A stretch of DNA of 64,000 bases from Candidatus Avelusimicrobium luingense (GTDB taxonomy: Bacteria > Elusimicrobiota > Elusimicrobia > Elusimicrobiales > Elusimicrobiaceae): the NCBI GenBank assembly GCA_900315845.1, contig OOHK01000002.1, positions 186,001-250,000 of the forward strand, read 5' to 3'. The notes under the pieces are model-generated. The model was given only the letters and a program-made list of their open reading frames with translations, ran no database searches and was not told the DNA's origin. This document shows, piece by piece, positions 1 through 64,000 of this stretch. The position numbers and the translations under genes are program-made. Numbering within the stretch: position 1 is the stretch's first letter; each line of letters opens with the position of its first letter.

Positions 1-145
1 GTTTAGCGGCTTGTTCTTCTTCAAAAATCGCATATTGGTCTTTATCCACCAAACTGTAAGGCAACGTTTGTGCATAAGACACAAGCGGACTTGCCACCAG
101 TTGGACAGTTATCAGCCAAGCGACAAACAACCGCAGTATTTTCAT
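1..145 (-). CDS. N-terminus of a secreted protein (partial, runs off the window)
   Basis: Reading the minus strand from an ATG at 145 gives 48 open codons that continue past position 1. The product starts with MKILRLFVAW, a hydrophobic core and then a VSYAQ-type signal peptidase I site, so it is probably exported to the periplasm or outer membrane. The visible mature part (TLPYSLVDKD, then an acidic EEE) is too short to name. A TGATAAAAT extended -10 at 172-180 on the same strand could be its promoter. It is divergent from lptF. The export signal is fairly clear; the function is unknown. Confidence 0.6.
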   Translation of the reverse strand, partial: MKILRLFVAWLITVQLVASPLVSYAQTLPYSLVDKDQYAIFEEEQAAK

Positions 146-171
146 AAAACGGAAAAATACCTCATTTTTTC

Positions 172-180
172 ATTTTATCA
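172..180 (-). promoter_or_regulatory. Extended -10 promoter for the partial secreted-protein gene
   Basis: The minus strand reads TGATAAAAT, matching TGnTAnnnT. Transcription would start near 165 and give a leader of about 20 bases before the ATG at 145. No good -35 was recognised. Confidence 0.45.
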
Positions 181-240
181 CATTTCGCGCACGCACGCGC
201 GCATTACCCGCGTTCGGGCTTTTCCGGCCCATCGGATATT

Positions 241-249
241 TGTTAAAAT
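241..249 (+). promoter_or_regulatory. Extended -10 promoter of lptF, leaderless geometry
   Basis: TGTTAAAAT ends six bases before the lptF ATG at 256, so the expected transcription start falls on or next to the start codon. There is no Shine-Dalgarno sequence in the gap. Confidence 0.5.
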
Positions 250-255
250 AGCAAT

Positions 256-1350
256 ATGTCCGTTTCTATATTTAACCGCTATATTGCCAAAAGCCTACTC
301 ACGTTTTTTGCAGGCGTAGTCAGCGTGCTTACGTTTGTAATTTTTATGAATTACTTTCTGCGCGTGTTGGATATGGCGATGACATACGGTACAAGTTTGG
401 GATGGATTTTATCATCGCTACTAAACATTTTGCCCGATGTGTTTTGTTTAAGTGCCCCGATGGCATTTCAAATTGCGGTCTTGCTGACCTTAACCAACAT
501 GAGCGAACAGGGCGAATTGATTGCGTTGCGCGCCGCCGGGTTTTCCTTCAAAGAAATGGTCAAACCGTTACTAGTATGCGCCCTTGTACTTTCCGTGATA
601 CTTATTATCTTGGGCAACTGGCTTACCCCCCGCAGTTATAAACAATTTATCAATTTGCGCGAAGAAGCATACAGCAAAATTACCAAAGTAACGCTGGAGC
701 CGAAAACATTTATCAATTTAGGCGATTGGGATTTGTATGTGGAAGATCTGAACAAACAAACGAACACCGCCAGCCAAATTCACTTGGTGAACAAAAAAGA
801 TTCCGGAGCCATGAGCACCAAAGTCAATGCTTCCACCGGGCACATTGTACTGACCGATACGGCTATCGGGTTGCAACTCAAAGACGGGCAAATGCAACGC
901 GTGGATAGCAAAGATCCTTCCTCTATGATTGCCGCCAACTTTGACGATTACACCATGAGCATTTCACTCACTAAAACCAACGAACGGCGCCTACGCGTAG
1001 GCGAAATGACCACTACCAAATTATTACGCCATTTACGTAATGACCCGCTTACCCAAACGCTTAAAAACGAATTCAGAAGTGCCATCAGTATGCGTAATGT
1101 GCTCGCGGTATCGCCACTGATTTTACTGCTAGTTAGTTGCCCGATTGGGTTTTCGCTGGGGAAACGTACCAATAAAGGGGTGGGGATGGCACTGAGTGTA
1201 GCCATTATTTTCTCGTTTTATTTACTGATGACATTAGGGCTTTCACTCGGTAAAAAATATGCATTATTATCTTATCCCGGGCCCTGGTTACCGGTGGTAG
1301 TGGGTATTATTGTTGGATATTATTTATGGAAAAAACGACTCAATATGTAG
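256..1350 (+). CDS. lptF: LPS export permease LptF (YjgP/YjgQ family)
   Basis: This 364-residue inner-membrane protein has the family layout: an N-terminal membrane block (about residues 10-120), a periplasmic beta-rich domain (about 130-265) and three C-terminal membrane segments (about 275-360). In the family, LptF and LptG form the transmembrane part of the LptB2FG ABC transporter that extracts lipopolysaccharide from the inner membrane. The SEQGELIALRAAGFS stretch is the cytoplasmic coupling region typical of these permeases. It overlaps the second permease gene by 25 bases, so the two are translated together. Assignment as LptF and not LptG rests on gene order only. The start fits a promoter six bases upstream. 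Confidence 0.88.
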   Translation: MSVSIFNRYIAKSLLTFFAGVVSVLTFVIFMNYFLRVLDMAMTYGTSLGWILSSLLNILPDVFCLSAPMAFQIAVLLTLTNMSEQGELIALRAAGFSFKEMVKPLLVCALVLSVILIILGNWLTPRSYKQFINLREEAYSKITKVTLEPKTFINLGDWDLYVEDLNKQTNTASQIHLVNKKDSGAMSTKVNASTGHIVLTDTAIGLQLKDGQMQRVDSKDPSSMIAANFDDYTMSISLTKTNERRLRVGEMTTTKLLRHLRNDPLTQTLKNEFRSAISMRNVLAVSPLILLLVSCPIGFSLGKRTNKGVGMALSVAIIFSFYLLMTLGLSLGKKYALLSYPGPWLPVVVGIIVGYYLWKKRLNM

Positions 1351-2441
1351 GCCGCCCCAAACGGTTATTTCGTTATATTGCCGCCAAATTTTGGGGGCCG
1401 TTCTTCTTTGCCATGGGCATTTTTGCCGCGCTTGTAGTATTGGGCGATATGTTTGAGAAAATGAAGAACTTGGGTAACGGCGTTACGACGTTGGGCGACG
1501 TCATGACGTATGCCTTTCTGACTTTTCCTAACTGGCTGGCAACAATTATGCCGGTGGCTTGTTTGTTAGGGGCGATTTCCGTTATTTCCGAAATGGTAGC
1601 GAATGGCGAATGGACAGCCTGCGTAGCGGGCGGTTTTGCCCCGCGGGATTTGTTCAAACCGGTCATTGCGTGTATTTTAATTGTCTGTGCGGGGACGATG
1701 TTGTTACAAGAATTTATCGTTCCGCCCATTAACGTCAAAGCCAATTATGTGTATTATACCCGCATTAAACCGCACCCCGGCTATAACCAGTATTTGGAAA
1801 GCGATGTTTTGATTAAAATTTCCCCCCAACAAATGCTCTATGCCAAATTGGTAGATTTAAGCACCGGCACCATGACTCAAGTATCGTTAGATACTTACGA
1901 TGACGATTGGGATATTGCCGAGCAAACTACCGCCCAAGAAATGGTATGGGATAAAGCAGCCGGACAATGGGTTTTTCACAACGGCACCAACCGCGTTTTT
2001 ACCGATAAAACCGATACCCAAGACGAACCGTTTGAATCACGCGTTTCGCCGCTGGATATCCGCCCGGACCAAATGTCCATCGGGCGCGTGTCGGAAGAAA
2101 TTATGGGCGTGCGCGGGCTGACAAAACGTATCAATTTTCATAAGCGCACCGGTATAGCCTCGTATTCAGCCGAAACACTGCGGCAAAGCAAACTGGCCAC
2201 CCCATTTGCCACGCTGGTGATGTGCCTTTTAGGTATGCCGTTTGCCATTAGCACGCGGCGCAAGAGTAAAATTTTGAATATTATTGCCTCTATGGTGATT
2301 GCGTTTTCGTTCTGGGGGATGATTAAGTTTTTCACGTCCATAGGCGAGAACGGATATTTGAATCCGTTTTTAGCGGGTTGGGGGCCGGTGATATTATTTG
2401 GAGCATTAGTCTTTTTTGAATTTAAGTGGATGAAATTGTAA
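1326..2441 (+). CDS. lptG: LPS export permease LptG (YjgP/YjgQ family)
   Basis: This 371-residue protein is the second permease of the pair, with the same organisation: membrane helices at about 20-130, a periplasmic domain at about 135-275 and C-terminal helices at about 285-370. The coupling region reads EMVANGEWTACVAGGFAPRD, comparable to LptF. It partners with LptF and an ATPase LptB that is not in this window. The gene starts inside lptF and is followed by a strong hairpin terminator at 2469-2500, so lptFG form a two-gene transcription unit. The presence of this pair implies an outer membrane with LPS. Confidence 0.87.
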   Translation: MEKTTQYVGRPKRLFRYIAAKFWGPFFFAMGIFAALVVLGDMFEKMKNLGNGVTTLGDVMTYAFLTFPNWLATIMPVACLLGAISVISEMVANGEWTACVAGGFAPRDLFKPVIACILIVCAGTMLLQEFIVPPINVKANYVYYTRIKPHPGYNQYLESDVLIKISPQQMLYAKLVDLSTGTMTQVSLDTYDDDWDIAEQTTAQEMVWDKAAGQWVFHNGTNRVFTDKTDTQDEPFESRVSPLDIRPDQMSIGRVSEEIMGVRGLTKRINFHKRTGIASYSAETLRQSKLATPFATLVMCLLGMPFAISTRRKSKILNIIASMVIAFSFWGMIKFFTSIGENGYLNPFLAGWGPVILFGALVFFEFKWMKL

Positions 2442-2468
2442 CAAGTTTTTCTCTGTTACCGACACACC

Positions 2469-2500
2469 AAGAGCCGTCATGATTAGACGGCTCTTTTCTG
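2469..2500 (+). terminator. Rho-independent terminator after lptFG
   Basis: AAGAGCCGTC (2469-2478) and GACGGCTCTT (2486-2495) form a perfect 10-bp stem around a 7-base loop, followed by a T-rich run. Confidence 0.85.
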
Positions 2501-2577
2501 TTTTGCCAGCCGCCCATTGAATAAGAACGGCCCTGCTGCGCACAACTTCTCTACATAGAAATACCGGGAATAAATAG

Positions 2578-2608
2578 ACGCGGGCACAACGATTCGTTGT
2601 GCCCGCGT
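2578..2608 (-). terminator. Hairpin terminator for the psd-pssA unit
   Basis: ACGCGGGCACAACG and CGTTGTGCCCGCGT form a perfect 14-bp stem with a 3-base loop. It lies just beyond the pssA stop on the minus strand and is followed on that strand by CTATTTATT, a weak U tract. The interval 2500-2637 holds nothing else recognised. Confidence 0.65.
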
Positions 2609-2636
2609 TCCTGCTTATAAAAGTGAATTTCCGCCG

Positions 2637-3422
2637 TTATTTAATCTTTCTAAATGCTCGCCACAAGACGGCTAACAATCCCAAAATCACATACAGTGAA
2701 AATACAATAAATACCACGTCTTGCGGGAATTTAATCGTCATAACTACCAAAAACACCACAAACAATAAAAACCACGGGCTGTGGGCTTTTTCGCGTTTAG
2801 CCTTAAATGCGGCATACGGCACATTAGATACCATCAAGAGCGACAATACCAACATCGCAAACCAGACGAAGTTATACAGATGAGGTAAATACATCGTTAA
2901 AAGTTGAATATTACGTCCGCCGGCATTGCCTTCCATAATACTGTACGAAATAGCAAACGACGCTAAAATACCCGCCGCCGCCGGAGTAGGCAACCCGCAG
3001 AAGTATTTTTTAGAACTTTCGCCCGCATACGCCATTGAATTAAATTTGGCTAGGCGTAATACGCCGAAACAGGCATACACACAGGCAATCGGGGCCCCCC
3101 AAGTGGGTTGCGTATGAAGTACAAAAAAGTACATAAGCATCGCCGGGGCGGTGCAGAACGAAACAGCATCAGCCAGCGAATCCATTTCAATACCGAAATT
3201 GCTTTCTGTACCTAACAAACGCGCCATGCGCCCGTCAAACATATCAAAGATCATCGCAAATAAAATCAGCCACCCGGCATTTGCGTAACTGCCCTTAGCG
3301 GCCGCTAAAATAGAGAAAAACCCACACGCCAAATTACCCAGCGTGAAAAGCGACGGTACCGTTACCGCGCCGGTATGTTTCAATTTTTCTACAACTTTAG
3401 TTTCTTTTTTTTCGTCTGCCAT
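2637..3422 (-). CDS. pssA: CDP-diacylglycerol--serine O-phosphatidyltransferase
   Basis: PssA makes phosphatidylserine from CDP-diacylglycerol and L-serine in the inner membrane. The CDP-alcohol phosphotransferase signature DG-x2-AR-x8-G-x3-D-x3-D is intact: D63, G64, A67, R68, G77, D81 and D85. The 261-residue protein has a charged lysine-rich N-terminus and about eight hydrophobic segments. It begins three bases after the psd stop, so product and consumer of phosphatidylserine are co-transcribed. Together they supply phosphatidylethanolamine. Confidence 0.9.
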   Translation of the reverse strand: MADEKKETKVVEKLKHTGAVTVPSLFTLGNLACGFFSILAAAKGSYANAGWLILFAMIFDMFDGRMARLLGTESNFGIEMDSLADAVSFCTAPAMLMYFFVLHTQPTWGAPIACVYACFGVLRLAKFNSMAYAGESSKKYFCGLPTPAAAGILASFAISYSIMEGNAGGRNIQLLTMYLPHLYNFVWFAMLVLSLLMVSNVPYAAFKAKREKAHSPWFLLFVVFLVVMTIKFPQDVVFIVFSLYVILGLLAVLWRAFRKIK

Positions 3423-3425
3423 AGT

Positions 3426-4094
3426 TTATTTCCATAACGCAAGAACGGTAATGCCGCCTTGCACTTTTTGTCCTTCTTTTACTACAACGCGCACTTTGTT
3501 TTTCGGCAAATAGACCGCTACTTGCGAGCCAAAGCGCACAAGCCCGACCCGTTCACCGATTTTTACTTCTTGCCCGGTATGGCGCCAACATTCAATACGG
3601 CGTGCAATCGCACCGGTAATTTGTTCCACGTGGGCAAAATTTTCCGGCTGACCGTCTTTGAAAATCTGAATTAAATTGCGTTCGTTTTTGTTAGCATCCG
3701 GATGGTCGGCAAATAAAAAGGTCCCTTTATTATAAAAAATTTCACCGATTTTTCCGTGGAGAGTAGAACGTTGGACGTGTACGTCAAAAATAGAAAGGAA
3801 AATGCGTACCACTACCGAATTGGGATCATCTTCGGTTTTAATAGAAAGCACCGTTCCGTCAGCCGGGCAAGCAATTTCGTCGTCGGCAAAAACAGTATTG
3901 CGGTTTGGATCGCGAAAGAAATACGCACAAAAACAAGCCGCTACCAAAAAGATAACGCATAACGTGTTCCAGTGCAATAACAAACTGCAAAAGGCCAAGA
4001 TGGCTCCCAGCCCGAACAATTTAAGCCCTAATGGCAAAACGGTAGACACCCAACTAAAACTTTTGGACAAGGTACGTTTGATATCTTCTAACAT
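3426..4094 (-). CDS. psd: Phosphatidylserine decarboxylase proenzyme (short form)
   Basis: Psd converts phosphatidylserine to phosphatidylethanolamine using a pyruvoyl group formed by self-cleavage. The protein is 222 residues, the short archaeal-type form, with two N-terminal membrane segments (about 20-62) and a GS cleavage site at G189-S190 in the context RFGS, where the long enzymes have LGST. The DVHVQRS motif at about 104-110 is also typical. The ATG at 4094 lacks a clear ribosome-binding site; the region upstream leads directly to tRNA-Leu, whose transcript may extend into psd-pssA. Confidence 0.88.
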   Translation of the reverse strand: MLEDIKRTLSKSFSWVSTVLPLGLKLFGLGAILAFCSLLLHWNTLCVIFLVAACFCAYFFRDPNRNTVFADDEIACPADGTVLSIKTEDDPNSVVVRIFLSIFDVHVQRSTLHGKIGEIFYNKGTFLFADHPDANKNERNLIQIFKDGQPENFAHVEQITGAIARRIECWRHTGQEVKIGERVGLVRFGSQVAVYLPKNKVRVVVKEGQKVQGGITVLALWK

Positions 4095-4142
4095 AGGAGT
4101 TTACTGCCGGTGGGATAGATTTGAATGGCAGATTTTAAAGAG

Positions 4143-4225
4143 TGGGCAGGGGGGGACTTGAACCCCCACGACCTTGCGGTCAACAGATTTTAAGTCTGTC
4201 GCGTCTGCCATTCCGCCACCAGCCC
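4143..4225 (-). tRNA. tRNA-Leu (anticodon UAA)
   Basis: The minus strand folds as a tRNA. The acceptor 5' strand GGGCTGG pairs with CCTGCCC with one T-T mismatch, the anticodon loop is CTTAAAA in a GACAGA/TCTGTT stem, and the T arm is GGGGG-TTCAAGT-CCCCC. The CCGCAAGG-type variable arm fits a class II leucine tRNA. The discriminator is A and CCA is not encoded. It lies 48 bases upstream of psd on the same strand. Confidence 0.93.
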
Positions 4226-4234
4226 TCTGTAATT

Positions 4235-4243
4235 ATTATAGCA
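4235..4243 (-). promoter_or_regulatory. Extended -10 promoter of tRNA-Leu
   Basis: The minus strand reads TTTTTTGC directly before TATAAT, a perfect extended -10 (TGCTATAAT) preceded by a T tract. It ends nine bases before the 5' end of the tRNA. This is the clearest example of the promoter type seen across the window. Confidence 0.7.
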
Positions 4244-4298
4244 AAAAATAAGGTAACGGGTGCAAGAGATTTTTGAAATTCTCCATGCAATCATCGGC

Positions 4299-4712
4299 TT
4301 ATTTTTCCGGCAGTTTAAGCGAGTTGTAAAACTTGCGGCAAAATAAACTTTTCACGCCCGCGCTTTTAAGTGCGCTTTGCAATTCGCGGTCATCGGTAAC
4401 GGCAATCACCCGTTGCCCGGTGCCGGCTAAAAATTCCGCCCGCTCACAAATGATTTGGTCGGCACTATCTCCTTCCGTAAACGAAATATGCACTCCCCCG
4501 CGGTAAAGCGGCCCAATAGGGCGAAATGAACCGTCAAAAATGACTTCATAGGTATGCATATTATAACGGTCACAAAGGGAAATTTCTTCTAAGAAATCTA
4601 AAAAATCAGCCGTCACTTCTTCTTCCGTACGGGCAAATTCATATAGAAAACTTCGTACCAAATTTAAGCCGTCTATTAAATAGGTAGTAGGTTTAGTGCT
4701 GGTATATTGCAT
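4299..4712 (-). CDS. YacP-like NYN-domain RNA-binding/nuclease protein
   Basis: The protein begins close to a TYLIDGLNLVRS strand, the first acidic motif of NYN (PIN-like) domains, and ends with AVTDDRELQSAL, the second acidic cluster. GDSADQIICE supplies the middle acidic residue. YacP-like proteins resemble Rae1 and act in RNA decay or on the ribosome; which applies here is unknown. The open frame runs to a TTG at 4760, but the ATG at 4712 (MQYTSTKP) places the domain normally at the N-terminus and gives about 137 residues. It is divergent from ssrA, which also deals with ribosomes; the neighbourhood may be coincidental. Confidence 0.7.
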   Translation of the reverse strand: MQYTSTKPTTYLIDGLNLVRSFLYEFARTEEEVTADFLDFLEEISLCDRYNMHTYEVIFDGSFRPIGPLYRGGVHISFTEGDSADQIICERAEFLAGTGQRVIAVTDDRELQSALKSAGVKSLFCRKFYNSLKLPEK

Positions 4713-4738
4713 GATAAGGTTGCCTTTATTATCAAAAA

Positions 4739-4766
4739 TTGTTATAAGAAAATGATACAATATAAT
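4739..4766 (+). promoter_or_regulatory. Promoter of ssrA (tmRNA)
   Basis: TTGTTA (4739-4744), a 16-base spacer and a perfect TATAAT (4761-4766) stand about 40 bases upstream of the mature tmRNA 5' end. The extra leader would be removed by RNase P. Confidence 0.55.
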
Positions 4767-4807
4767 ACCGTTCTAAAAAAGCGGTCTTTGACAATTTCCG
4801 TATTTTC

Positions 4808-5149
4808 GGGGGTGTAATAGATTCGACGGGTATCTGTTGCCACTCGGGAGCAAGTGCCGGTTGGCCAGGCCGGCTAAAATAGGGCCAAAAAAATAAGCAA
4901 CAACAATCAAGTTGCCTGGGCTAACGCTTAGTCCACGGCGCCTTTTGTGTTTTCCATGCGCGAAAGGAACGCCGTCAAACCATGGAATGCTACCCAGCAG
5001 GCGCGGTTCGTCTTGCCGGGTATAAGACACACGAACCAAACTGCTAACGTGCCGTCTTGCGCTTAGTTAGCAGTAAATCAGCAAGACTAAACTTGTAGCG
5101 TCCGGGAGGAGAAGATGTTCGGACGGGGGTGCGAATCCCCCCACCTCCA
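4808..5149 (+). ncRNA. ssrA: Transfer-messenger RNA (tmRNA)
   Basis: tmRNA rescues stalled ribosomes and adds a degradation tag. The 5' end GGGGGTG pairs with CACCTCC at 5142-5148 to close the tRNA-like domain. The 5' sequence TAATAGATTCGACGGG is the conserved tmRNA start, and the T arm is GGGGG-TGCGAAT-CCCCC. The tag reading frame most likely starts at GCC 4884 and stops at TAG 4929-4931, giving AKKISNNNQVAWANA. CCA is not encoded after the discriminator A. The tag is unusual in ending ANA instead of a LAA-type sequence, and the T loop has G where U55 is normal. Confidence 0.92.
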
Positions 5150-5190
5150 CTTTTATCTGCGGAAATTGGAATATATAATAAGGAGATTTT

Positions 5191-6600
5191 ATGGCAACGG
5201 ATATTCGGTTTGGAACAGACGGTTGGAGAGGTATTATCGCGTGGGATTTTACATTTGAAAATGTACGCCGCACCGCACAAGCCCTTGCAGATTACATCAA
5301 CGAAAACGCTCCGGCGGAAGGACAAGGCAAATCGCCTAAAATTTTTGTTGGGTTTGACCGCCGTTTTATGTCCGATATTTTTGCCAAAGAAATCGCCCAC
5401 ATTTTCCGCTCCAACAAATTAGACGTTACTCTTTCCGATCGTCCGGTTACCAGTCCCTTAGCGGCTTGTTTAAGTTTAAGCAAATTTTGGATTAGCATTA
5501 TGGTAACGGCCAGCCACAACCCGGCCCAATATAATGGTATTAAAGTGAAACTGGCCGGGGGAGCAGCGTCCGTGCGCGTTACCCGCGATATTGAAGAACT
5601 GATTGATAAAAGTTCCATCTTGGCTATTTACGGTCAAGAAGCCCCACAAAAAGATTTAACCGATGTCTATTTGAAATATGTTACCTCACGCGTTAATTTG
5701 AAAAAGATTAAAACGCTCAAAGGCAAAGTAGTCGTAGATTATATGTACGGAGCGGCTGCCGGATATGTGGAAAAAATCCTCGGGGACAAACAAGTCATTG
5801 CTTTACGCGCCGAACACGATACCACCTTTGGCGGAGGCCAACCCGAACCGGTAGAGAAGAATTTAAGCGAACTGAAAAAAACCGTTGTTGCCAAAAAAGC
5901 AGTATTAGGTATTGCTTTTGACGGTGACGGAGACCGCGTAGCACTTGTGGATGAAAAGGGCACCTATTTAACGCCTTGTTTAATTGCCGCCGTATTGTGC
6001 GATTATTTCATTAAACATAAAAAACTAAAAGGGAAAATCGTGCAAACCGTTTCTATGGGGTATCTGCTCAAACGTATTGCCCGCAAATATGAAATGTTAT
6101 TTGAAGAAGTCTGTGTCGGTTTCAAACACGTGGCTGAGTTAATGGCGTTGGAAGATATCGCCTTTGGCGTAGAAGAATCGGGCGGTTTTGCTTGGAAAAA
6201 CAGTTTGCCGGATCGCGACGGTTTATTGGTTGCCTTAGCCTTTTTAGAAGTAATGACAGCCACCGGCAAAAAAGCCAGCGAACTGTGCGCGCAAATTGCA
6301 CAAGAGTACGGCGCGTCGGTATATTTACGGCGTGATATTGTGCTTAACAAACCGCTTGTCAAAGAAGTATTTACCGATAAAATTCGCCGCAAAGTACCCA
6401 AAAAAATCGGCACGCACAAAGTGGCGGAAATGCTTACTTTTGACGGACTTAAAATTTTATTTGATAACGACGAATGGCTTTTATTGCGTCCGTCCGGCAC
6501 CGAACCGGTGTTGCGTATTTATGCCGAAAGCACCACTAAAAAAGATACACAAGCCTTATTGGACTTTGGCGAAAAATTAACAGCACCTTTTTTAAAATAA
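5191..6600 (+). CDS. Phosphoglucomutase/phosphomannomutase family protein
   Basis: This alpha-D-phosphohexomutase moves phosphate between C1 and C6 of a hexose. The family landmarks are complete: the phosphoserine loop TASHNP with catalytic Ser108, the metal loop DGDGDR (D244-R249), a sugar-binding GVEESGGFA loop and the C-terminal phosphate-binding RPSGTEP near residue 441. The length of 469 fits. Substrate (glucose, mannose or glucosamine phosphate) cannot be decided by eye, so no symbol is given. AAGGAG precedes the ATG at a normal distance. A receiver-domain gene follows after three bases. Confidence 0.88.
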   Translation: MATDIRFGTDGWRGIIAWDFTFENVRRTAQALADYINENAPAEGQGKSPKIFVGFDRRFMSDIFAKEIAHIFRSNKLDVTLSDRPVTSPLAACLSLSKFWISIMVTASHNPAQYNGIKVKLAGGAASVRVTRDIEELIDKSSILAIYGQEAPQKDLTDVYLKYVTSRVNLKKIKTLKGKVVVDYMYGAAAGYVEKILGDKQVIALRAEHDTTFGGGQPEPVEKNLSELKKTVVAKKAVLGIAFDGDGDRVALVDEKGTYLTPCLIAAVLCDYFIKHKKLKGKIVQTVSMGYLLKRIARKYEMLFEEVCVGFKHVAELMALEDIAFGVEESGGFAWKNSLPDRDGLLVALAFLEVMTATGKKASELCAQIAQEYGASVYLRRDIVLNKPLVKEVFTDKIRRKVPKKIGTHKVAEMLTFDGLKILFDNDEWLLLRPSGTEPVLRIYAESTTKKDTQALLDFGEKLTAPFLK

Positions 6601-6603
6601 CCT

Positions 6604-6960
6604 ATGCTGACTTTAGCCCTAGTAGATGATTCCGGAATTTTACGTGCCGCTCTTAAAAATGTATTAGAAGCGGACGGGTACCGCGTCCTGATAGAAGCGG
6701 AAAATTCAAGTGAACTATTTAGCCAACTGGAAAAAAATCCGGTAGATGTGGTGTTGCTGGATGTGTTTTTCCCAACGGAAAATGGGTTGGATATTTTAGC
6801 GGAACTTAAAAGACGCTATCCCAAAGTACATGTACTCATGGTAACCGGCATGCAACAAAACAGTATTTTGGAAGAAGCCCAAAAACGCGGGGCGGACGGT
6901 GTATTATATAAACCGTTTGATACCGATGATTTACTGACGGCTATAAAACGGCTGAAATAA
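6604..6960 (+). CDS. Single-domain response regulator (CheY-like receiver)
   Basis: The 118-residue protein is a receiver domain alone: acidic pair D8-D9, phospho-acceptor D53 (VVLLDVFFP), switch T81 (MVTGM) and K103 (LYKPF). There is no output domain, so it would signal by protein contact. It is translated in the same unit as the phosphohexomutase gene and is followed by a strong terminator. No cognate kinase is adjacent; the nearest histidine kinase in the window is more than 40 kb away. Confidence 0.85.
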   Translation: MLTLALVDDSGILRAALKNVLEADGYRVLIEAENSSELFSQLEKNPVDVVLLDVFFPTENGLDILAELKRRYPKVHVLMVTGMQQNSILEEAQKRGADGVLYKPFDTDDLLTAIKRLK

Positions 6961-6965
6961 TTTGT

Positions 6966-6996
6966 AAAAACCCCGGGTTTTACCCCGGGGTTTTTT
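6966..6996. terminator. Bidirectional terminator between the receiver gene and pilin 1
   Basis: AAAAACCCCGGG and CCCGGGGTTTTT form a perfect stem with a six-base loop. A run on one side and T run on the other let it serve both converging genes. Confidence 0.9.
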
Positions 6997-6997
6997 A

Positions 6998-7543
6998 TTA
7001 AAGTTTGTATATCTTAAGCGTTCCGCCCAATTGTTCGGCAGCCCAACGGTACGTTTCTCCCGTAATTTCCTGTCCGCCCATACTCTTACATACTTGATTG
7101 GCTACCTTATCAGTTGCTAATGCCAAACACCGCGTTTCATTGGGATGAGCGGAATTTTCGGCCCACCGGAGATATCCGTTCTTTGTATTTGTATTTCCCC
7201 CAAAGATATTGGGCGTTCCATAATCCAGTACATCAAATATGACACCATTGGGGCATCTGATTCCATAAGAAGTAGAAGCACCTGAACAATTAGCAGGAGC
7301 CTCTATCACCCAACCCAAATCTTCCCCGGAATCTGCCGGGTATCCACCATTGGATAAATAATAAAGTTCCAATGATTTTTTATAACCGTCCACAATCGGT
7401 ATCAAAGCCGATAAACGGCTTTTGGCTACGGCTACCTGATACTGCGGCAACGCTACCGCCGCCAGTATGCCGATAATAAGCACAACGACTAATAATTCTA
7501 TCAGCGTAAAACCACTCGCAGAGTTCTGCATATGTTTTGTCAT
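6998..7543 (-). CDS. Type IV pilin-like protein, dispersed family member 1
   Basis: The 181-residue protein has a short leader ending in Gly (MTKHMQNSASG) before FTLIELLVVVLIIGILAAVA, the class III signal of type IV pilins and type II pseudopilins; the fifth mature residue is Glu. The ATG at 7543 is chosen because AAGGAGA stands just upstream and because it gives a normal 11-residue leader; the longer frame to 7633 would not. The globular part has YYLSNGGYP and four or more cysteines, including the VCKSMGG motif shared with the other members. No pilus assembly gene is nearby. Whether it is a major pilin, minor pilin or pseudopilin is open. Confidence 0.85.
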   Translation of the reverse strand: MTKHMQNSASGFTLIELLVVVLIIGILAAVALPQYQVAVAKSRLSALIPIVDGYKKSLELYYLSNGGYPADSGEDLGWVIEAPANCSGASTSYGIRCPNGVIFDVLDYGTPNIFGGNTNTKNGYLRWAENSAHPNETRCLALATDKVANQVCKSMGGQEITGETYRWAAEQLGGTLKIYKL

Positions 7544-7643
7544 AAAAGGTCTCCTTTTCAAAAGGGTTGCGTAAATTGAAGAAATTATCACAACAAAACC
7601 CGCGCCAATTTTTTTGTTTCGGGAATCGCCCATCCGGCGAGTA

Positions 7644-8558
7644 CTACCAATTTTTGTGGCGCCAATAGATCATTACCAGCCACACCAAAATCAAACAAAT
7701 TCCCATCAGCATCCAAAATGCGTCGGGATGGCCGGCCAGCGGGAGTGCCACGTTCATACCGTACGCACTAACGACTAATGTAGGCACCATCATCCAAATG
7801 GTAATGACGTTTAATTTTTTAATTAACAAGTTAAGATTATTACTTACAATAGAAGCACGCGCACCCAAGAGTTGCGCTAAAATGTTGGAGTGGATATCGG
7901 CTTGTGTTTTGCATTGCATATTTTCCACAATCATATCATCTAGCATTTCCTCATCGCGTTCTTCAAAACCGATACGCGCTGACAGGTTACGCATTTTCTC
8001 AAACACAAATCCGTTTGATGTAATGGCTTCGGCGTAGTACACCAAACTTTTTTCCAAACTAAACAGATTGAGCAGATAAGTATTATCCATTGATTCCGTC
8101 ATTTTATCTTCAATTTCTTCGGAAATCATATGAATAATACGCAAGTGTTCCACGTAATGGGAAATTGCATTATAAACAAGTTTCAAAAAAATCTCTTTAA
8201 TGGAATTAACGGCTAAAAACCGCTTACCCACAAAAAGCGGGATATCATCCGCCAGAACAACAATCAATTTGTCTTCAAATAAAAACATCCCTACGGAAGC
8301 GACCTTAAATTCCAACTGGTCTTTGCCGGAATAATTTTTAGGACGTTTGTAAATCATTACAATATGTTCCGGCTCAAACTCCAAACGCGGGAGTTCATCG
8401 GGGTCTAATGCGGAAGAAAGCGTATGCTCATCAATTTGGTAATTATCCACCAAAAACCGTTGTTCTTCGGCCGTCGGATTAGTATAGACATACACTTGTG
8501 CTTTATCGTTGTCCGTCTCTTGTAATTTTTTGGCTGAGATAATATATTTTTTAAGCAT
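7644..8558 (-). CDS. CorA-family Mg2+/divalent cation channel
   Basis: The 304-residue protein has a soluble N-terminal domain, a long helical region (about 150-250) and two C-terminal membrane segments. The first membrane helix ends in the family signature YGMN (in VVSAYGMNVALP), the ion selectivity motif of CorA pentamers. The second helix ends in a basic YWRHKNW tail. It follows the Ser/Thr kinase gene after 21 bases, so the two are probably co-transcribed. Mg2+, Co2+ or Ni2+ may be carried; the sequence does not decide. Confidence 0.86.
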   Translation of the reverse strand: MLKKYIISAKKLQETDNDKAQVYVYTNPTAEEQRFLVDNYQIDEHTLSSALDPDELPRLEFEPEHIVMIYKRPKNYSGKDQLEFKVASVGMFLFEDKLIVVLADDIPLFVGKRFLAVNSIKEIFLKLVYNAISHYVEHLRIIHMISEEIEDKMTESMDNTYLLNLFSLEKSLVYYAEAITSNGFVFEKMRNLSARIGFEERDEEMLDDMIVENMQCKTQADIHSNILAQLLGARASIVSNNLNLLIKKLNVITIWMMVPTLVVSAYGMNVALPLAGHPDAFWMLMGICLILVWLVMIYWRHKNW

Positions 8559-8579
8559 AGTATCTTCCTAATTACGCAA

Positions 8580-10085
8580 TTAGTAATGCGTCTGTTCTAA
8601 ATTTTCCTGCATTGGCTCAATGGCCTTTAAGCGGCTCCAAAAATCGTCAATAGATTGGATACGTTCTTTGGGATCTTCTTTAAGGGCATCTTCCAACAAT
8701 GCATCCACTTCTTTGGGCACAAACGGCGCCAGTGTAGAAGCCGGTACAATCTTTTTATGGGCGATATCAAACCCTTTGACCGTCCACGGCACTTGTCCGA
8801 CAAGTGCTTCATACAAACAAATAGCGAGCGAATAAACGTCCGATTGTTTGCGCATAAATCCGCGTTGTTGTTCCGGGGCCATATAAGCAGGAGTTCCGGC
8901 CACTGTCCGCGCGCCGGTTTCTTGATCCACCACCCGTTTGGCCACCCCGAAATCCATGACCTTGGCTTTGTTGTCGCCGTAAATCATAATGTTACCGGGT
9001 TTCAAGTCACAATGCACAATGTCTTGCGAGTGGGCATAATGCAACCCGCGGCAGACATATTCAAAAATTTGCTTAACCGCCGAAAACGGCAACCGTCCGT
9101 CAATATCTAACCGGGTTTCTAACGTTTGTCCGTCCACATATTCAAACACTAAATAGAGGGAACTTTCCGACTCAATAACCGTATAAATTTCCACAATACA
9201 AGGGTGACGCAACAACGCCACCATTCGTGCTTCGGCCAAAAATTGTTCACGCACATAAGCGCTGCGTACCAGTTCCGGTCGGACACGCTTAATAGCCACT
9301 TTACGTTTCAGGGCTTTATCGTACGCCTCGTACACTTTTCCCATGCCGCCTTCACCGATTTGACGGATAAAATCGTACTGCTCTTTCACTTCCACTTCCC
9401 GGCGAGAAAACGCATTTTTCGGTTTGCGGAAAACATCTTCATACCGCCAATACACATACAACAAAATGGCTACGATTACCGCCAAGAAATAAAGCACAAT
9501 CCACAACGACGCGGAAGAACGTTGCGCCGGGGCTTTTTCTTCTTTTTTCGGTGACGCTAAAAAGAGTTTTGCATTCAGTTGGTCGCGTAATTTTTGGGCG
9601 AGTTTGGAATTGGGTTTTAATTTTTGTGCAATATCCAAATCGATTTGGCAACGTTCATATTTGCCTTGTTGGAAATACGCCCCCGCGCGCAAGATATACG
9701 CACGAGCGTCTTGCGGGGCAACGGCAATGGCTTGTCCGGCGGAATAAATGACATCATCATACTTGCCGAGTCCGTCATAAGCAATCGCCAAGAGCAAATA
9801 AAAACGGTTATCCAAAAAATTTTGATTCGTTAGTTCATTGATACGGCTAATAACTTCCGTAAATTTTTTTTCGCGTAATTGTTGATTTAAGGAAGCGATT
9901 TCTTCATCGCGTGCTTCTTGATCAAACACCGGCGTGGAAATTATATTATCGTTAGAAGAAAAACTCCCCCCAATTAATAGCGGCGCAGAAGCCGGCGCAG
10001 TAGACACAGCGACACGCGGCGCAGCAAACAAGCCCGCGCTTACACTGAGCAAACAGCACGCTAAAAGGAGTTTTTTCCCTTGCAT
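8580..10085 (-). CDS. Transmembrane Ser/Thr protein kinase with extracytoplasmic TPR domain
   Basis: Layout of the 501 residues: signal peptide or anchor (1-22), TPR-like helices (about 60-175), one membrane segment (193-213) and a Hanks-type kinase (237-490). The kinase has a glycine loop GEGGMGKV (243-250), lysine K266, a catalytic loop HCDLKPGN with Asp360, DFG (378-380) and an APE motif, so it should be active. The HRD arginine is replaced by Cys359, making it a non-RD kinase. If the N-terminal segment is cleaved, the TPR part is periplasmic and could sense partners there. The promoter TGCTAGAAT ends six bases before the ATG. Confidence 0.86.
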   Translation of the reverse strand: MQGKKLLLACCLLSVSAGLFAAPRVAVSTAPASAPLLIGGSFSSNDNIISTPVFDQEARDEEIASLNQQLREKKFTEVISRINELTNQNFLDNRFYLLLAIAYDGLGKYDDVIYSAGQAIAVAPQDARAYILRAGAYFQQGKYERCQIDLDIAQKLKPNSKLAQKLRDQLNAKLFLASPKKEEKAPAQRSSASLWIVLYFLAVIVAILLYVYWRYEDVFRKPKNAFSRREVEVKEQYDFIRQIGEGGMGKVYEAYDKALKRKVAIKRVRPELVRSAYVREQFLAEARMVALLRHPCIVEIYTVIESESSLYLVFEYVDGQTLETRLDIDGRLPFSAVKQIFEYVCRGLHYAHSQDIVHCDLKPGNIMIYGDNKAKVMDFGVAKRVVDQETGARTVAGTPAYMAPEQQRGFMRKQSDVYSLAICLYEALVGQVPWTVKGFDIAHKKIVPASTLAPFVPKEVDALLEDALKEDPKERIQSIDDFWSRLKAIEPMQENLEQTHY

Positions 10086-10091
10086 ATAGAT

Positions 10092-10100
10092 ATTCTAGCA
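10092..10100 (-). promoter_or_regulatory. Extended -10 promoter of the Ser/Thr kinase gene, leaderless geometry
   Basis: The minus strand reads TGCTAGAAT with only ATCTAT between it and the ATG at 10085. There is no ribosome-binding site. Confidence 0.55.
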
Positions 10101-10167
10101 CAAAATTACCGCTTATCGGATATTTTTTTCGTCAGCAAGTCCGGTAAATAATTCATATAATATAAGC

Positions 10168-10968
10168 ATGAAGAAACAAGCCATTGGAATTTTTGACTCC
10201 GGCCTGGGCGGATTAACGATTTTACAGGCGGTGCGCCACACGTTGCCGCACGAAGATTTAATTTATTTCGGGGACAGTGCCAACGTACCTTACGGCTCTA
10301 AATCCAAACAAACTGTTACCCGTTTTTCGTTAGACATTGCCCGTTTTTTAGAAGAGCAAGGCGTTAAACTGATTATTGTGGCGTGTAATACCGCCTCGGC
10401 ATTGGCACTTACGCAACTGCGCAAACAATGCCACGTGCCGGTACTTGGCGTATTGGAACCGGGTGCGTTAAAAGCCGCCCAAACTACCCGCAACGGCAAA
10501 GTAGCCGTTTTGGGAACGGAAGCCACCGTTAAGAGCGAGGCTTACCCTAAAGCCATTTTGAAATACCGCCCCCGTACAAACATTATCCAACAAGCCTGTG
10601 CTTTATTTGTTCCGCTGGTGGAAGAAAATTGGGCTAACACTCCCGCTACCCGGTTAGTGGCGCAAACATATTTAGCCCCTGTTATCCGCCACCGATGCGA
10701 TACCGTCATTTTAGGTTGTACGCACTATCCGGTACTTAAAAAAGTGATTGCGGATATTCTCGGCCCCAAAGTACAGTTGGTAGATTCAGCCGAAACATTG
10801 GCGCAAGCCGCACAAGAATTTTTATACACGCATCACCAACAAGCCACCACAGGGCGCGGCAAACTGACTGTTTATGCCAGTGATGACCCCGCCCGGTTCA
10901 AACGTTTGGCTTCCTGTTTGCTAGCAGATGACATCGGCACGGTCCGCTTAAAAAAATTAAACGCATGA
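10168..10968 (+). CDS. murI: Glutamate racemase
   Basis: MurI makes D-glutamate for peptidoglycan. The 266-residue protein has the IFDSGLGGL start, the two catalytic cysteines C73 (VACNTAS) and C184 (LGCTHYP), and the PYGSKS substrate loop. TATAAT at 10156-10161 ends six bases before the ATG, so the mRNA may be leaderless. The next gene overlaps by four bases (ATGA), and its product is a proposed cell-wall precursor quality-control enzyme, which fits this role. Confidence 0.94.
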   Translation: MKKQAIGIFDSGLGGLTILQAVRHTLPHEDLIYFGDSANVPYGSKSKQTVTRFSLDIARFLEEQGVKLIIVACNTASALALTQLRKQCHVPVLGVLEPGALKAAQTTRNGKVAVLGTEATVKSEAYPKAILKYRPRTNIIQQACALFVPLVEENWANTPATRLVAQTYLAPVIRHRCDTVILGCTHYPVLKKVIADILGPKVQLVDSAETLAQAAQEFLYTHHQQATTGRGKLTVYASDDPARFKRLASCLLADDIGTVRLKKLNA

Positions 10969-11657
10969 CCATATATACCGACAACCGTTTACTATCGGCA
11001 GGTTTAATTGGCGGAACGCTCTCTCGTCACCGCGGCGATATGCGCGATATCTCCCGGCAAAATGCCGTTTATACTGATTTATCTATCCCTTCCGAAAAGA
11101 TTTTACACTTTCATCAAATTCATAGCGACACGCTTATTTCTATCACAAGCGAACAAGAGGCCACCCGTTTGGTAAATGCGCCCGAAGCAGATGCCGATGC
11201 GTGGCTGCTTACCGTTTCCGGTTGGGGGGCGGCTATTCAAACTGCCGATTGCGCTCCGCTATTTTTATTTGACGAACAAGGCAAAGCCTTTGCATTGGCC
11301 CATTGCGGGTGGCGAAGCGTAGTAAAAAAATTACCGTTCAAAACAGCGCAAGCGCTTAAACAAACAGGACTTTGCGGCAAAATTTTCGGGTGGATCGGAC
11401 CGCATATTCAAGTATGTTGTTTTGAAGTGCAAGAAGATGTAGCCGCGCAATTTTCCCCCACCAGTTTGCACCGCAAAAACGGAAAAATTTTTGTCAATTT
11501 GAATTTAGAAATTATTAGTCAGTTGCAAGAAGCGGGCCTGTCGCCCAATGACATTAAAACGCCCTATTATTGCACTTGCGGTGATGAAAAAAATTTCTTT
11601 TCGTGGCGGCGCGACCACGTTCGCCAAAATTTACTTTCATTTATTTACAAACCGTAA
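10965..11657 (+). CDS. pgeF: YfiH/PgeF-type laccase-domain protein (peptidoglycan editing factor)
   Basis: The 230-residue protein belongs to the multicopper-polyphenol-oxidase-like (YfiH) family. The zinc and active-site residues are present: His in HQIHSD (about 53), Cys96 in QTADCAP and H113-C114 in LAHCGWR, with a C-terminal TCGDEKNFFSWRRD. E. coli PgeF removes misincorporated L-serine from UDP-MurNAc-linked precursors; related proteins have purine nucleoside phosphorylase or adenosine deaminase activity. Translational coupling to murI supports the peptidoglycan role but does not prove it. Confidence 0.82.
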   Translation: MTIYTDNRLLSAGLIGGTLSRHRGDMRDISRQNAVYTDLSIPSEKILHFHQIHSDTLISITSEQEATRLVNAPEADADAWLLTVSGWGAAIQTADCAPLFLFDEQGKAFALAHCGWRSVVKKLPFKTAQALKQTGLCGKIFGWIGPHIQVCCFEVQEDVAAQFSPTSLHRKNGKIFVNLNLEIISQLQEAGLSPNDIKTPYYCTCGDEKNFFSWRRDHVRQNLLSFIYKP

Positions 11658-11683
11658 GCGGAAAATGTTACAATAAAAGCACT

Positions 11684-12610
11684 ATGGAAAATGCAAAAAT
11701 TTTACTGGCCGACGATTCACACGCTATTCGCTTTTTAGTATCCGAAATTTTAACTAATGCCGGATTTACCGTCATTGAAGCCGAAGACGGACAAGAAGCC
11801 CTTGAAAAAACATACAAAGAAAACCCCGATTTATTGATTTTGGATTATGAAATGCCCAAAAAGAACGGGTTTGAAGTGGTGCAGGAAGTCCGCAGCCGCA
11901 CCGGTTATTTGCATACACCTATTATCATCTTTACCGCCAATACCGAAAAAAACACCAAATTAGAAGGGCTCGGTATGGACATTGACGATTATTTAACCAA
12001 ACCCGCCGACGAAGACGAAATCGTTGCGCGCGTGCGGTTACTGCTTAAACGTAACAAACAAAAAATGGACTGCAACCCGCTTACACGCTTGCCGGGAAAT
12101 CCGTCCATACAAGCCCGCGTGGAAAACGAAATTGCCAGCGGAAAAACGTTTGCGGTGCTGTATTGCGATTTAAATAATTTCAAATCGTTTAACGATAAAT
12201 ACGGTTTTGAAGCGGGCGACCGCGTGTTAAAAACAACGGCTGATATTTTAGTACAAGCCGCCAAACAAGATCCCAATGCTTTTGTAGGGCATATCGGCGG
12301 GGATGATTTTATTATCGTATGCGCCTTTGAATATGCGGAAAAAATTGCCCAAGAAATTACCCGCCGCATTGATGAAGTCGCCCCATCGTTTTATAACGAA
12401 GAAGACCGCCAACAAGGTTTTATGTTAGGGCATAACCGCAAAGGAGAAGCCGAAAAATTCAACTTTTTGGCTATCGGTATCGGCATTGTGCATAACACCA
12501 AACGCCCGTTAGAATCGTTTGCGCGCGTGAGCCACATCGGAGCGGAACTTAAGGGTCTTGCCAAACAACACACCCAAGGCAGTTACTACGTATTAGACAG
12601 ACGGGGATAA
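11684..12610 (+). CDS. Response regulator with GGDEF-type (GGDDF) output domain
   Basis: Start at the ATG at 11684 gives 308 residues: receiver domain (1-120) with D10-D11, phospho-acceptor D54 and K106, then a GGDEF domain (about 130-305) with YCDLNNFKSFNDKYG and the signature GHIGGDDF at 203-209. The fourth signature residue is Asp instead of Glu, a conservative change, so cyclic-di-GMP synthesis is possible but uncertain. The open frame extends upstream to 11603 but overlaps pgeF and would add a non-homologous N-terminus. A TGTTACAAT promoter ends nine bases before the ATG, and no clear ribosome-binding site exists. Confidence 0.83.
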   Translation: MENAKILLADDSHAIRFLVSEILTNAGFTVIEAEDGQEALEKTYKENPDLLILDYEMPKKNGFEVVQEVRSRTGYLHTPIIIFTANTEKNTKLEGLGMDIDDYLTKPADEDEIVARVRLLLKRNKQKMDCNPLTRLPGNPSIQARVENEIASGKTFAVLYCDLNNFKSFNDKYGFEAGDRVLKTTADILVQAAKQDPNAFVGHIGGDDFIIVCAFEYAEKIAQEITRRIDEVAPSFYNEEDRQQGFMLGHNRKGEAEKFNFLAIGIGIVHNTKRPLESFARVSHIGAELKGLAKQHTQGSYYVLDRRG

Positions 12611-12611
12611 A

Positions 12612-13178
12612 TTAAGGCAATCTATATACTCTTTCGTGAGGGTAAGAAGTTTTTGCACCGTTAAATATTTTTTGGCAATAACTTCCAGCCGCTTTTGCGA
12701 ACACAGGTTCTTCTATACATAAAATTTCATCTAAAGGGACTTGTTCATCCGTCAAAGAATTTTGCTTGGACCACTGCCATTGAAATGAGCCGCCACGATA
12801 TGGCCCAGTCAGACGTTCCATACGAACAGCTATATTTTTGGCACTATCATTAGAAAATACAATATTCCAATCGGTTCCGGCATAAACATTTTGATAATTT
12901 GAAATCCATACGCGGGTGTTTCCCGTCCATGATGGAATCTTAATATCTACATCCAAATCATCTAAATTGCTTGGCCAATTACCCGAAGATAAGTAATACA
13001 CTTTCCCGGCTTCTCCTACACTTTTAAGTAATGCAAGGGCTTGAACGGCTTTACTTTTTTCCACCGCTTTTTGATATTGTGGCAACGCCACGCTTGCTAA
13101 AATACCAATAATCAAAACCACCACTAATAATTCTATTAATGTAAAACCTTCTAAATGGCTCGGTATTTGTTCTTTCAT
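12612..13178 (-). CDS. Type IV pilin-like protein, dispersed family member 2
   Basis: The 188-residue protein has the leader MKEQIPSHLEG before FTLIELLVVVLIIGILASVA, then the QYQKAVEKSKA helix. The globular part has YYLSSGNWP, the LDVDIKIP motif and a C-terminal YCQKIFNG, matching the pattern LDVDxP...C..x.G of the other copies. AAAGGAG stands before the ATG. It converges with the REC-GGDEF gene with one base between the stop codons. Its own promoter is TGTTATATT at 13218-13226, preceded by TTGACA and an 11-base T run. Confidence 0.86.
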   Translation of the reverse strand: MKEQIPSHLEGFTLIELLVVVLIIGILASVALPQYQKAVEKSKAVQALALLKSVGEAGKVYYLSSGNWPSNLDDLDVDIKIPSWTGNTRVWISNYQNVYAGTDWNIVFSNDSAKNIAVRMERLTGPYRGGSFQWQWSKQNSLTDEQVPLDEILCIEEPVFAKAAGSYCQKIFNGAKTSYPHERVYRLP

Positions 13179-13217
13179 ACAAGGACTCCTTTTTTAATGA
13201 TTTGTATCTTTTTATAA

Positions 13218-13226
13218 AATATAACA
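13218..13226 (-). promoter_or_regulatory. Promoter of pilin 2
   Basis: The minus strand reads TGTTATATT, with TTGACA upstream and a run of 11 T in the spacer. The leader is about 33 bases and carries an AAAGGAG ribosome-binding site. Confidence 0.55.
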
Positions 13227-13270
13227 AAAAAAAAAACAATGTCAAGCATTTTCTGAAAAAGGACAAAAAA

Positions 13271-13299
13271 AGCGGACAAACCCAAAAAGTTTGTCCGCA
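13271..13299 (-). terminator. Terminator downstream of the first MntP-like gene
   Basis: GCGGACAAAC and GTTTGTCCGC form a 10-bp stem with a 7-base loop. Minus-strand reading gives a TTTTTTT tract after the stem, so it ends transcription of the MntP pair before pilin 2. Confidence 0.8.
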
Positions 13300-13321
13300 T
13301 TTTTAATAAACAAAATATCCG

Positions 13322-13882
13322 CTACACAATAATCAATCTAACCGCCATCACAATTAAAATAATTCCGGCAACAAGTTCCACTTTTTTACTGGCAATCGTT
13401 TTGGAATTCGGGTTGCCCAAGTGAAAACCCAATAACGTCATACCAAATGTGATAAGCGCTAAAAAGACAAATTGCGGGAAGAAAGCCGTATCCATTGTTT
13501 CGGCGGCATATCCCACCAAAAACGCATTGAACCCAATTAACGAAGATACTTTTAACAGTTTAGAGGTGTTGCCGACTTCGGTGGTGCGGAAACTCGGTGA
13601 TTTTTCAATAGACTCTAACATAAATTTAATACCGAGTAACAACAAGAACGCAAATGCCACCCAGTTGTGTGCAAAATACACCCAATTGCGAAAGAAAATC
13701 ATACTGATAATATATCCAAGCGCAAAGCCCAACGTATTAAATCCGGCAAAAAACAATGCCAGTTTAATAGAGAAAACACTTCTGTCTGTGGTGATATTCA
13801 TGGCAGACATGTTAGCGCTGACCATATTATCTACGCAAATACAAATAAAAATAATAATTACCGATATAATACCCATACGCAC
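13322..13882 (-). CDS. MntP/DUF204-family membrane protein, paralogue A
   Basis: The 186-residue protein has about six membrane segments and the two half-repeat signatures of manganese efflux pumps, here diverged: CICVDNMVSA near the N-terminus and AAETMDTAF in the second half. MntP proteins export Mn2+ across the inner membrane. It lies 24 bases downstream of the second, more typical copy on the same strand, so they probably form one unit. They may work as two pumps, have different ions, or form a heteromer. No yybP-ykoY riboswitch fits in the 23-base space upstream of the pair. Confidence 0.75.
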   Translation of the reverse strand: MRMGIISVIIIFICICVDNMVSANMSAMNITTDRSVFSIKLALFFAGFNTLGFALGYIISMIFFRNWVYFAHNWVAFAFLLLLGIKFMLESIEKSPSFRTTEVGNTSKLLKVSSLIGFNAFLVGYAAETMDTAFFPQFVFLALITFGMTLLGFHLGNPNSKTIASKKVELVAGIILIVMAVRLIIV

Positions 13883-13906
13883 CTCGCTAGTTAAGATACC
13901 TGCATT

Positions 13907-14473
13907 CTACCAAATGCCCAGCCCTTCAAGCAACAACTTTACACCGAGCAGGATTAACACCACTCCCCCCACCATTTCCATACGTTGCCCGAATTTTTTT
14001 CCAAGCCACATGCCGAAATAAAACCCGATCCAACTTGTTATAAATACAAATACTACCATGGTTGCGGCCATCAATCCCCAAGGCATTTGCGTCGGGGCGA
14101 GCCCCATACCCACCAGCCACGCATCTATGCTGGTGGCTACCGCCAACAACACTAATGATTTAATATCCCACGAGCGGAAGGTTTCTTCCGGCTCGGTTTT
14201 CGGGCGGCCTTCCCAAATCATATGTCCGCCTATCCATATAAGCACGCCAAACGACACCCATACCGCATAGGCATGGAGCAGTTTTCCTACCTCTATACCT
14301 AACAGCCACCCCACGCTAAGCATAATAAAATGTGCTAAAGCAAAAGCGCTGCTGGCTTTAAGTTCATCTCGCCACGGGACGTGCCCGCGCGCGGCGCACC
14401 CGGCGGCAACCGTTACGGCTAGGTTGTCCATGCATAAACTTAAAGCAATCAATACCACCGATACGAAAATCAT
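13907..14473 (-). CDS. mntP: Manganese efflux pump MntP-like, paralogue B
   Basis: The 188-residue membrane protein has the classic paired motifs SLCMDNLAV and ATSIDAWLVG, with acidic residues in the membrane that bind the cation. About six helices are visible, and the two halves resemble each other, as expected for the family. It is the first gene of a tandem pair and is divergent from the serine dehydratase gene with only 23 bases between start codons, so both promoters must overlap the coding starts. Confidence 0.82.
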   Translation of the reverse strand: MIFVSVVLIALSLCMDNLAVTVAAGCAARGHVPWRDELKASSAFALAHFIMLSVGWLLGIEVGKLLHAYAVWVSFGVLIWIGGHMIWEGRPKTEPEETFRSWDIKSLVLLAVATSIDAWLVGMGLAPTQMPWGLMAATMVVFVFITSWIGFYFGMWLGKKFGQRMEMVGGVVLILLGVKLLLEGLGIW

Positions 14474-14480
14474 AGAATTA

Positions 14481-14489
14481 TGATATCAT
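14481..14489 (+). promoter_or_regulatory. Extended -10 promoter of sdaA
   Basis: TGATATCAT ends seven bases before the ATG at 14497, which leaves no room for a ribosome-binding site. It lies inside the short divergent gap shared with mntP. Confidence 0.45.
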
Positions 14490-14496
14490 TTTTAAT

Positions 14497-15759
14497 ATGG
14501 AATCTCTAAAAGAACTGTATAAAATCGGTATGGGGCCGTCCAGCAGTCACACGATGGGCCCGCGCAAAGCGGCTGAAAACTTCAACCGCACCTATCCGCA
14601 AGCCGTCTCTTTGCGGGTAACGTTGTACGGCTCGCTGGCCGCTACCGGCAAAGGCCACTTGACCGATTTTACCGTCAAAGAAGCATTTTATCCTAAACCC
14701 GTTACTATTTTATGGGAGCCCAACACTTTTTTGCCGCGTCACCCCAACGCTTTAAAATTAGAAGCGTTAGACCAAGCCGGACACATATTGGGCACCCAAA
14801 CCGTTTACAGCGTAGGCGGTGGAGAAATTCGCACCGATGATAATTTTGACGAGCCGCGCCAATCGGTTTATCCGCATAAAAACATGGAAGAAATTTTGGA
14901 TTATACTTCCCAACATAAAATGCTCTTGTGGCAGTATGTGGAAGAATGTGAAGGTACACAAATTTGGGATTACTTAAAAACCGTTTGGCAAGCCATGCAA
15001 GATACCATGAACCGCGGACTTCAAAAACGCGGCGTTTTGCCCGGCTCGCTTAATTTAGAACGTAAAGCCCAACGCTACTTATATAAAGCGGAAACTTCGC
15101 CGAGATATGTGCGGCGTATCAACAATTTATTTTCTTACGCGCTTGCATGCGCGGAAGAAAACGCTTCGGGCGGACAAGTCGTAACCGCGCCAACTTGCGG
15201 CTCGTGCGGCGTAGTACCGTCTGTCTGCCGCCTACTCAAAGAAATTTATGAATTTGACGATAGCGTCATCTTGCACGCGTTAGCCACCGCCGGACTGATG
15301 GGCAATTTAGCCAAAACGAACGCCTCTATTTCCGGAGCGGAAGTAGGGTGCCAAGGCGAAGTCGGCGTAGCGTGCGCCATGGCCGCGGCGGCTTCGTGCC
15401 AATTGGAAGGTGGCGACAACTGCCGTATCGCGTATGCCGCCGAAATGGGGCTTGAACACCACTTAGGTTTAACGTGCGATCCGGTGGACGGACTGGTGCA
15501 AATTCCGTGCATTGAACGCAACGCGCTGGCCGCGTCGCGCGCGTTAGATTGTGCAACGTATGCGCTCATGTCCGACGGCGACAACCGCGTCTCGTATGAT
15601 GACGTACTTGCCACCATGATGCAAACAGGACTTGATATGCACCATGATTATCGCGAAACATCGCGTGGAGGCCTAGCCCGGTTTTTCAAGAAGCATTGGC
15701 TTAACGTCAAACGCAAAACAAAAACGTTTGCGCGCAAACGTCGCAAAAACAAAAAATAA
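14497..15759 (+). CDS. sdaA: L-serine dehydratase, single-chain iron-sulfur type
   Basis: The enzyme deaminates L-serine to pyruvate and ammonia. The 420-residue chain carries both the beta-type N-terminal domain (GPSSSHTMGP at 13-22, GSLAATGKGH) and the alpha-type catalytic domain with APTCGSCGVVP, CDPVDGLVQIPC and a C-terminal RGGLA; these cysteines ligate the [4Fe-4S] cluster. It is somewhat shorter than the usual 450 or so residues and ends in a very basic lysine/arginine tail. Serine breakdown to pyruvate fits an amino-acid and sugar fermenter. Confidence 0.92.
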   Translation: MESLKELYKIGMGPSSSHTMGPRKAAENFNRTYPQAVSLRVTLYGSLAATGKGHLTDFTVKEAFYPKPVTILWEPNTFLPRHPNALKLEALDQAGHILGTQTVYSVGGGEIRTDDNFDEPRQSVYPHKNMEEILDYTSQHKMLLWQYVEECEGTQIWDYLKTVWQAMQDTMNRGLQKRGVLPGSLNLERKAQRYLYKAETSPRYVRRINNLFSYALACAEENASGGQVVTAPTCGSCGVVPSVCRLLKEIYEFDDSVILHALATAGLMGNLAKTNASISGAEVGCQGEVGVACAMAAAASCQLEGGDNCRIAYAAEMGLEHHLGLTCDPVDGLVQIPCIERNALAASRALDCATYALMSDGDNRVSYDDVLATMMQTGLDMHHDYRETSRGGLARFFKKHWLNVKRKTKTFARKRRKNKK

Positions 15760-15804
15760 TTCGTCTCAGTTTTATAGGGCAAGTTGCCCCGAACTCATTT
15801 AATT

Positions 15805-15813
15805 TGGTAAAAT
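15805..15813 (+). promoter_or_regulatory. Promoter of tRNA-His
   Basis: TGGTAAAAT is an extended -10, with TTGCCC at 15784-15789 as a possible -35 (18-base spacer to TAAAAT). It ends 17 bases before the tRNA. Confidence 0.5.
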
Positions 15814-15830
15814 ATAGTACCGAATTTTAT

Positions 15831-15908
15831 GGTGGATGTAGCTCAGCTGGTTAGAGCGCCGGTCTGTGGAACCGGAGGTCGCGGGTTCAAATCTCGTCAT
15901 CCACCCCA
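15831..15908 (+). tRNA. tRNA-His (anticodon GUG)
   Basis: GTGGATG (15832-15838) pairs with CATCCAC (15898-15904). The extra 5' G at 15831 faces C73 at 15905, the identity pair of histidine tRNA. The anticodon loop is CTGTGGA within CCGGT/ACCGG, and the T arm is GCGGG-TTCAAAT-CTCGT. CCA is encoded at 15906-15908, unlike the tRNA-Leu in this window. A glycosyltransferase gene begins 20 bases downstream, with no terminator between. Confidence 0.95.
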
Positions 15909-15928
15909 TTTTTTTATACAACTTTTGT

Positions 15929-16690
15929 ATGGAAAACACTTCGCCTATTTCACTTTTTATTATCGCGCATAATGAAGCACACCGTATTGCGGCGTGCATA
16001 GAAAGCACCCGCGGGCTGGTACGCGAAATTATTGTCATTGATGACTTTTCCACCGACGACACCGCAAAAATCTCCCGCGAATTAGGAGCACAAGTTTTTC
16101 AGCGTAAATTTGACGGGTTTACCAATCAAAAGAATTTTGCGCTTTCTAAAGTGACTAGCCCTTGGGCGCTAAATTTAGATGCGGACGAACGCTTAAGTCC
16201 GTCACTTAAAGAAGAAATTACCCAAGCCATACAAAATGAAAATATCGCCGGATACGAACTTCCGTTTTGCAATTATTTTTTAGGCCAAAAAATGCGCTTT
16301 AGCGGCTTAAACAAAGAAAAACATTTACGTTTAGTACGCACGCAACAGGCCCGGTATGTCGGCGGACTTGTACACGAAGGATTAGAAATCGGCGGGAAGA
16401 TTGCCTGTTTAAAAAACCCCGTCAATCATTTTTCGTATGATACCATAGAAGCGTATTTTACGAAATTCAATTCTTACACTTCTCTCGCCGCCGAACAAAT
16501 GCACAAAAACGGTAAACGCTTTTGTTTATGCAGTCTGCTTCTCCGGTTGCCATTTGAGTTTTTGAAACGCTATGTTATCAAATTGGGTTTTTTAGATGGC
16601 GTACGCGGGCTTTTATGGGCGACCTTTTCCACTTATTACGTCTTTGTAAAATATATGAAATTGTGGCAACTGGAGCAAAAATCTAAATGA
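15929..16690 (+). CDS. Family 2 glycosyltransferase, WaaE/KdtX-like
   Basis: The 253-residue cytoplasmic-face enzyme has the GT2 fold: LFIIAHNEAHRI, the nucleotide-binding IDDFSTDDT and the metal-binding LNLDADERLS, followed by a KNFAL motif typical of the KdtX/WaaE group that adds hexose to LPS core heptose. A hydrophobic C-terminal patch (about 215-240) may touch the membrane. The open frame begins inside tRNA-His, so the ATG at 15929 is chosen; TATACA lies eight bases upstream and no ribosome-binding site is visible. The next gene overlaps by four bases. Confidence 0.82.
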   Translation: MENTSPISLFIIAHNEAHRIAACIESTRGLVREIIVIDDFSTDDTAKISRELGAQVFQRKFDGFTNQKNFALSKVTSPWALNLDADERLSPSLKEEITQAIQNENIAGYELPFCNYFLGQKMRFSGLNKEKHLRLVRTQQARYVGGLVHEGLEIGGKIACLKNPVNHFSYDTIEAYFTKFNSYTSLAAEQMHKNGKRFCLCSLLLRLPFEFLKRYVIKLGFLDGVRGLLWATFSTYYVFVKYMKLWQLEQKSK

Positions 16691-17475
16691 GTTGGGCTTG
16701 GGCGTTACTCCTGGTAGGTATCATTTATTTCTTTTGGAAATATCCGGCCTTGCGCCGCACCTGGTATTGGCCACCACGGCGCGGACTGGTTGCCTTTATG
16801 TATCACCATATCCGTCCGTTACCCGAAACACCCGACGGGGCGGATCCGTTTTCCGTTTCGCCGGAACTGTTTGAAAAACAACTGTTGTTTTTGAAACAAA
16901 ACGGCTATACGGCTGTTAGCGAAGCAGAAATCGTACACGCTTATAAAACCGGGGAAACAACTGTTCAAAAACCTGTTTTACTAACCTTTGATGACGGCCA
17001 CGCGGATAACTACACGACTCTTTTCCCCTTGCTTAAGAAATATCAAATACCCGCGCTTATTTTTTTGATTACAGATAGTATCGGTACCCCCGGTTATTTA
17101 ACGTGGGAACAAATAAACGAAATGAAACAAAGCGGTCTTGTTTCATTTGGCTCGCACACCTGTTCACATCGGCGGCTACGCAGTTTATCCGACGAAGAAA
17201 TTGAGCAAGAAGTTATTAAGAGCAAACACGTTTTGGAAGAAAAACTCCACACTCCCGTATATAGTTTTTGTTATCCGTTTGGTGCAGGCGGATTTGATAA
17301 ACGTGTGCGTCCGCTCATATTAAAAGCCGGATACCTGCTTGATTTTAGCACCCAAAAAGGGGTTAACCCCTGGCCTTGGAAAGGGAAATCTTCTTTACGG
17401 CGCGCTTTCCCGCGCGGGGGCGAAAATTTGTGGGAATATCACTTGCAACTGACCCGCGGGCGCAGCCGGTTATAA
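16687..17475 (+). CDS. Membrane-anchored polysaccharide deacetylase (NodB domain)
   Basis: The 262-residue protein has one N-terminal membrane segment (about 3-20) and then a carbohydrate esterase 4 domain: LLTFDDGHADN with the catalytic Asp pair, SHTCSHRRL with the metal-binding histidines and CYPFGAG. The substrate is an N-acetylated surface sugar, perhaps peptidoglycan, LPS or an exopolysaccharide. Overlap with the glycosyltransferase (ATGA) couples the two, favouring a shared role in envelope glycan. Most of the protein should face the periplasm. Confidence 0.85.
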   Translation: MSWAWALLLVGIIYFFWKYPALRRTWYWPPRRGLVAFMYHHIRPLPETPDGADPFSVSPELFEKQLLFLKQNGYTAVSEAEIVHAYKTGETTVQKPVLLTFDDGHADNYTTLFPLLKKYQIPALIFLITDSIGTPGYLTWEQINEMKQSGLVSFGSHTCSHRRLRSLSDEEIEQEVIKSKHVLEEKLHTPVYSFCYPFGAGGFDKRVRPLILKAGYLLDFSTQKGVNPWPWKGKSSLRRAFPRGGENLWEYHLQLTRGRSRL

Positions 17476-17522
17476 ACTTTTCCCATCTACTTCTAAAAAA
17501 TACTTGTTCGGAGTTATAGAAT

Positions 17523-17531
17523 TGATATAAT
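17523..17531 (+). promoter_or_regulatory. Extended -10 promoter of the fructose PTS operon
   Basis: TGATATAAT is a perfect extended -10. It gives a leader of about 30 bases before the fruK ATG at 17569. No operator was recognised. Confidence 0.6.
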
Positions 17532-17568
17532 CTATGTAGCACAGGTTTCTTAACCGGATGCTCTATTT

Positions 17569-18486
17569 ATGATTTATACAGTTACTTTTAATCCGTCTTT
17601 AGATTATGTGATGTTTCTCCCCACTCTCAACGTTGGGGGTGTAAGCCGGGCCGAACGGGAAGTGATTTTCCCCGGTGGCAAAGGAATCAATGTAGCGGTA
17701 GTGCTTGAACGGCTGGGGCATGCGTGCACTGCTTTGGGTTTCAAGGCCGGATATACCGGAGAAACCATTTTGTCTATGTTGCGCGGTCATTTACCCCGAG
17801 TAGATTTTATTTCACTGTCCCAGGGGCAAAACCGCATCAATGTCAAAATCAAATCTACCCAAGAAAGTGATGTCAACGGACGCGGGCCCGAAGTTCCCGC
17901 CCCGTATATAGAAAATTTACTTCATAAATTAAACCAACTCCAACCCAATGACGTGCTTGTTCTATCCGGGGCCGTCAGCGCCGGAGTTTCGTCCGATGTC
18001 TATGCCCGCATCGTTGCGCAACTGCAACCGCGCGGAGTATTATGTGTAGTAGATGCCGTCGGTCCGTTATTAAAAGCCGCCTTGCCTTTCCGCCCGTTTT
18101 TGATTAAACCCAATGCCGCCGAACTTGCGCATCTGTTCGGGGTAACTATTTCAAACGAAGAAGAACTTTTGCAGTATGCCCGCAAAGCCCAAGAACAAGG
18201 CGCGCAAAACGTGTTGGTATCTTGTGCCGAAAACGGGGCTTTGCTCCTGACCGAACAAGGACAAGTCCTGCGCGCGCCTGCCGTGACATTAACCGGCCCG
18301 GTAGTCAATTCGGTCGGGGCCGGTGACAGCATGGTAGCCGGATTTTTAGCCGGTTGGCTCCATACACACCGTTATGATGTTGCTTTACAATGGGCCGTTG
18401 CCGCCGGCGGAGCCTGCGTGATGAACGAATGGCTTCCGGAGAAAAAAGACATTTTGGCTTTTATACCACAGGAGAAAACAGCATGA
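17569..18486 (+). CDS. fruK: 1-phosphofructokinase
   Basis: FruK phosphorylates fructose 1-phosphate, the product of the fructose PTS, to fructose 1,6-bisphosphate. The 305-residue protein is of the PfkB family: PGGKGINVAVVLERLG near residue 43 and the C-terminal NSVGAGDSMVAGF with the catalytic Asp. The substrate is assigned from the operon, because the EIIABC gene overlaps by four bases. The family also includes tagatose-phosphate kinases, which are less likely here. Confidence 0.9.
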   Translation: MIYTVTFNPSLDYVMFLPTLNVGGVSRAEREVIFPGGKGINVAVVLERLGHACTALGFKAGYTGETILSMLRGHLPRVDFISLSQGQNRINVKIKSTQESDVNGRGPEVPAPYIENLLHKLNQLQPNDVLVLSGAVSAGVSSDVYARIVAQLQPRGVLCVVDAVGPLLKAALPFRPFLIKPNAAELAHLFGVTISNEEELLQYARKAQEQGAQNVLVSCAENGALLLTEQGQVLRAPAVTLTGPVVNSVGAGDSMVAGFLAGWLHTHRYDVALQWAVAAGGACVMNEWLPEKKDILAFIPQEKTA

Positions 18487-20396
18487 AAATTACCGATTTA
18501 ATTACCCCTACCGCCATCCGGTTAGGAGCGACTTGTACCACAAAACAAGACGCCCTCATCCAAATTACCCAACTCATGCATGCGCAAGGGAATTTGAACG
18601 ATTTGGAAAGATACCGACAAGCCGTTTTTGCCCGTGAACAAGAAAGCAGTACCGGCGTAGGGGAAGGAATTGCTATTCCTCATGCCAAAACGGCTGCCGT
18701 CGCGCGGCCCGGTTTAGCCGCCATGACGGTACCGAACGGTGTAGAATTTGATTCGTTAGACGGTGCGCCTGTGCACTTACTATTTTTAATTGCCGCGCCG
18801 GACAATGCCGCCAATACTCATATTGATATGTTAAGCCGGCTCTCCACCTTACTGATGGACGAAAATTTCCGTGCCCGTCTGCTAGCCGCTAAAACGCCCG
18901 AAGAATTTTTACAAGAAATTGACCGCACCGAACAGGCCGCTTATCCGGCAGAAACGCCGAAGGCTCCGGCGACGTCCGCTACTTATGATGTATTAGCCGT
19001 TACTGCGTGCCCCACCGGAATTGCCCATACATTTATGGCCGCCGAAGCCTTGGAAAAAGCCGCTAAAAAAGCGGGCATTTCACTCAAAGTAGAAACGAAC
19101 GGATCCAGCGGCATAAAAAATGCATTAAGTGCCGAAGAAATTGAACAAGCCAAAGCCATTATCGTTGCCGCCGATAAAACGGTAGAAACCGCTCGGTTTG
19201 ACGGTAAAAAAGTTATCTTTACACAAGTAGCCGAAGGCATCCACCACCCCGCCGAATTATTAACCCGCGCGGTGCAAGGTGAGGCCCCTATTTTTCATGC
19301 AGAAAAATCGGTACGCTCGGTAGAAACACAAACAGATAACGCATGGCGTAAAATTTATAAACATCTGATGAACGGGGTATCCCATATGTTGCCGTTTGTT
19401 ATCGGTGGCGGCATTTTAATTGCGCTCTCCTTTTTGGTGGACGGAGAAAATACCGCTACGGCGCAATTTGGCACCGGAACACCGCTGGCCGCTTTCTTAA
19501 ACCAAATCGGCGGACTTGCGTTCAGTATGATGTTCCCGATTTTAGCCGGATATATTGCCCTGTCCATTGCAGACCGCCCTGCTTTAATGCCCGGTATCGT
19601 AGGCGGATTACTCGCCAAAACCGGATTTTCAGGCTATTTACCGCAAGAATTATGGCAACCGTCCGGCTTTTTAGGAGCGTTGGCCGCCGGATTTATTGCC
19701 GGGTATCTCATGCTCGGCTTGAAAAAACTCTGCAACCGTTTGCCCGCCACGCTGGAAGGTATTAAACCCGTACTCATTTACCCCGTTGTAGGGATTTTGG
19801 CTATCGGGGCTATTATGGCCTTTATCATCAATCCACCCATGGCTTGGTTTAATACGGCTATTAACAGTTTCTTGGCCAATTTAAGCACCGGTAGTAAAGT
19901 AGTATTAGGGTTTGTATTAGGGGGCATGATGTCTATTGATTTCGGCGGCCCGATTAACAAAACCGCTTATGTTTTCGGTACGGCGGCGCTAGTCAGCCAA
20001 CAATACGAAATTATGGCTGCCGTTATGGCGGGCGGCATGGTACCGCCGCTGGCGATTGCTCTAAGCACCTTGTTCTTTAAGAACCGCTATACTCCCGCAG
20101 AACGTCAAACAACTGCCGGGAATTTTGTCATGGGCCTATCGTTTATTACCGAAGGGGCTATCCCGTTTGCCGCGTCCGACCCGTTACGCGTGATTCCTTC
20201 CTGTGCGTTAGGTTCTGCCGTAGCGGGGGCACTGAGCATGTATTTTGGTTGCGGCTTACCAGCGCCGCACGGTGGTATTTTTGTGGTAGGAATTATGACG
20301 CACGCCACTCTTTTTATAGTATCATTAGGAGTAGGGGCTTTAGTCGGTATGGCATTACTGGCCCTACTTAAAAAGCCGCTCCCTGCGGGAAAATAA
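18483..20396 (+). CDS. fruA: PTS fructose-specific enzyme IIABC
   Basis: This membrane transporter imports and phosphorylates fructose. The 637 residues carry EIIA (1-150, phospho-His67 in IAIPHAKT), EIIB (about 165-265, phospho-Cys176 in TACPTGIAHT) and EIIC (about 290-632, about nine membrane segments). All phosphorylation residues are present. The ATG at 18483 overlaps the fruK stop and has AGGAG ten bases upstream; an in-frame opening reaches back to 18390 but lies within fruK. The A-B-C order in one chain fits the fructose family. Confidence 0.92.
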   Translation: MKITDLITPTAIRLGATCTTKQDALIQITQLMHAQGNLNDLERYRQAVFAREQESSTGVGEGIAIPHAKTAAVARPGLAAMTVPNGVEFDSLDGAPVHLLFLIAAPDNAANTHIDMLSRLSTLLMDENFRARLLAAKTPEEFLQEIDRTEQAAYPAETPKAPATSATYDVLAVTACPTGIAHTFMAAEALEKAAKKAGISLKVETNGSSGIKNALSAEEIEQAKAIIVAADKTVETARFDGKKVIFTQVAEGIHHPAELLTRAVQGEAPIFHAEKSVRSVETQTDNAWRKIYKHLMNGVSHMLPFVIGGGILIALSFLVDGENTATAQFGTGTPLAAFLNQIGGLAFSMMFPILAGYIALSIADRPALMPGIVGGLLAKTGFSGYLPQELWQPSGFLGALAAGFIAGYLMLGLKKLCNRLPATLEGIKPVLIYPVVGILAIGAIMAFIINPPMAWFNTAINSFLANLSTGSKVVLGFVLGGMMSIDFGGPINKTAYVFGTAALVSQQYEIMAAVMAGGMVPPLAIALSTLFFKNRYTPAERQTTAGNFVMGLSFITEGAIPFAASDPLRVIPSCALGSAVAGALSMYFGCGLPAPHGGIFVVGIMTHATLFIVSLGVGALVGMALLALLKKPLPAGK

Positions 20397-20405
20397 GGAG
20401 AATGT

Positions 20406-20663
20406 ATGAAAGAATTTACCTATGTTATCCAAGATCCGGCTGGCATTCACGCCCGCCCGGCCGGTATTTTAGTTAAACAGGCCAACACCTTCAAAAGCAC
20501 AATCCGTATTACCAAGGCCGACAAAGTGGGTGACTTAAAACGTATTTTTTCCGTCATGGCATTGGGCGCCAAGCAAGGCGATACCGTCACCCTACATATA
20601 GAAGGCGAAGACGAAGAACAAGCCGCCAGCGCTATTGAAGCGTGCTTAAAAGAAAATTTCTAA
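20406..20663 (+). CDS. ptsH: Phosphocarrier protein HPr (position 46 is Arg)
   Basis: HPr passes phosphate from enzyme I to EIIA. The 85-residue protein has the active-site His15 in GIHARPAG. In Gram-positive and many other HPr proteins residue 46 is a serine targeted by HPr kinase; here the aligned stretch reads LKRIFSVMALG with Arg46, so that regulation is probably absent, though Ser49 lies close. AAGGAG is placed well before the ATG. The gene sits between EIIABC and enzyme I in one operon. Confidence 0.92.
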   Translation: MKEFTYVIQDPAGIHARPAGILVKQANTFKSTIRITKADKVGDLKRIFSVMALGAKQGDTVTLHIEGEDEEQAASAIEACLKENF

Positions 20664-20667
20664 AAGT

Positions 20668-22305
20668 ATGAAACAACTTCAGGGTTTAGGCGTTTTCCCC
20701 CAATTAACCATCGGGCCGGTATATGTTTTTCGCCCGGCCACATGTGACGTTACCGCTGCGCATATTACGGAACCGGAAAATGAATATGCCCGTTTTGACA
20801 CAGCACGCCGCCAAGCCCAAGCAGAATTACACCAACTCTATCAAAAAACATTAGATAAAAACGGCGAAGAAAGCGCCGCTATTTTTGATATTCACCAACT
20901 CATGTTAGACGACGCAGATTTTTTGCAAAGTGTCCGCGATTTTATTTATAACGATACCTATAATGCCGCCTATGCCGTAGAAAAAACGGGTGAAAAATTT
21001 GCCCAACTTTTTGCCCAAATGGACGACGATTATATGAAAGCCCGCGCCGCAGATGTGCAAGATATTTCGCATCGGGTAGTGCGTATTTTATGCGGCAAAA
21101 CAGATACACCGGATTCATTACAAACGCCGTCTGTCATTGTAGCGGAAGATTTAACTCCCAGCCAAATTGTACTTTTTGACGAAAAATATATTTTAGGTTT
21201 TGTAACAGCCAAAGGGACGGCCAATTCACACGCGGCTATTTTAGCACACACCAAAGGGCTGGCGGCCATCGTTTCCATGGGGCCGGAAGTGTTATCATTA
21301 GTCAACGGACAAACGGTTATTTTAGATGGAGAACACGGCACCTTGACCGTTGATCCGGACACTACAACTCTTAAAAAAGCCCAACAGCAGTTACAAGCCC
21401 AACAGAAACAACAAGCGGCTTTACAAGCACTCAAAGGAACGCCCGACCAAACCAAAGACGGGCGGTCGGTATTACTTTATGCTAACGTCAGTACCGCGCA
21501 AGAATTACACGATGCACTCCAAGCCGATGCGCGCGGTATCGGCTTATTTCGCACGGAATTTTTGTACTTAAAATCCGCCACGTATCCCACGGAAGAAGAA
21601 CTTTTTAACGTCTATCGGGACGTAGTCCAACACATGCAAGGCAAACTCGTTGTTTTCCGCACCTTAGATATCGGTGCGGATAAAACCGCTCCGTATTTTA
21701 ATTTGCCCGATGAAGAAAATCCGGCGCTTGGGTTGCGCGCTATTCGGTTGTGTTTAACTCGTCCGGAATTATTCAAACCCCAACTGCGTGCTTTACTGCG
21801 CGCATCGGCCTTTGGTAAAACGGCTATTATGTATCCGATGATTGCCTCGGTGTCCGAAGTTCAACAAGCCCAAAATATATTGGCGCAAGTCAAACAGGAA
21901 CTTCGTCAAGCCCGTATTGCTTTTGATGAAAATATCCAAACGGGAATTATGATAGAAACCCCCGCCGCCGCACTTATTAGTGATGAACTGGCCCCGTTAG
22001 TAGATTTCTTTAGTATCGGAACCAATGATTTAACACAATATACCTGCGCGTTAGACCGTCAAAACCAGAATTTATCGGTTTTTACCGATACACACCACCC
22101 GGCCGTACTCAAATTGATTGCCTTAACGGCCAAAAATGCGCATGCTGCCGGAAAATGGGTGGGAATTTGCGGAGAACTGGCTGCCGACAGAACATTAACT
22201 AAAACTTTCTTACAGATGGGCATAGACGAATTATCGGTTTCGGCGCCGTTCATCTTGCCGCTACGGCAAGCCATACAGCAAACAGACTTACGCCAAGCCG
22301 ACTAA
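20668..22305 (+). CDS. ptsI: PTS enzyme I (phosphoenolpyruvate--protein phosphotransferase)
   Basis: Enzyme I takes phosphate from PEP and hands it to HPr. The 545-residue protein has the phospho-histidine domain with His188 (GTANSHAAIL) and the PEP-binding barrel with FRTEFLYL, MIETPAAAL, the SIGTNDLTQY motif and the catalytic Cys in GICGELA near residue 500. It starts four bases after ptsH, so the operon encodes the whole phosphorelay together with its one transporter. It ends one base from the converging GtrA-like gene with no clear terminator. Confidence 0.94.
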   Translation: MKQLQGLGVFPQLTIGPVYVFRPATCDVTAAHITEPENEYARFDTARRQAQAELHQLYQKTLDKNGEESAAIFDIHQLMLDDADFLQSVRDFIYNDTYNAAYAVEKTGEKFAQLFAQMDDDYMKARAADVQDISHRVVRILCGKTDTPDSLQTPSVIVAEDLTPSQIVLFDEKYILGFVTAKGTANSHAAILAHTKGLAAIVSMGPEVLSLVNGQTVILDGEHGTLTVDPDTTTLKKAQQQLQAQQKQQAALQALKGTPDQTKDGRSVLLYANVSTAQELHDALQADARGIGLFRTEFLYLKSATYPTEEELFNVYRDVVQHMQGKLVVFRTLDIGADKTAPYFNLPDEENPALGLRAIRLCLTRPELFKPQLRALLRASAFGKTAIMYPMIASVSEVQQAQNILAQVKQELRQARIAFDENIQTGIMIETPAAALISDELAPLVDFFSIGTNDLTQYTCALDRQNQNLSVFTDTHHPAVLKLIALTAKNAHAAGKWVGICGELAADRTLTKTFLQMGIDELSVSAPFILPLRQAIQQTDLRQAD

Positions 22306-22306
22306 C

Positions 22307-22714
22307 CTACATCTTTTCAATCAATTGCTTTAAGACGAGAAAATTAAGCACTAGCGTAATGGGAGTAATGAGTATTTTAGCGGCTATGGCCAAGGCGGCT
22401 TGCGGTAATAATCCGCTTGCCAGCAATACCCCATGAATCCGTACCAGCAACCACGAAACGCTACACACAAGCACTATCTGATACAGTACATACAACACAT
22501 ATTTCACCCATAACGGCAGGGCACTGTGACTTTTGAAAATATAACGCGTGGAAAAAATAAACACAAAGGAAATACCGGCAAACGCCCCGCAGATGTTACA
22601 CCAAAATAACGGTACGGCACAAAACGCCAGCAATGTATAGAGCGCAAAATCTAACAGCCACCCGATACCGCTAACACCTATAAAAATGCCACCTTGCCGT
22701 ACTAATTTATTCAT
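22307..22714 (-). CDS. GtrA-like membrane protein
   Basis: The 135-residue protein has four membrane segments and a GtrA-family start (FIGVSGIGWLLDFALY). Family members are proposed to flip or deliver polyprenyl-linked sugars during LPS or teichoic acid modification. It overlaps the nucleotidyltransferase gene by eight bases and is the last gene of the minus-strand glycan unit. A GT2 enzyme of the unit (26134-26934) would be a natural partner. Confidence 0.8.
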   Translation of the reverse strand: MNKLVRQGGIFIGVSGIGWLLDFALYTLLAFCAVPLFWCNICGAFAGISFVFIFSTRYIFKSHSALPLWVKYVLYVLYQIVLVCSVSWLLVRIHGVLLASGLLPQAALAIAAKILITPITLVLNFLVLKQLIEKM

Positions 22715-23444
22715 GTAGAAATTGCTCCAATTCTTCCGGAGTGCCTAACACGTGTACTTGCGAGGAAGGGATATCGGTAATATAAATTTTCCCGCCTTTT
22801 TGAAGTAAATAATCATACAACGGCGCCACGTATTTTTCCTTTAACGCTTGCGGGCGCGTGTAAAATTGGCGGTAGAGTTCTTCATACAATTTACACGTCT
22901 TAAAATAATAGGCTCCTAATGTACAATGATCGGAAATACGTTCTTTTTCTTTAATTTCCGCCACTTCCCCTTTATCATTTAACCGCACAAAACTCCAATG
23001 CGTTCCCGGGGCTTGGAAACAAGGAATAAAGCCGTCGCCTTTGAGTTGTGCGCTGTTCATCGCACCGGGCTGCACATACGTATCAATGTTATAAATCAGT
23101 AGCGCGTTTTCTGCCTTCCAATAGCGGGCGGCCAACAAGGCAGTAGTGGCTTGACCATCGGTTAATTGATCCAGCACAATAATTTGATAGGAAGAAATAC
23201 CTAACAAAGTACACTTTTCGCGAATAAATTTTTCTACGTCGGTTTGTTCGTCCTTTAAGGCAATAAATGTATAGCGGCAGGCTTGCTCTTTGAAACCGTC
23301 CAAACTGATAAGCGCCCACTCAAAAAGCGTTTTGCCTTTGGCTTCAATCATATATTTGGGTTGACGGTATCCGCACGCCCGAAAGCGCGAGCCGATGCCC
23401 CCCATCGTAATGATGATTTCAAGATTTTTATTTGTCACACACAT
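22707..23444 (-). CDS. Sugar-phosphate nucleotidyltransferase-like protein
   Basis: The 245-residue protein has a nucleotidyltransferase start, IITMGGIGSRFRACGYRQPK, with the glycine-rich loop and the conserved Arg and Lys, and a later YNIDTYV acidic motif that would bind metal. It would activate a phosphorylated sugar or alcohol with NTP to make a glycan precursor. The HAD phosphatase gene overlaps it by 17 bases and the APH-type kinase gene comes before that, so kinase, phosphatase and nucleotidyltransferase form a three-step activation set. The substrate is unknown. Confidence 0.75.
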   Translation of the reverse strand: MCVTNKNLEIIITMGGIGSRFRACGYRQPKYMIEAKGKTLFEWALISLDGFKEQACRYTFIALKDEQTDVEKFIREKCTLLGISSYQIIVLDQLTDGQATTALLAARYWKAENALLIYNIDTYVQPGAMNSAQLKGDGFIPCFQAPGTHWSFVRLNDKGEVAEIKEKERISDHCTLGAYYFKTCKLYEELYRQFYTRPQALKEKYVAPLYDYLLQKGGKIYITDIPSSQVHVLGTPEELEQFLHE

Positions 23445-23838
23445 TCTCCGGCAAGCGGTCTGCGGCGCAAATTTTTTCCAATTGTTCGGGTGAGTTTTCT
23501 AAAAATTCGCGCGGGCGTACGGTACGGTCATCAATATAAAAACCCTTATGGCCGGGCCAAATTTTCCCATATATAATTTCATCATAGGGGATATCCCACT
23601 TTTCTAACCATTTGGTCAAAACAGCGGCCGTATATTTATTGATGAGCCCCAGATTACCGTTATAGGAATTCATATTGCGGGAAGTGTATAAGATAATTTT
23701 GGCGCCGTCCGCATGGCAGGCTTTCAGTTTTTCTACCATAGCGCTATACGGGACTAAATCTTCGTATTTTTGCTCCGGCTTTTTAATGGGGCACAATGTC
23801 CCGTCCACATCTATTACCAGCGAATAGCCCTTATACAT
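23428..23838 (-). CDS. Small HAD-superfamily phosphatase of the glycan locus
   Basis: The 136-residue protein has HAD motif I (VIDVDGTLC), motif II (ILYTSRNMN) and a C-terminal FYIDDRTV. The usual spaced cap domain is missing. Proteins of this type are common in capsule and LPS loci. It overlaps the gene before it by eight bases and the gene after it by 17, indicating tight coupling with the kinase and nucleotidyltransferase. The natural substrate is unknown. Confidence 0.75.
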   Translation of the reverse strand: MYKGYSLVIDVDGTLCPIKKPEQKYEDLVPYSAMVEKLKACHADGAKIILYTSRNMNSYNGNLGLINKYTAAVLTKWLEKWDIPYDEIIYGKIWPGHKGFYIDDRTVRPREFLENSPEQLEKICAADRLPENVCDK

Positions 23839-25282
23839 ATTGTTTAACCTCGTTTAATAGGTTTTGAATATTCAAGATAAACCCGAATACCTTGTACGGA
23901 TTATCCATGTGTAGCGGTAGTAACGATAAAAATAACGAAATTTCATACACACGCACCGCCACATAATCAAACCCGTTTTGTTCTACTTTCTGTTGGAACA
24001 AGGCGCGGTAAGGGGCGTTATCAAACGGGATGTCTAATTCAAACTTTAACTGCTCGCCCAGTTTAATATCAAAAAGGCCGCTATTGAAAAAATCATACCG
24101 TCCGCAAATACAATGACTTAGTTTTGCTAAATCATAATACGGGTTTGTCCACATTTCTTCTTCGGTAAGAGCCCCTTTGGGATCAATAAATTTTAAGGTA
24201 CGGGTTGACTTGTGATACAAGGCATTGGCAAACCCCGGGTCTCCGTGTCCGATCACTTGGCAGTTGGGAGCGCGCAGGTTTTTTTCCATTTGTTTTTTAA
24301 GGTCAAAATAAGCATCTACCAACTCATCCAAACGGACGTGGCCGGCCTCTAAAAATTGTGACAGTTTCGTATAAGCCGGATGCGCTTGTAATTGGATAGT
24401 CCGTTCTTTTACTTTATCCACATACAGGGCATCTGCCGTTTTTTGATACACTTGGGCCGAACACATACGGCGTGAACGCACGCTAAAAAAGTGGAAATAC
24501 ATATCCAAAATCGTTTCAAATTCTTCCGGTTCAATAGAACCATGTACCCATTTAATAGCCAAATCGGTCATATACAACCGTTCCATGGTGTAACTGGCTG
24601 TATCTTTATCTTCGCGATAGTTATACGGAAGAACGAACCAAGGTTTCATCTCGTCGGGCAACAAATGATAAAACGTATATTCTTTTTTCAATTTGTCTTT
24701 ATCGGTAGAAGATTTAGTTAACGTATATTTTGTTTCGGTTAGTGTATTAAAATACCGTGCTTCAAAATTTCCCGTTAGACACGCTACTAACCGCGATACT
24801 TGTGCCAAATTGCTCACTCCTTCTATGGGAAACTCTTGATTAATATAGTTAACCGCATCCGAAGACGTTACTCCCGCCAACCGGTTTTTGCAAAAGGGCA
24901 AATAGGTTTTTACATCGGGAAACATCATACCTACCAGTTGTTTATCCGCGCACATTTTCCACGGAGAATCTATATAATTTAATTTTTGAAACGATAACAA
25001 CGCTTTTTTCTCATCCGTAATAAACCAGTTGGAAAACAGGTGTAATACCCGCACATCTTCGCCGACAAACGGCTTTAACTGTTCTTCCACCGTCTCGTAT
25101 TGCGTCGCCGCATCTATCCGTTTAATAATCGCACCGGGGAAACAGGTTTGCAACAGCCCCAGCACCGTTTCTTCCACGCGGCGGCGCCCGATGACCACTT
25201 CGGCAAAAGTTTTCGTGCCGATAATATCTTGCACCATTTCGTTTTTGACAATATCGTTATCGTAACAAATAATTATTCTCAT
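23831..25282 (-). CDS. Two-domain protein with C-terminal APH-type phosphotransferase
   Basis: The 483-residue protein has a C-terminal kinase-like domain of the aminoglycoside phosphotransferase/choline kinase type: catalytic loop VIGHGDPGFANAL and metal-binding FIDPKGAL. The first 150 or so residues form a separate alpha/beta region starting MRIIICYDND that I do not recognise. Small-molecule kinases of this fold phosphorylate choline, ethanolamine or sugars, which would suit surface-glycan decoration. The ATG at 25282 is chosen over a longer frame to 25330 because the domain starts there; it overlaps the upstream gene by 26 bases. Confidence 0.7.
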   Translation of the reverse strand: MRIIICYDNDIVKNEMVQDIIGTKTFAEVVIGRRRVEETVLGLLQTCFPGAIIKRIDAATQYETVEEQLKPFVGEDVRVLHLFSNWFITDEKKALLSFQKLNYIDSPWKMCADKQLVGMMFPDVKTYLPFCKNRLAGVTSSDAVNYINQEFPIEGVSNLAQVSRLVACLTGNFEARYFNTLTETKYTLTKSSTDKDKLKKEYTFYHLLPDEMKPWFVLPYNYREDKDTASYTMERLYMTDLAIKWVHGSIEPEEFETILDMYFHFFSVRSRRMCSAQVYQKTADALYVDKVKERTIQLQAHPAYTKLSQFLEAGHVRLDELVDAYFDLKKQMEKNLRAPNCQVIGHGDPGFANALYHKSTRTLKFIDPKGALTEEEMWTNPYYDLAKLSHCICGRYDFFNSGLFDIKLGEQLKFELDIPFDNAPYRALFQQKVEQNGFDYVAVRVYEISLFLSLLPLHMDNPYKVFGFILNIQNLLNEVKQYV

Positions 25283-26171
25283 AAATTTTCTCGCGTTTGA
25301 AAAATAATTTCCCGACTTGTAATAAAACATAAGTAATCGCTAATAAGACGATACTCAATGCTACAAATTCTCTAAGCGTAGGGCAGGGCCCGTTGGTAAG
25401 CGCGGCCGATAAATAGGACGTAATTTTAGCCGTTAATTGAGCAAAGGGTACGCTCTTGGAAACAATCCACAGGTTAATCAGTTCCATGCCCCATGCCAGC
25501 ACGGATAAAGCATACAAGATAATTCCCCGGCCTTGTACGACACTTTTAACTTGCCGGTGAATATGCGCCAAAACATCTAAATATTTAAGATAACGCAGTG
25601 TGGACGGTGTGGCCGCTGCGGCCAAGTAATAATTCTTCCAAAAAGTGTAAAAGCCGGGGAAAATAAAATACGCTCCCAGCAAAACGGCCATAACAAATAA
25701 AAACAAACAAACCAATAGCCCCACCGAACTTTTGGCTAATAACCCCAATATCAAAAGCCAAGTAACTAACGCACTTAAATCCATAAAACGGTCTAACAAG
25801 ACGATGATTGTTCCCTTCCAAAAATCTTTGAGTAAAACGCCGTAACAGTACATCCTAAAAAATTCGCCCAACTTATACGGCAACAGCAAACTAACCGGAG
25901 TCACCTTACAGTAAGTTTTGAGATATTCCCACGTATTGACCGGATTGCCGTACATCGCCAAATACAATCGCAGGGCTTTGATGATATGAACCCCCAATAC
26001 GGTAAAAAACAAAGACAATAACCCCACCCTGCAGGACCCAAATAACGGTACCAAAACAGGTTGATAGGTTATCCCGAATACGATAAGCGCGCAAGCGAGT
26101 ACCGCCGTATTGATAAAACAATACCAAAAACGATTATTTTTTCGTCGTGTTACAGATGATATCGGCTTCAT
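25257..26171 (-). CDS. Flippase-like membrane protein (LPG synthase TM/UPF0104 family)
   Basis: The protein has about seven or eight membrane segments and the family motif region TPVSLLLPYKLGEFFRMY followed by LLDRFMDL. Family members include the membrane domain of lysyl-phosphatidylglycerol synthase and proteins in polysaccharide loci thought to flip lipids. The frame extends to a TTG at 26180; the ATG at 26171 is preferred, giving 304 residues. It overlaps the GT2 gene upstream. Confidence 0.68.
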   Translation of the reverse strand: MKPISSVTRRKNNRFWYCFINTAVLACALIVFGITYQPVLVPLFGSCRVGLLSLFFTVLGVHIIKALRLYLAMYGNPVNTWEYLKTYCKVTPVSLLLPYKLGEFFRMYCYGVLLKDFWKGTIIVLLDRFMDLSALVTWLLILGLLAKSSVGLLVCLFLFVMAVLLGAYFIFPGFYTFWKNYYLAAAATPSTLRYLKYLDVLAHIHRQVKSVVQGRGIILYALSVLAWGMELINLWIVSKSVPFAQLTAKITSYLSAALTNGPCPTLREFVALSIVLLAITYVLLQVGKLFFKREKIYENNYLLR

Positions 26172-26934
26172 ACTTGTCAATAATACGAGTGCGGTGTTCC
26201 TGTTGCATGAAAGATTTTTTTCCCACTACATACGAGCATAGCATTTTAAGTACTGTAATGGCTTGGCTAGTTAATTTTACATTAGATACTTGGTCGGTTT
26301 CACGCCAGCAAATCGGGAAAAATTTTACCTTGTGTTTATAATAGGCAGAGCCCAATACCATGGCATAATTAAATAATAAACTATCGGGATATCGGCGGTA
26401 AAATTCATCTTTTAATATCGCCGTCTTATATACATTTAATCCGGATCCCAAATCATACACGTTACTTCCCGTTCCCAAAGAAAACAGCATATCATATACG
26501 CGGTTGCCAAACGTGCGGAACTTGGAATATCCTTGCAGTTTAGAACCTTTCATAAAACGGGCTCCCAAAAAACAATCGTACGCCTGATATTCGCCGGATT
26601 CCAAATACGGCAGCAAATTGGCAATATCTCCTTGATCGTCCCCATGCAACACAATGACATAATCAAACCCGTTTTTGCATGCGTATGCAAAAGCCACTTT
26701 ATGCGATCCGCCCAACCCGTAATTATCTTTATTACGCAGTAGTGTAAGCGGCAGTTGCGGGTGAGACTTGGCAAACTCAATAACGGCTTGTTCTCCGTTA
26801 TCGGTGCTGCGGTTATTAACCACTAAAATTTCTGTAATAAAAGATTGTATTTGCGGTGTAAATTGAGCAAGCACCCGCGTGATTTGTTTTTCACAATTAT
26901 ACATGGGAATAAATACAAGAATTTTAGGGTTCAT
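26134..26934 (-). CDS. Family 2 glycosyltransferase (dolichol-phosphate-mannose-synthase-like)
   Basis: The 266-residue enzyme has VFIPMYNCEKQI, a NNRSTDNG nucleotide-binding loop and the metal motif LHGDDQGD, with the GLGGSHKVAF stretch of the polyprenyl-phosphate glycosyltransferase group. It probably loads a sugar on undecaprenyl phosphate at the inner membrane. It sits directly after the 941-residue membrane protein (adjacent stop and start) and before the flippase-like protein, a sensible order for building and moving a lipid-linked sugar. Confidence 0.82.
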   Translation of the reverse strand: MNPKILVFIPMYNCEKQITRVLAQFTPQIQSFITEILVVNNRSTDNGEQAVIEFAKSHPQLPLTLLRNKDNYGLGGSHKVAFAYACKNGFDYVIVLHGDDQGDIANLLPYLESGEYQAYDCFLGARFMKGSKLQGYSKFRTFGNRVYDMLFSLGTGSNVYDLGSGLNVYKTAILKDEFYRRYPDSLLFNYAMVLGSAYYKHKVKFFPICWRETDQVSNVKLTSQAITVLKMLCSYVVGKKSFMQQEHRTRIIDKYEADIICNTTKK

Positions 26935-29760
26935 TTAATGCACCTCACGAAGTTTAAGAAATTCTATCTTTTTTACAGGCGGCAAGTCTGCCGGTAACGC
27001 ATTGTCCGTCACTCGAATTTGCAAAGAGGAATGGTCATTTAACAGCCAATGCGCCACGGCCCCTAACGGAATAAGTAATTTCCCCTTATCCATCCCGCTA
27101 AATAATTTATGATTTTCTCCGGACTCATCTGTCCAACTTATTTCCACGCGGCGTTGCGGATTGTAATTCTTTTTAACAAAATACTTGGCAAATCCTAAAT
27201 TAGTCGGTAATTTATGCCAACCCGCCATATCATAAAGAGCATATTCAAAAGATTGGTCTTGCCCGTCAAATTCTATATACATAAAATCAGCATCGTCGCC
27301 GTAGAGCGGCTTGGAAAAATGGATTTGCAGACTATTTGATAACACTTTTGTTTCAAATGACACTTGCGGTGTTGAAAATATCGGCCGAAGCGATTTTATG
27401 GATTGCCCCCAAGCCGCAAATGTTTTATTGACAAACAAATCTTTACCATAAGGCAACAAACGGTGTCGTTGCAAAATTTGTTCGGTAGAAACGGAACCGT
27501 CATTAGGACGAAAAACATTTCTGGCTGGGTCATAGACATAGTTTTTACCTGTTATCAAATAATGATTAAGTAATGCCGTGGTCTCTTGTGCAGCGTCAAA
27601 GCCTTTTATTGTCATCGGTTCAAGTACAGATGATCCTTTAATATCTTGCGCATAATAGAGCCCAAATACGGATAAACCGAAATAGGGAAAAGGCAATTTC
27701 GGTTGCAAGGATTCCTGTTTCAAAAAATCTCCAGTAGTTTTTTTAACAAACCCTTGCCCGGCTTTGTTCAATTGTAATGGTTCCAGTTGGACGGTATCTT
27801 CCGATAACGTTATATACGGTTGTAATTTTTTCGTTTCCGTCAATATCCCCCAAGAATAAGAAAAAAATGGCACACATAAAGCCAACCCTATGAGTATCTG
27901 TTTTATCTTTATAGTACGCCCATACTGCAATACATAGACCACAAACATAACCGCCATCGCACTAAATATGCCAATATTCCGGGCAAACAAAGAATTAGTA
28001 TCTAACCGTACCATGGTATAAGAAAAAGCAACAAGCGGCAAAATTACCAGTGACAAAACGATACATCCATCGCGTACCTGCACCCTATTTATTTTTTCAT
28101 ACTTATTCAAGTGAAATACATAAAGAGCAAAAGCAAATCCCCCCCATACCAATACCGCCGGAAATAAGAATGTAAACAAATATCCAACCGACAAACGTAT
28201 GCCCAAAGGGGCAAACAAAACTATTGGAAAAGAAAATTGCTGTCCAAAGCGCGAAATACCGTCGGCCAATACGGTCTGAGCGGCCATCGCACGAATGTGG
28301 TGAAAGGTTCCCTGCAACCAAGGCACCGCTAGCAACACAGGAAGGAAACAAATGCACCACTTAAGTAAAAAACCGTTCTTTTGACTTTCCTTGCGTAATT
28401 GCCCGGAAGTAATAAACGTAATAATTTGATAAATTCCCAAGGGGGCAAAAGCCAAACATACCGCCGCCCCATATACAGGATAATAAAGTCCGTGAAACAA
28501 ACTGGTTAATAACCAAACTTTAAGCCATAGATTTCTGTTTTCTATGAGTTTAGGCCAGGAGAGCAGTAACATAATCGGCAAGATAAATAAACTACGGTTT
28601 ATATATACCGAACTTCCACCGATAAACACAAGAGCGATTAAAAACAGCGAAGTATTTTTTAGGTACAACTTCAACAAGCCAAGTACTAATACAGAAATGA
28701 TCCATAAAAATAAAGTCTCTGTTATATAATAATGCGAAAGAAGCCCCGCTCCCATCCATTCAAAAAAAGCCCCTTGCACAACAGAGTACATCCCTGATAC
28801 GGGAATATAGTGCACAAAGGCTTTTTGACCCATTTGGAACAATTGATGAAACCCGATAATGTTTTCAAAGGGGTGATGTAAATCTACCGGGATTTGTAAT
28901 CCCTTAGAAGAACTCACTAAAAATCCGGCTATTGCCACGTACACCCCAAATGATAAAATTTGATTTAAGGTAGCCGGAGTGTGCCAATATTTTTTCAGAT
29001 TGGCTATCCCCGATATAATTAACCCCGCCATCACCCCATATACAAATAGACGTATGCGCAGCAGCGGCTTAACGGTAACAATTTCCCCATTTAACAAATA
29101 ACGGTCCGCCACATAAACTAAAAGCAGTGCAGGTAAAATAATTTGCATAATTAAGACACTTTTTTGAAAAAGTACAGATTTATAAGAAGGACGTAAGCAT
29201 ATTACACAAATACTTATCAAAGCAACAATTGCAGGGGAATGTTTATTAATCGTATGCGTTCCCCCAAACCATGCATACAACATATACAATGCATATACTG
29301 TAAAAATAGATAGAAAGAAGAAAATCATGTCATCTATAAGATGTTCCTTATCACGCCAAGAAGCAATACATACAAGCAAAAAAAATGAGAAAATATCAAA
29401 TTTGAGTTTACCGACTACAAGTATGGAATAAATCATTATACAACTCACTATCCCCACGATAAACCGCTCCACACTAATAGTTTTACCTGGGGAATCGGTG
29501 AATTTAGCATTATAAGGCCCATACATATAATAACCCATATATACTAGTAAACCGGCCAATGACAAGAAATAAATTAAAAACATCTCCGCAGATTTATTGG
29601 AAAGGACTTGAGATGTCCATTCGACAATGATATCTGTATATACTTGCGGCTGATTGCCTGTAACGGCTAAAAAGATAAGCGTAAACAAAGCGCCGGCTAC
29701 GGTCATGAGCCCTAAAAACCCGGCCGGACGAAGTGATTTGATTTTTTGGGGAAAAGACAT
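26935..29760 (-). CDS. Large polytopic membrane protein, possibly GT-C type glycosyltransferase
   Basis: This 941-residue protein has about 16-20 membrane segments in the first 660 residues and a soluble C-terminal part (about 670-941) with beta-rich, aromatic content. That layout resembles membrane glycosyltransferases that use lipid-linked sugars, but I recognise no specific family or catalytic motif. The ATG at 29760 has GGAG eight bases upstream; a GTG at 29769 is less likely. It is the first gene of the minus-strand glycan unit. The DNA is visibly richer in A and T than its neighbours, which could reflect membrane codons or transfer. Confidence 0.55.
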   Translation of the reverse strand: MSFPQKIKSLRPAGFLGLMTVAGALFTLIFLAVTGNQPQVYTDIIVEWTSQVLSNKSAEMFLIYFLSLAGLLVYMGYYMYGPYNAKFTDSPGKTISVERFIVGIVSCIMIYSILVVGKLKFDIFSFFLLVCIASWRDKEHLIDDMIFFFLSIFTVYALYMLYAWFGGTHTINKHSPAIVALISICVICLRPSYKSVLFQKSVLIMQIILPALLLVYVADRYLLNGEIVTVKPLLRIRLFVYGVMAGLIISGIANLKKYWHTPATLNQILSFGVYVAIAGFLVSSSKGLQIPVDLHHPFENIIGFHQLFQMGQKAFVHYIPVSGMYSVVQGAFFEWMGAGLLSHYYITETLFLWIISVLVLGLLKLYLKNTSLFLIALVFIGGSSVYINRSLFILPIMLLLSWPKLIENRNLWLKVWLLTSLFHGLYYPVYGAAVCLAFAPLGIYQIITFITSGQLRKESQKNGFLLKWCICFLPVLLAVPWLQGTFHHIRAMAAQTVLADGISRFGQQFSFPIVLFAPLGIRLSVGYLFTFLFPAVLVWGGFAFALYVFHLNKYEKINRVQVRDGCIVLSLVILPLVAFSYTMVRLDTNSLFARNIGIFSAMAVMFVVYVLQYGRTIKIKQILIGLALCVPFFSYSWGILTETKKLQPYITLSEDTVQLEPLQLNKAGQGFVKKTTGDFLKQESLQPKLPFPYFGLSVFGLYYAQDIKGSSVLEPMTIKGFDAAQETTALLNHYLITGKNYVYDPARNVFRPNDGSVSTEQILQRHRLLPYGKDLFVNKTFAAWGQSIKSLRPIFSTPQVSFETKVLSNSLQIHFSKPLYGDDADFMYIEFDGQDQSFEYALYDMAGWHKLPTNLGFAKYFVKKNYNPQRRVEISWTDESGENHKLFSGMDKGKLLIPLGAVAHWLLNDHSSLQIRVTDNALPADLPPVKKIEFLKLREVH

Positions 29761-29894
29761 AAAAAACACTCCGATACCGTTTTTGATTATATCATTTTTT
29801 CTCTTCCTTCCGCAAAACGTCTCAGATTTTTCCTGCGAATTACAACCCGGCGCGGCTGCAATATGTTATGATAAGTGATATAAGGAGAATCGCC

Positions 29895-30977
29895 ATGAAA
29901 AATAAAATTTTTGAAGATTTGTTTGTATTAGAACTTGCCAATAACCACTGGGGGCATGTGGAACGCGGGTTAAAAATCATTGAAAACTTTTCACAGATTG
30001 TCCGCTTTAATAACGTCCGCGCGTCCATTAAATTACAATTTCGCGACGTAGATACCTTTATTCACCAAGATTTCAGAGACCGCCAAGATATCCGCTACAT
30101 TAAAAAAACCATGGCGACTAAAATGGATATCAAACAATACCAACTGCTCGTAGATGCTATACGCAAAAGCGGTTGTATCCCCATGGCGACTCCGTTTGAT
30201 GAATATTCGGTAGATACGTGCGTTAAATTGGGCGTAGCGATTATTAAAATTGCCAGTTCCGACTTAAACGACTGGATCTTAATTGAAAAAATTGCCACCA
30301 CCCGCAAACCCGTTATCGTATCCACCGGGGGCAGTTCCCTTAAAAATATTGATGATTTGGTAACCTTCTTTGAGCACCGCGATATTCCGCTGGCCATTAA
30401 CCATTGTGTCAGTGTGTATCCATCGGAAAAAGAAGAATTGGAACTCAACCAAATTGACTTCTTAAAAAACCGCTATCCGGGACACGTCATTGGTTTTTCC
30501 ACCCATGAATATAACGAGCGTTTGGAAGAATCTATCCAAATGGCCTACGCCAAAGGCGCACGCACCTTTGAGCGGCACATTGATATTGATGCGGATAATA
30601 TTCCGGTTTCCCCTTATTGTTCGTTGCCTCAAGATATTGATCGTTGGATAAAAGCCTATCAACGAGCGGTTATTTGTTGCGGTCACAGTCCGGACACCAA
30701 ACACTTGCCCGCCCGCAAAGAAATTACCTATTTAGATGCACTTGTGCGCGGCGTATATGCGCGGTGGGATTTACCCAAAGGGCATAAACTGACCGACGAT
30801 GACGTCTATTTGGCTATTCCATTACAAAAAGGCCAAATTTCCTGTCGGGAACTGATGCGCGGCGAAGTGTTACTGTCCGATATCAAAAAAGACGAACCTA
30901 TTAAAATCGACCAGATTGACAGTCCCTACGCTCATAACGAAAGCCTAAAACGATTGATTGAAGAACGCGGGTTATAA
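29895..30977 (+). CDS. NeuB-like 3-deoxy-2-ulosonate (sialic acid family) synthase
   Basis: The 360-residue protein has an N-terminal NeuB barrel (1-270) and a C-terminal SAF antifreeze-like domain (about 285-345). NeuB enzymes condense PEP with an amino sugar to make nonulosonic acids. The metal histidines are present at H204 (GFSTHE, usually GYSDHT) and H228 (TFERHID), along with ATPFDEYSVD and NHCVSVYPS. The ATG at 29895 has AAGGAGA at the right distance. No NeuC or NeuA homologue is adjacent, so the exact product is open. It is followed at once by the ThDP enzyme. Confidence 0.8.
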   Translation: MKNKIFEDLFVLELANNHWGHVERGLKIIENFSQIVRFNNVRASIKLQFRDVDTFIHQDFRDRQDIRYIKKTMATKMDIKQYQLLVDAIRKSGCIPMATPFDEYSVDTCVKLGVAIIKIASSDLNDWILIEKIATTRKPVIVSTGGSSLKNIDDLVTFFEHRDIPLAINHCVSVYPSEKEELELNQIDFLKNRYPGHVIGFSTHEYNERLEESIQMAYAKGARTFERHIDIDADNIPVSPYCSLPQDIDRWIKAYQRAVICCGHSPDTKHLPARKEITYLDALVRGVYARWDLPKGHKLTDDDVYLAIPLQKGQISCRELMRGEVLLSDIKKDEPIKIDQIDSPYAHNESLKRLIEERGL

Positions 30978-30978
30978 T

Positions 30979-32748
30979 ATGAAATTATCCGATTATTTAG
31001 TTAAAAAACTAGAGCAATACGGTGTGCGCCGTACCTTTATGATAACAGGCGGCGGAGCCATGCACTTAAATGATAGTTTCGGACAAAGTAAAAAAATTCA
31101 TTTGCTTTTTAATCATCATGAACAAGCCGCCGCTATTGCGGCCGAAGGGTACGCACGCGCCACGGGGAAATTGGCCGTTGTATGCGTAACGACCGGCCCG
31201 GGCGGGCTTAACTGCTTAAACGGAGTGTTTGGCGCGTGGACGGACAGCGCCCCCATTTTATTTATTTCGGGCCAAGTAAAAACTTCCACCACGTTAGCCT
31301 CTTGTCCGCAACTTCCGTTGCGCCAACTGGGTGACCAAGAAACCGATATTATCAGCGTGGTCACTCCGCTCACCAAATTTGCACGTACCGTTACCGATCC
31401 GCAAGATATTGATGCCGTGTTGGATGAAGCCATTTTTCACGCCACGACCGGACGCCCCGGCCCGGTATGGGTAGATATTCCTATCAATGTGCAAGCCGCA
31501 CAAATTAACGAAAAGAAATTAAAAAAATTTCGCACGCCCGCAAAGAAAAAGCAAGTGTCAATACTCCCTTGCAAGAAGGCCGCCACTTGGCTGACAAACG
31601 CCAAAAAGCCGCTTGTGGTCGTCGGGCATGGGGTGCGGTTAAGCGGCGCGCAAAAATTATTAGATACATTTTTGCGGCAAACCAAAATTCCCGCAGTAAC
31701 TACATTTAACGGATTTGATTTAGTGGCGGACGATTGCCCGAACTTCGCCGGACGTATTGGCACGGTCGGGCAGCGTGCGGGGAATTTTACGTTGCAAAAT
31801 GCAGACGTCATTTTGTTTTTGGGTACGCGCAACAACATTCGGCAAGTAAGTTATAATTGGGAAAATTTTGCCAAAAACGCCCAGAAAATCGTCGTAGATA
31901 TTGATCCGGCCGAATTACAAAAACCCACCGTCAAACCCGATTTACCGATTTGTGCCGATGTTAAAAATGTACTGGAAATTTTGATCCGTATGCTTAAAAA
32001 ACCGCTCGGCACAGACGCGTGGAGAAAGCATTGCCAAAAGTTACGGCATGAATTTTTACCGTTGCAAGAATTTACCTTCCGCCCCACGGACAAAATACAC
32101 CCGTATTTATTTATAGACGAACTCAGCCGCCAAACGCCGCCCGACACCTTGTTGGTCGCTTCCAACGGCACGGCTTGCGTAGCGTTGTTTCAAGCGGTCA
32201 AACTGAAAAAAGGCCAACGGGCATTTTTGAATTCCGGTTGTGCGTCCATGGGCTATGGCTTGCCTGCCGCTCTCGGGGCGTGCGCAGCCACCAATAAACC
32301 CGTCGTCTGTTTGGAAGGGGATGGCAGTATTATGATGAATTTGCAAGAATTGCAAACGGTTAAAACAAATAAATTACCGCTTAAAATTTTTGTGCTAAAA
32401 AACGGCGTCTATAAATCTATTATTCAAACGCAAACTAATTTTTTCAAAGGCCGTTTGACCGGGTGTAATGCCCAAAGCGGCGTAGAAGTACCCGATTTCG
32501 TGCAGGTTGCTAAAGCCTTCGGCTTACCGGCCGTACGTTTGCAAAAAAACCGAGATTTGAAAAAAGGCATTGCGCGCGTATTGGCTGCCAAAGGCCCTAT
32601 CGTGTGCGAAGTGGATTGCACCGAAGATTATATTTTCTCGCCCAAATTATCGGCGCGTAAATTACCCGACGGCACGATGATTAGCCCGACGTTGGAAGAC
32701 ATGTTTCCGTTCTTACCGCGCGAAACGTTTGAAAAAGCAAAGATGTAA
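30979..32748 (+). CDS. Acetolactate-synthase-like ThDP-dependent enzyme
   Basis: The 589-residue protein has the three-domain ThDP fold: the catalytic Glu48 in HHEQAAAIAAEGYARATG, a central domain (about 190-330) and a ThDP-binding motif EGDGSIMMN near residue 447. Biosynthetic acetolactate synthase is one member, but here there is no regulatory subunit or branched-chain gene nearby. ThDP enzymes of this type are also known in sugar branching (YerE adds an acetyl group from pyruvate to a deoxy-keto sugar). It begins one base after the NeuB-like stop, so both probably make one unusual glycan precursor. Confidence 0.78.
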   Translation: MKLSDYLVKKLEQYGVRRTFMITGGGAMHLNDSFGQSKKIHLLFNHHEQAAAIAAEGYARATGKLAVVCVTTGPGGLNCLNGVFGAWTDSAPILFISGQVKTSTTLASCPQLPLRQLGDQETDIISVVTPLTKFARTVTDPQDIDAVLDEAIFHATTGRPGPVWVDIPINVQAAQINEKKLKKFRTPAKKKQVSILPCKKAATWLTNAKKPLVVVGHGVRLSGAQKLLDTFLRQTKIPAVTTFNGFDLVADDCPNFAGRIGTVGQRAGNFTLQNADVILFLGTRNNIRQVSYNWENFAKNAQKIVVDIDPAELQKPTVKPDLPICADVKNVLEILIRMLKKPLGTDAWRKHCQKLRHEFLPLQEFTFRPTDKIHPYLFIDELSRQTPPDTLLVASNGTACVALFQAVKLKKGQRAFLNSGCASMGYGLPAALGACAATNKPVVCLEGDGSIMMNLQELQTVKTNKLPLKIFVLKNGVYKSIIQTQTNFFKGRLTGCNAQSGVEVPDFVQVAKAFGLPAVRLQKNRDLKKGIARVLAAKGPIVCEVDCTEDYIFSPKLSARKLPDGTMISPTLEDMFPFLPRETFEKAKM

Positions 32749-32768
32749 AAACGAAAAAGGAAATTCCT

Positions 32769-33236
32769 ATGAAAAGCAATAAAGCATTTACACTTATTGA
32801 ATTATTAGTGGTCGTGCTCATCATCGGCATACTTGCCGGAGTTGCGTTGCCGCAATATCAAAAAGCAGTAACAAAAACCCGTTATGCCACCTTAATGCAT
32901 TTGACGGAAAGTATTTACGAGGCCGAACAAGTTTATCATATGGCTAACGGAACTTATGGCGATTTTGACGTATTGGATGTAGATATCCCCCACAATTCTT
33001 CCAGCGCGCCTACCAGACGTCAGATTAACGGAGATGTTTTCTGCACAATAGAACTATCTACGCAGTATATTTATTGTCATAACAGCAAGTATCATTTATC
33101 GTACTTGCGTCTGTTTTACAACACGAACCGCTACTGCATCCCGTATAATAACAATGCGATGGCTACCAAAATTTGCAAGCAGGAAACAAACGGTGCTACC
33201 GCCGATGCAAGTACCGGCTGGTATCTTTATCCTTAA
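32769..33236 (+). CDS. Type IV pilin-like protein, dispersed family member 3
   Basis: The 155-residue protein has a very short leader, MKSNKA, before FTLIELLVVVLIIGILAGVA; the residue before the cleavage site is Ala, not Gly. It carries VYHMANGTYG, the LDVDIPH motif and a C-terminal ICKQETNG, and is rich in Tyr. It starts 20 bases after the ThDP gene, on the same strand, with AAAGG in the gap, so unlike most copies it may be expressed from a longer operon. A hairpin follows. Confidence 0.84.
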   Translation: MKSNKAFTLIELLVVVLIIGILAGVALPQYQKAVTKTRYATLMHLTESIYEAEQVYHMANGTYGDFDVLDVDIPHNSSSAPTRRQINGDVFCTIELSTQYIYCHNSKYHLSYLRLFYNTNRYCIPYNNNAMATKICKQETNGATADASTGWYLYP

Positions 33237-33256
33237 TTTCTTAAACAACTCAAAAA

Positions 33257-33295
33257 TAAACGGTGTTAACTTTTTAGTTAGCACCGTTTATTTTG
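33257..33295. terminator. Terminator between pilin 3 and the EAL protein gene
   Basis: AAACGGTGTTAAC (33258-33270) and GTTAGCACCGTTT (33277-33289) form a 13-bp stem with one G-T pair, followed by ATTTTGTG. It serves the converging genes. Confidence 0.75.
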
Positions 33296-33311
33296 TGTAA
33301 TAATCCGTATT

Positions 33312-35525
33312 TTATTTCAGCAACTTTTCAAAATCTTCCACCGTAACCGGGCGCGAGAAATAATACCCTTGTGCCAAATCGCACCCGATTTCACGCAAGA
33401 ATTTCATTTGTTCTTCCGTTTCCACGCCTTCGGCTACAACGGTAGCATCAATAGATTTAATCATTTCCACCGCTCCGCGTACTACTTTGCGCGCAGTAGA
33501 ATTTTGTTGTTCGCAGCCGCTGATAAATTCTTTATCCAGTTTAATCGTATCAAACTGTAAACTCTTCAGCACGTTCAGCGACGAATACCCGGAACCGAAA
33601 TCATCCATCGCCACCGAGAAGCCTTTATTATGCAACCCGCGCACTACATTCTGCGCCAGTTCACGGTTACTTAAGATGACGCTTTCGGTCAGTTCCACTT
33701 CCACCAAATGATGCGGCACTTTGTAATTATCCACAATATGCGTCATCTGCGGAATATAGCGCGAATCATTTAAGTGCAACCGTGAAAAATTGACGGCTAT
33801 GGGCACTTGCCGTTTGCCTTCCTGTTGCCATTTGGCCAAATGTTTAGCCACTTGCTCCAAAATAAACATATCCAGTTTCAAAATAAATCCGTTACGCTCA
33901 AACAAAGGGATAAAATCATCGGGCCGCACCACACCGCGTCCGTTGTGATTCCATCGCACCAACGCCTCGGCTCCTTCCATTTTCCCGGTTTGGAAATCGT
34001 ATTTAGGTTGCAACATCAGCACAAACGAGCCGTCGGCAAGGGCTTGTTCCATCGCGTTTTCCAACTGACGTTCTTGCACGATACGCAAACGTTCTTTTTC
34101 GTCATAGAATTGAATAAATTCTTTGGGGGTACGTTTGGCATTTTCCAACGCCAAGTGGGCGCGGTCCATCGCCATATAGAAGGGAACTTCCTGTGTAATT
34201 TCATACACGCCGAACACACCGTCCACCATTACGCACGAATCAATGCTCGTGCAATCACGCCGGATAAGCGATAACAGTTTGGTCAACCGCGCACGCAATT
34301 CGTGGCGATCTTCAAACGCCAAAAGTAATACAAAGTTATCGGCGAAATTGCGGCAAACAAATTCGTTAGGCATCAGTTTCTCGCGGAAGATATGCGACGC
34401 TCGTTTTAATACCAAATTACCGCGCTCAAAGCCGAGCATATCGTTAATAACTTTGAATTTTAACATGTCAAAAATCACTAAGGCGGCATGATTATTTAAG
34501 GCTTGCAACCGACGGGAGAACAATACCGTCATCCGGTTTAAGTTATCGGATCCCGTGAGCGGATCGACAAACGCCGTATTAAAAAGTTGGCGATTGCTGT
34601 ACGAACGCAGGCCGAGCATGTATAACCCCAAGGCGCCGAATAGCAAGAAGATAAACATAAACAAACCGAAGGTGATCCACGCCACACGTTGGGTTTGCTC
34701 TTGAATAAAATCAGTCGGCAAGACGGCTAGTAAATACCAATCGTTTATCGGCAACGCTTCGCCATAGAGCAAGCGGTATTGGCCGTCCAACTGATAGCGC
34801 ATAAATACTTTTTCGCCCTGTTCAATATGCATACGCAACCGGGCCAGAGAGTGCCCTTTGACAAATCCCGCCCGCTCTAATACCGTATAGACATTGTCAA
34901 ACGGCACGGTACGGCCGGACGTTTCTACCGTCCCGTCACGCGCAATTACTAACGCGTTACTGTTATCGCCTAACGAAGAAAGGGTAAGCGCCGCGCGGTA
35001 GCGCTCGGTCGGGATGAGCGCGAACAGCGCGCCCACCGGCGTCATGCCATCGTGCAAAGAAGCGGCTTGCACAAATACACTTTTGTTACTGGTGGGATCC
35101 TGTTGACGGGCCGAAACGAACGTATCTTGATCCAAGGCCCGAATCAGCACGTCTTTTTGCCACGACTCATCTAACGAATCGGGGCGGGCGAGCATAGCGT
35201 TTTCGTCGCTTAACGGGATAATACCTAAATTTTCAAACTCGTTATATTTAACTTGCAGGTGTAAAAACCGTTCCAATTTTTCCGTTTCGTTCCACGGGTA
35301 ACTGGCTTGTACCGTCAGGGCGATCGTATCCACTACCCGTTGGTCGGCTTCCACGGCGCGGCGGAAGTTCTCGGCGGTTTCACTTGTTTCTGCGATAACG
35401 TTGGCCGTTGCATCGCGTTCAATAAGCGTACCGATATAATGCCAATAAAAGGCCACGCCGGCACTCATCCCAACGATAACTACCAAAAACAATGCCAACA
35501 GTACCATCAGCGAAATACGTTTCAT
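33312..35525 (-). CDS. Membrane sensor with degenerate GGDEF and intact EAL domain
   Basis: The 737-residue protein has a membrane segment (about 7-28), a periplasmic Cache-like sensor (about 35-280), a second membrane segment (282-305), a GGDEF-fold domain and a C-terminal EAL domain. The GGDEF signature is replaced by FADNF at 394-398, so synthesis is unlikely. The EAL part keeps EALVRW (520-525), VNFS, ELTES, DDFGSGYSS, IKLDKEF and EGVETEEQ, consistent with an active cyclic-di-GMP phosphodiesterase. It starts two bases after a small unknown gene. Confidence 0.87.
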   Translation of the reverse strand: MKRISLMVLLALFLVVIVGMSAGVAFYWHYIGTLIERDATANVIAETSETAENFRRAVEADQRVVDTIALTVQASYPWNETEKLERFLHLQVKYNEFENLGIIPLSDENAMLARPDSLDESWQKDVLIRALDQDTFVSARQQDPTSNKSVFVQAASLHDGMTPVGALFALIPTERYRAALTLSSLGDNSNALVIARDGTVETSGRTVPFDNVYTVLERAGFVKGHSLARLRMHIEQGEKVFMRYQLDGQYRLLYGEALPINDWYLLAVLPTDFIQEQTQRVAWITFGLFMFIFLLFGALGLYMLGLRSYSNRQLFNTAFVDPLTGSDNLNRMTVLFSRRLQALNNHAALVIFDMLKFKVINDMLGFERGNLVLKRASHIFREKLMPNEFVCRNFADNFVLLLAFEDRHELRARLTKLLSLIRRDCTSIDSCVMVDGVFGVYEITQEVPFYMAMDRAHLALENAKRTPKEFIQFYDEKERLRIVQERQLENAMEQALADGSFVLMLQPKYDFQTGKMEGAEALVRWNHNGRGVVRPDDFIPLFERNGFILKLDMFILEQVAKHLAKWQQEGKRQVPIAVNFSRLHLNDSRYIPQMTHIVDNYKVPHHLVEVELTESVILSNRELAQNVVRGLHNKGFSVAMDDFGSGYSSLNVLKSLQFDTIKLDKEFISGCEQQNSTARKVVRGAVEMIKSIDATVVAEGVETEEQMKFLREIGCDLAQGYYFSRPVTVEDFEKLLK

Positions 35526-35527
35526 AA

Positions 35528-36049
35528 TTAAGCCCGTCCTTTCGGTGCGTTTGTTTGTTGTGCGCGGAAAAAACCTATCACCTGTTGCGAATAAGCAAAA
35601 AACGGATAAAACGGGTTATCAGTTTTGCGCGCATCCTGCTCACTAAGTTCAACATGAAATAAATTTTCTTTGGAAACCGCAAACAACCGCACTTGTCCGG
35701 GGCTCGTCGGTAGCGGCAATTCTTCCCCCAACGAAACACGTTGCATTTGTGCCGTCAATTTGCTGGCATGCGCTAGCATATGTGCGGCGGCATCTTGCAA
35801 CGGTGCGTTATCATGCCCGCCGATAAAACCGCCGATACCGCTTTGACTGTTATTTTCAAAATACAAACTGCTGTCCCCGAGCGAATTGGTGGCTACAAAA
35901 ATATGTTTGGTTTGTACGCCGTCAGTTACCGCCATTTCCACACCGGCCACGCAAATTTTATCCGCGCCCAGTTCCATCACGCCTTTGCGGTTTTCCAAAT
36001 TATTAACGTCCAACCAAAAAGCACGCATATTTTTATAGGCTTGTTTCAT
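35528..36049 (-). CDS. Unknown small protein upstream of the EAL protein
   Basis: I do not recognise this 173-residue protein. It has no signal peptide or membrane segment, a GGFIGGHDNAP glycine-rich stretch, and mixed alpha/beta character. The frame extends to 36289, but the ATG at 36049 has AAGGA eight bases upstream and a TGATATCAT promoter (36070-36078), so the longer frame is probably artefact. It is followed two bases later by the EAL gene, suggesting a shared role. It diverges from deoB. Confidence 0.55.
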   Translation of the reverse strand: MKQAYKNMRAFWLDVNNLENRKGVMELGADKICVAGVEMAVTDGVQTKHIFVATNSLGDSSLYFENNSQSGIGGFIGGHDNAPLQDAAAHMLAHASKLTAQMQRVSLGEELPLPTSPGQVRLFAVSKENLFHVELSEQDARKTDNPFYPFFAYSQQVIGFFRAQQTNAPKGRA

Positions 36050-36166
36050 ACGGTTTTTCCTTTGCATAAATGATATCATTTTCGCCGACTTTTTTACTGA
36101 AAATTTCGCATTACATAATTGCGTGGTTTTGGGTATAATAAAAAGAAAAGCCGTACAGGGGGTATT

Positions 36167-37369
36167 ATGAAAAAACGTGCTGTAATTTTGATGATGGACT
36201 CTTTCGGCATCGGCAATGCCGAGGACGCCGCCCAATTTCACGACGAAGGGGCCGATACTTTGGGGCATATCGCTACCAAACGCGGGCACTTAAATTTACC
36301 GAATTTAGCCGCGCTGGGGTTATTCAAAGCGGCTCAGGCCTCTACCGGCAAAGAAGTACAAGCCGGGCCGCAAACCGCAGCGAAAGTGAATCTGCCGTCC
36401 AAATACGGATTTATGCGAGAAATCAGCCGTGGGAAAGATACGTCGTCGGGCCATTGGGAGATGGCAGGATGCCCCGTTGATTTTGATTGGGGATACTTCA
36501 AACCCGATTATCCGTCTTTTCCGCAAGCACTTGTAGATGAAATTTGCGCCAAAGCCAAATTGCCCGGCATTTTAGGCAACAAAGCCGCGTCGGGAACGGC
36601 TATTATTGAAGAATTAGGCGAAGAACATATCAAAACCGGAAAACCGATTTGCTATACGTCGGCAGATAGTGTGTTTCAAATTGCCGCGCACGAGAAATAT
36701 TTCGGCCTGGATAATTTGTACCGCGTGTGCGAAGTTGCCTTTGAATGTGTTAAACCTTATAACATTGCGCGCGTGATTGCGCGTCCGTTTGTGGGCGAGA
36801 AAAAAGGTGAATTTCAACGTACTAAAAATCGCCACGATTATTCCGTTACGCCGCCGCACGCTACCGTATTAGACGCTATTAAAAATGCGGGCGGAAGTGT
36901 CATCTCCGTCGGAAAAATCAGCGATATTTTTGCTAAACAAGGCATTACCAAAGCCGTCAAAGCATCCGGGTTGGAAGAATTATGGAACGTTACTTTACAA
37001 GAAGCAAAAACCGCACCGGACTTTAGCGTAGTATTTACCAACTTCGTTGATTTTGATATGGTGTGGGGCCACCGTCGCGACGTGGAAGGATATGCTAAAG
37101 GGTTAGAATATTTTGATACGCGCTTGCCCGATTTGGCCGCCCAACTGGATGAAAACGATATCGTTTTTATTACCGCCGACCACGGATGCGATCCCACTTA
37201 CACAGGTACCGATCACACGCGCGAACACGTACCGGTAATTATGTTCGGTAAAAATGTAAAGCCGCAGTTTATCGGCAGACGCGATACGTATGCGGACCTT
37301 GGGCAGACGTTGGCTGATTATTTCAAGTTGCCGCCGCTGGCTGTTGGAAAAAGTTTTTTAGATAAGTAA
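36167..37369 (+). CDS. deoB: Phosphopentomutase
   Basis: DeoB interconverts ribose or deoxyribose 1- and 5-phosphate. The 400-residue alkaline-phosphatase-fold protein has [12 protein letters not shown] at the start with the metal-binding Asp and the active Ser or Thr region [11 protein letters not shown], and [10 protein letters not shown] and DHTREHVP near the C-terminus with the second metal set. The ATG at 36167 has AGGGGGT upstream; the frame to 36119 adds nothing homologous. TATAAT stands at 36134-36139. It feeds nucleoside sugars into central metabolism. Confidence 0.93.
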
Positions 37370-37371
37370 CA

Positions 37372-37402
37372 AAAAACCCCCGGCTACTCACCGGGGGTTT
37401 TT
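37372..37402. terminator. Bidirectional terminator between deoB and pilin 4
   Basis: AAAAACCCCCGG and CCGGGGGTTTTT form a perfect stem with a 7-base loop and T tracts in both directions. Confidence 0.9.
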
Positions 37403-37415
37403 AAATACAATCTAT

Positions 37416-37982
37416 TTATTCAAACCAATCGTAATCATACAACGCACGGACAAATTGTTTTCCCATCACCTTGCTGCAAAATCTTCCGCGCGTAGTATCC
37501 GGTATAGACACGGCATTGCCTGTATATTCCACACAATACAATGTATTGCCGTCAAACGCCCCGCTTGTATCTTTGATATAGGCAACCCCTGTACATGGAT
37601 ATTTCCCTTCCGTGAACACACCAAATACATCATTCCATCTGTTGGGGCTTTTTCCGATAACAATGGCATATCCTTTGCCTTCTTTTTTAGTAATTCCCGA
37701 ACCAATGGCTAGCGCGCATGCCGTACCGGTTTTATCTTGCAACGGCAAATCTACATCCAACACTTCAAAATTGTCCGGCCATTCTCCGTTGGCCATTTCA
37801 TAACTATGAGCCGCCGTAGCCACCGCCGATACTGCTGTGTATAATTGTGCCGCACGTGATTTTGCTACCGCTTTTTGATATTGCGGCAAGGCCACTCCTG
37901 CCAAAATGCCGATAATTAGCACAACAACTAATAATTCTATCAGCGTAAAACCACTTAAACATCCCCTTAAATTATTCTTCAT
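37416..37982 (-). CDS. Type IV pilin-like protein, dispersed family member 4
   Basis: The 188-residue protein has the leader MKNNLRGCLSG before FTLIELLVVVLIIGILAGVA and QYQKAVAKSRAAQ. It shows YEMANGEWPDNFEVLDVDLP and a C-terminal FCSKVMGK, the same motif order as its relatives. GGAGA precedes the ATG. It starts 17 bases after the nadE stop, so it is probably carried on the nadE transcript and not driven by its own promoter. The product may be exported to the inner membrane and processed by a prepilin peptidase encoded elsewhere. Confidence 0.85.
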   Translation of the reverse strand: MKNNLRGCLSGFTLIELLVVVLIIGILAGVALPQYQKAVAKSRAAQLYTAVSAVATAAHSYEMANGEWPDNFEVLDVDLPLQDKTGTACALAIGSGITKKEGKGYAIVIGKSPNRWNDVFGVFTEGKYPCTGVAYIKDTSGAFDGNTLYCVEYTGNAVSIPDTTRGRFCSKVMGKQFVRALYDYDWFE

Positions 37983-37999
37983 ATAATTTCTCCTTTAAG

Positions 38000-39919
38000 T
38001 TATTTCATGTGTTCAAGTTCGTCTAGCCACAACGCACACGAAGCATCGCTGGGCATGCGCCAATCGCCACGCGGAGAAAGGCCCACGCTTCCCACTTTTG
38101 GTCCGTCTGCAGAGCAAGAACGCTTAAACTGTTGGGCAAAAAAGCGACGCATAAAAACCGTCAGCCATTTTTTAATAACCGCGGATGTAAATTTCCCCTT
38201 AAACGCATACGTAGCCAAGTGAAAAATTTTCTCCGGCCCAAAACCGTTACGTACGAAATGATACAAGAAGAAATCATGCAATTCATACGGGCCGACAAGG
38301 TCTTCCGTTTTCTGTGCGATTTTTCCTTTTTTATCGGCCGGGAGCAGTTCGGGGCTGATCGGTGTATCCAGCACGTCTTCCAACACACGGCGCACCGCGT
38401 TTGTTTCTTGCGCACTGATCCAAGTTACCAACGAACGCACCAGCGTTTTGGGCACACCGGCATTTACACCATACATAGACATATGGTCACCGTTATACGT
38501 GGCCCAACCCAACGCAAATTCCGACAAATCACCCGTCCCTACCACTAGGCCGCCCGTTTCGTTAGCCAGATCCATCAATATTTGCGTGCGCTCACGCGCT
38601 TGGGCATTTTCGTACGTTACATTTTTGATTTTCTCGTCGTGCCCAATATCTTTAAAATGTTGTAAGCACGCTTGTTTAATACTGATTTCGCGTTGCGTGA
38701 TACCTAAATTTTTCATCAAAGACAGTGCGTTTTGATACGTCCTGTCCGTCGTGCCGAAACCGGGCATTGTTACGCCGGTAATATTTTTGCGCGGCAAGCC
38801 CAATTTATCAAAGGCCCGCACCGTAATAAGCAACGCAAGCGTGGAATCTAACCCACCGCTTATACCAATAAATGCGGTCTTGGCGTGTGCAGCCACTAGG
38901 CGACTGGCCAATCCGGTTACTTGTATATTTACCGCATCTTGGCAATGTTCCGCCAGTTGCAACCCTTGCGGCACAAACGGCAAAGCAGCAAGCGGACGCG
39001 TGAGCGAAAACGGTTTTTGCAATACATAATTTCCGTCGGAAACTACTAAATACGGTTCGTTAGCGTCTTGCGCGCAATCGGCGCGAAACGCGGAAGAAAC
39101 AGCCCGGCGGTTGCGCAAACGTTCCACATCAATTTCCGTACTGATTAATTGCGATTTAGCAGCAAACCGTTCCGCGCACGCAAGCGGTTCGCCGTTCTCA
39201 TAAATAAATGCATTTCCGTCAAATACAAAATCGGTGGTAGATTCGCCAAACCCACTATTTACATATATATACCCGCACAGACAACGCGCCGATTGTTGCG
39301 CAACCAATTCGTGCGTGTACTTATCTGCCGCAACCAAAGCAGGGCGGGCCGATAAATTGCAAATAATCTCTGCCCCTTGGAAGGCGGCAAACGAAGATGG
39401 CGGTACGGTTGCCCATAAATCATTACCGATTTCCACCCCGATTTTTACCCCGTTCACTTCTATTACTTGTTGAATCGTGGCGGGAACCATTTGTCCGCAC
39501 AGGCCGACTTCACTTTCCCCCCACTCGGCTCCGCTGACAAACCAGCGTTTTTCTTCGTCGGATAAATAGATTTTAGGCAAAACGCTTAACACGCTTCCGC
39601 GGTAGCACACCGCCGCCGCATTTAATAAGGCATTGTCCGCACGAACCGGAAGCCCTACCATAAACACAAGCGGTAATGTTTGCGTACGGTTGAGCAATTG
39701 CGCCAGTTCCAATTCGGCTCGTTCAATCAGGGACGGCTTCAAAAACAAATCGCCGCAAGTAGAACTTGTTATGCCTAACTCGGGGAACACAACCATTTCC
39801 GCTTGTTCTTTAACGGCTTGGCGCAATAATTTTTCCGTTTGCGCCGTATTGAAATTAACATCGGCTACTTTGACGGCAGGAACCGCTGCGGCTACTTTTA
39901 CAAAACCATATTTATCCAT
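38000..39919 (-). CDS. nadE: NAD+ synthetase with glutaminase-type domain lacking the catalytic Cys
   Basis: The enzyme makes NAD+ from deamido-NAD+. The C-terminal synthetase domain has the PP-loop GISGGLDST and GTGDLSEFALGWATYNGD. The N-terminal nitrilase-type domain (1-290) normally takes ammonia from glutamine with a Glu-Lys-Cys triad. Glu47 (FPELGI) and Lys116 (LPKIYLS) are in place, but where EICEDLW carries the nucleophile, this protein has EIGNDLW with Gly165, so glutaminase activity is probably lost and free ammonia used. The length of 639 is normal for the two-domain form. AGAGG precedes the ATG at a short distance. Pilin 4 follows. Confidence 0.9.
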   Translation of the reverse strand: MDKYGFVKVAAAVPAVKVADVNFNTAQTEKLLRQAVKEQAEMVVFPELGITSSTCGDLFLKPSLIERAELELAQLLNRTQTLPLVFMVGLPVRADNALLNAAAVCYRGSVLSVLPKIYLSDEEKRWFVSGAEWGESEVGLCGQMVPATIQQVIEVNGVKIGVEIGNDLWATVPPSSFAAFQGAEIICNLSARPALVAADKYTHELVAQQSARCLCGYIYVNSGFGESTTDFVFDGNAFIYENGEPLACAERFAAKSQLISTEIDVERLRNRRAVSSAFRADCAQDANEPYLVVSDGNYVLQKPFSLTRPLAALPFVPQGLQLAEHCQDAVNIQVTGLASRLVAAHAKTAFIGISGGLDSTLALLITVRAFDKLGLPRKNITGVTMPGFGTTDRTYQNALSLMKNLGITQREISIKQACLQHFKDIGHDEKIKNVTYENAQARERTQILMDLANETGGLVVGTGDLSEFALGWATYNGDHMSMYGVNAGVPKTLVRSLVTWISAQETNAVRRVLEDVLDTPISPELLPADKKGKIAQKTEDLVGPYELHDFFLYHFVRNGFGPEKIFHLATYAFKGKFTSAVIKKWLTVFMRRFFAQQFKRSCSADGPKVGSVGLSPRGDWRMPSDASCALWLDELEHMK

Positions 39920-39957
39920 AAAAAGGCCTCTGTGTGTTATTTTTTATATTGTAGTAA

Positions 39958-40167
39958 TTAGTCGTGTATAGCCACAACCTCATATCCGGCATTTTGAACG
40001 GCTTGCAGAAGCACCTCGTCGGGCACCGGCTCTGCCGCTTCTACCAAGGCCGTTTTATGGGCCAAATCTACTTGCGCCCGCACCCCGGCAATAGCATTTA
40101 AGGCACGCGCCACATGCGCGGCACAATGGCCGCAACTCATACCTTCAATCACAAGCGTTTTTCGCAT
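39958..40167 (-). CDS. Heavy-metal-associated (CopZ-like) domain protein
   Basis: The 69-residue protein is a single HMA domain with the metal-binding loop GMSCGHC at residues 9-15, as in copper chaperones and P-type ATPase N-termini. No ATPase or regulator is adjacent, and nothing links it to nadE. It could carry copper or another soft metal; the partner must lie elsewhere. It diverges from the glycosyltransferase gene to its right. Confidence 0.82.
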   Translation of the reverse strand: MRKTLVIEGMSCGHCAAHVARALNAIAGVRAQVDLAHKTALVEAAEPVPDEVLLQAVQNAGYEVVAIHD

Positions 40168-40247
40168 AATAAAGGGTCTCCCGGTTTGTCCACTGTATCA
40201 AATTTTCCCTTATAATTAGTATACTATTTGATTAGGAGAAATGCGCG

Positions 40248-41171
40248 ATGAAACTATCGGTTATCGTACCTGTTTTTAATGAAGAAAGCGTCTTGCCGCA
40301 ACTACGCACACGATTAGAGCCGGCCGTGCAACAATGCACGCCCGATTATGAAGTGCTTTTTATTAACGACGGCTCCACAGACGGCACATTGGCCTTGCTT
40401 AAAACATGGGCCGAAAACGATAAGCGTATTAAAATCGTCTCGCTTTCGCGTAATTTTGGCAAAGAAGCCGCCCTGACGGCCGGGTTGGCCGCCGCCACGG
40501 GAGACGGGGTGGCCGTTTTGGACGCAGACTTGCAAGACCCGCCTGAAATCCTCCCGCAATTATGGGAAAAATTCCAACAAGGTTTTGATAATATCTATGG
40601 TGTGCGTAAAGACCGCACCGCCGATTCCTTTTTCAAGCGTATCAGCGCAGGCACATTTTACAAAGTATATAACCGACTTGCCGACTCGCCGATTCCTTAC
40701 AACGCGGGCGATTGCCGGCTTTTGAGTCGCCGCGCCGTAGAGGCGGTATTGGCACTGCCGGAACGTGAGCGGTTTATGAAAGGGCTGTTTTCGTGGGCAG
40801 GGTTCAAAAGTATAGGGGTGCCGTTCGTGCGCGAGAGCCGCGGTGCCGGACACACCAAATGGAACTATTGGAAACTGTGGAATTTTGCCTTAAACGGACT
40901 CACCGCATCCACCACATTGCCGCTAAAATTATGGACGTATTTCGGCCTATTTGTATCCTGTGGTGCCTTTGGATATGCCGGCTGGGCAGCCTACAAAAAA
41001 ATAGTTTTTGGCAACCCGGTCAGCGGGTGGACATCGCTGATGGTAGCGATTTTGTTTTTTAGCGGGGTGCAACTGATTACGTTAGGTGTTATCGGCGAGT
41101 ATTTAAGCCGCATTTTTAACGAAGTCAAACAACGCCCGACTTATTGGATAGACGAGAAAATAAATTTATGA
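40248..41171 (+). CDS. GtrB-like polyprenyl-phosphate glycosyltransferase
   Basis: The 307-residue protein is a GT2 enzyme of the GtrB/ArnC type: VIVPVFNEESVL, FINDGSTDGT, the metal motif LDADLQDPPE, and two C-terminal membrane helices (about 230-255 and 265-290). It would load a sugar on undecaprenyl phosphate. A GtrA-like protein is encoded 17 kb away, so the usual pair is split. AGGAGA precedes the ATG. The next gene overlaps by four bases. Confidence 0.87.
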   Translation: MKLSVIVPVFNEESVLPQLRTRLEPAVQQCTPDYEVLFINDGSTDGTLALLKTWAENDKRIKIVSLSRNFGKEAALTAGLAAATGDGVAVLDADLQDPPEILPQLWEKFQQGFDNIYGVRKDRTADSFFKRISAGTFYKVYNRLADSPIPYNAGDCRLLSRRAVEAVLALPERERFMKGLFSWAGFKSIGVPFVRESRGAGHTKWNYWKLWNFALNGLTASTTLPLKLWTYFGLFVSCGAFGYAGWAAYKKIVFGNPVSGWTSLMVAILFFSGVQLITLGVIGEYLSRIFNEVKQRPTYWIDEKINL

Positions 41172-42463
41172 TTACACTTTTAGTTATTTTGTTAATGTTG
41201 GGATTAAATGCGCTGTTGGCCGCGTATGAAATGGCCCTTGCGTCCATTTCGCGCACGCGTTTGTCGCTACTTGTACAAAGCAAATGCCCGGGGGCAGAAG
41301 CCGCCTTGTACATGAAAGACCATTTGGAAGGCAGTTTGGCAGTTGTTCAAATCGGAATTACGCTTGTGGGGGCGGTGGCGGCGGCGTTTGGCGGCTCCGA
41401 CGCGGGAAGCCGGTTTGCCCCGTGGCTTCGCGAGCACTTATATCTTTCCCGCCATGTAGCCAATGCGTTAGCGATGATTATGGTCGTTTTGCCGCTTAGT
41501 TTTATTACCATTGTTTTTGCCGAACTTACCCCCAAAACGTTTGCTATAAAAAACAAAGAACTTGTTGTATTGCGACTTTCTCCGTCGTTGCGTGTATTGT
41601 ATGCGATACTCGCACCGATTGTTAACATTATGGAATCTATTGTACGCACGATCACCCGCAAATTTTCCCGCACACCCGATCAAAAAGAACTCCAACGCAC
41701 CGCGTTGGAAGATTTACGCACCGCAGCGGCGATTGCGTCTTCGTCACGTTTATTCGGCAAGACGGAAGAAAAAATCGTGCTTACAAGTGCCCAATTTTGT
41801 TTGCGTAAAATTCGCGAAATTCAAGTGCCGCTGGAACAAGTCTATATGCTCAATGCCGACGATTCTATCGCCGATACCTTCATTAAAGCACATTTGGATA
41901 TGCATACGCGTTTCCCCGTGCGCGGCAACCCCGAGGATTCGCAGGATATTATCGGATATTTGAACTTTAAGGACATTTTCCTTTCCACCAAAGTGGCTCA
42001 AGGCGGCCCGACCACTGCACGCAATATCGTCCGTCCGATTTTACGTTTGGAAGCCGATACCATTATCTCTGCCGCGCTTGAGAAAATGATGAAAAGCAAA
42101 CAACATATTTGTTTGGTGACAGACGATAAGATGATTACCGGCATTTTGACGCTGGAAGATATTTTTGAAGAAATGGTAGGCGAAATTGAAGATGAGTACG
42201 ACTTTTTCCCTGCCTATATCCGCCCGTTCGGGCAAGCACTGGCCGCCAGCGCCCCCGCCAAAATGGTAGATATCTTTGAACGGCTTGATTTGCCCGTTCC
42301 CGCCGACGTTACCCCCACCACCACCGTAGAGCAATGGGTCAGCCAGAAACTCGGGCACGAACCGACTAAAAACGAGAAGATTCACCAAAACGGTATTTTG
42401 TTGGAAACCCGCAAATTCCGCCGGCATAAAATGATGGAAGTGCTTATTAGCAAAGCGAATTAA
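41168..42463 (+). CDS. CNNM/CorC-family (DUF21-CBS) transporter
   Basis: The 431-residue protein has a DUF21 membrane domain (about 1-160, four segments with an early MLGLNALLAAYEMAL motif), two CBS domains (about 210-340) and a C-terminal CorC_HlyC domain. Relatives act in Mg2+ or Co2+ efflux or resistance. The ATG at 41168 overlaps the stop of the glycosyltransferase gene (ATGA). The gene end overlaps the converging pilin 5 by four bases. Confidence 0.86.
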   Translation: MITLLVILLMLGLNALLAAYEMALASISRTRLSLLVQSKCPGAEAALYMKDHLEGSLAVVQIGITLVGAVAAAFGGSDAGSRFAPWLREHLYLSRHVANALAMIMVVLPLSFITIVFAELTPKTFAIKNKELVVLRLSPSLRVLYAILAPIVNIMESIVRTITRKFSRTPDQKELQRTALEDLRTAAAIASSSRLFGKTEEKIVLTSAQFCLRKIREIQVPLEQVYMLNADDSIADTFIKAHLDMHTRFPVRGNPEDSQDIIGYLNFKDIFLSTKVAQGGPTTARNIVRPILRLEADTIISAALEKMMKSKQHICLVTDDKMITGILTLEDIFEEMVGEIEDEYDFFPAYIRPFGQALAASAPAKMVDIFERLDLPVPADVTPTTTVEQWVSQKLGHEPTKNEKIHQNGILLETRKFRRHKMMEVLISKAN

Positions 42464-43062
42464 GGCACTAGATAATAATTCCCCAAGTCACCGCTCTGTA
42501 CTGTTTGCGTGGCTTTGAAAATTTGTCTGCAATACTTCAAACTTTTGGCCGAATCTACCGTCACCCCACCGGCTCCTGCACTTTTTACAACACAAGTCAT
42601 TGTGTGGGCACAAACGCCAAGACCATTTGCGGGTGGCGGGCAAGCCCAATCGCCAAAATAATAAGCAAACCCGGATCCCGCGTAGGGCCCGGTCAAACGC
42701 CCCGCAAAAACCGCATGGACGGTGTCCGGATATAATTGAATAGACCAATCATTATTGGAACGGGTATCTGTTAAATATGACGCTGTAGACCATTTTGTCG
42801 TACCCGTAAATGGAATTTCTACGGCTAAATCATCAAAGGAATTAGCATAGACGCCGTTAGCCAAATAATAATTTTCCTGTGCTTCGCCAATGGCTCTTAA
42901 TAATGGCCATACCGCCGCCGCACGCGATTTTTCCACTGCTTTTTGATACTGCGGTAACGCTACCGATGCTAAAATACCAATGATAAGAACGACCACCAAT
43001 AATTCAATTAACGTAAATGCTTTGATATCCAAACAGCCCGTAAAATAACTTTTATTTTTCAT
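42460..43062 (-). CDS. Type IV pilin-like protein, dispersed family member 5
   Basis: The 200-residue protein starts MKNKSYFTGCLDIKA and is cut before FTLIELLVVVLIIGILASVA, with Ala before the cleavage site. It has YYLANGVYANSFDDLAVEIP and a C-terminal YCRQIFKA, and extra cysteines in the middle (WACPPP, VCAHTMTC). The ATG at 43062 has AAAGGAG; the frame to 43107 adds a stretch upstream of it. Its own promoter, TTTTTGC then TAATTT, lies at 43098-43106. It converges with the CBS transporter gene. Confidence 0.85.
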   Translation of the reverse strand: MKNKSYFTGCLDIKAFTLIELLVVVLIIGILASVALPQYQKAVEKSRAAAVWPLLRAIGEAQENYYLANGVYANSFDDLAVEIPFTGTTKWSTASYLTDTRSNNDWSIQLYPDTVHAVFAGRLTGPYAGSGFAYYFGDWACPPPANGLGVCAHTMTCVVKSAGAGGVTVDSAKSLKYCRQIFKATQTVQSGDLGNYYLVP

Positions 43063-43097
43063 GTTCACTCCTTTCTTAGAAAATTTTCTCATACAAA

Positions 43098-43106
43098 AAA
43101 TTAGCA
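43098..43106 (-). promoter_or_regulatory. Promoter of pilin 5
   Basis: The minus strand reads TTTTTGC followed by TAATTT, the same T-tract plus TGC layout as pilins 6 and 7. The leader is about 28 bases with AAAGGAG. Confidence 0.45.
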
Positions 43107-43158
43107 AAAAGGCAAACCTAAAAGGGTTTCCTTGTAAATAACCGATATGAAAATAATT

Positions 43159-43758
43159 TTATAGTACCGACCGACTTATTAAAATACGGCGCAAATCGTC
43201 GGGCGATGTAAATAAAATCGTTTCAAACCCCAAATCCGCCGCTTCGGAAACGTTTGCTTTATTGTCATCAATAAAAATACAATTTTGCGCGTCCAACTGA
43301 TAGCGGCGCAATAAGCAGGAATAAATGCGCGGATCGGGCTTGACGAGTTTTTCCTGTCCGGAAACCACAATACCGTCAAATTCTTTTAAGAAATCAAACC
43401 GTTTTTGTGCAATAGGGAATAATTCGGCCGACCAGTTTGTCAGTCCGTACAAGCGGTATCCGCGCTTTTTGAGTTCGCGCAAAATTTCCACCGTACCGGC
43501 AATTTCCCCGCCGAGCATTTCTTCCCAACGCGTATAATAAAAACGAATCGCAAATGCATACTCCGGAAATTTATTTTCCAATTGTTCAATGCCTTCTTCA
43601 AGCGAACGCCCGGCATCTTGTTGGGTGTTCCATTGGGACGTACAAACATTTGCCAAAAACCACTCCACTTCTTTATCGGTCTGAAAAATTTTACGGTATA
43701 AGTAGCGCGGGTTCCAATCAATAAGCACTCCGCCGAAATCAAAAACAATATCTTTCAT
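43159..43758 (-). CDS. HAD-superfamily hydrolase (subfamily IA)
   Basis: The 199-residue protein has motif I VFDFGGVLIDW, motif II YGLTNWS, a lysine in KLVKPD and motif IV FIDDNKANV, so all catalytic residues of a HAD phosphatase are present, with a helical C1 cap (about 15-85). It resembles the YihX group that acts on small sugar phosphates such as glucose 1-phosphate; the substrate is not certain. GGAG precedes the ATG. A TGTTACAAT promoter is at 43785-43793. Confidence 0.82.
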   Translation of the reverse strand: MKDIVFDFGGVLIDWNPRYLYRKIFQTDKEVEWFLANVCTSQWNTQQDAGRSLEEGIEQLENKFPEYAFAIRFYYTRWEEMLGGEIAGTVEILRELKKRGYRLYGLTNWSAELFPIAQKRFDFLKEFDGIVVSGQEKLVKPDPRIYSCLLRRYQLDAQNCIFIDDNKANVSEAADLGFETILFTSPDDLRRILISRSVL

Positions 43759-43813
43759 AATAACTCCAAAAATTTATCTTATTTATTGTAACACTTTTTG
43801 AAAGGAATAAAAT

Positions 43814-43847
43814 ACACAAGCGGCAGACATATCGCTGCCGCTTGTGT
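43814..43847 (-). terminator. Terminator downstream of purA
   Basis: ACACAAGCGGCAG and CTGCCGCTTGTGT form a perfect 13-bp stem with an 8-base loop. On the minus strand it is followed by ATTTTATTCC, a weak U tract. Confidence 0.7.
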
Positions 43848-43869
43848 AAAAAATAGCCAACAACAGTTA

Positions 43870-44886
43870 TTACAACACTAATGTATCTTCCATATCCGGG
43901 CCGGTGGAGATAAGCGCAATTTTCGGATGCGGATACACTTCGGCCGATAACGCACGCAAATTTGCCAAAAACGCTTTGGCTTCGGGTGTAAAATCTTCTT
44001 CCCGTTTAACGCGATCGTTCCCGGGGAACATATCAATATGCGTAATAGCGATTTTCGTGCAGTTGTTAATCATAATCGCACGCGAGGCCGAGCGCTTTTC
44101 AAACTTACCCACACGGCGCAAACGTTTGCTTACGCTGCCGATTTCGTGGCCCTTGGTGTGGTAAATTTCCAACTCTTTTTCATCGGTCATTTCATGCTCT
44201 AACGGGCCGGGGCCTACGCGCGTGATATACGGCTTAAAAACCACATACACATCGCGCACGCTCTTGGGGCCGAGTCCGGCTTCGCCCAAAAAAGTGCTGG
44301 CGGTAGTATCGCGCGACGTCACAAACGGATATTCTCCGTGTAACAAAGAAAGTTTAATACCTTGCGTGCCTTCCAATAAAATATCGCCGCCTTTATCTAA
44401 ACTGCGGTTTAAGAGTTCCGGCACATCTTGGATAAAATCTTTTAAGAGCGGTTCGTCTTTGGCAAATTTGATATCGCGCCGTTCAATGCGTTCTTTAACG
44501 GCTTGACCGAGCCCGGTGCCTACACTTCCGATGTGATTCATAAAGTGGCTTGCGCCGCGTTCGGCTCCGGTTTGCTCGTCGGTAATTAACACGGCATATG
44601 GGTCAATAATCAAGCGGTCTTGCGTATTTGTTTTTTTCACTTCATCTAACAACCATTCGGTTTTGGTGTAGGCTCCCGCGCCGAGTACGAGTTTTGTTTT
44701 GGGGTTCAAAAATCCGGACGGGATATTTTTAAGCGTATAGGAAACGCCGTCTTGCACGACGGTGTGCCCGGCATTGGGGCCGCCCACGCGCACGCAATAT
44801 TCATAATTGCCCTTATACGATAAATAAGCGGCAATTTTACCTTTTCCTTCGTCGCCGGCTTGTCCGCCGCATACTAAATCAATCAT
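43870..44886 (-). CDS. purA: Adenylosuccinate synthetase, short (archaeal-like length)
   Basis: PurA makes adenylosuccinate from IMP and aspartate with GTP. The catalytic Asp (QAGDEGKGK at the start) and His (NAGHTVV) are present, as are GSVGTGLGQ and the RVGPGPLEHEM region. The chain is 338 residues, against about 430 for most bacterial enzymes and about 340 for several archaeal ones, so the loops present in the long form are missing. It lies one base after purB, and the two enzymes act in the same last step of AMP synthesis. Confidence 0.92.
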   Translation of the reverse strand: MIDLVCGGQAGDEGKGKIAAYLSYKGNYEYCVRVGGPNAGHTVVQDGVSYTLKNIPSGFLNPKTKLVLGAGAYTKTEWLLDEVKKTNTQDRLIIDPYAVLITDEQTGAERGASHFMNHIGSVGTGLGQAVKERIERRDIKFAKDEPLLKDFIQDVPELLNRSLDKGGDILLEGTQGIKLSLLHGEYPFVTSRDTTASTFLGEAGLGPKSVRDVYVVFKPYITRVGPGPLEHEMTDEKELEIYHTKGHEIGSVSKRLRRVGKFEKRSASRAIMINNCTKIAITHIDMFPGNDRVKREEDFTPEAKAFLANLRALSAEVYPHPKIALISTGPDMEDTLVL

Positions 44887-44887
44887 G

Positions 44888-46273
44888 CTATCTCCTTGCC
44901 AGTTGGGCGGCTAAACCGGTATAATTTTCCGGCGTAAGCGCAAGCAACTGTTTTTTAATAAGTTGGGGAACATCAAGTTCCTTTATAAATCGTTGGAAAT
45001 CATCGTACGTTACCGTACGCCCGCGGGTTAAATCGCGTAATTTTTCATAAGGATTTTGGATATTTGCCGCCCGCAGAATTGTTTGAAACGCTTCGGCTAA
45101 CACTTCGGGATGATTTTTCACTTCCGTTAAGGCGGCGGCGCGGTTAAAAGCAATTTTACCAAGCCCGCGAAACAGCGAATTTTGCGCCACGCAAATATAT
45201 CCAAACGCTACAGCCATATTGCGCAGAACGGTAGAATCGGACAAATCACGCTGCAAACGCGAAATCGGTAATTTATTGGAGAAGAAATCACACAAGGCAC
45301 TTGCCAGTTGTAAATTCCCTTCGGCATTTTCAAAATCAATCGGGTTGACTTTTTGCGGCATCGTGGACGAGCCGACTTCCCCTTTCACAGCCTGTTGATG
45401 CACTAACCCGGCGGAAATATATTGCCACATATCACGGCAAAAATCTATCAAAAGAACATTGATACGGCGCAAATTATCAAAAAGTTCCGCGTAAGAATCG
45501 CGCGGATCCACTTGTGTGGAAACAGGTGTTAAAACGAGTTTGATTTTGCGGCCTTTATTTAGCGTGTCAATCATTTGTTTTGCCGCACGCGGCCAATTTA
45601 CACCGGGGAACGCGGCGGTGTGCGCGTTAAAATTTCCTACCGCCCCACCGAATTTACATGAAATTTGTTGCTTTTTTAACTGTGTAATTTGCCGTGCTAA
45701 CCGATCTGCCGTTACGCGAATTTCTTTGCCGAACGTCGTCGGCACAGCCGGTTGTCCGTGTGTGCGCGCCAAAAGCACAGAGGCGGCTTCTTTGCGGGAG
45801 AGTTGCATTAAGGTGCGGTGTAGTTTTTCAAAGGCCGGAAGCAATGCTTTTTCCACTCCGTTAGCCAGCAAAAGCGCATACGAAACACTGTTCACGTCTT
45901 CACTGGTAAGGGAAAAATGCAGATAATTTAACCGGTCTTTGAGCACCGTGTTTTGCAATTTCAACCGCAAAAAATATTCTACGGCTTTAACATCGTGGCG
46001 TGTAGCGGGGATATTTTTATACCCTTCAAACTCAATAGCACGCAAGACAGACAAATCGTTTGCAGACAGCGGGAATAACGACGACAACAATTTTTTTTCA
46101 CTTGCGTTAAGTGCTTTGAAATGCGGGAGTTTTAAGCCGGAAAGAATTTGTAACCAAGTGAGTTCCGTTTGTACGCGATAGGTAGCAAAAGCGGCTTCTC
46201 CGGTTTGAGAGCGGAGCGAATCTAACTGACCGCGATAGCGGCCGTCCAGCGGGCAAAGGGCCGTCATATCCAT
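44888..46273 (-). CDS. purB: Adenylosuccinate lyase
   Basis: PurB splits adenylosuccinate to AMP and fumarate, and SAICAR to AICAR. The 461-residue protein has the fumarase-superfamily signature GSSTMPQKVNP with the catalytic Ser loop, LTSEDVNS and ARTHGQPA with the catalytic His. Length and N-terminal CPLDGRYRG fit the E. coli-like branch. TAGAAT ends six bases before the ATG, so the mRNA may be leaderless. Confidence 0.94.
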   Translation of the reverse strand: MDMTALCPLDGRYRGQLDSLRSQTGEAAFATYRVQTELTWLQILSGLKLPHFKALNASEKKLLSSLFPLSANDLSVLRAIEFEGYKNIPATRHDVKAVEYFLRLKLQNTVLKDRLNYLHFSLTSEDVNSVSYALLLANGVEKALLPAFEKLHRTLMQLSRKEAASVLLARTHGQPAVPTTFGKEIRVTADRLARQITQLKKQQISCKFGGAVGNFNAHTAAFPGVNWPRAAKQMIDTLNKGRKIKLVLTPVSTQVDPRDSYAELFDNLRRINVLLIDFCRDMWQYISAGLVHQQAVKGEVGSSTMPQKVNPIDFENAEGNLQLASALCDFFSNKLPISRLQRDLSDSTVLRNMAVAFGYICVAQNSLFRGLGKIAFNRAAALTEVKNHPEVLAEAFQTILRAANIQNPYEKLRDLTRGRTVTYDDFQRFIKELDVPQLIKKQLLALTPENYTGLAAQLARR

Positions 46274-46279
46274 ATTTAT

Positions 46280-46288
46280 ATTCTAGCA
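46280..46288 (-). promoter_or_regulatory. Extended -10 promoter of purBA, leaderless geometry
   Basis: The minus strand reads TTTTTTTGC then TAGAAT, and the ATG at 46273 follows six bases later. No ribosome-binding site fits. Confidence 0.55.
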
Positions 46289-46307
46289 AAAAAATGGTTA
46301 ATACAAA

Positions 46308-46805
46308 TCATAACGAGATTGTATAACCGGAGCAACTCTTACCACCAAGCAGACTACAGGAGGAAGTGTAATTCTTTGCCGGGCCGAATGTAGCACAAAT
46401 CCGCTTGCTAATATTATCTTCGGTGGCCCAACAAGAACCCTGTCCGCCTGCATAAGGTATTTGTAATTGTACATACGACGTAGCAGCCAAAAACTGATCG
46501 GCTGCTAACCAGATATGCTGTCCGTTACTAAGCACAATACTGCTTCCGTTCACTTGACTTCCCGCCGGATAAGTAACAGCCAATACTTCCGGATCTTGGG
46601 TGTAAGTATTATTTGCCAAATAATATGCTTGCTCGGCACTTTGCAAAGAATGCAATAGTGAGAACAAATTCATGGTGCGCGTTTTTTCCACCGCTACTCG
46701 ATATTTGGGTAACGCCACTGCCGCCAAAATACCGATAATAAGCACAACCACTAACAATTCAATAAGTGTAAAACCACCTAAACGACCCAACATTGTGTTT
46801 TTCAT
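46308..46805 (-). CDS. Type IV pilin-like protein, dispersed family member 6
   Basis: The 165-residue protein has the leader MKNTMLGRLGG before FTLIELLVVVLIIGILAAVA, then KYRVAVEKTRT. Its globular part has YYLANNTYTQDPEVLAVTYP and a RICATFGP motif, with a cysteine-rich tail (SSCSLLGGKSC). TAGGA is placed well before the ATG. Its promoter is TTTTTTTGC then TAAATT at 46845-46853. Confidence 0.85.
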   Translation of the reverse strand: MKNTMLGRLGGFTLIELLVVVLIIGILAAVALPKYRVAVEKTRTMNLFSLLHSLQSAEQAYYLANNTYTQDPEVLAVTYPAGSQVNGSSIVLSNGQHIWLAADQFLAATSYVQLQIPYAGGQGSCWATEDNISKRICATFGPAKNYTSSCSLLGGKSCSGYTISL

Positions 46806-46844
46806 ACTTTTGTTCCTAAATGGATATCCCTACCTTATTTATAA

Positions 46845-46853
46845 AATTTAGCA
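46845..46853 (-). promoter_or_regulatory. Promoter of pilin 6
   Basis: The minus strand reads TTTTTTTGC followed by TAAATT; TTAACA lies upstream. A more A-rich TATAAA five bases further down is an alternative -10 with a 16-base spacer from TTAACA. Confidence 0.45.
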
Positions 46854-46941
46854 AAAAAATGTTAAGTAACAATTTTCACTTATTGCAAAAATATCCGCTA
46901 TACTCTAGCGAGTATCTACTAAACTAAAAATATATCGGCGG

Positions 46942-47964
46942 TTATTGCGGCAAACGCCCGGCCAAAATTTCCGCCACGGCGCGCGTTTGTTTAATTTTGC
47001 TAAGCACGATTTTGAGTGACGCCGTTAACGGGACAGATAAAAACGCCCCGGGCACTCCCCAAACAAGCGTCCAGAAAATTAAACTGCCCACCACCGCCAC
47101 CGGGTGCAAATCCATCCCTTCACCCAAGAAACGCGGCTCCACCAAATTGCCGATAATAAATTCGGTAGCGGTTAACAGACCCATTACAATAAAAAATTCC
47201 GTTCCCAAGCCGTATTGTAAAAATAATACCGGAGCCGGCAACAACACCGATATAATAGAACCCACACTCGGGATAAAATTAAGCAAACAAGCAAGCAACG
47301 CAAATAATATCGCCAATTTTACTTGAAAGCCAATCAAGATACTGGCCACAATTACGCCCGTAATCAAGGAAGCCATAATCTTAACCGATAAATACACCGA
47401 AACATTAGCCAACATGGCTTTAATTGCCGGGTTTGTAATCGGGCGGGATTTACGTTTGCTGCCCAGCAAGAAGAACGTCATAAACAATACAATCAGCGTA
47501 ATGTTAGACACTACCGAGAACAACTTGCCGCCCAAGTTACGCAACCAATCAAATAAAGGAAGTTCACGGATATAATTTTCAATAAAATTCTGGTCGATAT
47601 TAATGCCATGCTGTTGGAGTTTGGAAGCCAAATCGCCGATAGTAGCAATTAAATTTTGGCGGTACACTTCCGCCCCCTTCAAAAATTGTCCGACAGAGGC
47701 CGTCGTAAATAAAATAACCGCTATAAAAAAGGAAGTTCCCAACGCAATGGCTACTGTTAAAGCGAGCCATTGCGGAAAATTAAATTTTTGGCGTAAATAC
47801 AAGGCAACTTGAGCCAAAATCGTATAGAGAAAAATAGAAATAACTAACGGAATCAGCAACGCCCGCGTATAGACCAAAAAGGCCGTTACCACTCCGGCTG
47901 CCACAATCGTTAAACAAATGGCCGTAGTTTTCAAATAATAATAGGTTGACTTATCCGATAACAT
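46942..47964 (-). CDS. AI-2E-family (PerM) permease
   Basis: The 340-residue membrane protein has eight predicted segments and the family's central soluble stretch, plus ATEFIIGNLVEPRFLGEGMDLHP near the C-terminus, a strong signature of the AI-2E transporter family. Members have been linked with autoinducer-2 export or Na+/H+ exchange; the cargo here is unknown. The ATG at 47964 has a G-rich site upstream and overlaps the previous gene by 14 bases; a longer frame reaches 48003. It is the last of four co-oriented genes. Confidence 0.78.
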   Translation of the reverse strand: MLSDKSTYYYLKTTAICLTIVAAGVVTAFLVYTRALLIPLVISIFLYTILAQVALYLRQKFNFPQWLALTVAIALGTSFFIAVILFTTASVGQFLKGAEVYRQNLIATIGDLASKLQQHGINIDQNFIENYIRELPLFDWLRNLGGKLFSVVSNITLIVLFMTFFLLGSKRKSRPITNPAIKAMLANVSVYLSVKIMASLITGVIVASILIGFQVKLAILFALLACLLNFIPSVGSIISVLLPAPVLFLQYGLGTEFFIVMGLLTATEFIIGNLVEPRFLGEGMDLHPVAVVGSLIFWTLVWGVPGAFLSVPLTASLKIVLSKIKQTRAVAEILAGRLPQ

Positions 47965-48490
47965 TTTCCCCCCGTTTAGCTTCGGTTTGTTTGGCAATTT
48001 CACGCGCTAAAAAAAGTATTTTTCCTGTCAAACTTTCTAAATCATTTTGGCAAGAAGTCAATAACCATACATTTAATTTAGCCGCCGTAAAATTTTTATA
48101 CGTGTGGGAAAAAACATCATACATTGTCGTAAATTCATCACAAGCGCGGGAAAGAGCTTTGGCACGCATGTTCATACTTTTTACGGCCAACCCCAACTCG
48201 GCTTTCCAATCATTCGGCTGATAGGTCCGCGTCCGGGCGCGTAACGGTTGCCATAAAGAATCTTGCGCGTCTAACTCTTTACGTAAGTCTTGGCAAAACC
48301 CGTTAAAATCGCCGGCGAAAGCACTGTCGCGCACTTCTATATTTTTACGCAGTTGTTGGACAATTTGTGCCAAGCGGCGGTTGAGTTCCGTTAACTCCGC
48401 GCTGGCTCGCACCGTTTGGGCGCGCAGCACATCACACTGGACGGAAATGGCCTCTAATAATTGCTCGGGAGTAAATTTTTTTACATTCAT
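47951..48490 (-). CDS. Unknown coiled-coil protein
   Basis: I do not recognise this 179-residue protein. It lacks a signal peptide and membrane segments and is largely helical, with heptad-like stretches at about 15-65 and 85-125. It overlaps the histidine kinase gene by four bases and the AI-2E-family gene by 14, so it is translated together with both and may take part in the same signal path. Confidence 0.55.
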   Translation of the reverse strand: MNVKKFTPEQLLEAISVQCDVLRAQTVRASAELTELNRRLAQIVQQLRKNIEVRDSAFAGDFNGFCQDLRKELDAQDSLWQPLRARTRTYQPNDWKAELGLAVKSMNMRAKALSRACDEFTTMYDVFSHTYKNFTAAKLNVWLLTSCQNDLESLTGKILFLAREIAKQTEAKRGENVIG

Positions 48491-49230
48491 AAAACAGGCA
48501 AATTAACCGTAAAAATAGATCCCAAGCCCCGGTCAGACACTACACTCACCGAGCCACCATGCAATTCCAATATACGTTGCACCATGGTCAGGCCAAGCCC
48601 CCAACCTACGACTTGCCCTGTTAAATCATCATCCACTTGATAGAACGGTTCAAAAATGCGGCCCACATCTTGCGGGCGGATACCCGTTCCGTAATCGCGC
48701 ACGGAAAGAGAAACGCAATCTCCATGATTGATACATTGGATTTTAATTACTTTTTCAGGTTTATTATTAAATTTAATAGCGTTAGTTAATAATTCTTCCA
48801 CACATAAACGCAACATCTCGGCGTTAGCGGTTAGCATTAACTGGTCGGGGCAATCGGTTTCCACAAAAGCACCGCGACGCATGGTATCGGCTAGCGGAGC
48901 CGGCTTTCCGCTTAAACTTTCTTCCAACAATAATACATGGGCGGCCGCTTCTTTGATAAGCGGTTTAAGGGAAAATTCTTTTTTCTCCATGGTTTGCGGT
49001 GTTAAGGCTAATACTTGGTTAAAGGCAATAAGTTTATCTACCAGTTGTGACAAGTTCGTCCCTTGCACGCCAATTTCTTCTAACGCTTTGGCCGAAAACG
49101 GAGAAAGCGTATTTTTGTGCTGTGCTTGTACCGCTTCGCAATACCCGTTAATAATAGAAAGCGGGGTGCGGAATTTATGAGCAATCATCGTTAACGCTTG
49201 TCTGTTGATATTCATTTCTGCTTTATCCAT
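48487..49230 (-). CDS. Soluble sensor histidine kinase
   Basis: The 247-residue protein consists only of a HisKA dimerisation domain with phospho-His in AHKFRTPLSI (about 18) and a HATPase_c domain with N-box ELLTNAIKFN, G1 DYGTGI and G2 WGLGLTMV. There is no membrane or sensor domain and no adjacent response regulator, so the input must come from a partner, perhaps the coiled-coil protein encoded next to it. It follows the outer-membrane protein gene after 11 bases. Confidence 0.86.
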   Translation of the reverse strand: MDKAEMNINRQALTMIAHKFRTPLSIINGYCEAVQAQHKNTLSPFSAKALEEIGVQGTNLSQLVDKLIAFNQVLALTPQTMEKKEFSLKPLIKEAAAHVLLLEESLSGKPAPLADTMRRGAFVETDCPDQLMLTANAEMLRLCVEELLTNAIKFNNKPEKVIKIQCINHGDCVSLSVRDYGTGIRPQDVGRIFEPFYQVDDDLTGQVVGWGLGLTMVQRILELHGGSVSVVSDRGLGSIFTVNLPVL

Positions 49231-49241
49231 AATTAAACTCC

Positions 49242-50117
49242 TTAAAAAGATACATTCAACCGCAACGAACCGATATCGCGGCGGTTTTTATCTTTTACTT
49301 CGCGCACATGGTTATAGGTTACATCTACCAAAATGCGATCCCCAATAGGGAATGTGTTTCCGAACATAATAGAATGTTCCGGTCTGGCCGTGTGGAACTC
49401 GCCATAGCGATACGATAAATATAATGTAGAACCGTTTTCGGCCCACATGCGCGTAGCACGTGCGCCCACGCTGTATTTCGGTAAGGCTTGCACAAAATCT
49501 AAAGTCAATAATCGCGCCAAATCTTGTTGGTCTAATACGCCACGGAAACCGGCCACTTCGCTGATACCATCGGGATATTGAAAGACAGCCCCGTCCACTT
49601 CAAACCCAAACGCATTGTATAAGATTTGTGAAATACCAAAGGTATATGCCATTTGAGAATAATAGCGGTTTTCAAAAGAGCCGTCTTGGTAAAAGGCAGT
49701 TCCTTTTTGACGTCCATACGACGCCCCCATCACGGCATGCGTATAAATATTTTCTACACGGTCGTCGTTAAGTGTCATACGCAGTTGGGCATTAAGGCCG
49801 TAGGCATTGGCATCTTGAAATAGGGGGTTATCACTTTTGTTTTTGAAATAATAAAACGGACGCAACGTAAAACCGACTGTTCCCAAATCTAACACCACCG
49901 GGACAGCCAACGAATAAATAGTATCTTTTATATATCGGGGATTAACCGCTCCGGCCTCTATTCCGGCCAACGTATTTAATGTCAAAGCCATCGTAGCAGC
50001 AACATGGGTTTTATCCAAGTGGGTGCCTCCCGCATAAGAAGCCGACACATCCACCGTACGCGCTTGCAAGGTAAGCGCACTTATACTAAAAAGAAAAAGC
50101 AATGTTAATTTTTTCAT
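49242..50117 (-). CDS. Predicted outer-membrane beta-barrel protein
   Basis: The 291-residue protein has a signal peptide (about 1-19, ending LQARTVD) and then alternating hydrophobic and polar strands with many aromatic residues, ending in a Phe (SLRLNVSF), as usual for outer-membrane barrels. I do not recognise the family. It is first in a unit with a histidine kinase, a coiled-coil protein and an AI-2E-family permease. It diverges from the pseudo-phosphatase gene. Confidence 0.62.
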   Translation of the reverse strand: MKKLTLLFLFSISALTLQARTVDVSASYAGGTHLDKTHVAATMALTLNTLAGIEAGAVNPRYIKDTIYSLAVPVVLDLGTVGFTLRPFYYFKNKSDNPLFQDANAYGLNAQLRMTLNDDRVENIYTHAVMGASYGRQKGTAFYQDGSFENRYYSQMAYTFGISQILYNAFGFEVDGAVFQYPDGISEVAGFRGVLDQQDLARLLTLDFVQALPKYSVGARATRMWAENGSTLYLSYRYGEFHTARPEHSIMFGNTFPIGDRILVDVTYNHVREVKDKNRRDIGSLRLNVSF

Positions 50118-50182
50118 ATCTTCTATTAAACAAAATTTTACGTAGGTTTGCCCATGAAATCTTTGGCGGCCCCACCGATATT

Positions 50183-50191
50183 TGCTAGAAT
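50183..50191 (+). promoter_or_regulatory. Extended -10 promoter of the pseudo-phosphatase gene, leaderless geometry
   Basis: TTTGC followed by TAGAAT ends seven bases before the ATG at 50199. The same TTTGC-TAGAAT string precedes purB. Confidence 0.5.
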
Positions 50192-50198
50192 AAAAGAG

Positions 50199-51440
50199 AT
50201 GAAAAAAGCCGGACTCTTGTTTTTATCCTTAACTGTGGCGTTGGCAAGTCATGCGGCACAAATTATCCGTGGCCCGTATTTGGAAGATCCCACGCAAACT
50301 ACCATTGTATTACGTTGGCAGACCGACGTACCTACTCCGTCGTGGTTAGAATATGGCCCGGCCCCGCGTTGCAATCAAATCATGACCGTTACTCCCGAGG
50401 GACGCAATCATAAAACGGTCTTATATGGTTTAGTACCCAATCAAGATTATTGCTACAAAGTATATGTATATAATAATGCAAAAGACGGTACGCAAGAACC
50501 GGTAACGGGAACGTTTCGCACGTTATTTTCCGCAGAGCGTAAAATCGTACAATTTGTAGCCATAGGCTCTACCGCTAAAACCGATACATCTACCCCCAAC
50601 GAAACAGAAGAATCTTTATTTTCGGCATTTTCCTCGGCTCCGGCAGACGACTCTGCCCAAGCACGGGAACGCATTGCAGAAGCCATCAACCAAGAAAAAG
50701 GCGACTTTTTAATTCATACGGGCAACCTTACATTAAGCGGACTCAATACCGACGCTAATGACGAATTTTTCACGCCGTTCAAATCGGTCTTGCGGCATTT
50801 CCCGTTGTTTATAGCCGTCGGGCCAAACGAATACGGCCCGGAACGGGAACAACGCGAAAGCAAATCGTTCTTTGCTACCAATTACCGCCGTTACCACGAC
50901 ATGACATGGAGTAACGCTACGCCCAAATATTATTCCTTTGACTCCGCCAATGCACGGTTTATCTTTTTAGATACCAACATCGCCGAAGGCGCGGCGTGGG
51001 CACCGGAACTCACGGATAAATCTAATCAAATTTCGTGGCTCAAAAGCACATTAGCCGGCGCAAGCGAGAAGTGGAAAATTATCGTTATGAATGCCCCGGC
51101 CTATTCATCAGGAGCTCGCGGAACTAATAACGAAGTATTTACCAATCTCGTAAAGATTTTTGAAGATTACCAAGTTAATTTAGTGTTACAGGGCGGCGAC
51201 AGTAATTATGAACGCACTTTCCCCATGTTCCGCGGGGAAATCAAACCGCGCGGGGTAACGTATATGACGCTGGGAACAGCGGCCCCCAAACCCACCAAGC
51301 GCGAAAACCCGGATCCGTCCACCGCACGGTTTGTATCGGCGCGGCATTATGCAACGGTTAAAATCGTGGACCGCAAATTATCCGTTAAAGTATTTAGCGA
51401 TAAAGGCAAACAGTTAGACAGTTTTGATTTGTACTTGTAA
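50199..51440 (+). CDS. Secreted purple-acid-phosphatase-like protein lacking the metal ligands
   Basis: The 413-residue protein has a signal peptide (about 1-20), an N-terminal fibronectin-like domain typical of purple acid phosphatases (about 22-110) and a calcineurin-like domain (about 115-400). All the metal-binding motifs are present by position but altered: GD is GST (123-125), GDxxY is GNLTL (175-179), GNHE is GPNEY (208-212), HxPxYS is NAPAYS (298-303) and GHxHxYER is GGDSNYER (332-339). An active phosphatase is therefore unlikely. The fold may now bind something. The ATG at 50199 is preferred over 50148 since the signal peptide begins there. Confidence 0.8.
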   Translation: MKKAGLLFLSLTVALASHAAQIIRGPYLEDPTQTTIVLRWQTDVPTPSWLEYGPAPRCNQIMTVTPEGRNHKTVLYGLVPNQDYCYKVYVYNNAKDGTQEPVTGTFRTLFSAERKIVQFVAIGSTAKTDTSTPNETEESLFSAFSSAPADDSAQARERIAEAINQEKGDFLIHTGNLTLSGLNTDANDEFFTPFKSVLRHFPLFIAVGPNEYGPEREQRESKSFFATNYRRYHDMTWSNATPKYYSFDSANARFIFLDTNIAEGAAWAPELTDKSNQISWLKSTLAGASEKWKIIVMNAPAYSSGARGTNNEVFTNLVKIFEDYQVNLVLQGGDSNYERTFPMFRGEIKPRGVTYMTLGTAAPKPTKRENPDPSTARFVSARHYATVKIVDRKLSVKVFSDKGKQLDSFDLYL

Positions 51441-51458
51441 TACCTTCCCTTATTTTTT

Positions 51459-51498
51459 ACGTCCCGGTTTTGATACGTTAAACCGGGACGTATTTTTT
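51459..51498 (+). terminator. Terminator after the pseudo-phosphatase gene
   Basis: ACGTCCCGGTTT (51459-51470) and AAACCGGGACGT (51480-51491) form a perfect 12-bp stem with a 9-base loop, followed by ATTTTTTG. A second, imperfect inverted repeat at 51523-51558 may end the converging rlmB transcript. Confidence 0.85.
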
Positions 51499-51602
51499 GC
51501 TCAAATTTCCCACCAATAACAAACATACGGACTCCACTGTTTGTTGAGCCCGTATGTATAAAACCACAAATAACTATCTTTTAATTAGCCGAGTATGCCA
51601 AT

Positions 51603-52349
51603 TTAACACTTTACTTTGGCCATCATGTCGTACATGATGATACTGGCTGCTGCCGACGCATTCAAACTCTCCACCCCTCCTTTTTGCGGGATGGAAATAA
51701 TCTCGTCGCAGTTTTCAGCCGTTTTTTCGCGGATACCAAAACCTTCCGAGCCAATCACCAGTACCGCCGGAGAAGCATAAGTCATTTTAGTAATAGGTTT
51801 GCCGGCCATATCGGCGCCATATATCCAAAAACCTTCTTCTTTTAAGTCGTTAAGGGCGGCAGACAAATTAGCCACTTCCACAATGTTGATGTTTTCAATT
51901 GCCCCACACGCCACTTTATAAACAGCGGGCGTAATACCTACGGTGCGGCGATTCGGTAAAATAATCGTGGAAAAACCTAAACACGCCGCGCTGCGGATAA
52001 TCGCCCCTAAATTTTGCGGGTCGGTCATTTCATCTACCGCGAGCCACAAATCTTTTTTATTGCCGTCGCTTTCGTAAATAGCATTGGAAAGTTTCATCAG
52101 TTTAACGGGTTGAATTTTCGCCATAATACCTTGGTGGTTGGCGTTGCGGGTTAGGCGGTCTAACGTCTTGTTATCAATGCGGTCAATTTTGACATTAGCG
52201 CGTTTGGCCAAACGGATAATATCTTCAATAGCGCGGTGTCCGGCTTTACTGTCGGACACATACAACTGGGTTACGTTGCGTTTTTTACTTCTAAGCGCTT
52301 CTTGTACCGGGTGAATCCCGTAAATCATATCCAAGTTATTATCGTTCAT
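51603..52349 (-). CDS. rlmB: TrmH-family 23S rRNA 2'-O-ribose methyltransferase (RlmB-like)
   Basis: RlmB methylates G2251 of 23S rRNA in the peptidyl-transferase region. The 248-residue protein has the substrate-binding N-terminal domain (MIYGIHPVQEAL) and the SPOUT catalytic part with DPQNLGAIIRSA, VIGSEGFGI and SLNASAAASI, the three SAM-knot motifs. GGGAGA precedes the ATG. It is last in a run with pfkA, ispH and the RND pump genes. The exact target is inferred from family. Confidence 0.88.
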   Translation of the reverse strand: MNDNNLDMIYGIHPVQEALRSKKRNVTQLYVSDSKAGHRAIEDIIRLAKRANVKIDRIDNKTLDRLTRNANHQGIMAKIQPVKLMKLSNAIYESDGNKKDLWLAVDEMTDPQNLGAIIRSAACLGFSTIILPNRRTVGITPAVYKVACGAIENINIVEVANLSAALNDLKEEGFWIYGADMAGKPITKMTYASPAVLVIGSEGFGIREKTAENCDEIISIPQKGGVESLNASAAASIIMYDMMAKVKC

Positions 52350-52359
52350 ACAATCTCCC

Positions 52360-53460
52360 TTATCCGATTTCGCGCGAACCGAAACTCATTCCCACTTCCA
52401 AGGCGGCTTTTACTTCAGCCCCGTGCGGGTCCACGCGTTTTAAGTTGGCGATGGCGTCGGAAATTTTAACTTCGTCCATGGCGAACTTATGAAACGCTGC
52501 CATATAGCCGAATTTCCCTTCTAATACCATATCCAATGCTTTGGCACCGTAAAGCGTGGAAAGCCAGCGGTCAAAAGCCGTCGGCGTTCCGCCGCGTTGG
52601 GTGTGCCCAAGTACGCACGCGCGTGACTCAATGCCGGTTTTGCTTTCAATCATATCGCTGATCTTGCTTGAGATACCGCCCAAGCGGATAGAGTCGGTGC
52701 TGCCCGCCACGGTGCGGGCAACGGCTTGTTCGCCTTGTTCGTTCTTGGCACCTTCTGCCGCCACTACAATACTAAATGTCTTACCGCGATCTTTGCGGCG
52801 TTGGATATAATTGACGATCACCTCATCGTTATACGGAATTTCCGGGATAAGGACAATATCTCCCCCGCCGGCAATGGCCGAACGTAATGCAATCCACCCC
52901 GCATAACGGCCCATCGTTTCCACAATCATTACACGGTGGTGGCTTTGGGCGGTTGTATGCAAACGGTCAATGGCCTCGGTAGCAATATGCAAAGCAGAGT
53001 CAAACCCGAAAGTTTGGTCGGTAGCCGACAAATCGTTATCAATCGTTTTGGGAACGGCCACAATCGGCATACCCATTTCTACAAATTGTTGCGACATATG
53101 AAGGGTGCCGTCACCGCCAATGGTAATAAGAGCATCCACGCGGTTCTCTTTAAAATTGTGCAACACAACCGAGGACATATTACGCGGTTTTTCCGGCGTA
53201 CCAAACGGTGCAAGCGTATAATTGAACGGGTTAGCGATATTGCTGGAACCCAAAATCGTACCGCCCAACGTTAAAATGCCGGAAACATTTTCGTTGGTGA
53301 TATGGATAAATTCATTACGTACCAAACCGTCAAATCCGTTTTTGAATCCGAGCACTTCTATTCCGTGGGAAAGCGCGTTTTTGCTGACCGCGCGTACTAC
53401 TGCATTAAGGCCGGGGCAATCACCACCGGCAGTTAAAATTCCGATACGTTTAATAGTCAT
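52360..53460 (-). CDS. pfkA: 6-phosphofructokinase, mixed-type active site
   Basis: PfkA phosphorylates fructose 6-phosphate. The 366-residue protein has TAGGDCPGLN, GGDGTLH and PKTIDND. In the family a Gly after the first GGD favours ATP, as here, while Lys in PKTIDND (instead of Gly) is typical of pyrophosphate enzymes. This combination occurs in the group III kinases, where both donors are known, so the phosphoryl donor cannot be read from the sequence. It overlaps ispH by four bases. With fruK it gives the window two routes into lower glycolysis. Confidence 0.9.
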   Translation of the reverse strand: MTIKRIGILTAGGDCPGLNAVVRAVSKNALSHGIEVLGFKNGFDGLVRNEFIHITNENVSGILTLGGTILGSSNIANPFNYTLAPFGTPEKPRNMSSVVLHNFKENRVDALITIGGDGTLHMSQQFVEMGMPIVAVPKTIDNDLSATDQTFGFDSALHIATEAIDRLHTTAQSHHRVMIVETMGRYAGWIALRSAIAGGGDIVLIPEIPYNDEVIVNYIQRRKDRGKTFSIVVAAEGAKNEQGEQAVARTVAGSTDSIRLGGISSKISDMIESKTGIESRACVLGHTQRGGTPTAFDRWLSTLYGAKALDMVLEGKFGYMAAFHKFAMDEVKISDAIANLKRVDPHGAEVKAALEVGMSFGSREIG

Positions 53461-54332
53461 TTTTGTTCCTCTTGTTTAGTACGGCGCAATTCGCGCACGC
53501 GCCCGGCTACCCGGTCGATTACCCATTCCGGCGTAGAAGCGCCGGCGGTAATAAAAATCTTTTGGGCATGTAAGATTTGGGGTTCATCTAATTCATCTTC
53601 CGTTTCCACATGTTGTACGGCGGAAGATAATTCTTTACAAAGTAATGCCAGCCGCGCGGTGTTCGCGCTGTGTTTCCCGCCAACTACAATGACCAAATCG
53701 GCACTTTGGGCAAATTTGATCGTTTCTTTTTGGCGGTCTTTGGTAGGTTGGCAAATCGTGTTAGACACTTGGCAAATATCCGCATGTTTTTTGACTTCAT
53801 CGGCCGTTTGATAAAACACACTTTCTTTTTGTGTGGTCTGTGATACTACGTTCACTTTATCAAAATGCGGTAACCGTTGCGCTTCTTCCGGGCCGCTCAC
53901 CACCGTTCCGCGCCCTTGCGTATAACCCATAAGTCCAATAACTTCGGCATGATCGGCATCGCCTACGATGACGGTATGATATCCTTGGTCTGCAAATTTG
54001 GCGATAATGTTTTGCGCGTGTTTAACCAGCGGACAAGTAGCGTCTTCCACTTCCATACCAAACGATTCTATTTCGCGTTGAAATTGCGGGGTGATACCAT
54101 GCGCACGAATTACCAACACGCCCGATTTGTCCGTGGCTTGCAACGGGGAATCAATCGCCGTAATTTGTTTGGCACAGAGCATATCGGTTACTTGTTTATT
54201 GTGAATCAGCGGCCCAATGGTATAAACGGGTTTTTTACCCGCCGCCTCTAATTCCAACACCTTTTCAATGGCGCGCTTCACACCGGGGCAAAAGCCCGCG
54301 CATTTGGCTACGATAACGTCTTTATCTGTCAT
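53457..54332 (-). CDS. ispH: 4-hydroxy-3-methylbut-2-enyl diphosphate reductase
   Basis: IspH carries out the last step of the methylerythritol phosphate isoprenoid pathway, producing IPP and DMAPP with an iron-sulfur cluster. The three cluster cysteines are in AKCAGFCPGVKRA, DATCPLVKHA and NTICQPTKDRQ. The 291-residue form starts at the ATG at 54332; the TTG at 54356 would overlap the preceding gene's end. It lies two bases after the efflux outer-membrane gene and overlaps pfkA. Undecaprenyl carriers for glycans derive from this pathway. Confidence 0.93.
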   Translation of the reverse strand: MTDKDVIVAKCAGFCPGVKRAIEKVLELEAAGKKPVYTIGPLIHNKQVTDMLCAKQITAIDSPLQATDKSGVLVIRAHGITPQFQREIESFGMEVEDATCPLVKHAQNIIAKFADQGYHTVIVGDADHAEVIGLMGYTQGRGTVVSGPEEAQRLPHFDKVNVVSQTTQKESVFYQTADEVKKHADICQVSNTICQPTKDRQKETIKFAQSADLVIVVGGKHSANTARLALLCKELSSAVQHVETEDELDEPQILHAQKIFITAGASTPEWVIDRVAGRVRELRRTKQEEQK

Positions 54333-54334
54333 AA

Positions 54335-55720
54335 TTATTTTGTATCGGCTTTCCAACCGCCGCCGAGTGCCTTACATAAATTGACCGAAGCCGATAAACC
54401 GTTGCGCCGCGCCGTAGATAAATTCATCTCCGCGCTAAGCAAAGTTTCTTCCACGTTGAGTAAATCGGTTACGCCGATGAGCCCTTCACTTTCCTGTTTC
54501 TTTGTTAAATCGTAACTGCGTTGCATGGCCGCGGTTTGTGAGTTATAAGATTCATAAATATCACGTCCGTAGCGGTTAGCGGCGAGGGCATCATAGGCTT
54601 CCTTAAAAGCAGTTTGTACCGTTTTGGTATAATTCGCTACTTGTTCGCGATAGACGGCTTCGGCTTTTTCATTTTGGGCTTTGATTTTGCCGCCTTCAAA
54701 AATAGGGGCTAATGCTTGGCCCGCAATATTCCACACGCCTGCGCCGCCGGTAAATAAATTAGACAACGCACTGCTTGCAAAACCTGCCGTTCCGGTTAAT
54801 GAAATAGACGGAAAATACGCCGCACGCGCCGCACCGATATCAGCATTAGCGGCAATCAGTTGTTCTTCGGCCATGCGAATATCCGGGCGACGTTCTAACA
54901 AATCGGACGGCAAGTCGGACGGTACTTCCGGCACAAAATTAAGTTCGTTTAATGTTTTGCCGCGCGGCACATTAAGCGCGATAATTTCGCGCGGAGATTT
55001 GCCGAGCAATACCGCCATGGCGGTTTCTTGTTGTTCGCGTTGCATAGAAAGTTGTTGCAACTGGGCCTGCACACTATCGCGATCGGCTTGCACGCGGCGC
55101 AAATCTACTTCCGTGCAATAGCCGGTATCGTAACGGGCTTGATAAATGCGTACGTTTTCTTCGCGCGCTTGTAAGGTACGTTCTAAAATATCTTTTTGTT
55201 CATCTAACATACGCAAGGTAAAATAACCGTTTGCCACATCAGCAGTTAAGGTTAAGCGTACCGTATCGCGCGCAGCTTCGGTAGCGAGTAAGCGGGCCTG
55301 CGCCGATTTTTTCAAACTACGATATTTACCCCAAATATCCAACTCAAACGAAGCCGATAAACCGGCTGTACTTTGGCTTTCGCCCGAGCCGTATTGGTTC
55401 CCTTGACGGCCGCTTTGGGCTCCGGCGGATAACGAAGGCATTTGATCGGCACGGGCCACCCCTACGTCCGCGCGAGCTTGGTCAACACGCGCGATAGCGG
55501 CTTGTAAATCTTGGTTATACGTTAACGCCTCTTGCTCCAACCGGTCCAGCACCGGGTCTTCAAATACTTGCCACCATTTGGCCGTAGTAAAAATACCAAA
55601 CTCATCCCCAGCTTTTCCTTGCGGCAAATCTAATTCGGGCCGTTTATAGGCCGGGCCGAGCGTACATCCGCCAAGCCATACAAGCCCCGCGGCTAAAATA
55701 CTGATTTTTTTGAGATTCAT
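54335..55720 (-). CDS. RND efflux outer-membrane lipoprotein (NodT/OprM family)
   Basis: The 461-residue protein has a lipoprotein signal (LGGC at about 16-19) and the two outer-membrane-efflux-protein repeats with long helical coiled coils (about 60-250 and 270-450), as in OprM and CusC. It would form the trimeric exit duct of the efflux pump whose other parts are encoded upstream. It begins one base after the pump gene. Later genes in the operon are unrelated housekeeping genes. Confidence 0.9.
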   Translation of the reverse strand: MNLKKISILAAGLVWLGGCTLGPAYKRPELDLPQGKAGDEFGIFTTAKWWQVFEDPVLDRLEQEALTYNQDLQAAIARVDQARADVGVARADQMPSLSAGAQSGRQGNQYGSGESQSTAGLSASFELDIWGKYRSLKKSAQARLLATEAARDTVRLTLTADVANGYFTLRMLDEQKDILERTLQAREENVRIYQARYDTGYCTEVDLRRVQADRDSVQAQLQQLSMQREQQETAMAVLLGKSPREIIALNVPRGKTLNELNFVPEVPSDLPSDLLERRPDIRMAEEQLIAANADIGAARAAYFPSISLTGTAGFASSALSNLFTGGAGVWNIAGQALAPIFEGGKIKAQNEKAEAVYREQVANYTKTVQTAFKEAYDALAANRYGRDIYESYNSQTAAMQRSYDLTKKQESEGLIGVTDLLNVEETLLSAEMNLSTARRNGLSASVNLCKALGGGWKADTK

Positions 55721-55721
55721 T

Positions 55722-58700
55722 TTACTTCTCCTTAGTCGGGTTTGCCGGCGTATCTTTGCCGCTAAACCAACAGAAAAATAACGGAATAAATAGCGGTGCT
55801 ACTCCGGTAGCCACTAACATTCCGAATACCACTGCCGTACCGATAGAGTGACGGCTTGCCGCCCCTGCCCCGCTGCTAATCATCAGCGGAACGCACCCTA
55901 AAATAAAGGCCAGTGACGTCATGACAATCGGGCGGAAACGCAACTTAGCCGCTTCCACAGCGGCGTTGGCTTTCGCCATTCCTTGCTCTTTAAGTAAAAC
56001 AGCAAATTCTACAATCAAAATAGCATTCTTAGCGGCTAACCCCACCAACGCCACAAGTGCAATTTGGAAGTAAATATCGTTAGATAATCCGCGTGTCCAC
56101 GTTCCGACCAAAGCACCGAATACGGCAAACGGTACCGCCATCAGTACGGCCACCGGCAGACTCCATTTTTCATATTGAGCCGCTAAGATTAAGAATACGA
56201 CCAGAATACCTAACAAGAGCGCCTGTGCAGAAGAACTGCCGGCTAATTTTTCTTGATACGTCGTCCCCGTCCACGCGAGCGTGAAACTGGGATCTAACGT
56301 AGATTTAGCGGTTTCTTCTACGGCGCGGATAGCGTCGCCGGAACTGTACCCCGGCGCCGGGTTAGCGATAAATTTAGCCGCCGGGAACACGTTAAACCGT
56401 TCCACCATATCCGGCCCCAATGAAGGCGTAAGCGTAATTAAAGATGACAATGGCACCATGGCCCCTTGTTGTGAGCGCACATAAATACCGCTGATTTGAT
56501 CCGGGCGTGCGCGATAGCCGCCTTGTGCCTGAATCATCACCTTAAAACTGCGCCCCATGTAGGTAAAATCGTTAACGTAAGTAGTACCGAACGTACCTTG
56601 CAAAGCGGCATATAAGTCGCTAAGCGAAACACCCATAGAGCGCGCTTTGACTTCATCTACCGTCATAGTATATTGAGGAATATCGGCCGAGAATGTAGTG
56701 GTGATACTGGCAATTTCGGGCCGCTTTTGGGCCTCGGCGATAAATTTTTGCAGTTGTTCTTCCAACGCCCGGCTACCGTCAGATCCGCGGTTTTGGATAT
56801 ATCCTTCCAACCCACCGGTTGTACTCATACCCATAATGGGCGGCGGGTTAAACGGCATAACCGTCGCGGTTGGAATTTTAGATTGTGAGGCTTGATAAAT
56901 ACCGGCCACTACCCCGAGGGAAGACAATGCTTTTGTCTTACGTTCATCCCACGGTTTAAGCGCAACGAACGAAGAAACTGCATTGGCTTTTTGGGTACTG
57001 CTAAGCATATCATACCCGGTAAATGTAAGTTCTTGTTCTACGGCCGGATTAGCCAAAATAATTTGCTCCAACGTGTCGGCCACTTGTTGGCTGCTGGTTA
57101 ATGACGAAGCCGGATCCAGCCGGGCCGCCGCCATAATAATACCTTGGTCTTCATCGGGTAGCAAACTACCGGGAACAATTTTGAAAAGCCCCAACATTCC
57201 CGCCAACAATAACACAAATACAATAATAGATACCGGTACGCGGCGGATAAAGAACGACACCCACCCGGTATATTTACCGGTTAACTGTTCAAACTTTGTA
57301 TCAAACCAGTAGAAAAACCCTTTGGTCGGTTGTTCTTTTTTGCGCAACAACAAGGCGCACAAGGCCGGCGTCAAGGTTAAAGCGACCAACCCGGAAATAA
57401 CCACAGACACCGCAATCGTAATAGCGAACTGTTGGTACATTACCCCGGTCAGTCCGCCCATAAACGCCACCGGCACGAACACCGAACACAACACGAGAAC
57501 AATCGCTACCACCGGGCCGGATACTTCTTCCATGGCTTTAATGGTTGCATCTTTGGGGGATAAATTTTCATCATGCATCAAGCGTTCTACGTTTTCAATA
57601 ACGACGATAGCATCGTCCACCACCATACCGATAGCGAGCACTAACCCAAATAGCGTCAGCGTATTGATAGAGAAACCGAACACTTGCATTCCCGCAAAGG
57701 CACCGATAATAGATACCGGAACGGCTAAACAGGGGATCAACGTGGCGCGCCAGTCTTTCAAGAATAAATAAACCACCAAGAACACGAGCAACATGGCTTC
57801 TAACAACGTATGAATAACTTCTTTAATAGATTCTTTTACAAATAACGTCGTATCATATGCCACTTTATATTCCATACCCAACGACGGCGGAAATTGTTCG
57901 GACAGTTCCGCCATACGGGTTTGTACGGCTTTGGCCGTTGCCACCGCGTTCGCCCCCGGAGAAAGGAAAATACCTATCGGCACAGCGGGTTTGCCGTTGT
58001 AACTTCCGTTAAATTCATACGTCTGGCTACCGAGTTCTACCGTCGCCACATCTTTGAGTAATAAAGTGGTGCCGTCACTTCCGGCGCGTAAAATAATGTT
58101 TTCAAATTGTTCGGGAGTAGTTAAACGTCCGGGCGCGATAATGGAGTAAGTTCTATCCACCACTACCGGCAGAGGCGGTTGCCCGATTTTACCCGCCGCC
58201 CGTTGCGCGTTTTGCGCTTGTACGGCAGACACGATATCCCCCACCGATAAATTGCGTTGAGATAATACGTCCGGTTTTATCCAAATGCGGATAGAATAGT
58301 CGTTAGCAGACATTACCTGTGCGTCACCGACACCTTCAATACGTTTCAAATCATCTACAATGTTAATGAGTGCGTAGTTACCAATGGTCGTAGTATCGGC
58401 ACTGCCGGAAGGCGAATAAAGGGCGATTAACTGTAAAATAGCGGATGATTTTTTCTCTACCGTTACGCCGTAACGTCGTACGTCTTCGGGCAAAGAGGCC
58501 GTGGCCTGTTGGACGCGGTTATTGACGTTAATCATGGCTTGATCAGGGTCCGTACCCACCTTAAAGGAAACCATCAAGTTCATATCCCCGTTAGAAGTAG
58601 AAGTGGAGTTCATATAAAGCATATCTTCCACCCCGTTGATTTGTTGTTCTAACGGAGCCGCTACGGTAGTAGCAATTACTTCGGGGCTAGCCCCGGGATA

Positions 58701-58847
58701 AGACGCCGTCACCGAAACGGTAGGCGGCGTTAAATCCGGGTATTGTTCAATAGACAAAGTAGTAATAGAAATGATACCGGCTAGTGAAATAAGCAATGAA
58801 ATAACAGTTGCAAAAATCGGACGGTTGATAAAGAATTTAGAAAACAT
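55722..58847 (-). CDS. RND efflux transporter, HAE1 (AcrB) family
   Basis: This 1041-residue inner-membrane pump exports hydrophobic compounds using the proton gradient. It has the N-terminal helix FSKFFINRPIFATV, two porter and docking domains, and twelve membrane segments. The proton-relay aspartates in GMVVDDAIVVIENVE and the lysine in AKNAILIVEFA correspond to the AcrB Asp407-Asp408 and Lys940 set, so the pump should be active. GAGGCGG precedes the ATG. It is followed by the outer-membrane channel and preceded by the adaptor. Confidence 0.94.
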   Translation of the reverse strand: MFSKFFINRPIFATVISLLISLAGIISITTLSIEQYPDLTPPTVSVTASYPGASPEVIATTVAAPLEQQINGVEDMLYMNSTSTSNGDMNLMVSFKVGTDPDQAMINVNNRVQQATASLPEDVRRYGVTVEKKSSAILQLIALYSPSGSADTTTIGNYALINIVDDLKRIEGVGDAQVMSANDYSIRIWIKPDVLSQRNLSVGDIVSAVQAQNAQRAAGKIGQPPLPVVVDRTYSIIAPGRLTTPEQFENIILRAGSDGTTLLLKDVATVELGSQTYEFNGSYNGKPAVPIGIFLSPGANAVATAKAVQTRMAELSEQFPPSLGMEYKVAYDTTLFVKESIKEVIHTLLEAMLLVFLVVYLFLKDWRATLIPCLAVPVSIIGAFAGMQVFGFSINTLTLFGLVLAIGMVVDDAIVVIENVERLMHDENLSPKDATIKAMEEVSGPVVAIVLVLCSVFVPVAFMGGLTGVMYQQFAITIAVSVVISGLVALTLTPALCALLLRKKEQPTKGFFYWFDTKFEQLTGKYTGWVSFFIRRVPVSIIVFVLLLAGMLGLFKIVPGSLLPDEDQGIIMAAARLDPASSLTSSQQVADTLEQIILANPAVEQELTFTGYDMLSSTQKANAVSSFVALKPWDERKTKALSSLGVVAGIYQASQSKIPTATVMPFNPPPIMGMSTTGGLEGYIQNRGSDGSRALEEQLQKFIAEAQKRPEIASITTTFSADIPQYTMTVDEVKARSMGVSLSDLYAALQGTFGTTYVNDFTYMGRSFKVMIQAQGGYRARPDQISGIYVRSQQGAMVPLSSLITLTPSLGPDMVERFNVFPAAKFIANPAPGYSSGDAIRAVEETAKSTLDPSFTLAWTGTTYQEKLAGSSSAQALLLGILVVFLILAAQYEKWSLPVAVLMAVPFAVFGALVGTWTRGLSNDIYFQIALVALVGLAAKNAILIVEFAVLLKEQGMAKANAAVEAAKLRFRPIVMTSLAFILGCVPLMISSGAGAASRHSIGTAVVFGMLVATGVAPLFIPLFFCWFSGKDTPANPTKEK

Positions 58848-58861
58848 ATCCGCCTCTTGTC

Positions 58862-60376
58862 TTAATTACCTGTTGCCGGTTGCGCAGGCTGCGTTGGAAC
58901 CGTTGAAGGGGTGGCCGGGGCCGCTTGTTGCGCGGGTTGCACCGGAGTTTGCTCAACCGCTTGCCCTACTTGCGGAGCCGGAGTTTGCGCGGTCGGATTT
59001 TCCGTCGTAGCAGTTACGGCCTGTACCGTTTCTTGAACGGCTTGCGCGTTATTTTCAGCCACTTGTTGTGCATCAGCCGAGCCGGGCAAGGCTTGTTCGT
59101 TAGGGGCTTCGGCCGATTGTATGGTTTCTTCCAACTGGGCCATATCCGGGCCGTTTGCCGATGTAGTTTGCACTTGTTCTTTGGGTAAATCTACGTTGAA
59201 CGGTTGCATCGTGGGAGCAACTAATTCGTCGGGGTGAATTTTTACCAACCCGCCGTTTACTACATGTTCCCCTGCTTTTAAGCCTTCGGAAACGATATAT
59301 AAGTCATCTTGTAAATTGGCTTTGACCGGGCGCGCTTCTACTTTATTTTCGCTGTTAATTACATAAGCGATTAACCCATTGGCAGAAGATAAAATAGCAG
59401 ACGACGGCACAAGCACCGCATTTTTGAACATCGCGCCTACTAAACGAACGCGCACAAATTGTCCGGGTAAGAGTTCGCGTGTGCGGGCCGGGTTAGCAAT
59501 TTCGGCCTTGATAGCGATGCTGGACGTTTGGGTATTTTCGGAACTGTCAAAGAAAATAATTTTACCGCGTTGCGGGTAAACTTTTCCTTCCCCTACCAAA
59601 ACTTCCACATAAATCGGCACTTCGTTCACATCGGTATCGCGGTAGCGGCGTTCTTGCAGAATTTTTTGTTTTTCTTCGTCCCCTAACACAATTTGTCCTT
59701 CGCGATATCCTTGTGCTAATTTTTCAAACTGGCTACCCGGCATAGAGAAATTGACATACAACGGGTCAATTTGCACCATCGTTGTTAACAAGCCCGATTC
59801 GCCCGCCGGAGAAATTAAACTCCCCACCGTTTGGGCTTCTTTTCCGGCGATACCGTTGATGGGCGCGGTTACTTTGGTATAGTCTAAATTGATTTGAGCA
59901 TTATTCACACCCGCTTGCGCTACTTGTACGTTGGCTTGAGCCGTTTCGTAGGCAGAAAGTGCATTATCATAATCTTGTTGGCTGACCGCATTGTCTTTAC
60001 GTAAGCGTTTAACACGTTTATAGGTACTATACGTACGGGTAACTTCCGCTTTGGCTTGCGCGAGTGCACCGTTGGCTTTTTCCAACGCCACCTTATATTC
60101 TTTATCGTCAATTTGGAACAGTTGCGTACCGGCGGTTACAAATTCACCTTCATTATATAAACGGGCTTGTAAAATACCGCCTACCTGTGCGCGGATTTGC
60201 ACATCTAACGACCCGGCCACTTGCGCCGGATATTCAATGTTCCACGGATAATCTTGTTCCACAACTTCCACTGCATTGACGGCGGTGGCTTGCGGTGCGG
60301 CTGGCTTTTTATCTTGACAGCCGGAAAAAACGACTCCAACTAATACAACACCCAGTACGGACAAAATACGTTTCAT
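58862..60376 (-). CDS. RND membrane-fusion (adaptor) protein with long low-complexity tail
   Basis: The 504-residue lipoprotein (FSGCQDKK lipobox) connects pump and outer-membrane channel. Residues about 40-395 cover the barrel-sandwich, coiled-coil hairpin and beta-barrel domains of AcrA-like adaptors. From about 400 to the end there is a tail of some 100 residues very rich in Ala, Gln, Pro, Thr and Glu that is absent from normal AcrA (about 390-400 residues). The ATG at 60376 is chosen because GAGAGGAAT lies before it. It starts the efflux operon. Confidence 0.9.
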   Translation of the reverse strand: MKRILSVLGVVLVGVVFSGCQDKKPAAPQATAVNAVEVVEQDYPWNIEYPAQVAGSLDVQIRAQVGGILQARLYNEGEFVTAGTQLFQIDDKEYKVALEKANGALAQAKAEVTRTYSTYKRVKRLRKDNAVSQQDYDNALSAYETAQANVQVAQAGVNNAQINLDYTKVTAPINGIAGKEAQTVGSLISPAGESGLLTTMVQIDPLYVNFSMPGSQFEKLAQGYREGQIVLGDEEKQKILQERRYRDTDVNEVPIYVEVLVGEGKVYPQRGKIIFFDSSENTQTSSIAIKAEIANPARTRELLPGQFVRVRLVGAMFKNAVLVPSSAILSSANGLIAYVINSENKVEARPVKANLQDDLYIVSEGLKAGEHVVNGGLVKIHPDELVAPTMQPFNVDLPKEQVQTTSANGPDMAQLEETIQSAEAPNEQALPGSADAQQVAENNAQAVQETVQAVTATTENPTAQTPAPQVGQAVEQTPVQPAQQAAPATPSTVPTQPAQPATGN

Positions 60377-60517
60377 AATTCCTCTCATTTCATAAATACT
60401 ACTCTATTTTATTATACTAAACTGCCTACTGGGGCCAACGTAATTTTTTCCTCTGTTTTTTTGATTAAAAAGCACATTGCATAAGATTTTTTATCCGAAA
60501 ACTTTTATAATACAAAT

Positions 60518-61276
60518 ATGCGATACTTTATTTTTACGGTAATACTTATAGTCTGTGCCTTACATGCCGCCGGCGACGAGCCGGAAATTGTAATAGAACT
60601 GACGGGGGAACCGGCTAAAACTTCTATCAAAAACGGCATAGAAATTTGGGATAAAAACTGCCGGCAACTCTCCAAACTTTTAAGCGGCAAAACGCGCGAG
60701 TATGCGCTGTATCAAATCACGAACGTATCTACCAAAGACAATAACATTTGGGCGGCCGACGGCGCGCGTTACCGTTTTGTGCAATACGGCAAAGACGGCA
60801 ACTACCGCAAACTATTATTCCGTGCCAAAGAACCGCAAACTTTTGTAGCCTGTGCGGCTAATACCAAAGAATCGTTGGATATGACGTTTGAATATCAAGT
60901 AGATATCGGGCTAACGGAAACGGAATTTTTAGACGCTTACGCCCTGCAAGCGTCCTCGGTATATTTACCTGCCGCCAGCGGTCAAACCCTATATCAAATT
61001 TCTACCAAGAATAAAAAACCGCAGTTTATCCGCTTTGTTCAAGGCAAGCCGGTGGCCCGGTTAGACCAAACGCAAGCAAACCAATTTATCCAAGACGAAA
61101 AACAACGGCTTCGTCAACGCGCCCAAGACCAACAAAAAGCGCGCGAACAAGAGGCCCAAAAAAGAAGGCGAGAATCCCGACGGGTAGCCCTTTTAGAAGG
61201 CGGCACCCTGTACGACAGAATGTATATGCCGCGTGTAATCAAACCGAGCCAAACCCAAGTGAGTCCCAGTAACTAA
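60518..61276 (+). CDS. Unknown secreted protein with basic coiled-coil tail
   Basis: I do not recognise this 252-residue protein. It has a signal peptide (about 1-18, ending LHAAGDE), a beta-rich middle part (20-190) and a charged helical segment very rich in Arg, Gln and Glu (about 190-225), followed by a short tail. It may be periplasmic. TATAAT at 60506-60511 ends six bases before the ATG, another case where no ribosome-binding site is present. It lies alone between the efflux operon and the hydrogenase-like gene. Confidence 0.58.
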   Translation: MRYFIFTVILIVCALHAAGDEPEIVIELTGEPAKTSIKNGIEIWDKNCRQLSKLLSGKTREYALYQITNVSTKDNNIWAADGARYRFVQYGKDGNYRKLLFRAKEPQTFVACAANTKESLDMTFEYQVDIGLTETEFLDAYALQASSVYLPAASGQTLYQISTKNKKPQFIRFVQGKPVARLDQTQANQFIQDEKQRLRQRAQDQQKAREQEAQKRRRESRRVALLEGGTLYDRMYMPRVIKPSQTQVSPSN

Positions 61277-61307
61277 TAGTATGAGTCTGCCCATTATACG
61301 GCAATTA

Positions 61308-61316
61308 TGATAAAAT
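61308..61316 (+). promoter_or_regulatory. Extended -10 promoter of the hydrogenase-like gene
   Basis: TGATAAAAT ends nine bases before the ATG at 61326. There is no ribosome-binding site in between. Confidence 0.45.
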
Positions 61317-61325
61317 ATAAATAAT

Positions 61326-62792
61326 ATGAACAATCAGGACAATAAAGCGATTTTTTTTAAGCGCGAAGCGTTAAAGCGCGTAGTAGAAGCCTTTGATAAG
61401 GGTGCGTTGGAAACGCAAGCGTATCGTATCCCCTTTGAAGCCTTACCGCAAAACTCTACTTCCGGCGTACGTTGTTGTATTTATAAAGAGCGGGCCGTTT
61501 TCCGGGCGCGCACCTTGGCGGCGCTGGGCGGCAGTTTGGAAACAGACGACGAAGCCACTTCCTTAAACGACTACGCCAAAGCCGCGATGTCGCGCAAAGC
61601 CCCTGCGGAAAACACACTTACCGTGTTAGATATTGCCTGTAAAGCGTGCGTCAAAGCGCGCCATATTGTAACGGAAGCCTGCCAAGGGTGTTTGGCACGG
61701 CATTGTCAAGCGGCGTGTAAATTCGGCGCGATTTCCATTTCGCCCGAAAACGGACGTTCCAAAATTGATCCCGATAAATGCAGAAACTGCGGTCAATGTC
61801 AGGCGTCTTGCCCGTATAACGCGATCACGTACGTGCCGGTCCCTTGCGAACAAGCCTGTCCGGTGGACGCTATCCATAAAGACGAAGACGGATTTGCTCA
61901 TATTAACTTTGATAAATGTATTTCATGCGGGAAATGTATGGACGCGTGCCCGTTCGGGGCCGTCATGGAACGCAGCCAACTCATTGACGTCGTACGCGCA
62001 ATTAAAAGTCCGCAAAAAGTATGCGCGATGATTGCCCCGTCTATCGTCGGGCAATTAGAAGGAACGCTGCCGCAAGTAGTGACCGCTTTAACCAAAGCCG
62101 GTTTTGATAAAGTAACCGAAGTCGCATTAGGGGCAGATATTACCACCGCCGCGGAAGCACGCGAACTGGTGGAACGATTGGAAAAAGGGGCTCGGTTTAT
62201 GACCACGTCATGCTGCGCCGCTTGGGTACAAGCCGTTAAAAAACATCTGCCCGCCTTAAAAGATTTTATCTCCGATGCCAAAACCCCTACCGGATATACC
62301 GCGGAAATTGAAAAGGCCAACGGATTTATTACCGTATTTATCGGGCCGTGTGCCTCTAAACGCTTGGAAGGGCGCGAGGATCCGAACATTGATTATGTAC
62401 TCACGTTTGAAGAAATCGATGCGTTGTTACGTGCGCGCAACATTGATCCGAAAGTCTGTGAAGAAACTCCCTTGCGTACGGATATTTCAGCCGACGGACG
62501 TTATTACGGTGTAACGGGCGGTGTGGCGCAAGCGGTAGAAAATGCCCTCGCCGGAAAAATGACGATTAAAAAAATGACCTTAAACGGATTAGACAAAAAA
62601 GCCATGCTGATGTTAAATGCGTATGCACAAGGCAAAGCGGGAGACTTTCAACTGCTGGAAGTGATGAGTTGCCAAGGCGGTTGTATCGGCGGGCCGTGTA
62701 CGGTTAAAAAACAAGCGCAAGTGATTGGGGAAATCAAAAAGTTTGTAGAAACCAGCCCCAAATTTAATCCGCTATCCGATGAGAAAAAATAA
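61326..62792 (+). CDS. [FeFe] hydrogenase-like protein with ferredoxin domains
   Basis: The 488-residue protein has cysteine-rich ferredoxin-type domains (about 100-215, including CRNCGQCQASCP and CISCGKCMDACP) and a hydrogenase catalytic domain (about 230-475). The H-cluster motifs are TSCCAAW (295-301), GPCASKRLE (341-349, with GPC in place of MPC) and EVMSCQGGCIGGPC near 455. All cluster cysteines are there. The variants are closer to the non-prototypical groups than to the well-studied group A enzymes, so it may evolve hydrogen, act as a sensor, or serve another redox role. No maturation gene (HydE, F or G) is in the window. Confidence 0.85.
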   Translation: MNNQDNKAIFFKREALKRVVEAFDKGALETQAYRIPFEALPQNSTSGVRCCIYKERAVFRARTLAALGGSLETDDEATSLNDYAKAAMSRKAPAENTLTVLDIACKACVKARHIVTEACQGCLARHCQAACKFGAISISPENGRSKIDPDKCRNCGQCQASCPYNAITYVPVPCEQACPVDAIHKDEDGFAHINFDKCISCGKCMDACPFGAVMERSQLIDVVRAIKSPQKVCAMIAPSIVGQLEGTLPQVVTALTKAGFDKVTEVALGADITTAAEARELVERLEKGARFMTTSCCAAWVQAVKKHLPALKDFISDAKTPTGYTAEIEKANGFITVFIGPCASKRLEGREDPNIDYVLTFEEIDALLRARNIDPKVCEETPLRTDISADGRYYGVTGGVAQAVENALAGKMTIKKMTLNGLDKKAMLMLNAYAQGKAGDFQLLEVMSCQGGCIGGPCTVKKQAQVIGEIKKFVETSPKFNPLSDEKK

Positions 62793-62804
62793 AAGTTTGT
62801 GTAA

Positions 62805-62843
62805 AAAAACAGCCCTGTGATTATTTCACAGGGCTGTTTTTAT
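62805..62843. terminator. Bidirectional terminator between the hydrogenase-like gene and pilin 7
   Basis: AAAAACAGCCCTGTGA and TCACAGGGCTGTTTTT form a perfect 16-bp stem with a 5-base loop, with T runs on both strands. Confidence 0.92.
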
Positions 62844-63353
62844 TTATAACTTAATCTTATATTCGTCGCAATTGATGGACTGTCCGACCTCAATAGCACC
62901 GCAAGTAGTATGCCGGGTAAATGTTCCGATTCCTTTACAAACCGAAATGGTAACCGGATCCGTCGGGTCAGCCAAACAATAAGGCCCCGGCTCGTGGTCG
63001 GTTTGATGATCCAACCACCACTCCAATTGCGTCCGACGGGCCGCTCCCCCCAGATACCGGCCGCGCAAGACAAAGCGCGCCCCGTTAGGTAAGGTATAAT
63101 AACTTTGCGAAGTCACCGATCCGCCAGCCGGAAAATCTACATCCAATTCCTCAACATCGGTAGTATAACTGCCGTTGGTTAAATAGTAGGCTTCCTCGGC
63201 ATCCGCGAGTGATTTAGCAACGGGCAACAACGTCATAAAACGGCTCTTTTCAACGGCCTTGTTATATTGCGGCAGAGCCACCGCCGCCAAAATACCGATA
63301 ATCAGTACAACTACTAATAATTCTATCAGTGTAAATGCTTGGTTATTTTTCAT
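62844..63353 (-). CDS. Type IV pilin-like protein, dispersed family member 7
   Basis: The 169-residue protein has the short leader MKNNQA before FTLIELLVVVLIIGILAAVA, again with Ala before the cleavage site. It has YYLTNGSYTTDVEELDVDFP and a C-terminal SVCKGIGT, plus three further cysteines. GGGAGAAG lies before the ATG. The promoter is TTTTTTGC then TACACT at 63383-63391; TTGACA occurs upstream. A terminator separates it from the next gene on each side, so it is a one-gene unit. Confidence 0.86.
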   Translation of the reverse strand: MKNNQAFTLIELLVVVLIIGILAAVALPQYNKAVEKSRFMTLLPVAKSLADAEEAYYLTNGSYTTDVEELDVDFPAGGSVTSQSYYTLPNGARFVLRGRYLGGAARRTQLEWWLDHQTDHEPGPYCLADPTDPVTISVCKGIGTFTRHTTCGAIEVGQSINCDEYKIKL

Positions 63354-63382
63354 CTGGCTTCTCCCTACGTGATATATTTATA

Positions 63383-63391
63383 AGTGTAGCA
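63383..63391 (-). promoter_or_regulatory. Promoter of pilin 7
   Basis: The minus strand reads TTTTTTGC followed by TACACT. TTGACA upstream is 17 bases from a second candidate -10, TATAAA, so the site could be read either way. Confidence 0.45.
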
Positions 63392-63424
63392 AAAAATAGT
63401 GTCAAATTTTCGCCGAAATAACAC

Positions 63425-63459
63425 ACATCCCCATTTGTCCAACCGACAAATGGGGATGT
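63425..63459 (-). terminator. Terminator downstream of the TRL-like lipoprotein gene
   Basis: ACATCCCCATTTGTC and GACAAATGGGGATGT form a perfect 15-bp stem with a 5-base loop. The U tract on the minus strand (GTGTTATTTC) is weak. Confidence 0.65.
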
Positions 63460-63484
63460 TTCAATTCGTTTTTAGACCGAACAT

Positions 63485-63787
63485 TTATCTGCCGGTAACA
63501 ACCGTGCAGACTTCGGAATAAATCGCATAACTCTTAATATCTCTATCGATAGACGCTACTTGGGTAATGCGGCCGTTCTTTTTCGCCGTTTCTACCGACA
63601 TATCGCCTTGAATTAAGAGGCCCAATACGTTGGTCGCACAAGCACGTCCCACACGCGTTCCGGTAGCGTTAGTAGCCAAAACCGGTTGTTGGGTTTGGGC
63701 GAACAAAGCCGTACCGACATAAGTAGGCGGGGTAGCACAAGCGGCCAGCATCAGTGCGGCAGCAGATAAAAACATTAATTTTTTCAT
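63485..63787 (-). CDS. TRL-like lipoprotein
   Basis: The 100-residue protein has a lipoprotein signal with lipobox LAAC (about 14-17) and a mature part matching the TRL-like family: GRACATNVLGLLIQGDMSVE, then AKKNGRITQVASID. The family name comes from tRNA-associated loci, and its function is not known. AAGGAG precedes the ATG, and a TGTTATAGT promoter is at 63825-63833. It would be anchored to the inner or outer membrane. Confidence 0.78.
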   Translation of the reverse strand: MKKLMFLSAAALMLAACATPPTYVGTALFAQTQQPVLATNATGTRVGRACATNVLGLLIQGDMSVETAKKNGRITQVASIDRDIKSYAIYSEVCTVVTGR

Positions 63788-63824
63788 TCAAAAACTCCTT
63801 CTTATAAAGTAATACGACACCATT

Positions 63825-63833
63825 ACTATAACA
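63825..63833 (-). promoter_or_regulatory. Extended -10 promoter of the TRL-like gene
   Basis: The minus strand reads TGTTATAGT and gives a leader of about 30 bases with AAGGAG. Confidence 0.5.
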
Positions 63834-63866
63834 TATTTTGACCGTTTGAGCCAAAAAATCATCGTC

Positions 63867-63893
63867 AAAAAACCCCGCATAAAGCGGGGTTTT
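63867..63893 (-). terminator. Terminator downstream of rpsI
   Basis: AAAACCCCGC and GCGGGGTTTT form a 10-bp stem with a 5-base loop. The minus strand continues into TT-rich sequence, so it ends the ribosomal transcript before the TRL-like gene. Confidence 0.8.
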
Positions 63894-63916
63894 GCAAATA
63901 TCGTTCCTTTTCCAAA

Positions 63917-64000
63917 TTAACGTTTGGAGAATTGGAAGCGTTTGCGGGCACCGGGTTGACCGGGTTTCTTTCTTTCCACCATACGCGGATCGCGCGTAAG
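63917..64000 (-). CDS. rpsI: 30S ribosomal protein S9, C-terminal end (partial)
   Basis: The last 27 codons on the minus strand read LTRDPRMVERKK, then a short linker and RKRFQFSKR before TAA. This matches the strongly conserved S9 tail, whose final SKR reaches the ribosomal P site and contacts tRNA. The rest of the gene lies beyond the window, probably behind rplM. Confidence 0.93.
   Translation of the reverse strand, partial: LTRDPRMVERKKPGQPGARKRFQFSKR

Follow-up and report, generated by a model that had tools for sequence, protein, structure and literature searches.

A conserved gene pair encoding a NeuB-family synthase and a YerE-like ThDP enzyme: a probable route to C4-branched sugars in Elusimicrobiota and other bacteria

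The question raised by this locus is what a NeuB-family synthase and a ThDP enzyme, encoded side by side, could make together. The source genome, that of a gut bacterium of the Elusimicrobiota whose closest named relatives belong to Elusimicrobiaceae, comprises 1.46 Mb in 8 contigs and is 94.5% complete. The window, meaning the whole stretch of 64,000 nucleotides analysed, is positions 186001-250000 of contig 7. The features of the pair are as follows.

29882-29887, plus strand: Shine-Dalgarno-like AAGGAG, 7 nt before the ATG at 29895, read from the sequence
29895-30977, plus strand: NeuB-family synthase, 360 aa, NeuB TIM barrel and SAF domain (Pfam)
30979-32748, plus strand: predicted YerE/JanthE-like ThDP carboligase, 589 aa, TPP_enzyme N, M and C domains (Pfam)

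The Pfam NeuB match has an E value of 8.8e-37 and is accompanied by the SAF domain, while all three TPP-enzyme domains of the ThDP protein match at E 1e-35 or better. Both genes are intact. The NeuB-family gene probably starts at ATG 29895 rather than 29868, because AAGGAG precedes the former and the resulting length matches that of the 360-aa orthologues. The ThDP gene probably starts at ATG 30979. A single base lies between the NeuB stop (30977) and the ThDP start (30979), as an earlier note on this DNA had stated.

Seven further genes lie on the other strand.

22307-22714, minus strand: GtrA, ORF
22707-23444, minus strand: nucleotidyltransferase-like, ORF
23428-23838, minus strand: EcbF/BcbF-like HAD, ORF
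23831-25330, minus strand: kinase-like, ORF, no Pfam family at E 0.01
25257-26180, minus strand: membrane protein, ORF, no Pfam family at E 0.01
26134-26934, minus strand: GT2, ORF
26935-29769, minus strand: 944-aa membrane protein, ORF, no Pfam family at E 0.01

Since no Pfam family matches the kinase or either of the two membrane proteins at this threshold, these three are named by motif or appearance. Predicted structures of the kinase-like and 944-aa proteins had pLDDT values of 37 and 41, respectively, and were set aside. The earlier note described these genes as facing the pair and placed all of them in one pathway with it. The open reading frames are real, but the two groups are divergent and stand back to back. 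Homologues of the kinase-like gene were found in 3/61 genomes of the genus. In genus genome G059 a kinase-like copy is accompanied by HAD and nucleotidyltransferase genes but by neither a NeuB nor a ThDP gene. On these two observations a single locus spanning 22307-32748 was rejected. The minus-strand gene set is also absent from the relatives of the pair. Because the related set in G059 lacks the pair and the relatives of the pair lack the set, the operon at 22307-29769 was treated as independent. It is probably a separate module and an independent neighbour, and membership of its seven genes in the same pathway is not upheld. GtrA, GT2 and the large membrane protein look like a system for polyprenyl-phosphate sugar transfer, here with a kinase/HAD/nucleotidyltransferase set. 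That this operon uses the branched sugar proposed below is conceivable but unsupported.

The ThDP enzyme retains the catalytic Glu (HEQ) and the ThDP-binding GDG...KN, as do its relatives. A PDB search gave 8rph, which is JanthE (PMC12188165), as the best match at 376 bits, versus 256 bits for plant acetolactate synthase and 250 bits for 5ahk. We take 5ahk to be PpYerE. Plain acetolactate synthase was considered as an alternative identity, the best NCBIfam model being TIGR00118 at 375 bits. That score is under the TIGR00118 cut-off of 538, the protein likewise falls short of the cut-off in all the other acetolactate synthase models listed, and JanthE scores far above any acetolactate synthase. 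The acetolactate small subunit (TIGR00119) was not found in the genome by a search that was positive in 13/14 control genomes, and ilvC (TIGR00465) was likewise not found at 94.5% completeness. The relatives of the enzyme, moreover, sit within dideoxy-sugar clusters. A plain acetolactate synthase is therefore extremely improbable. The valine route was rejected, the genome having neither ilvC nor the small subunit, and the earlier note was correct both in finding no regulatory subunit and in setting this route aside. Closer similarity to JanthE than to any acetolactate synthase, together with ddhABC linkage in relatives, argues for a YerE-like carboligase.

YerE of the yersiniose A pathway in Yersinia pseudotuberculosis is a ThDP carboligase that follows DdhABC and acts on CDP-4-keto-3,6-dideoxyglucose; it uses pyruvate as donor and needs no donor synthase (PMC12247030). 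The window enzyme differs from the YerE kind in being nearer to JanthE than to 5ahk in the PDB search. JanthE, its nearest solved relative, accepts long donors including 4-hydroxy-2-oxovalerate (PMC12188165), although it has a CDG motif where the window enzyme has GDG. For two YerE-like enzymes, ErwE (erwiniose) and MMAR_2332 (caryophyllose), the preferred donors are 4-hydroxy-2-oxo acids and not pyruvate, and the products are C4-branched higher sugars (PMC12247030); they are likened to the window enzyme here by their published description. According to the same review, a product is yet to be assigned to most YerE-like clusters (PMC12247030). In the literature searched, neither ErwE nor MMAR_2332 is credited with a NeuB-family donor synthase.

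The NeuB-family protein has the barrel and SAF domain of its superfamily and retains the metal His pair and the PEP residues. E14, N17, K47, K119, S203, H205, E227 and H229 (A1 numbering) are invariant in 17 relatives. These features predict a PEP plus aldose synthase. They would also suit an enzyme that makes an ordinary nonulosonic acid of the sialic, pseudaminic or legionaminic type and that adjoins the ThDP gene merely through a shared surface-glycan operon. The protein scored, however, 115 bits against the cut-off of 399.65 for N-acetylneuraminate synthase and 111 bits against 340 for PseI. In the PDB the best match was 3g8r ("probable spore coat polysaccharide biosynthesis protein E"), its nearest solved relative, at 231 bits, versus 80 bits for meningococcal NeuB/SiaC; 3g8r is equally similar to a second, cupin-bearing NeuB clade. 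Meningococcal NeuB shares the fold, the SAF domain and the PEP and metal residues with the window protein, but in the meningococcal enzyme Arg314 of the SAF domain contacts the N-acetyl group of ManNAc. This position is Ile in the window protein and hydrophobic (I/V/M/L) in 17/17 relatives. NeuA was not found in the genome, where the sole CMP-sugar synthetase family match above cut-off looks like kdsB and adjoins a heptose kinase-like gene. The sialic acid route was rejected on the score under cut-off and the lack of NeuA, in agreement with the earlier note, which had reported NeuA absent and discounted this route; the replaced Arg points the same way. In addition, the pairing described below is specific to one ThDP subfamily across many phyla. 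An ordinary nonulosonic acid is thus very unlikely.

A scan of bacterial genomes recovered at least 80 NeuB loci at about 65-90% identity. The matches listed include Gastranaerophilales, Rhodocyclaceae, Accumulibacter, Microcystis, Acidobacteria, Planctomycetes, Verrucomicrobia, Geobacteraceae, Acidocella, Caballeronia and candidate phyla. The same pair, which the earlier note had proposed to look for in other genomes, is indeed present across many phyla: among the matches listed, 70/80 NeuB loci have a ThDP partner within 10 kb, and the two genes have no gene between them in 43 of the 80. Where at least 9 kb was available on both sides, the partner was found in 34/36 of the listed loci. As a control, other NeuB-family loci from the same phylum have a ThDP partner in 2/20 cases (p = 1.5e-10). 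The pairing is far beyond chance, which supports the earlier view of the two enzymes as a functional unit. Recurrent neighbours among the listed loci, with names read from sequence and not from a family search, are dolichol-phosphate-mannose-synthase-like GT2 (42), HAD phosphatase (21), FkbM-type methyltransferases (29) and other methyltransferases (28). A plasmid search with the window NeuB gave no match. No published link between NeuB and YerE was found in the open-access literature.

Across 295 genomes, a search gave 17 close homologues of the NeuB protein, with the window protein counted among them. Relatives in the genus have the order ddhA-ddhB-ddhC-epimerase-[slot]-ThDP, with the pair directly after the epimerase, and their DdhA, DdhB and DdhC are all over the NCBIfam equivalog cut-offs. 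Certain genus clusters add SDR, DHQ-synthase-like and FGGY-kinase-like genes ahead of NeuB. The cupin-bearing NeuB clade, at ~40% identity, likewise has a ThDP gene and ddh genes close by.

The same type of ThDP enzyme is present in genus genomes without this NeuB, and there the slot between epimerase and ThDP holds a 271-273-aa HpcH/HpaI-family aldolase. This assignment comes from a partial Pfam match (E 4e-10) and a weak PDB profile match (E 4e-4) to 4-hydroxy-2-oxoheptanedioate aldolase; a single-sequence PDB search gave no match, and the metal-ligand Glu and Asp motifs are invariant. The HpcH-like protein was not matched in the source genome by a search run without a positive control. Among 25 readable genus loci with this ThDP type, the slot holds NeuB in 11, the HpcH/HpaI-like aldolase in 13 and HAD alone in 1, and 0/25 have NeuB and HpcH together. 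One cluster (L093) carries both, so the two are not strictly interchangeable. When HpcH is mapped as a label onto the ThDP tree, it has to change 7 times, and well-supported branches force at least 5 of these changes, although these slot-swap statistics count related genomes. One genome has two ThDP copies that are 97.6% identical, one beside NeuB and the other beside HpcH. Between two genomes, ThDP enzymes 92% identical have NeuB beside one and HpcH beside the other. A distant ThDP homologue has in the same slot a 4-hydroxy-2-oxovalerate aldolase and an acetylating acetaldehyde dehydrogenase, both above cut-off, and another distant homologue in the genus has an HMGL-like enzyme there. The slot families make, or are related to makers of, 4-hydroxy-2-oxo acids, as NeuB does, and NeuB, the HpcH/HpaI-type enzyme and 4-hydroxy-2-oxovalerate aldolase are all expected to yield such acids.

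We therefore consider a two-enzyme relay probable, in which NeuB makes an alpha-keto-acid donor for the ThDP enzyme to attach to CDP-4-keto-3,6-dideoxyhexose. The sequence itself shows the pair, the family assignments, the conservation, the neighbourhoods, the gene swap and the split of the pathway over three loci; all substrates, the order of the reactions and the identity of the product are inferred. The NeuB-family enzyme would condense PEP with a short, non-N-acetylated aldose to give a 3-deoxy-2-ulosonic acid, and hence a 4-hydroxy-2-oxo acid. Once the ThDP enzyme had decarboxylated this acid, it would add the acyl anion to C4 of CDP-4-keto-3,6-dideoxyhexose, whose makers DdhA, DdhB and DdhC are encoded on another contig. 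The ketone formed in this step would be reduced by a reductase/epimerase before the branched CDP-sugar entered a surface glycan. The product would be similar to caryophyllose or erwiniose, with a hydroxylated chain attached to the tertiary C4 of a 3,6-dideoxyhexose. Caryophyllose has a hydroxylated C6 chain on C4 (PMC7821131), and a C7 3-deoxy-ulosonic acid that lost CO2 and was added to C4 would give just such a chain. It is from this chain and from the donors of ErwE and MMAR_2332 that NeuB is proposed as donor maker and the ThDP enzyme as the one that attaches the donor.

The reading taken from the earlier note is the reverse order: the ThDP enzyme would first extend a keto sugar by two carbons drawn from pyruvate, and NeuB would afterwards condense PEP with the branched sugar to form a branched ulosonic acid. 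The presence and adjacency of both enzymes would fit this order equally, but NeuB-family enzymes require a free aldehyde and CDP-sugars have none. The slot exchanges NeuB with pyruvate aldolases, and KdsB is the sole CMP-transferase for an ulosonic acid found in the genome. YerE itself uses pyruvate (PMC12247030), but the window ThDP enzyme is nearer to the long-donor JanthE than to 5ahk. We regard the reverse order as quite unlikely. Pyruvate as the donor is unsupported, since the nearest ThDP relatives work with longer keto acids, whose makers are encoded in the slot. Nor is there support for an acidic product: the carboxylate introduced by NeuB would be lost in the decarboxylation step of the ThDP enzyme, so the product of the relay need not be acidic. 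The idea of an elongated, branched sugar, in contrast, agrees with the relay.

In the source genome the pathway is split over three loci: the window pair, a cluster on contig 8 and a cluster on contig 2. Contig 8 carries ddhA-ddhB-ddhC-epimerase followed by a second ThDP gene, and this is the only copy of ddhC. The second ThDP enzyme is nearest to 5ahk, not JanthE, and has no donor synthase adjoining, which fits a pyruvate user of the yersiniose kind. Because the window pair is detached from ddhABC, which lies beside this second YerE-type enzyme, the relay has to assume that the pair draws on the same CDP-sugar in trans. For the same reason it may be proposed that the donor is supplied as in the relay and that the acceptor here is another keto sugar or keto compound. 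Consistent with this, the window pair stands alone, the contig 8 ddhABC has its own ThDP enzyme, and about half of the 80 listed NeuB loci have no ddh gene in the surrounding stretch. In the nearest relatives, however, ddhABC and the epimerase immediately precede the pair, and the source genome does encode ddhABC, so a different acceptor appears unlikely.

Contig 2 carries orthologues of the SDR-DHQS-FGGY genes at 58-75% identity. The DHQ-synthase-like gene there adjoins the FGGY kinase and SDR genes. Genes of this DHQ-synthase type (DHQS382) occur in 5/61 genus genomes, all within the 11 that have NeuB (p = 8e-5), and the FGGY kinase accompanies NeuB clusters (18/20) but not HpcH clusters (0/4). 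The FGGY kinase and the DHQ-synthase-like enzyme have no firm role in the relay scheme. Conceivably the latter acts after carboligation, eliminating a terminal phosphate placed by the kinase so that the chain closes on the new ketone and yields a sugar with a polyhydroxylated carbocycle on C4. This doubtful extension would account for the presence of FGGY with NeuB and not with HpcH, because an aldolase could take an aldehyde that is already phosphorylated.

The pair is real and widespread. YerE-type branching pathways are already known, and the role proposed for this NeuB subfamily is new. If the relay is correct, the NeuB family gains a role beyond nonulosonic acids, namely donor synthesis for a ThDP carboligase, and a source is explained for the long alpha-keto acids of ErwE/MMAR_2332-type enzymes. 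The identity of the slot enzyme would predict the branch of the sugar made by a YerE-like cluster. The pair would also serve as a searchable signature of C4-branched higher-carbon sugars in Elusimicrobiota, Gastranaerophilales, Acidobacteria, Planctomycetes, Accumulibacter and others; to our knowledge, such sugars are undescribed in most of the phyla that carry it.

A second branched-sugar cluster was identified in the same genome, on contig 8 (loci L054/L053), in which ddhA-ddhB-ddhC are accompanied by an epimerase and a YerE-type ThDP enzyme. This cluster is probably of the yersiniose kind. In genome G079, the cluster at locus L077 looks like an erwiniose-type pathway. The features are as follows.

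L053, 7537-13343: ddhA-ddhB-ddhC-epimerase-ThDP enzyme cluster, contig 8
L077, 8036-15782: 4-hydroxy-2-oxovalerate aldolase, acetaldehyde dehydrogenase, ddhABC and YerE-like enzyme
L093, 5723-8745: HpcH-like aldolase and NeuB in one cluster
Window 22707-25330; L079, 9120-11869: set of genes for a nucleotidyltransferase-like, a HAD and a kinase-like protein
Window 6998-7633, 12612-13178, 32769-33236, 37416-37982, 42460-43107, 46308-46805, 62844-63353: prepilin genes

A second NeuB clade, with a fused C-terminal cupin domain (loci L049, L051, L052, L080, L081 and L082), likewise adjoins a ThDP enzyme and ddh genes. The Gastranaerophilales locus L093 is an exception to the mutual exclusion of HpcH-like aldolase and NeuB.

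Few genomes of the genus carry the nucleotidyltransferase-like, HAD and kinase-like set, most of whose proteins lack any Pfam family match; genome G059 has a diverged copy.

The window's numerous dispersed prepilin genes, of GspG/PilE type, have almost identical N-termini and divergent C-termini. One directly follows the ThDP gene, and further prepilin genes lie close to the clusters of the relatives.
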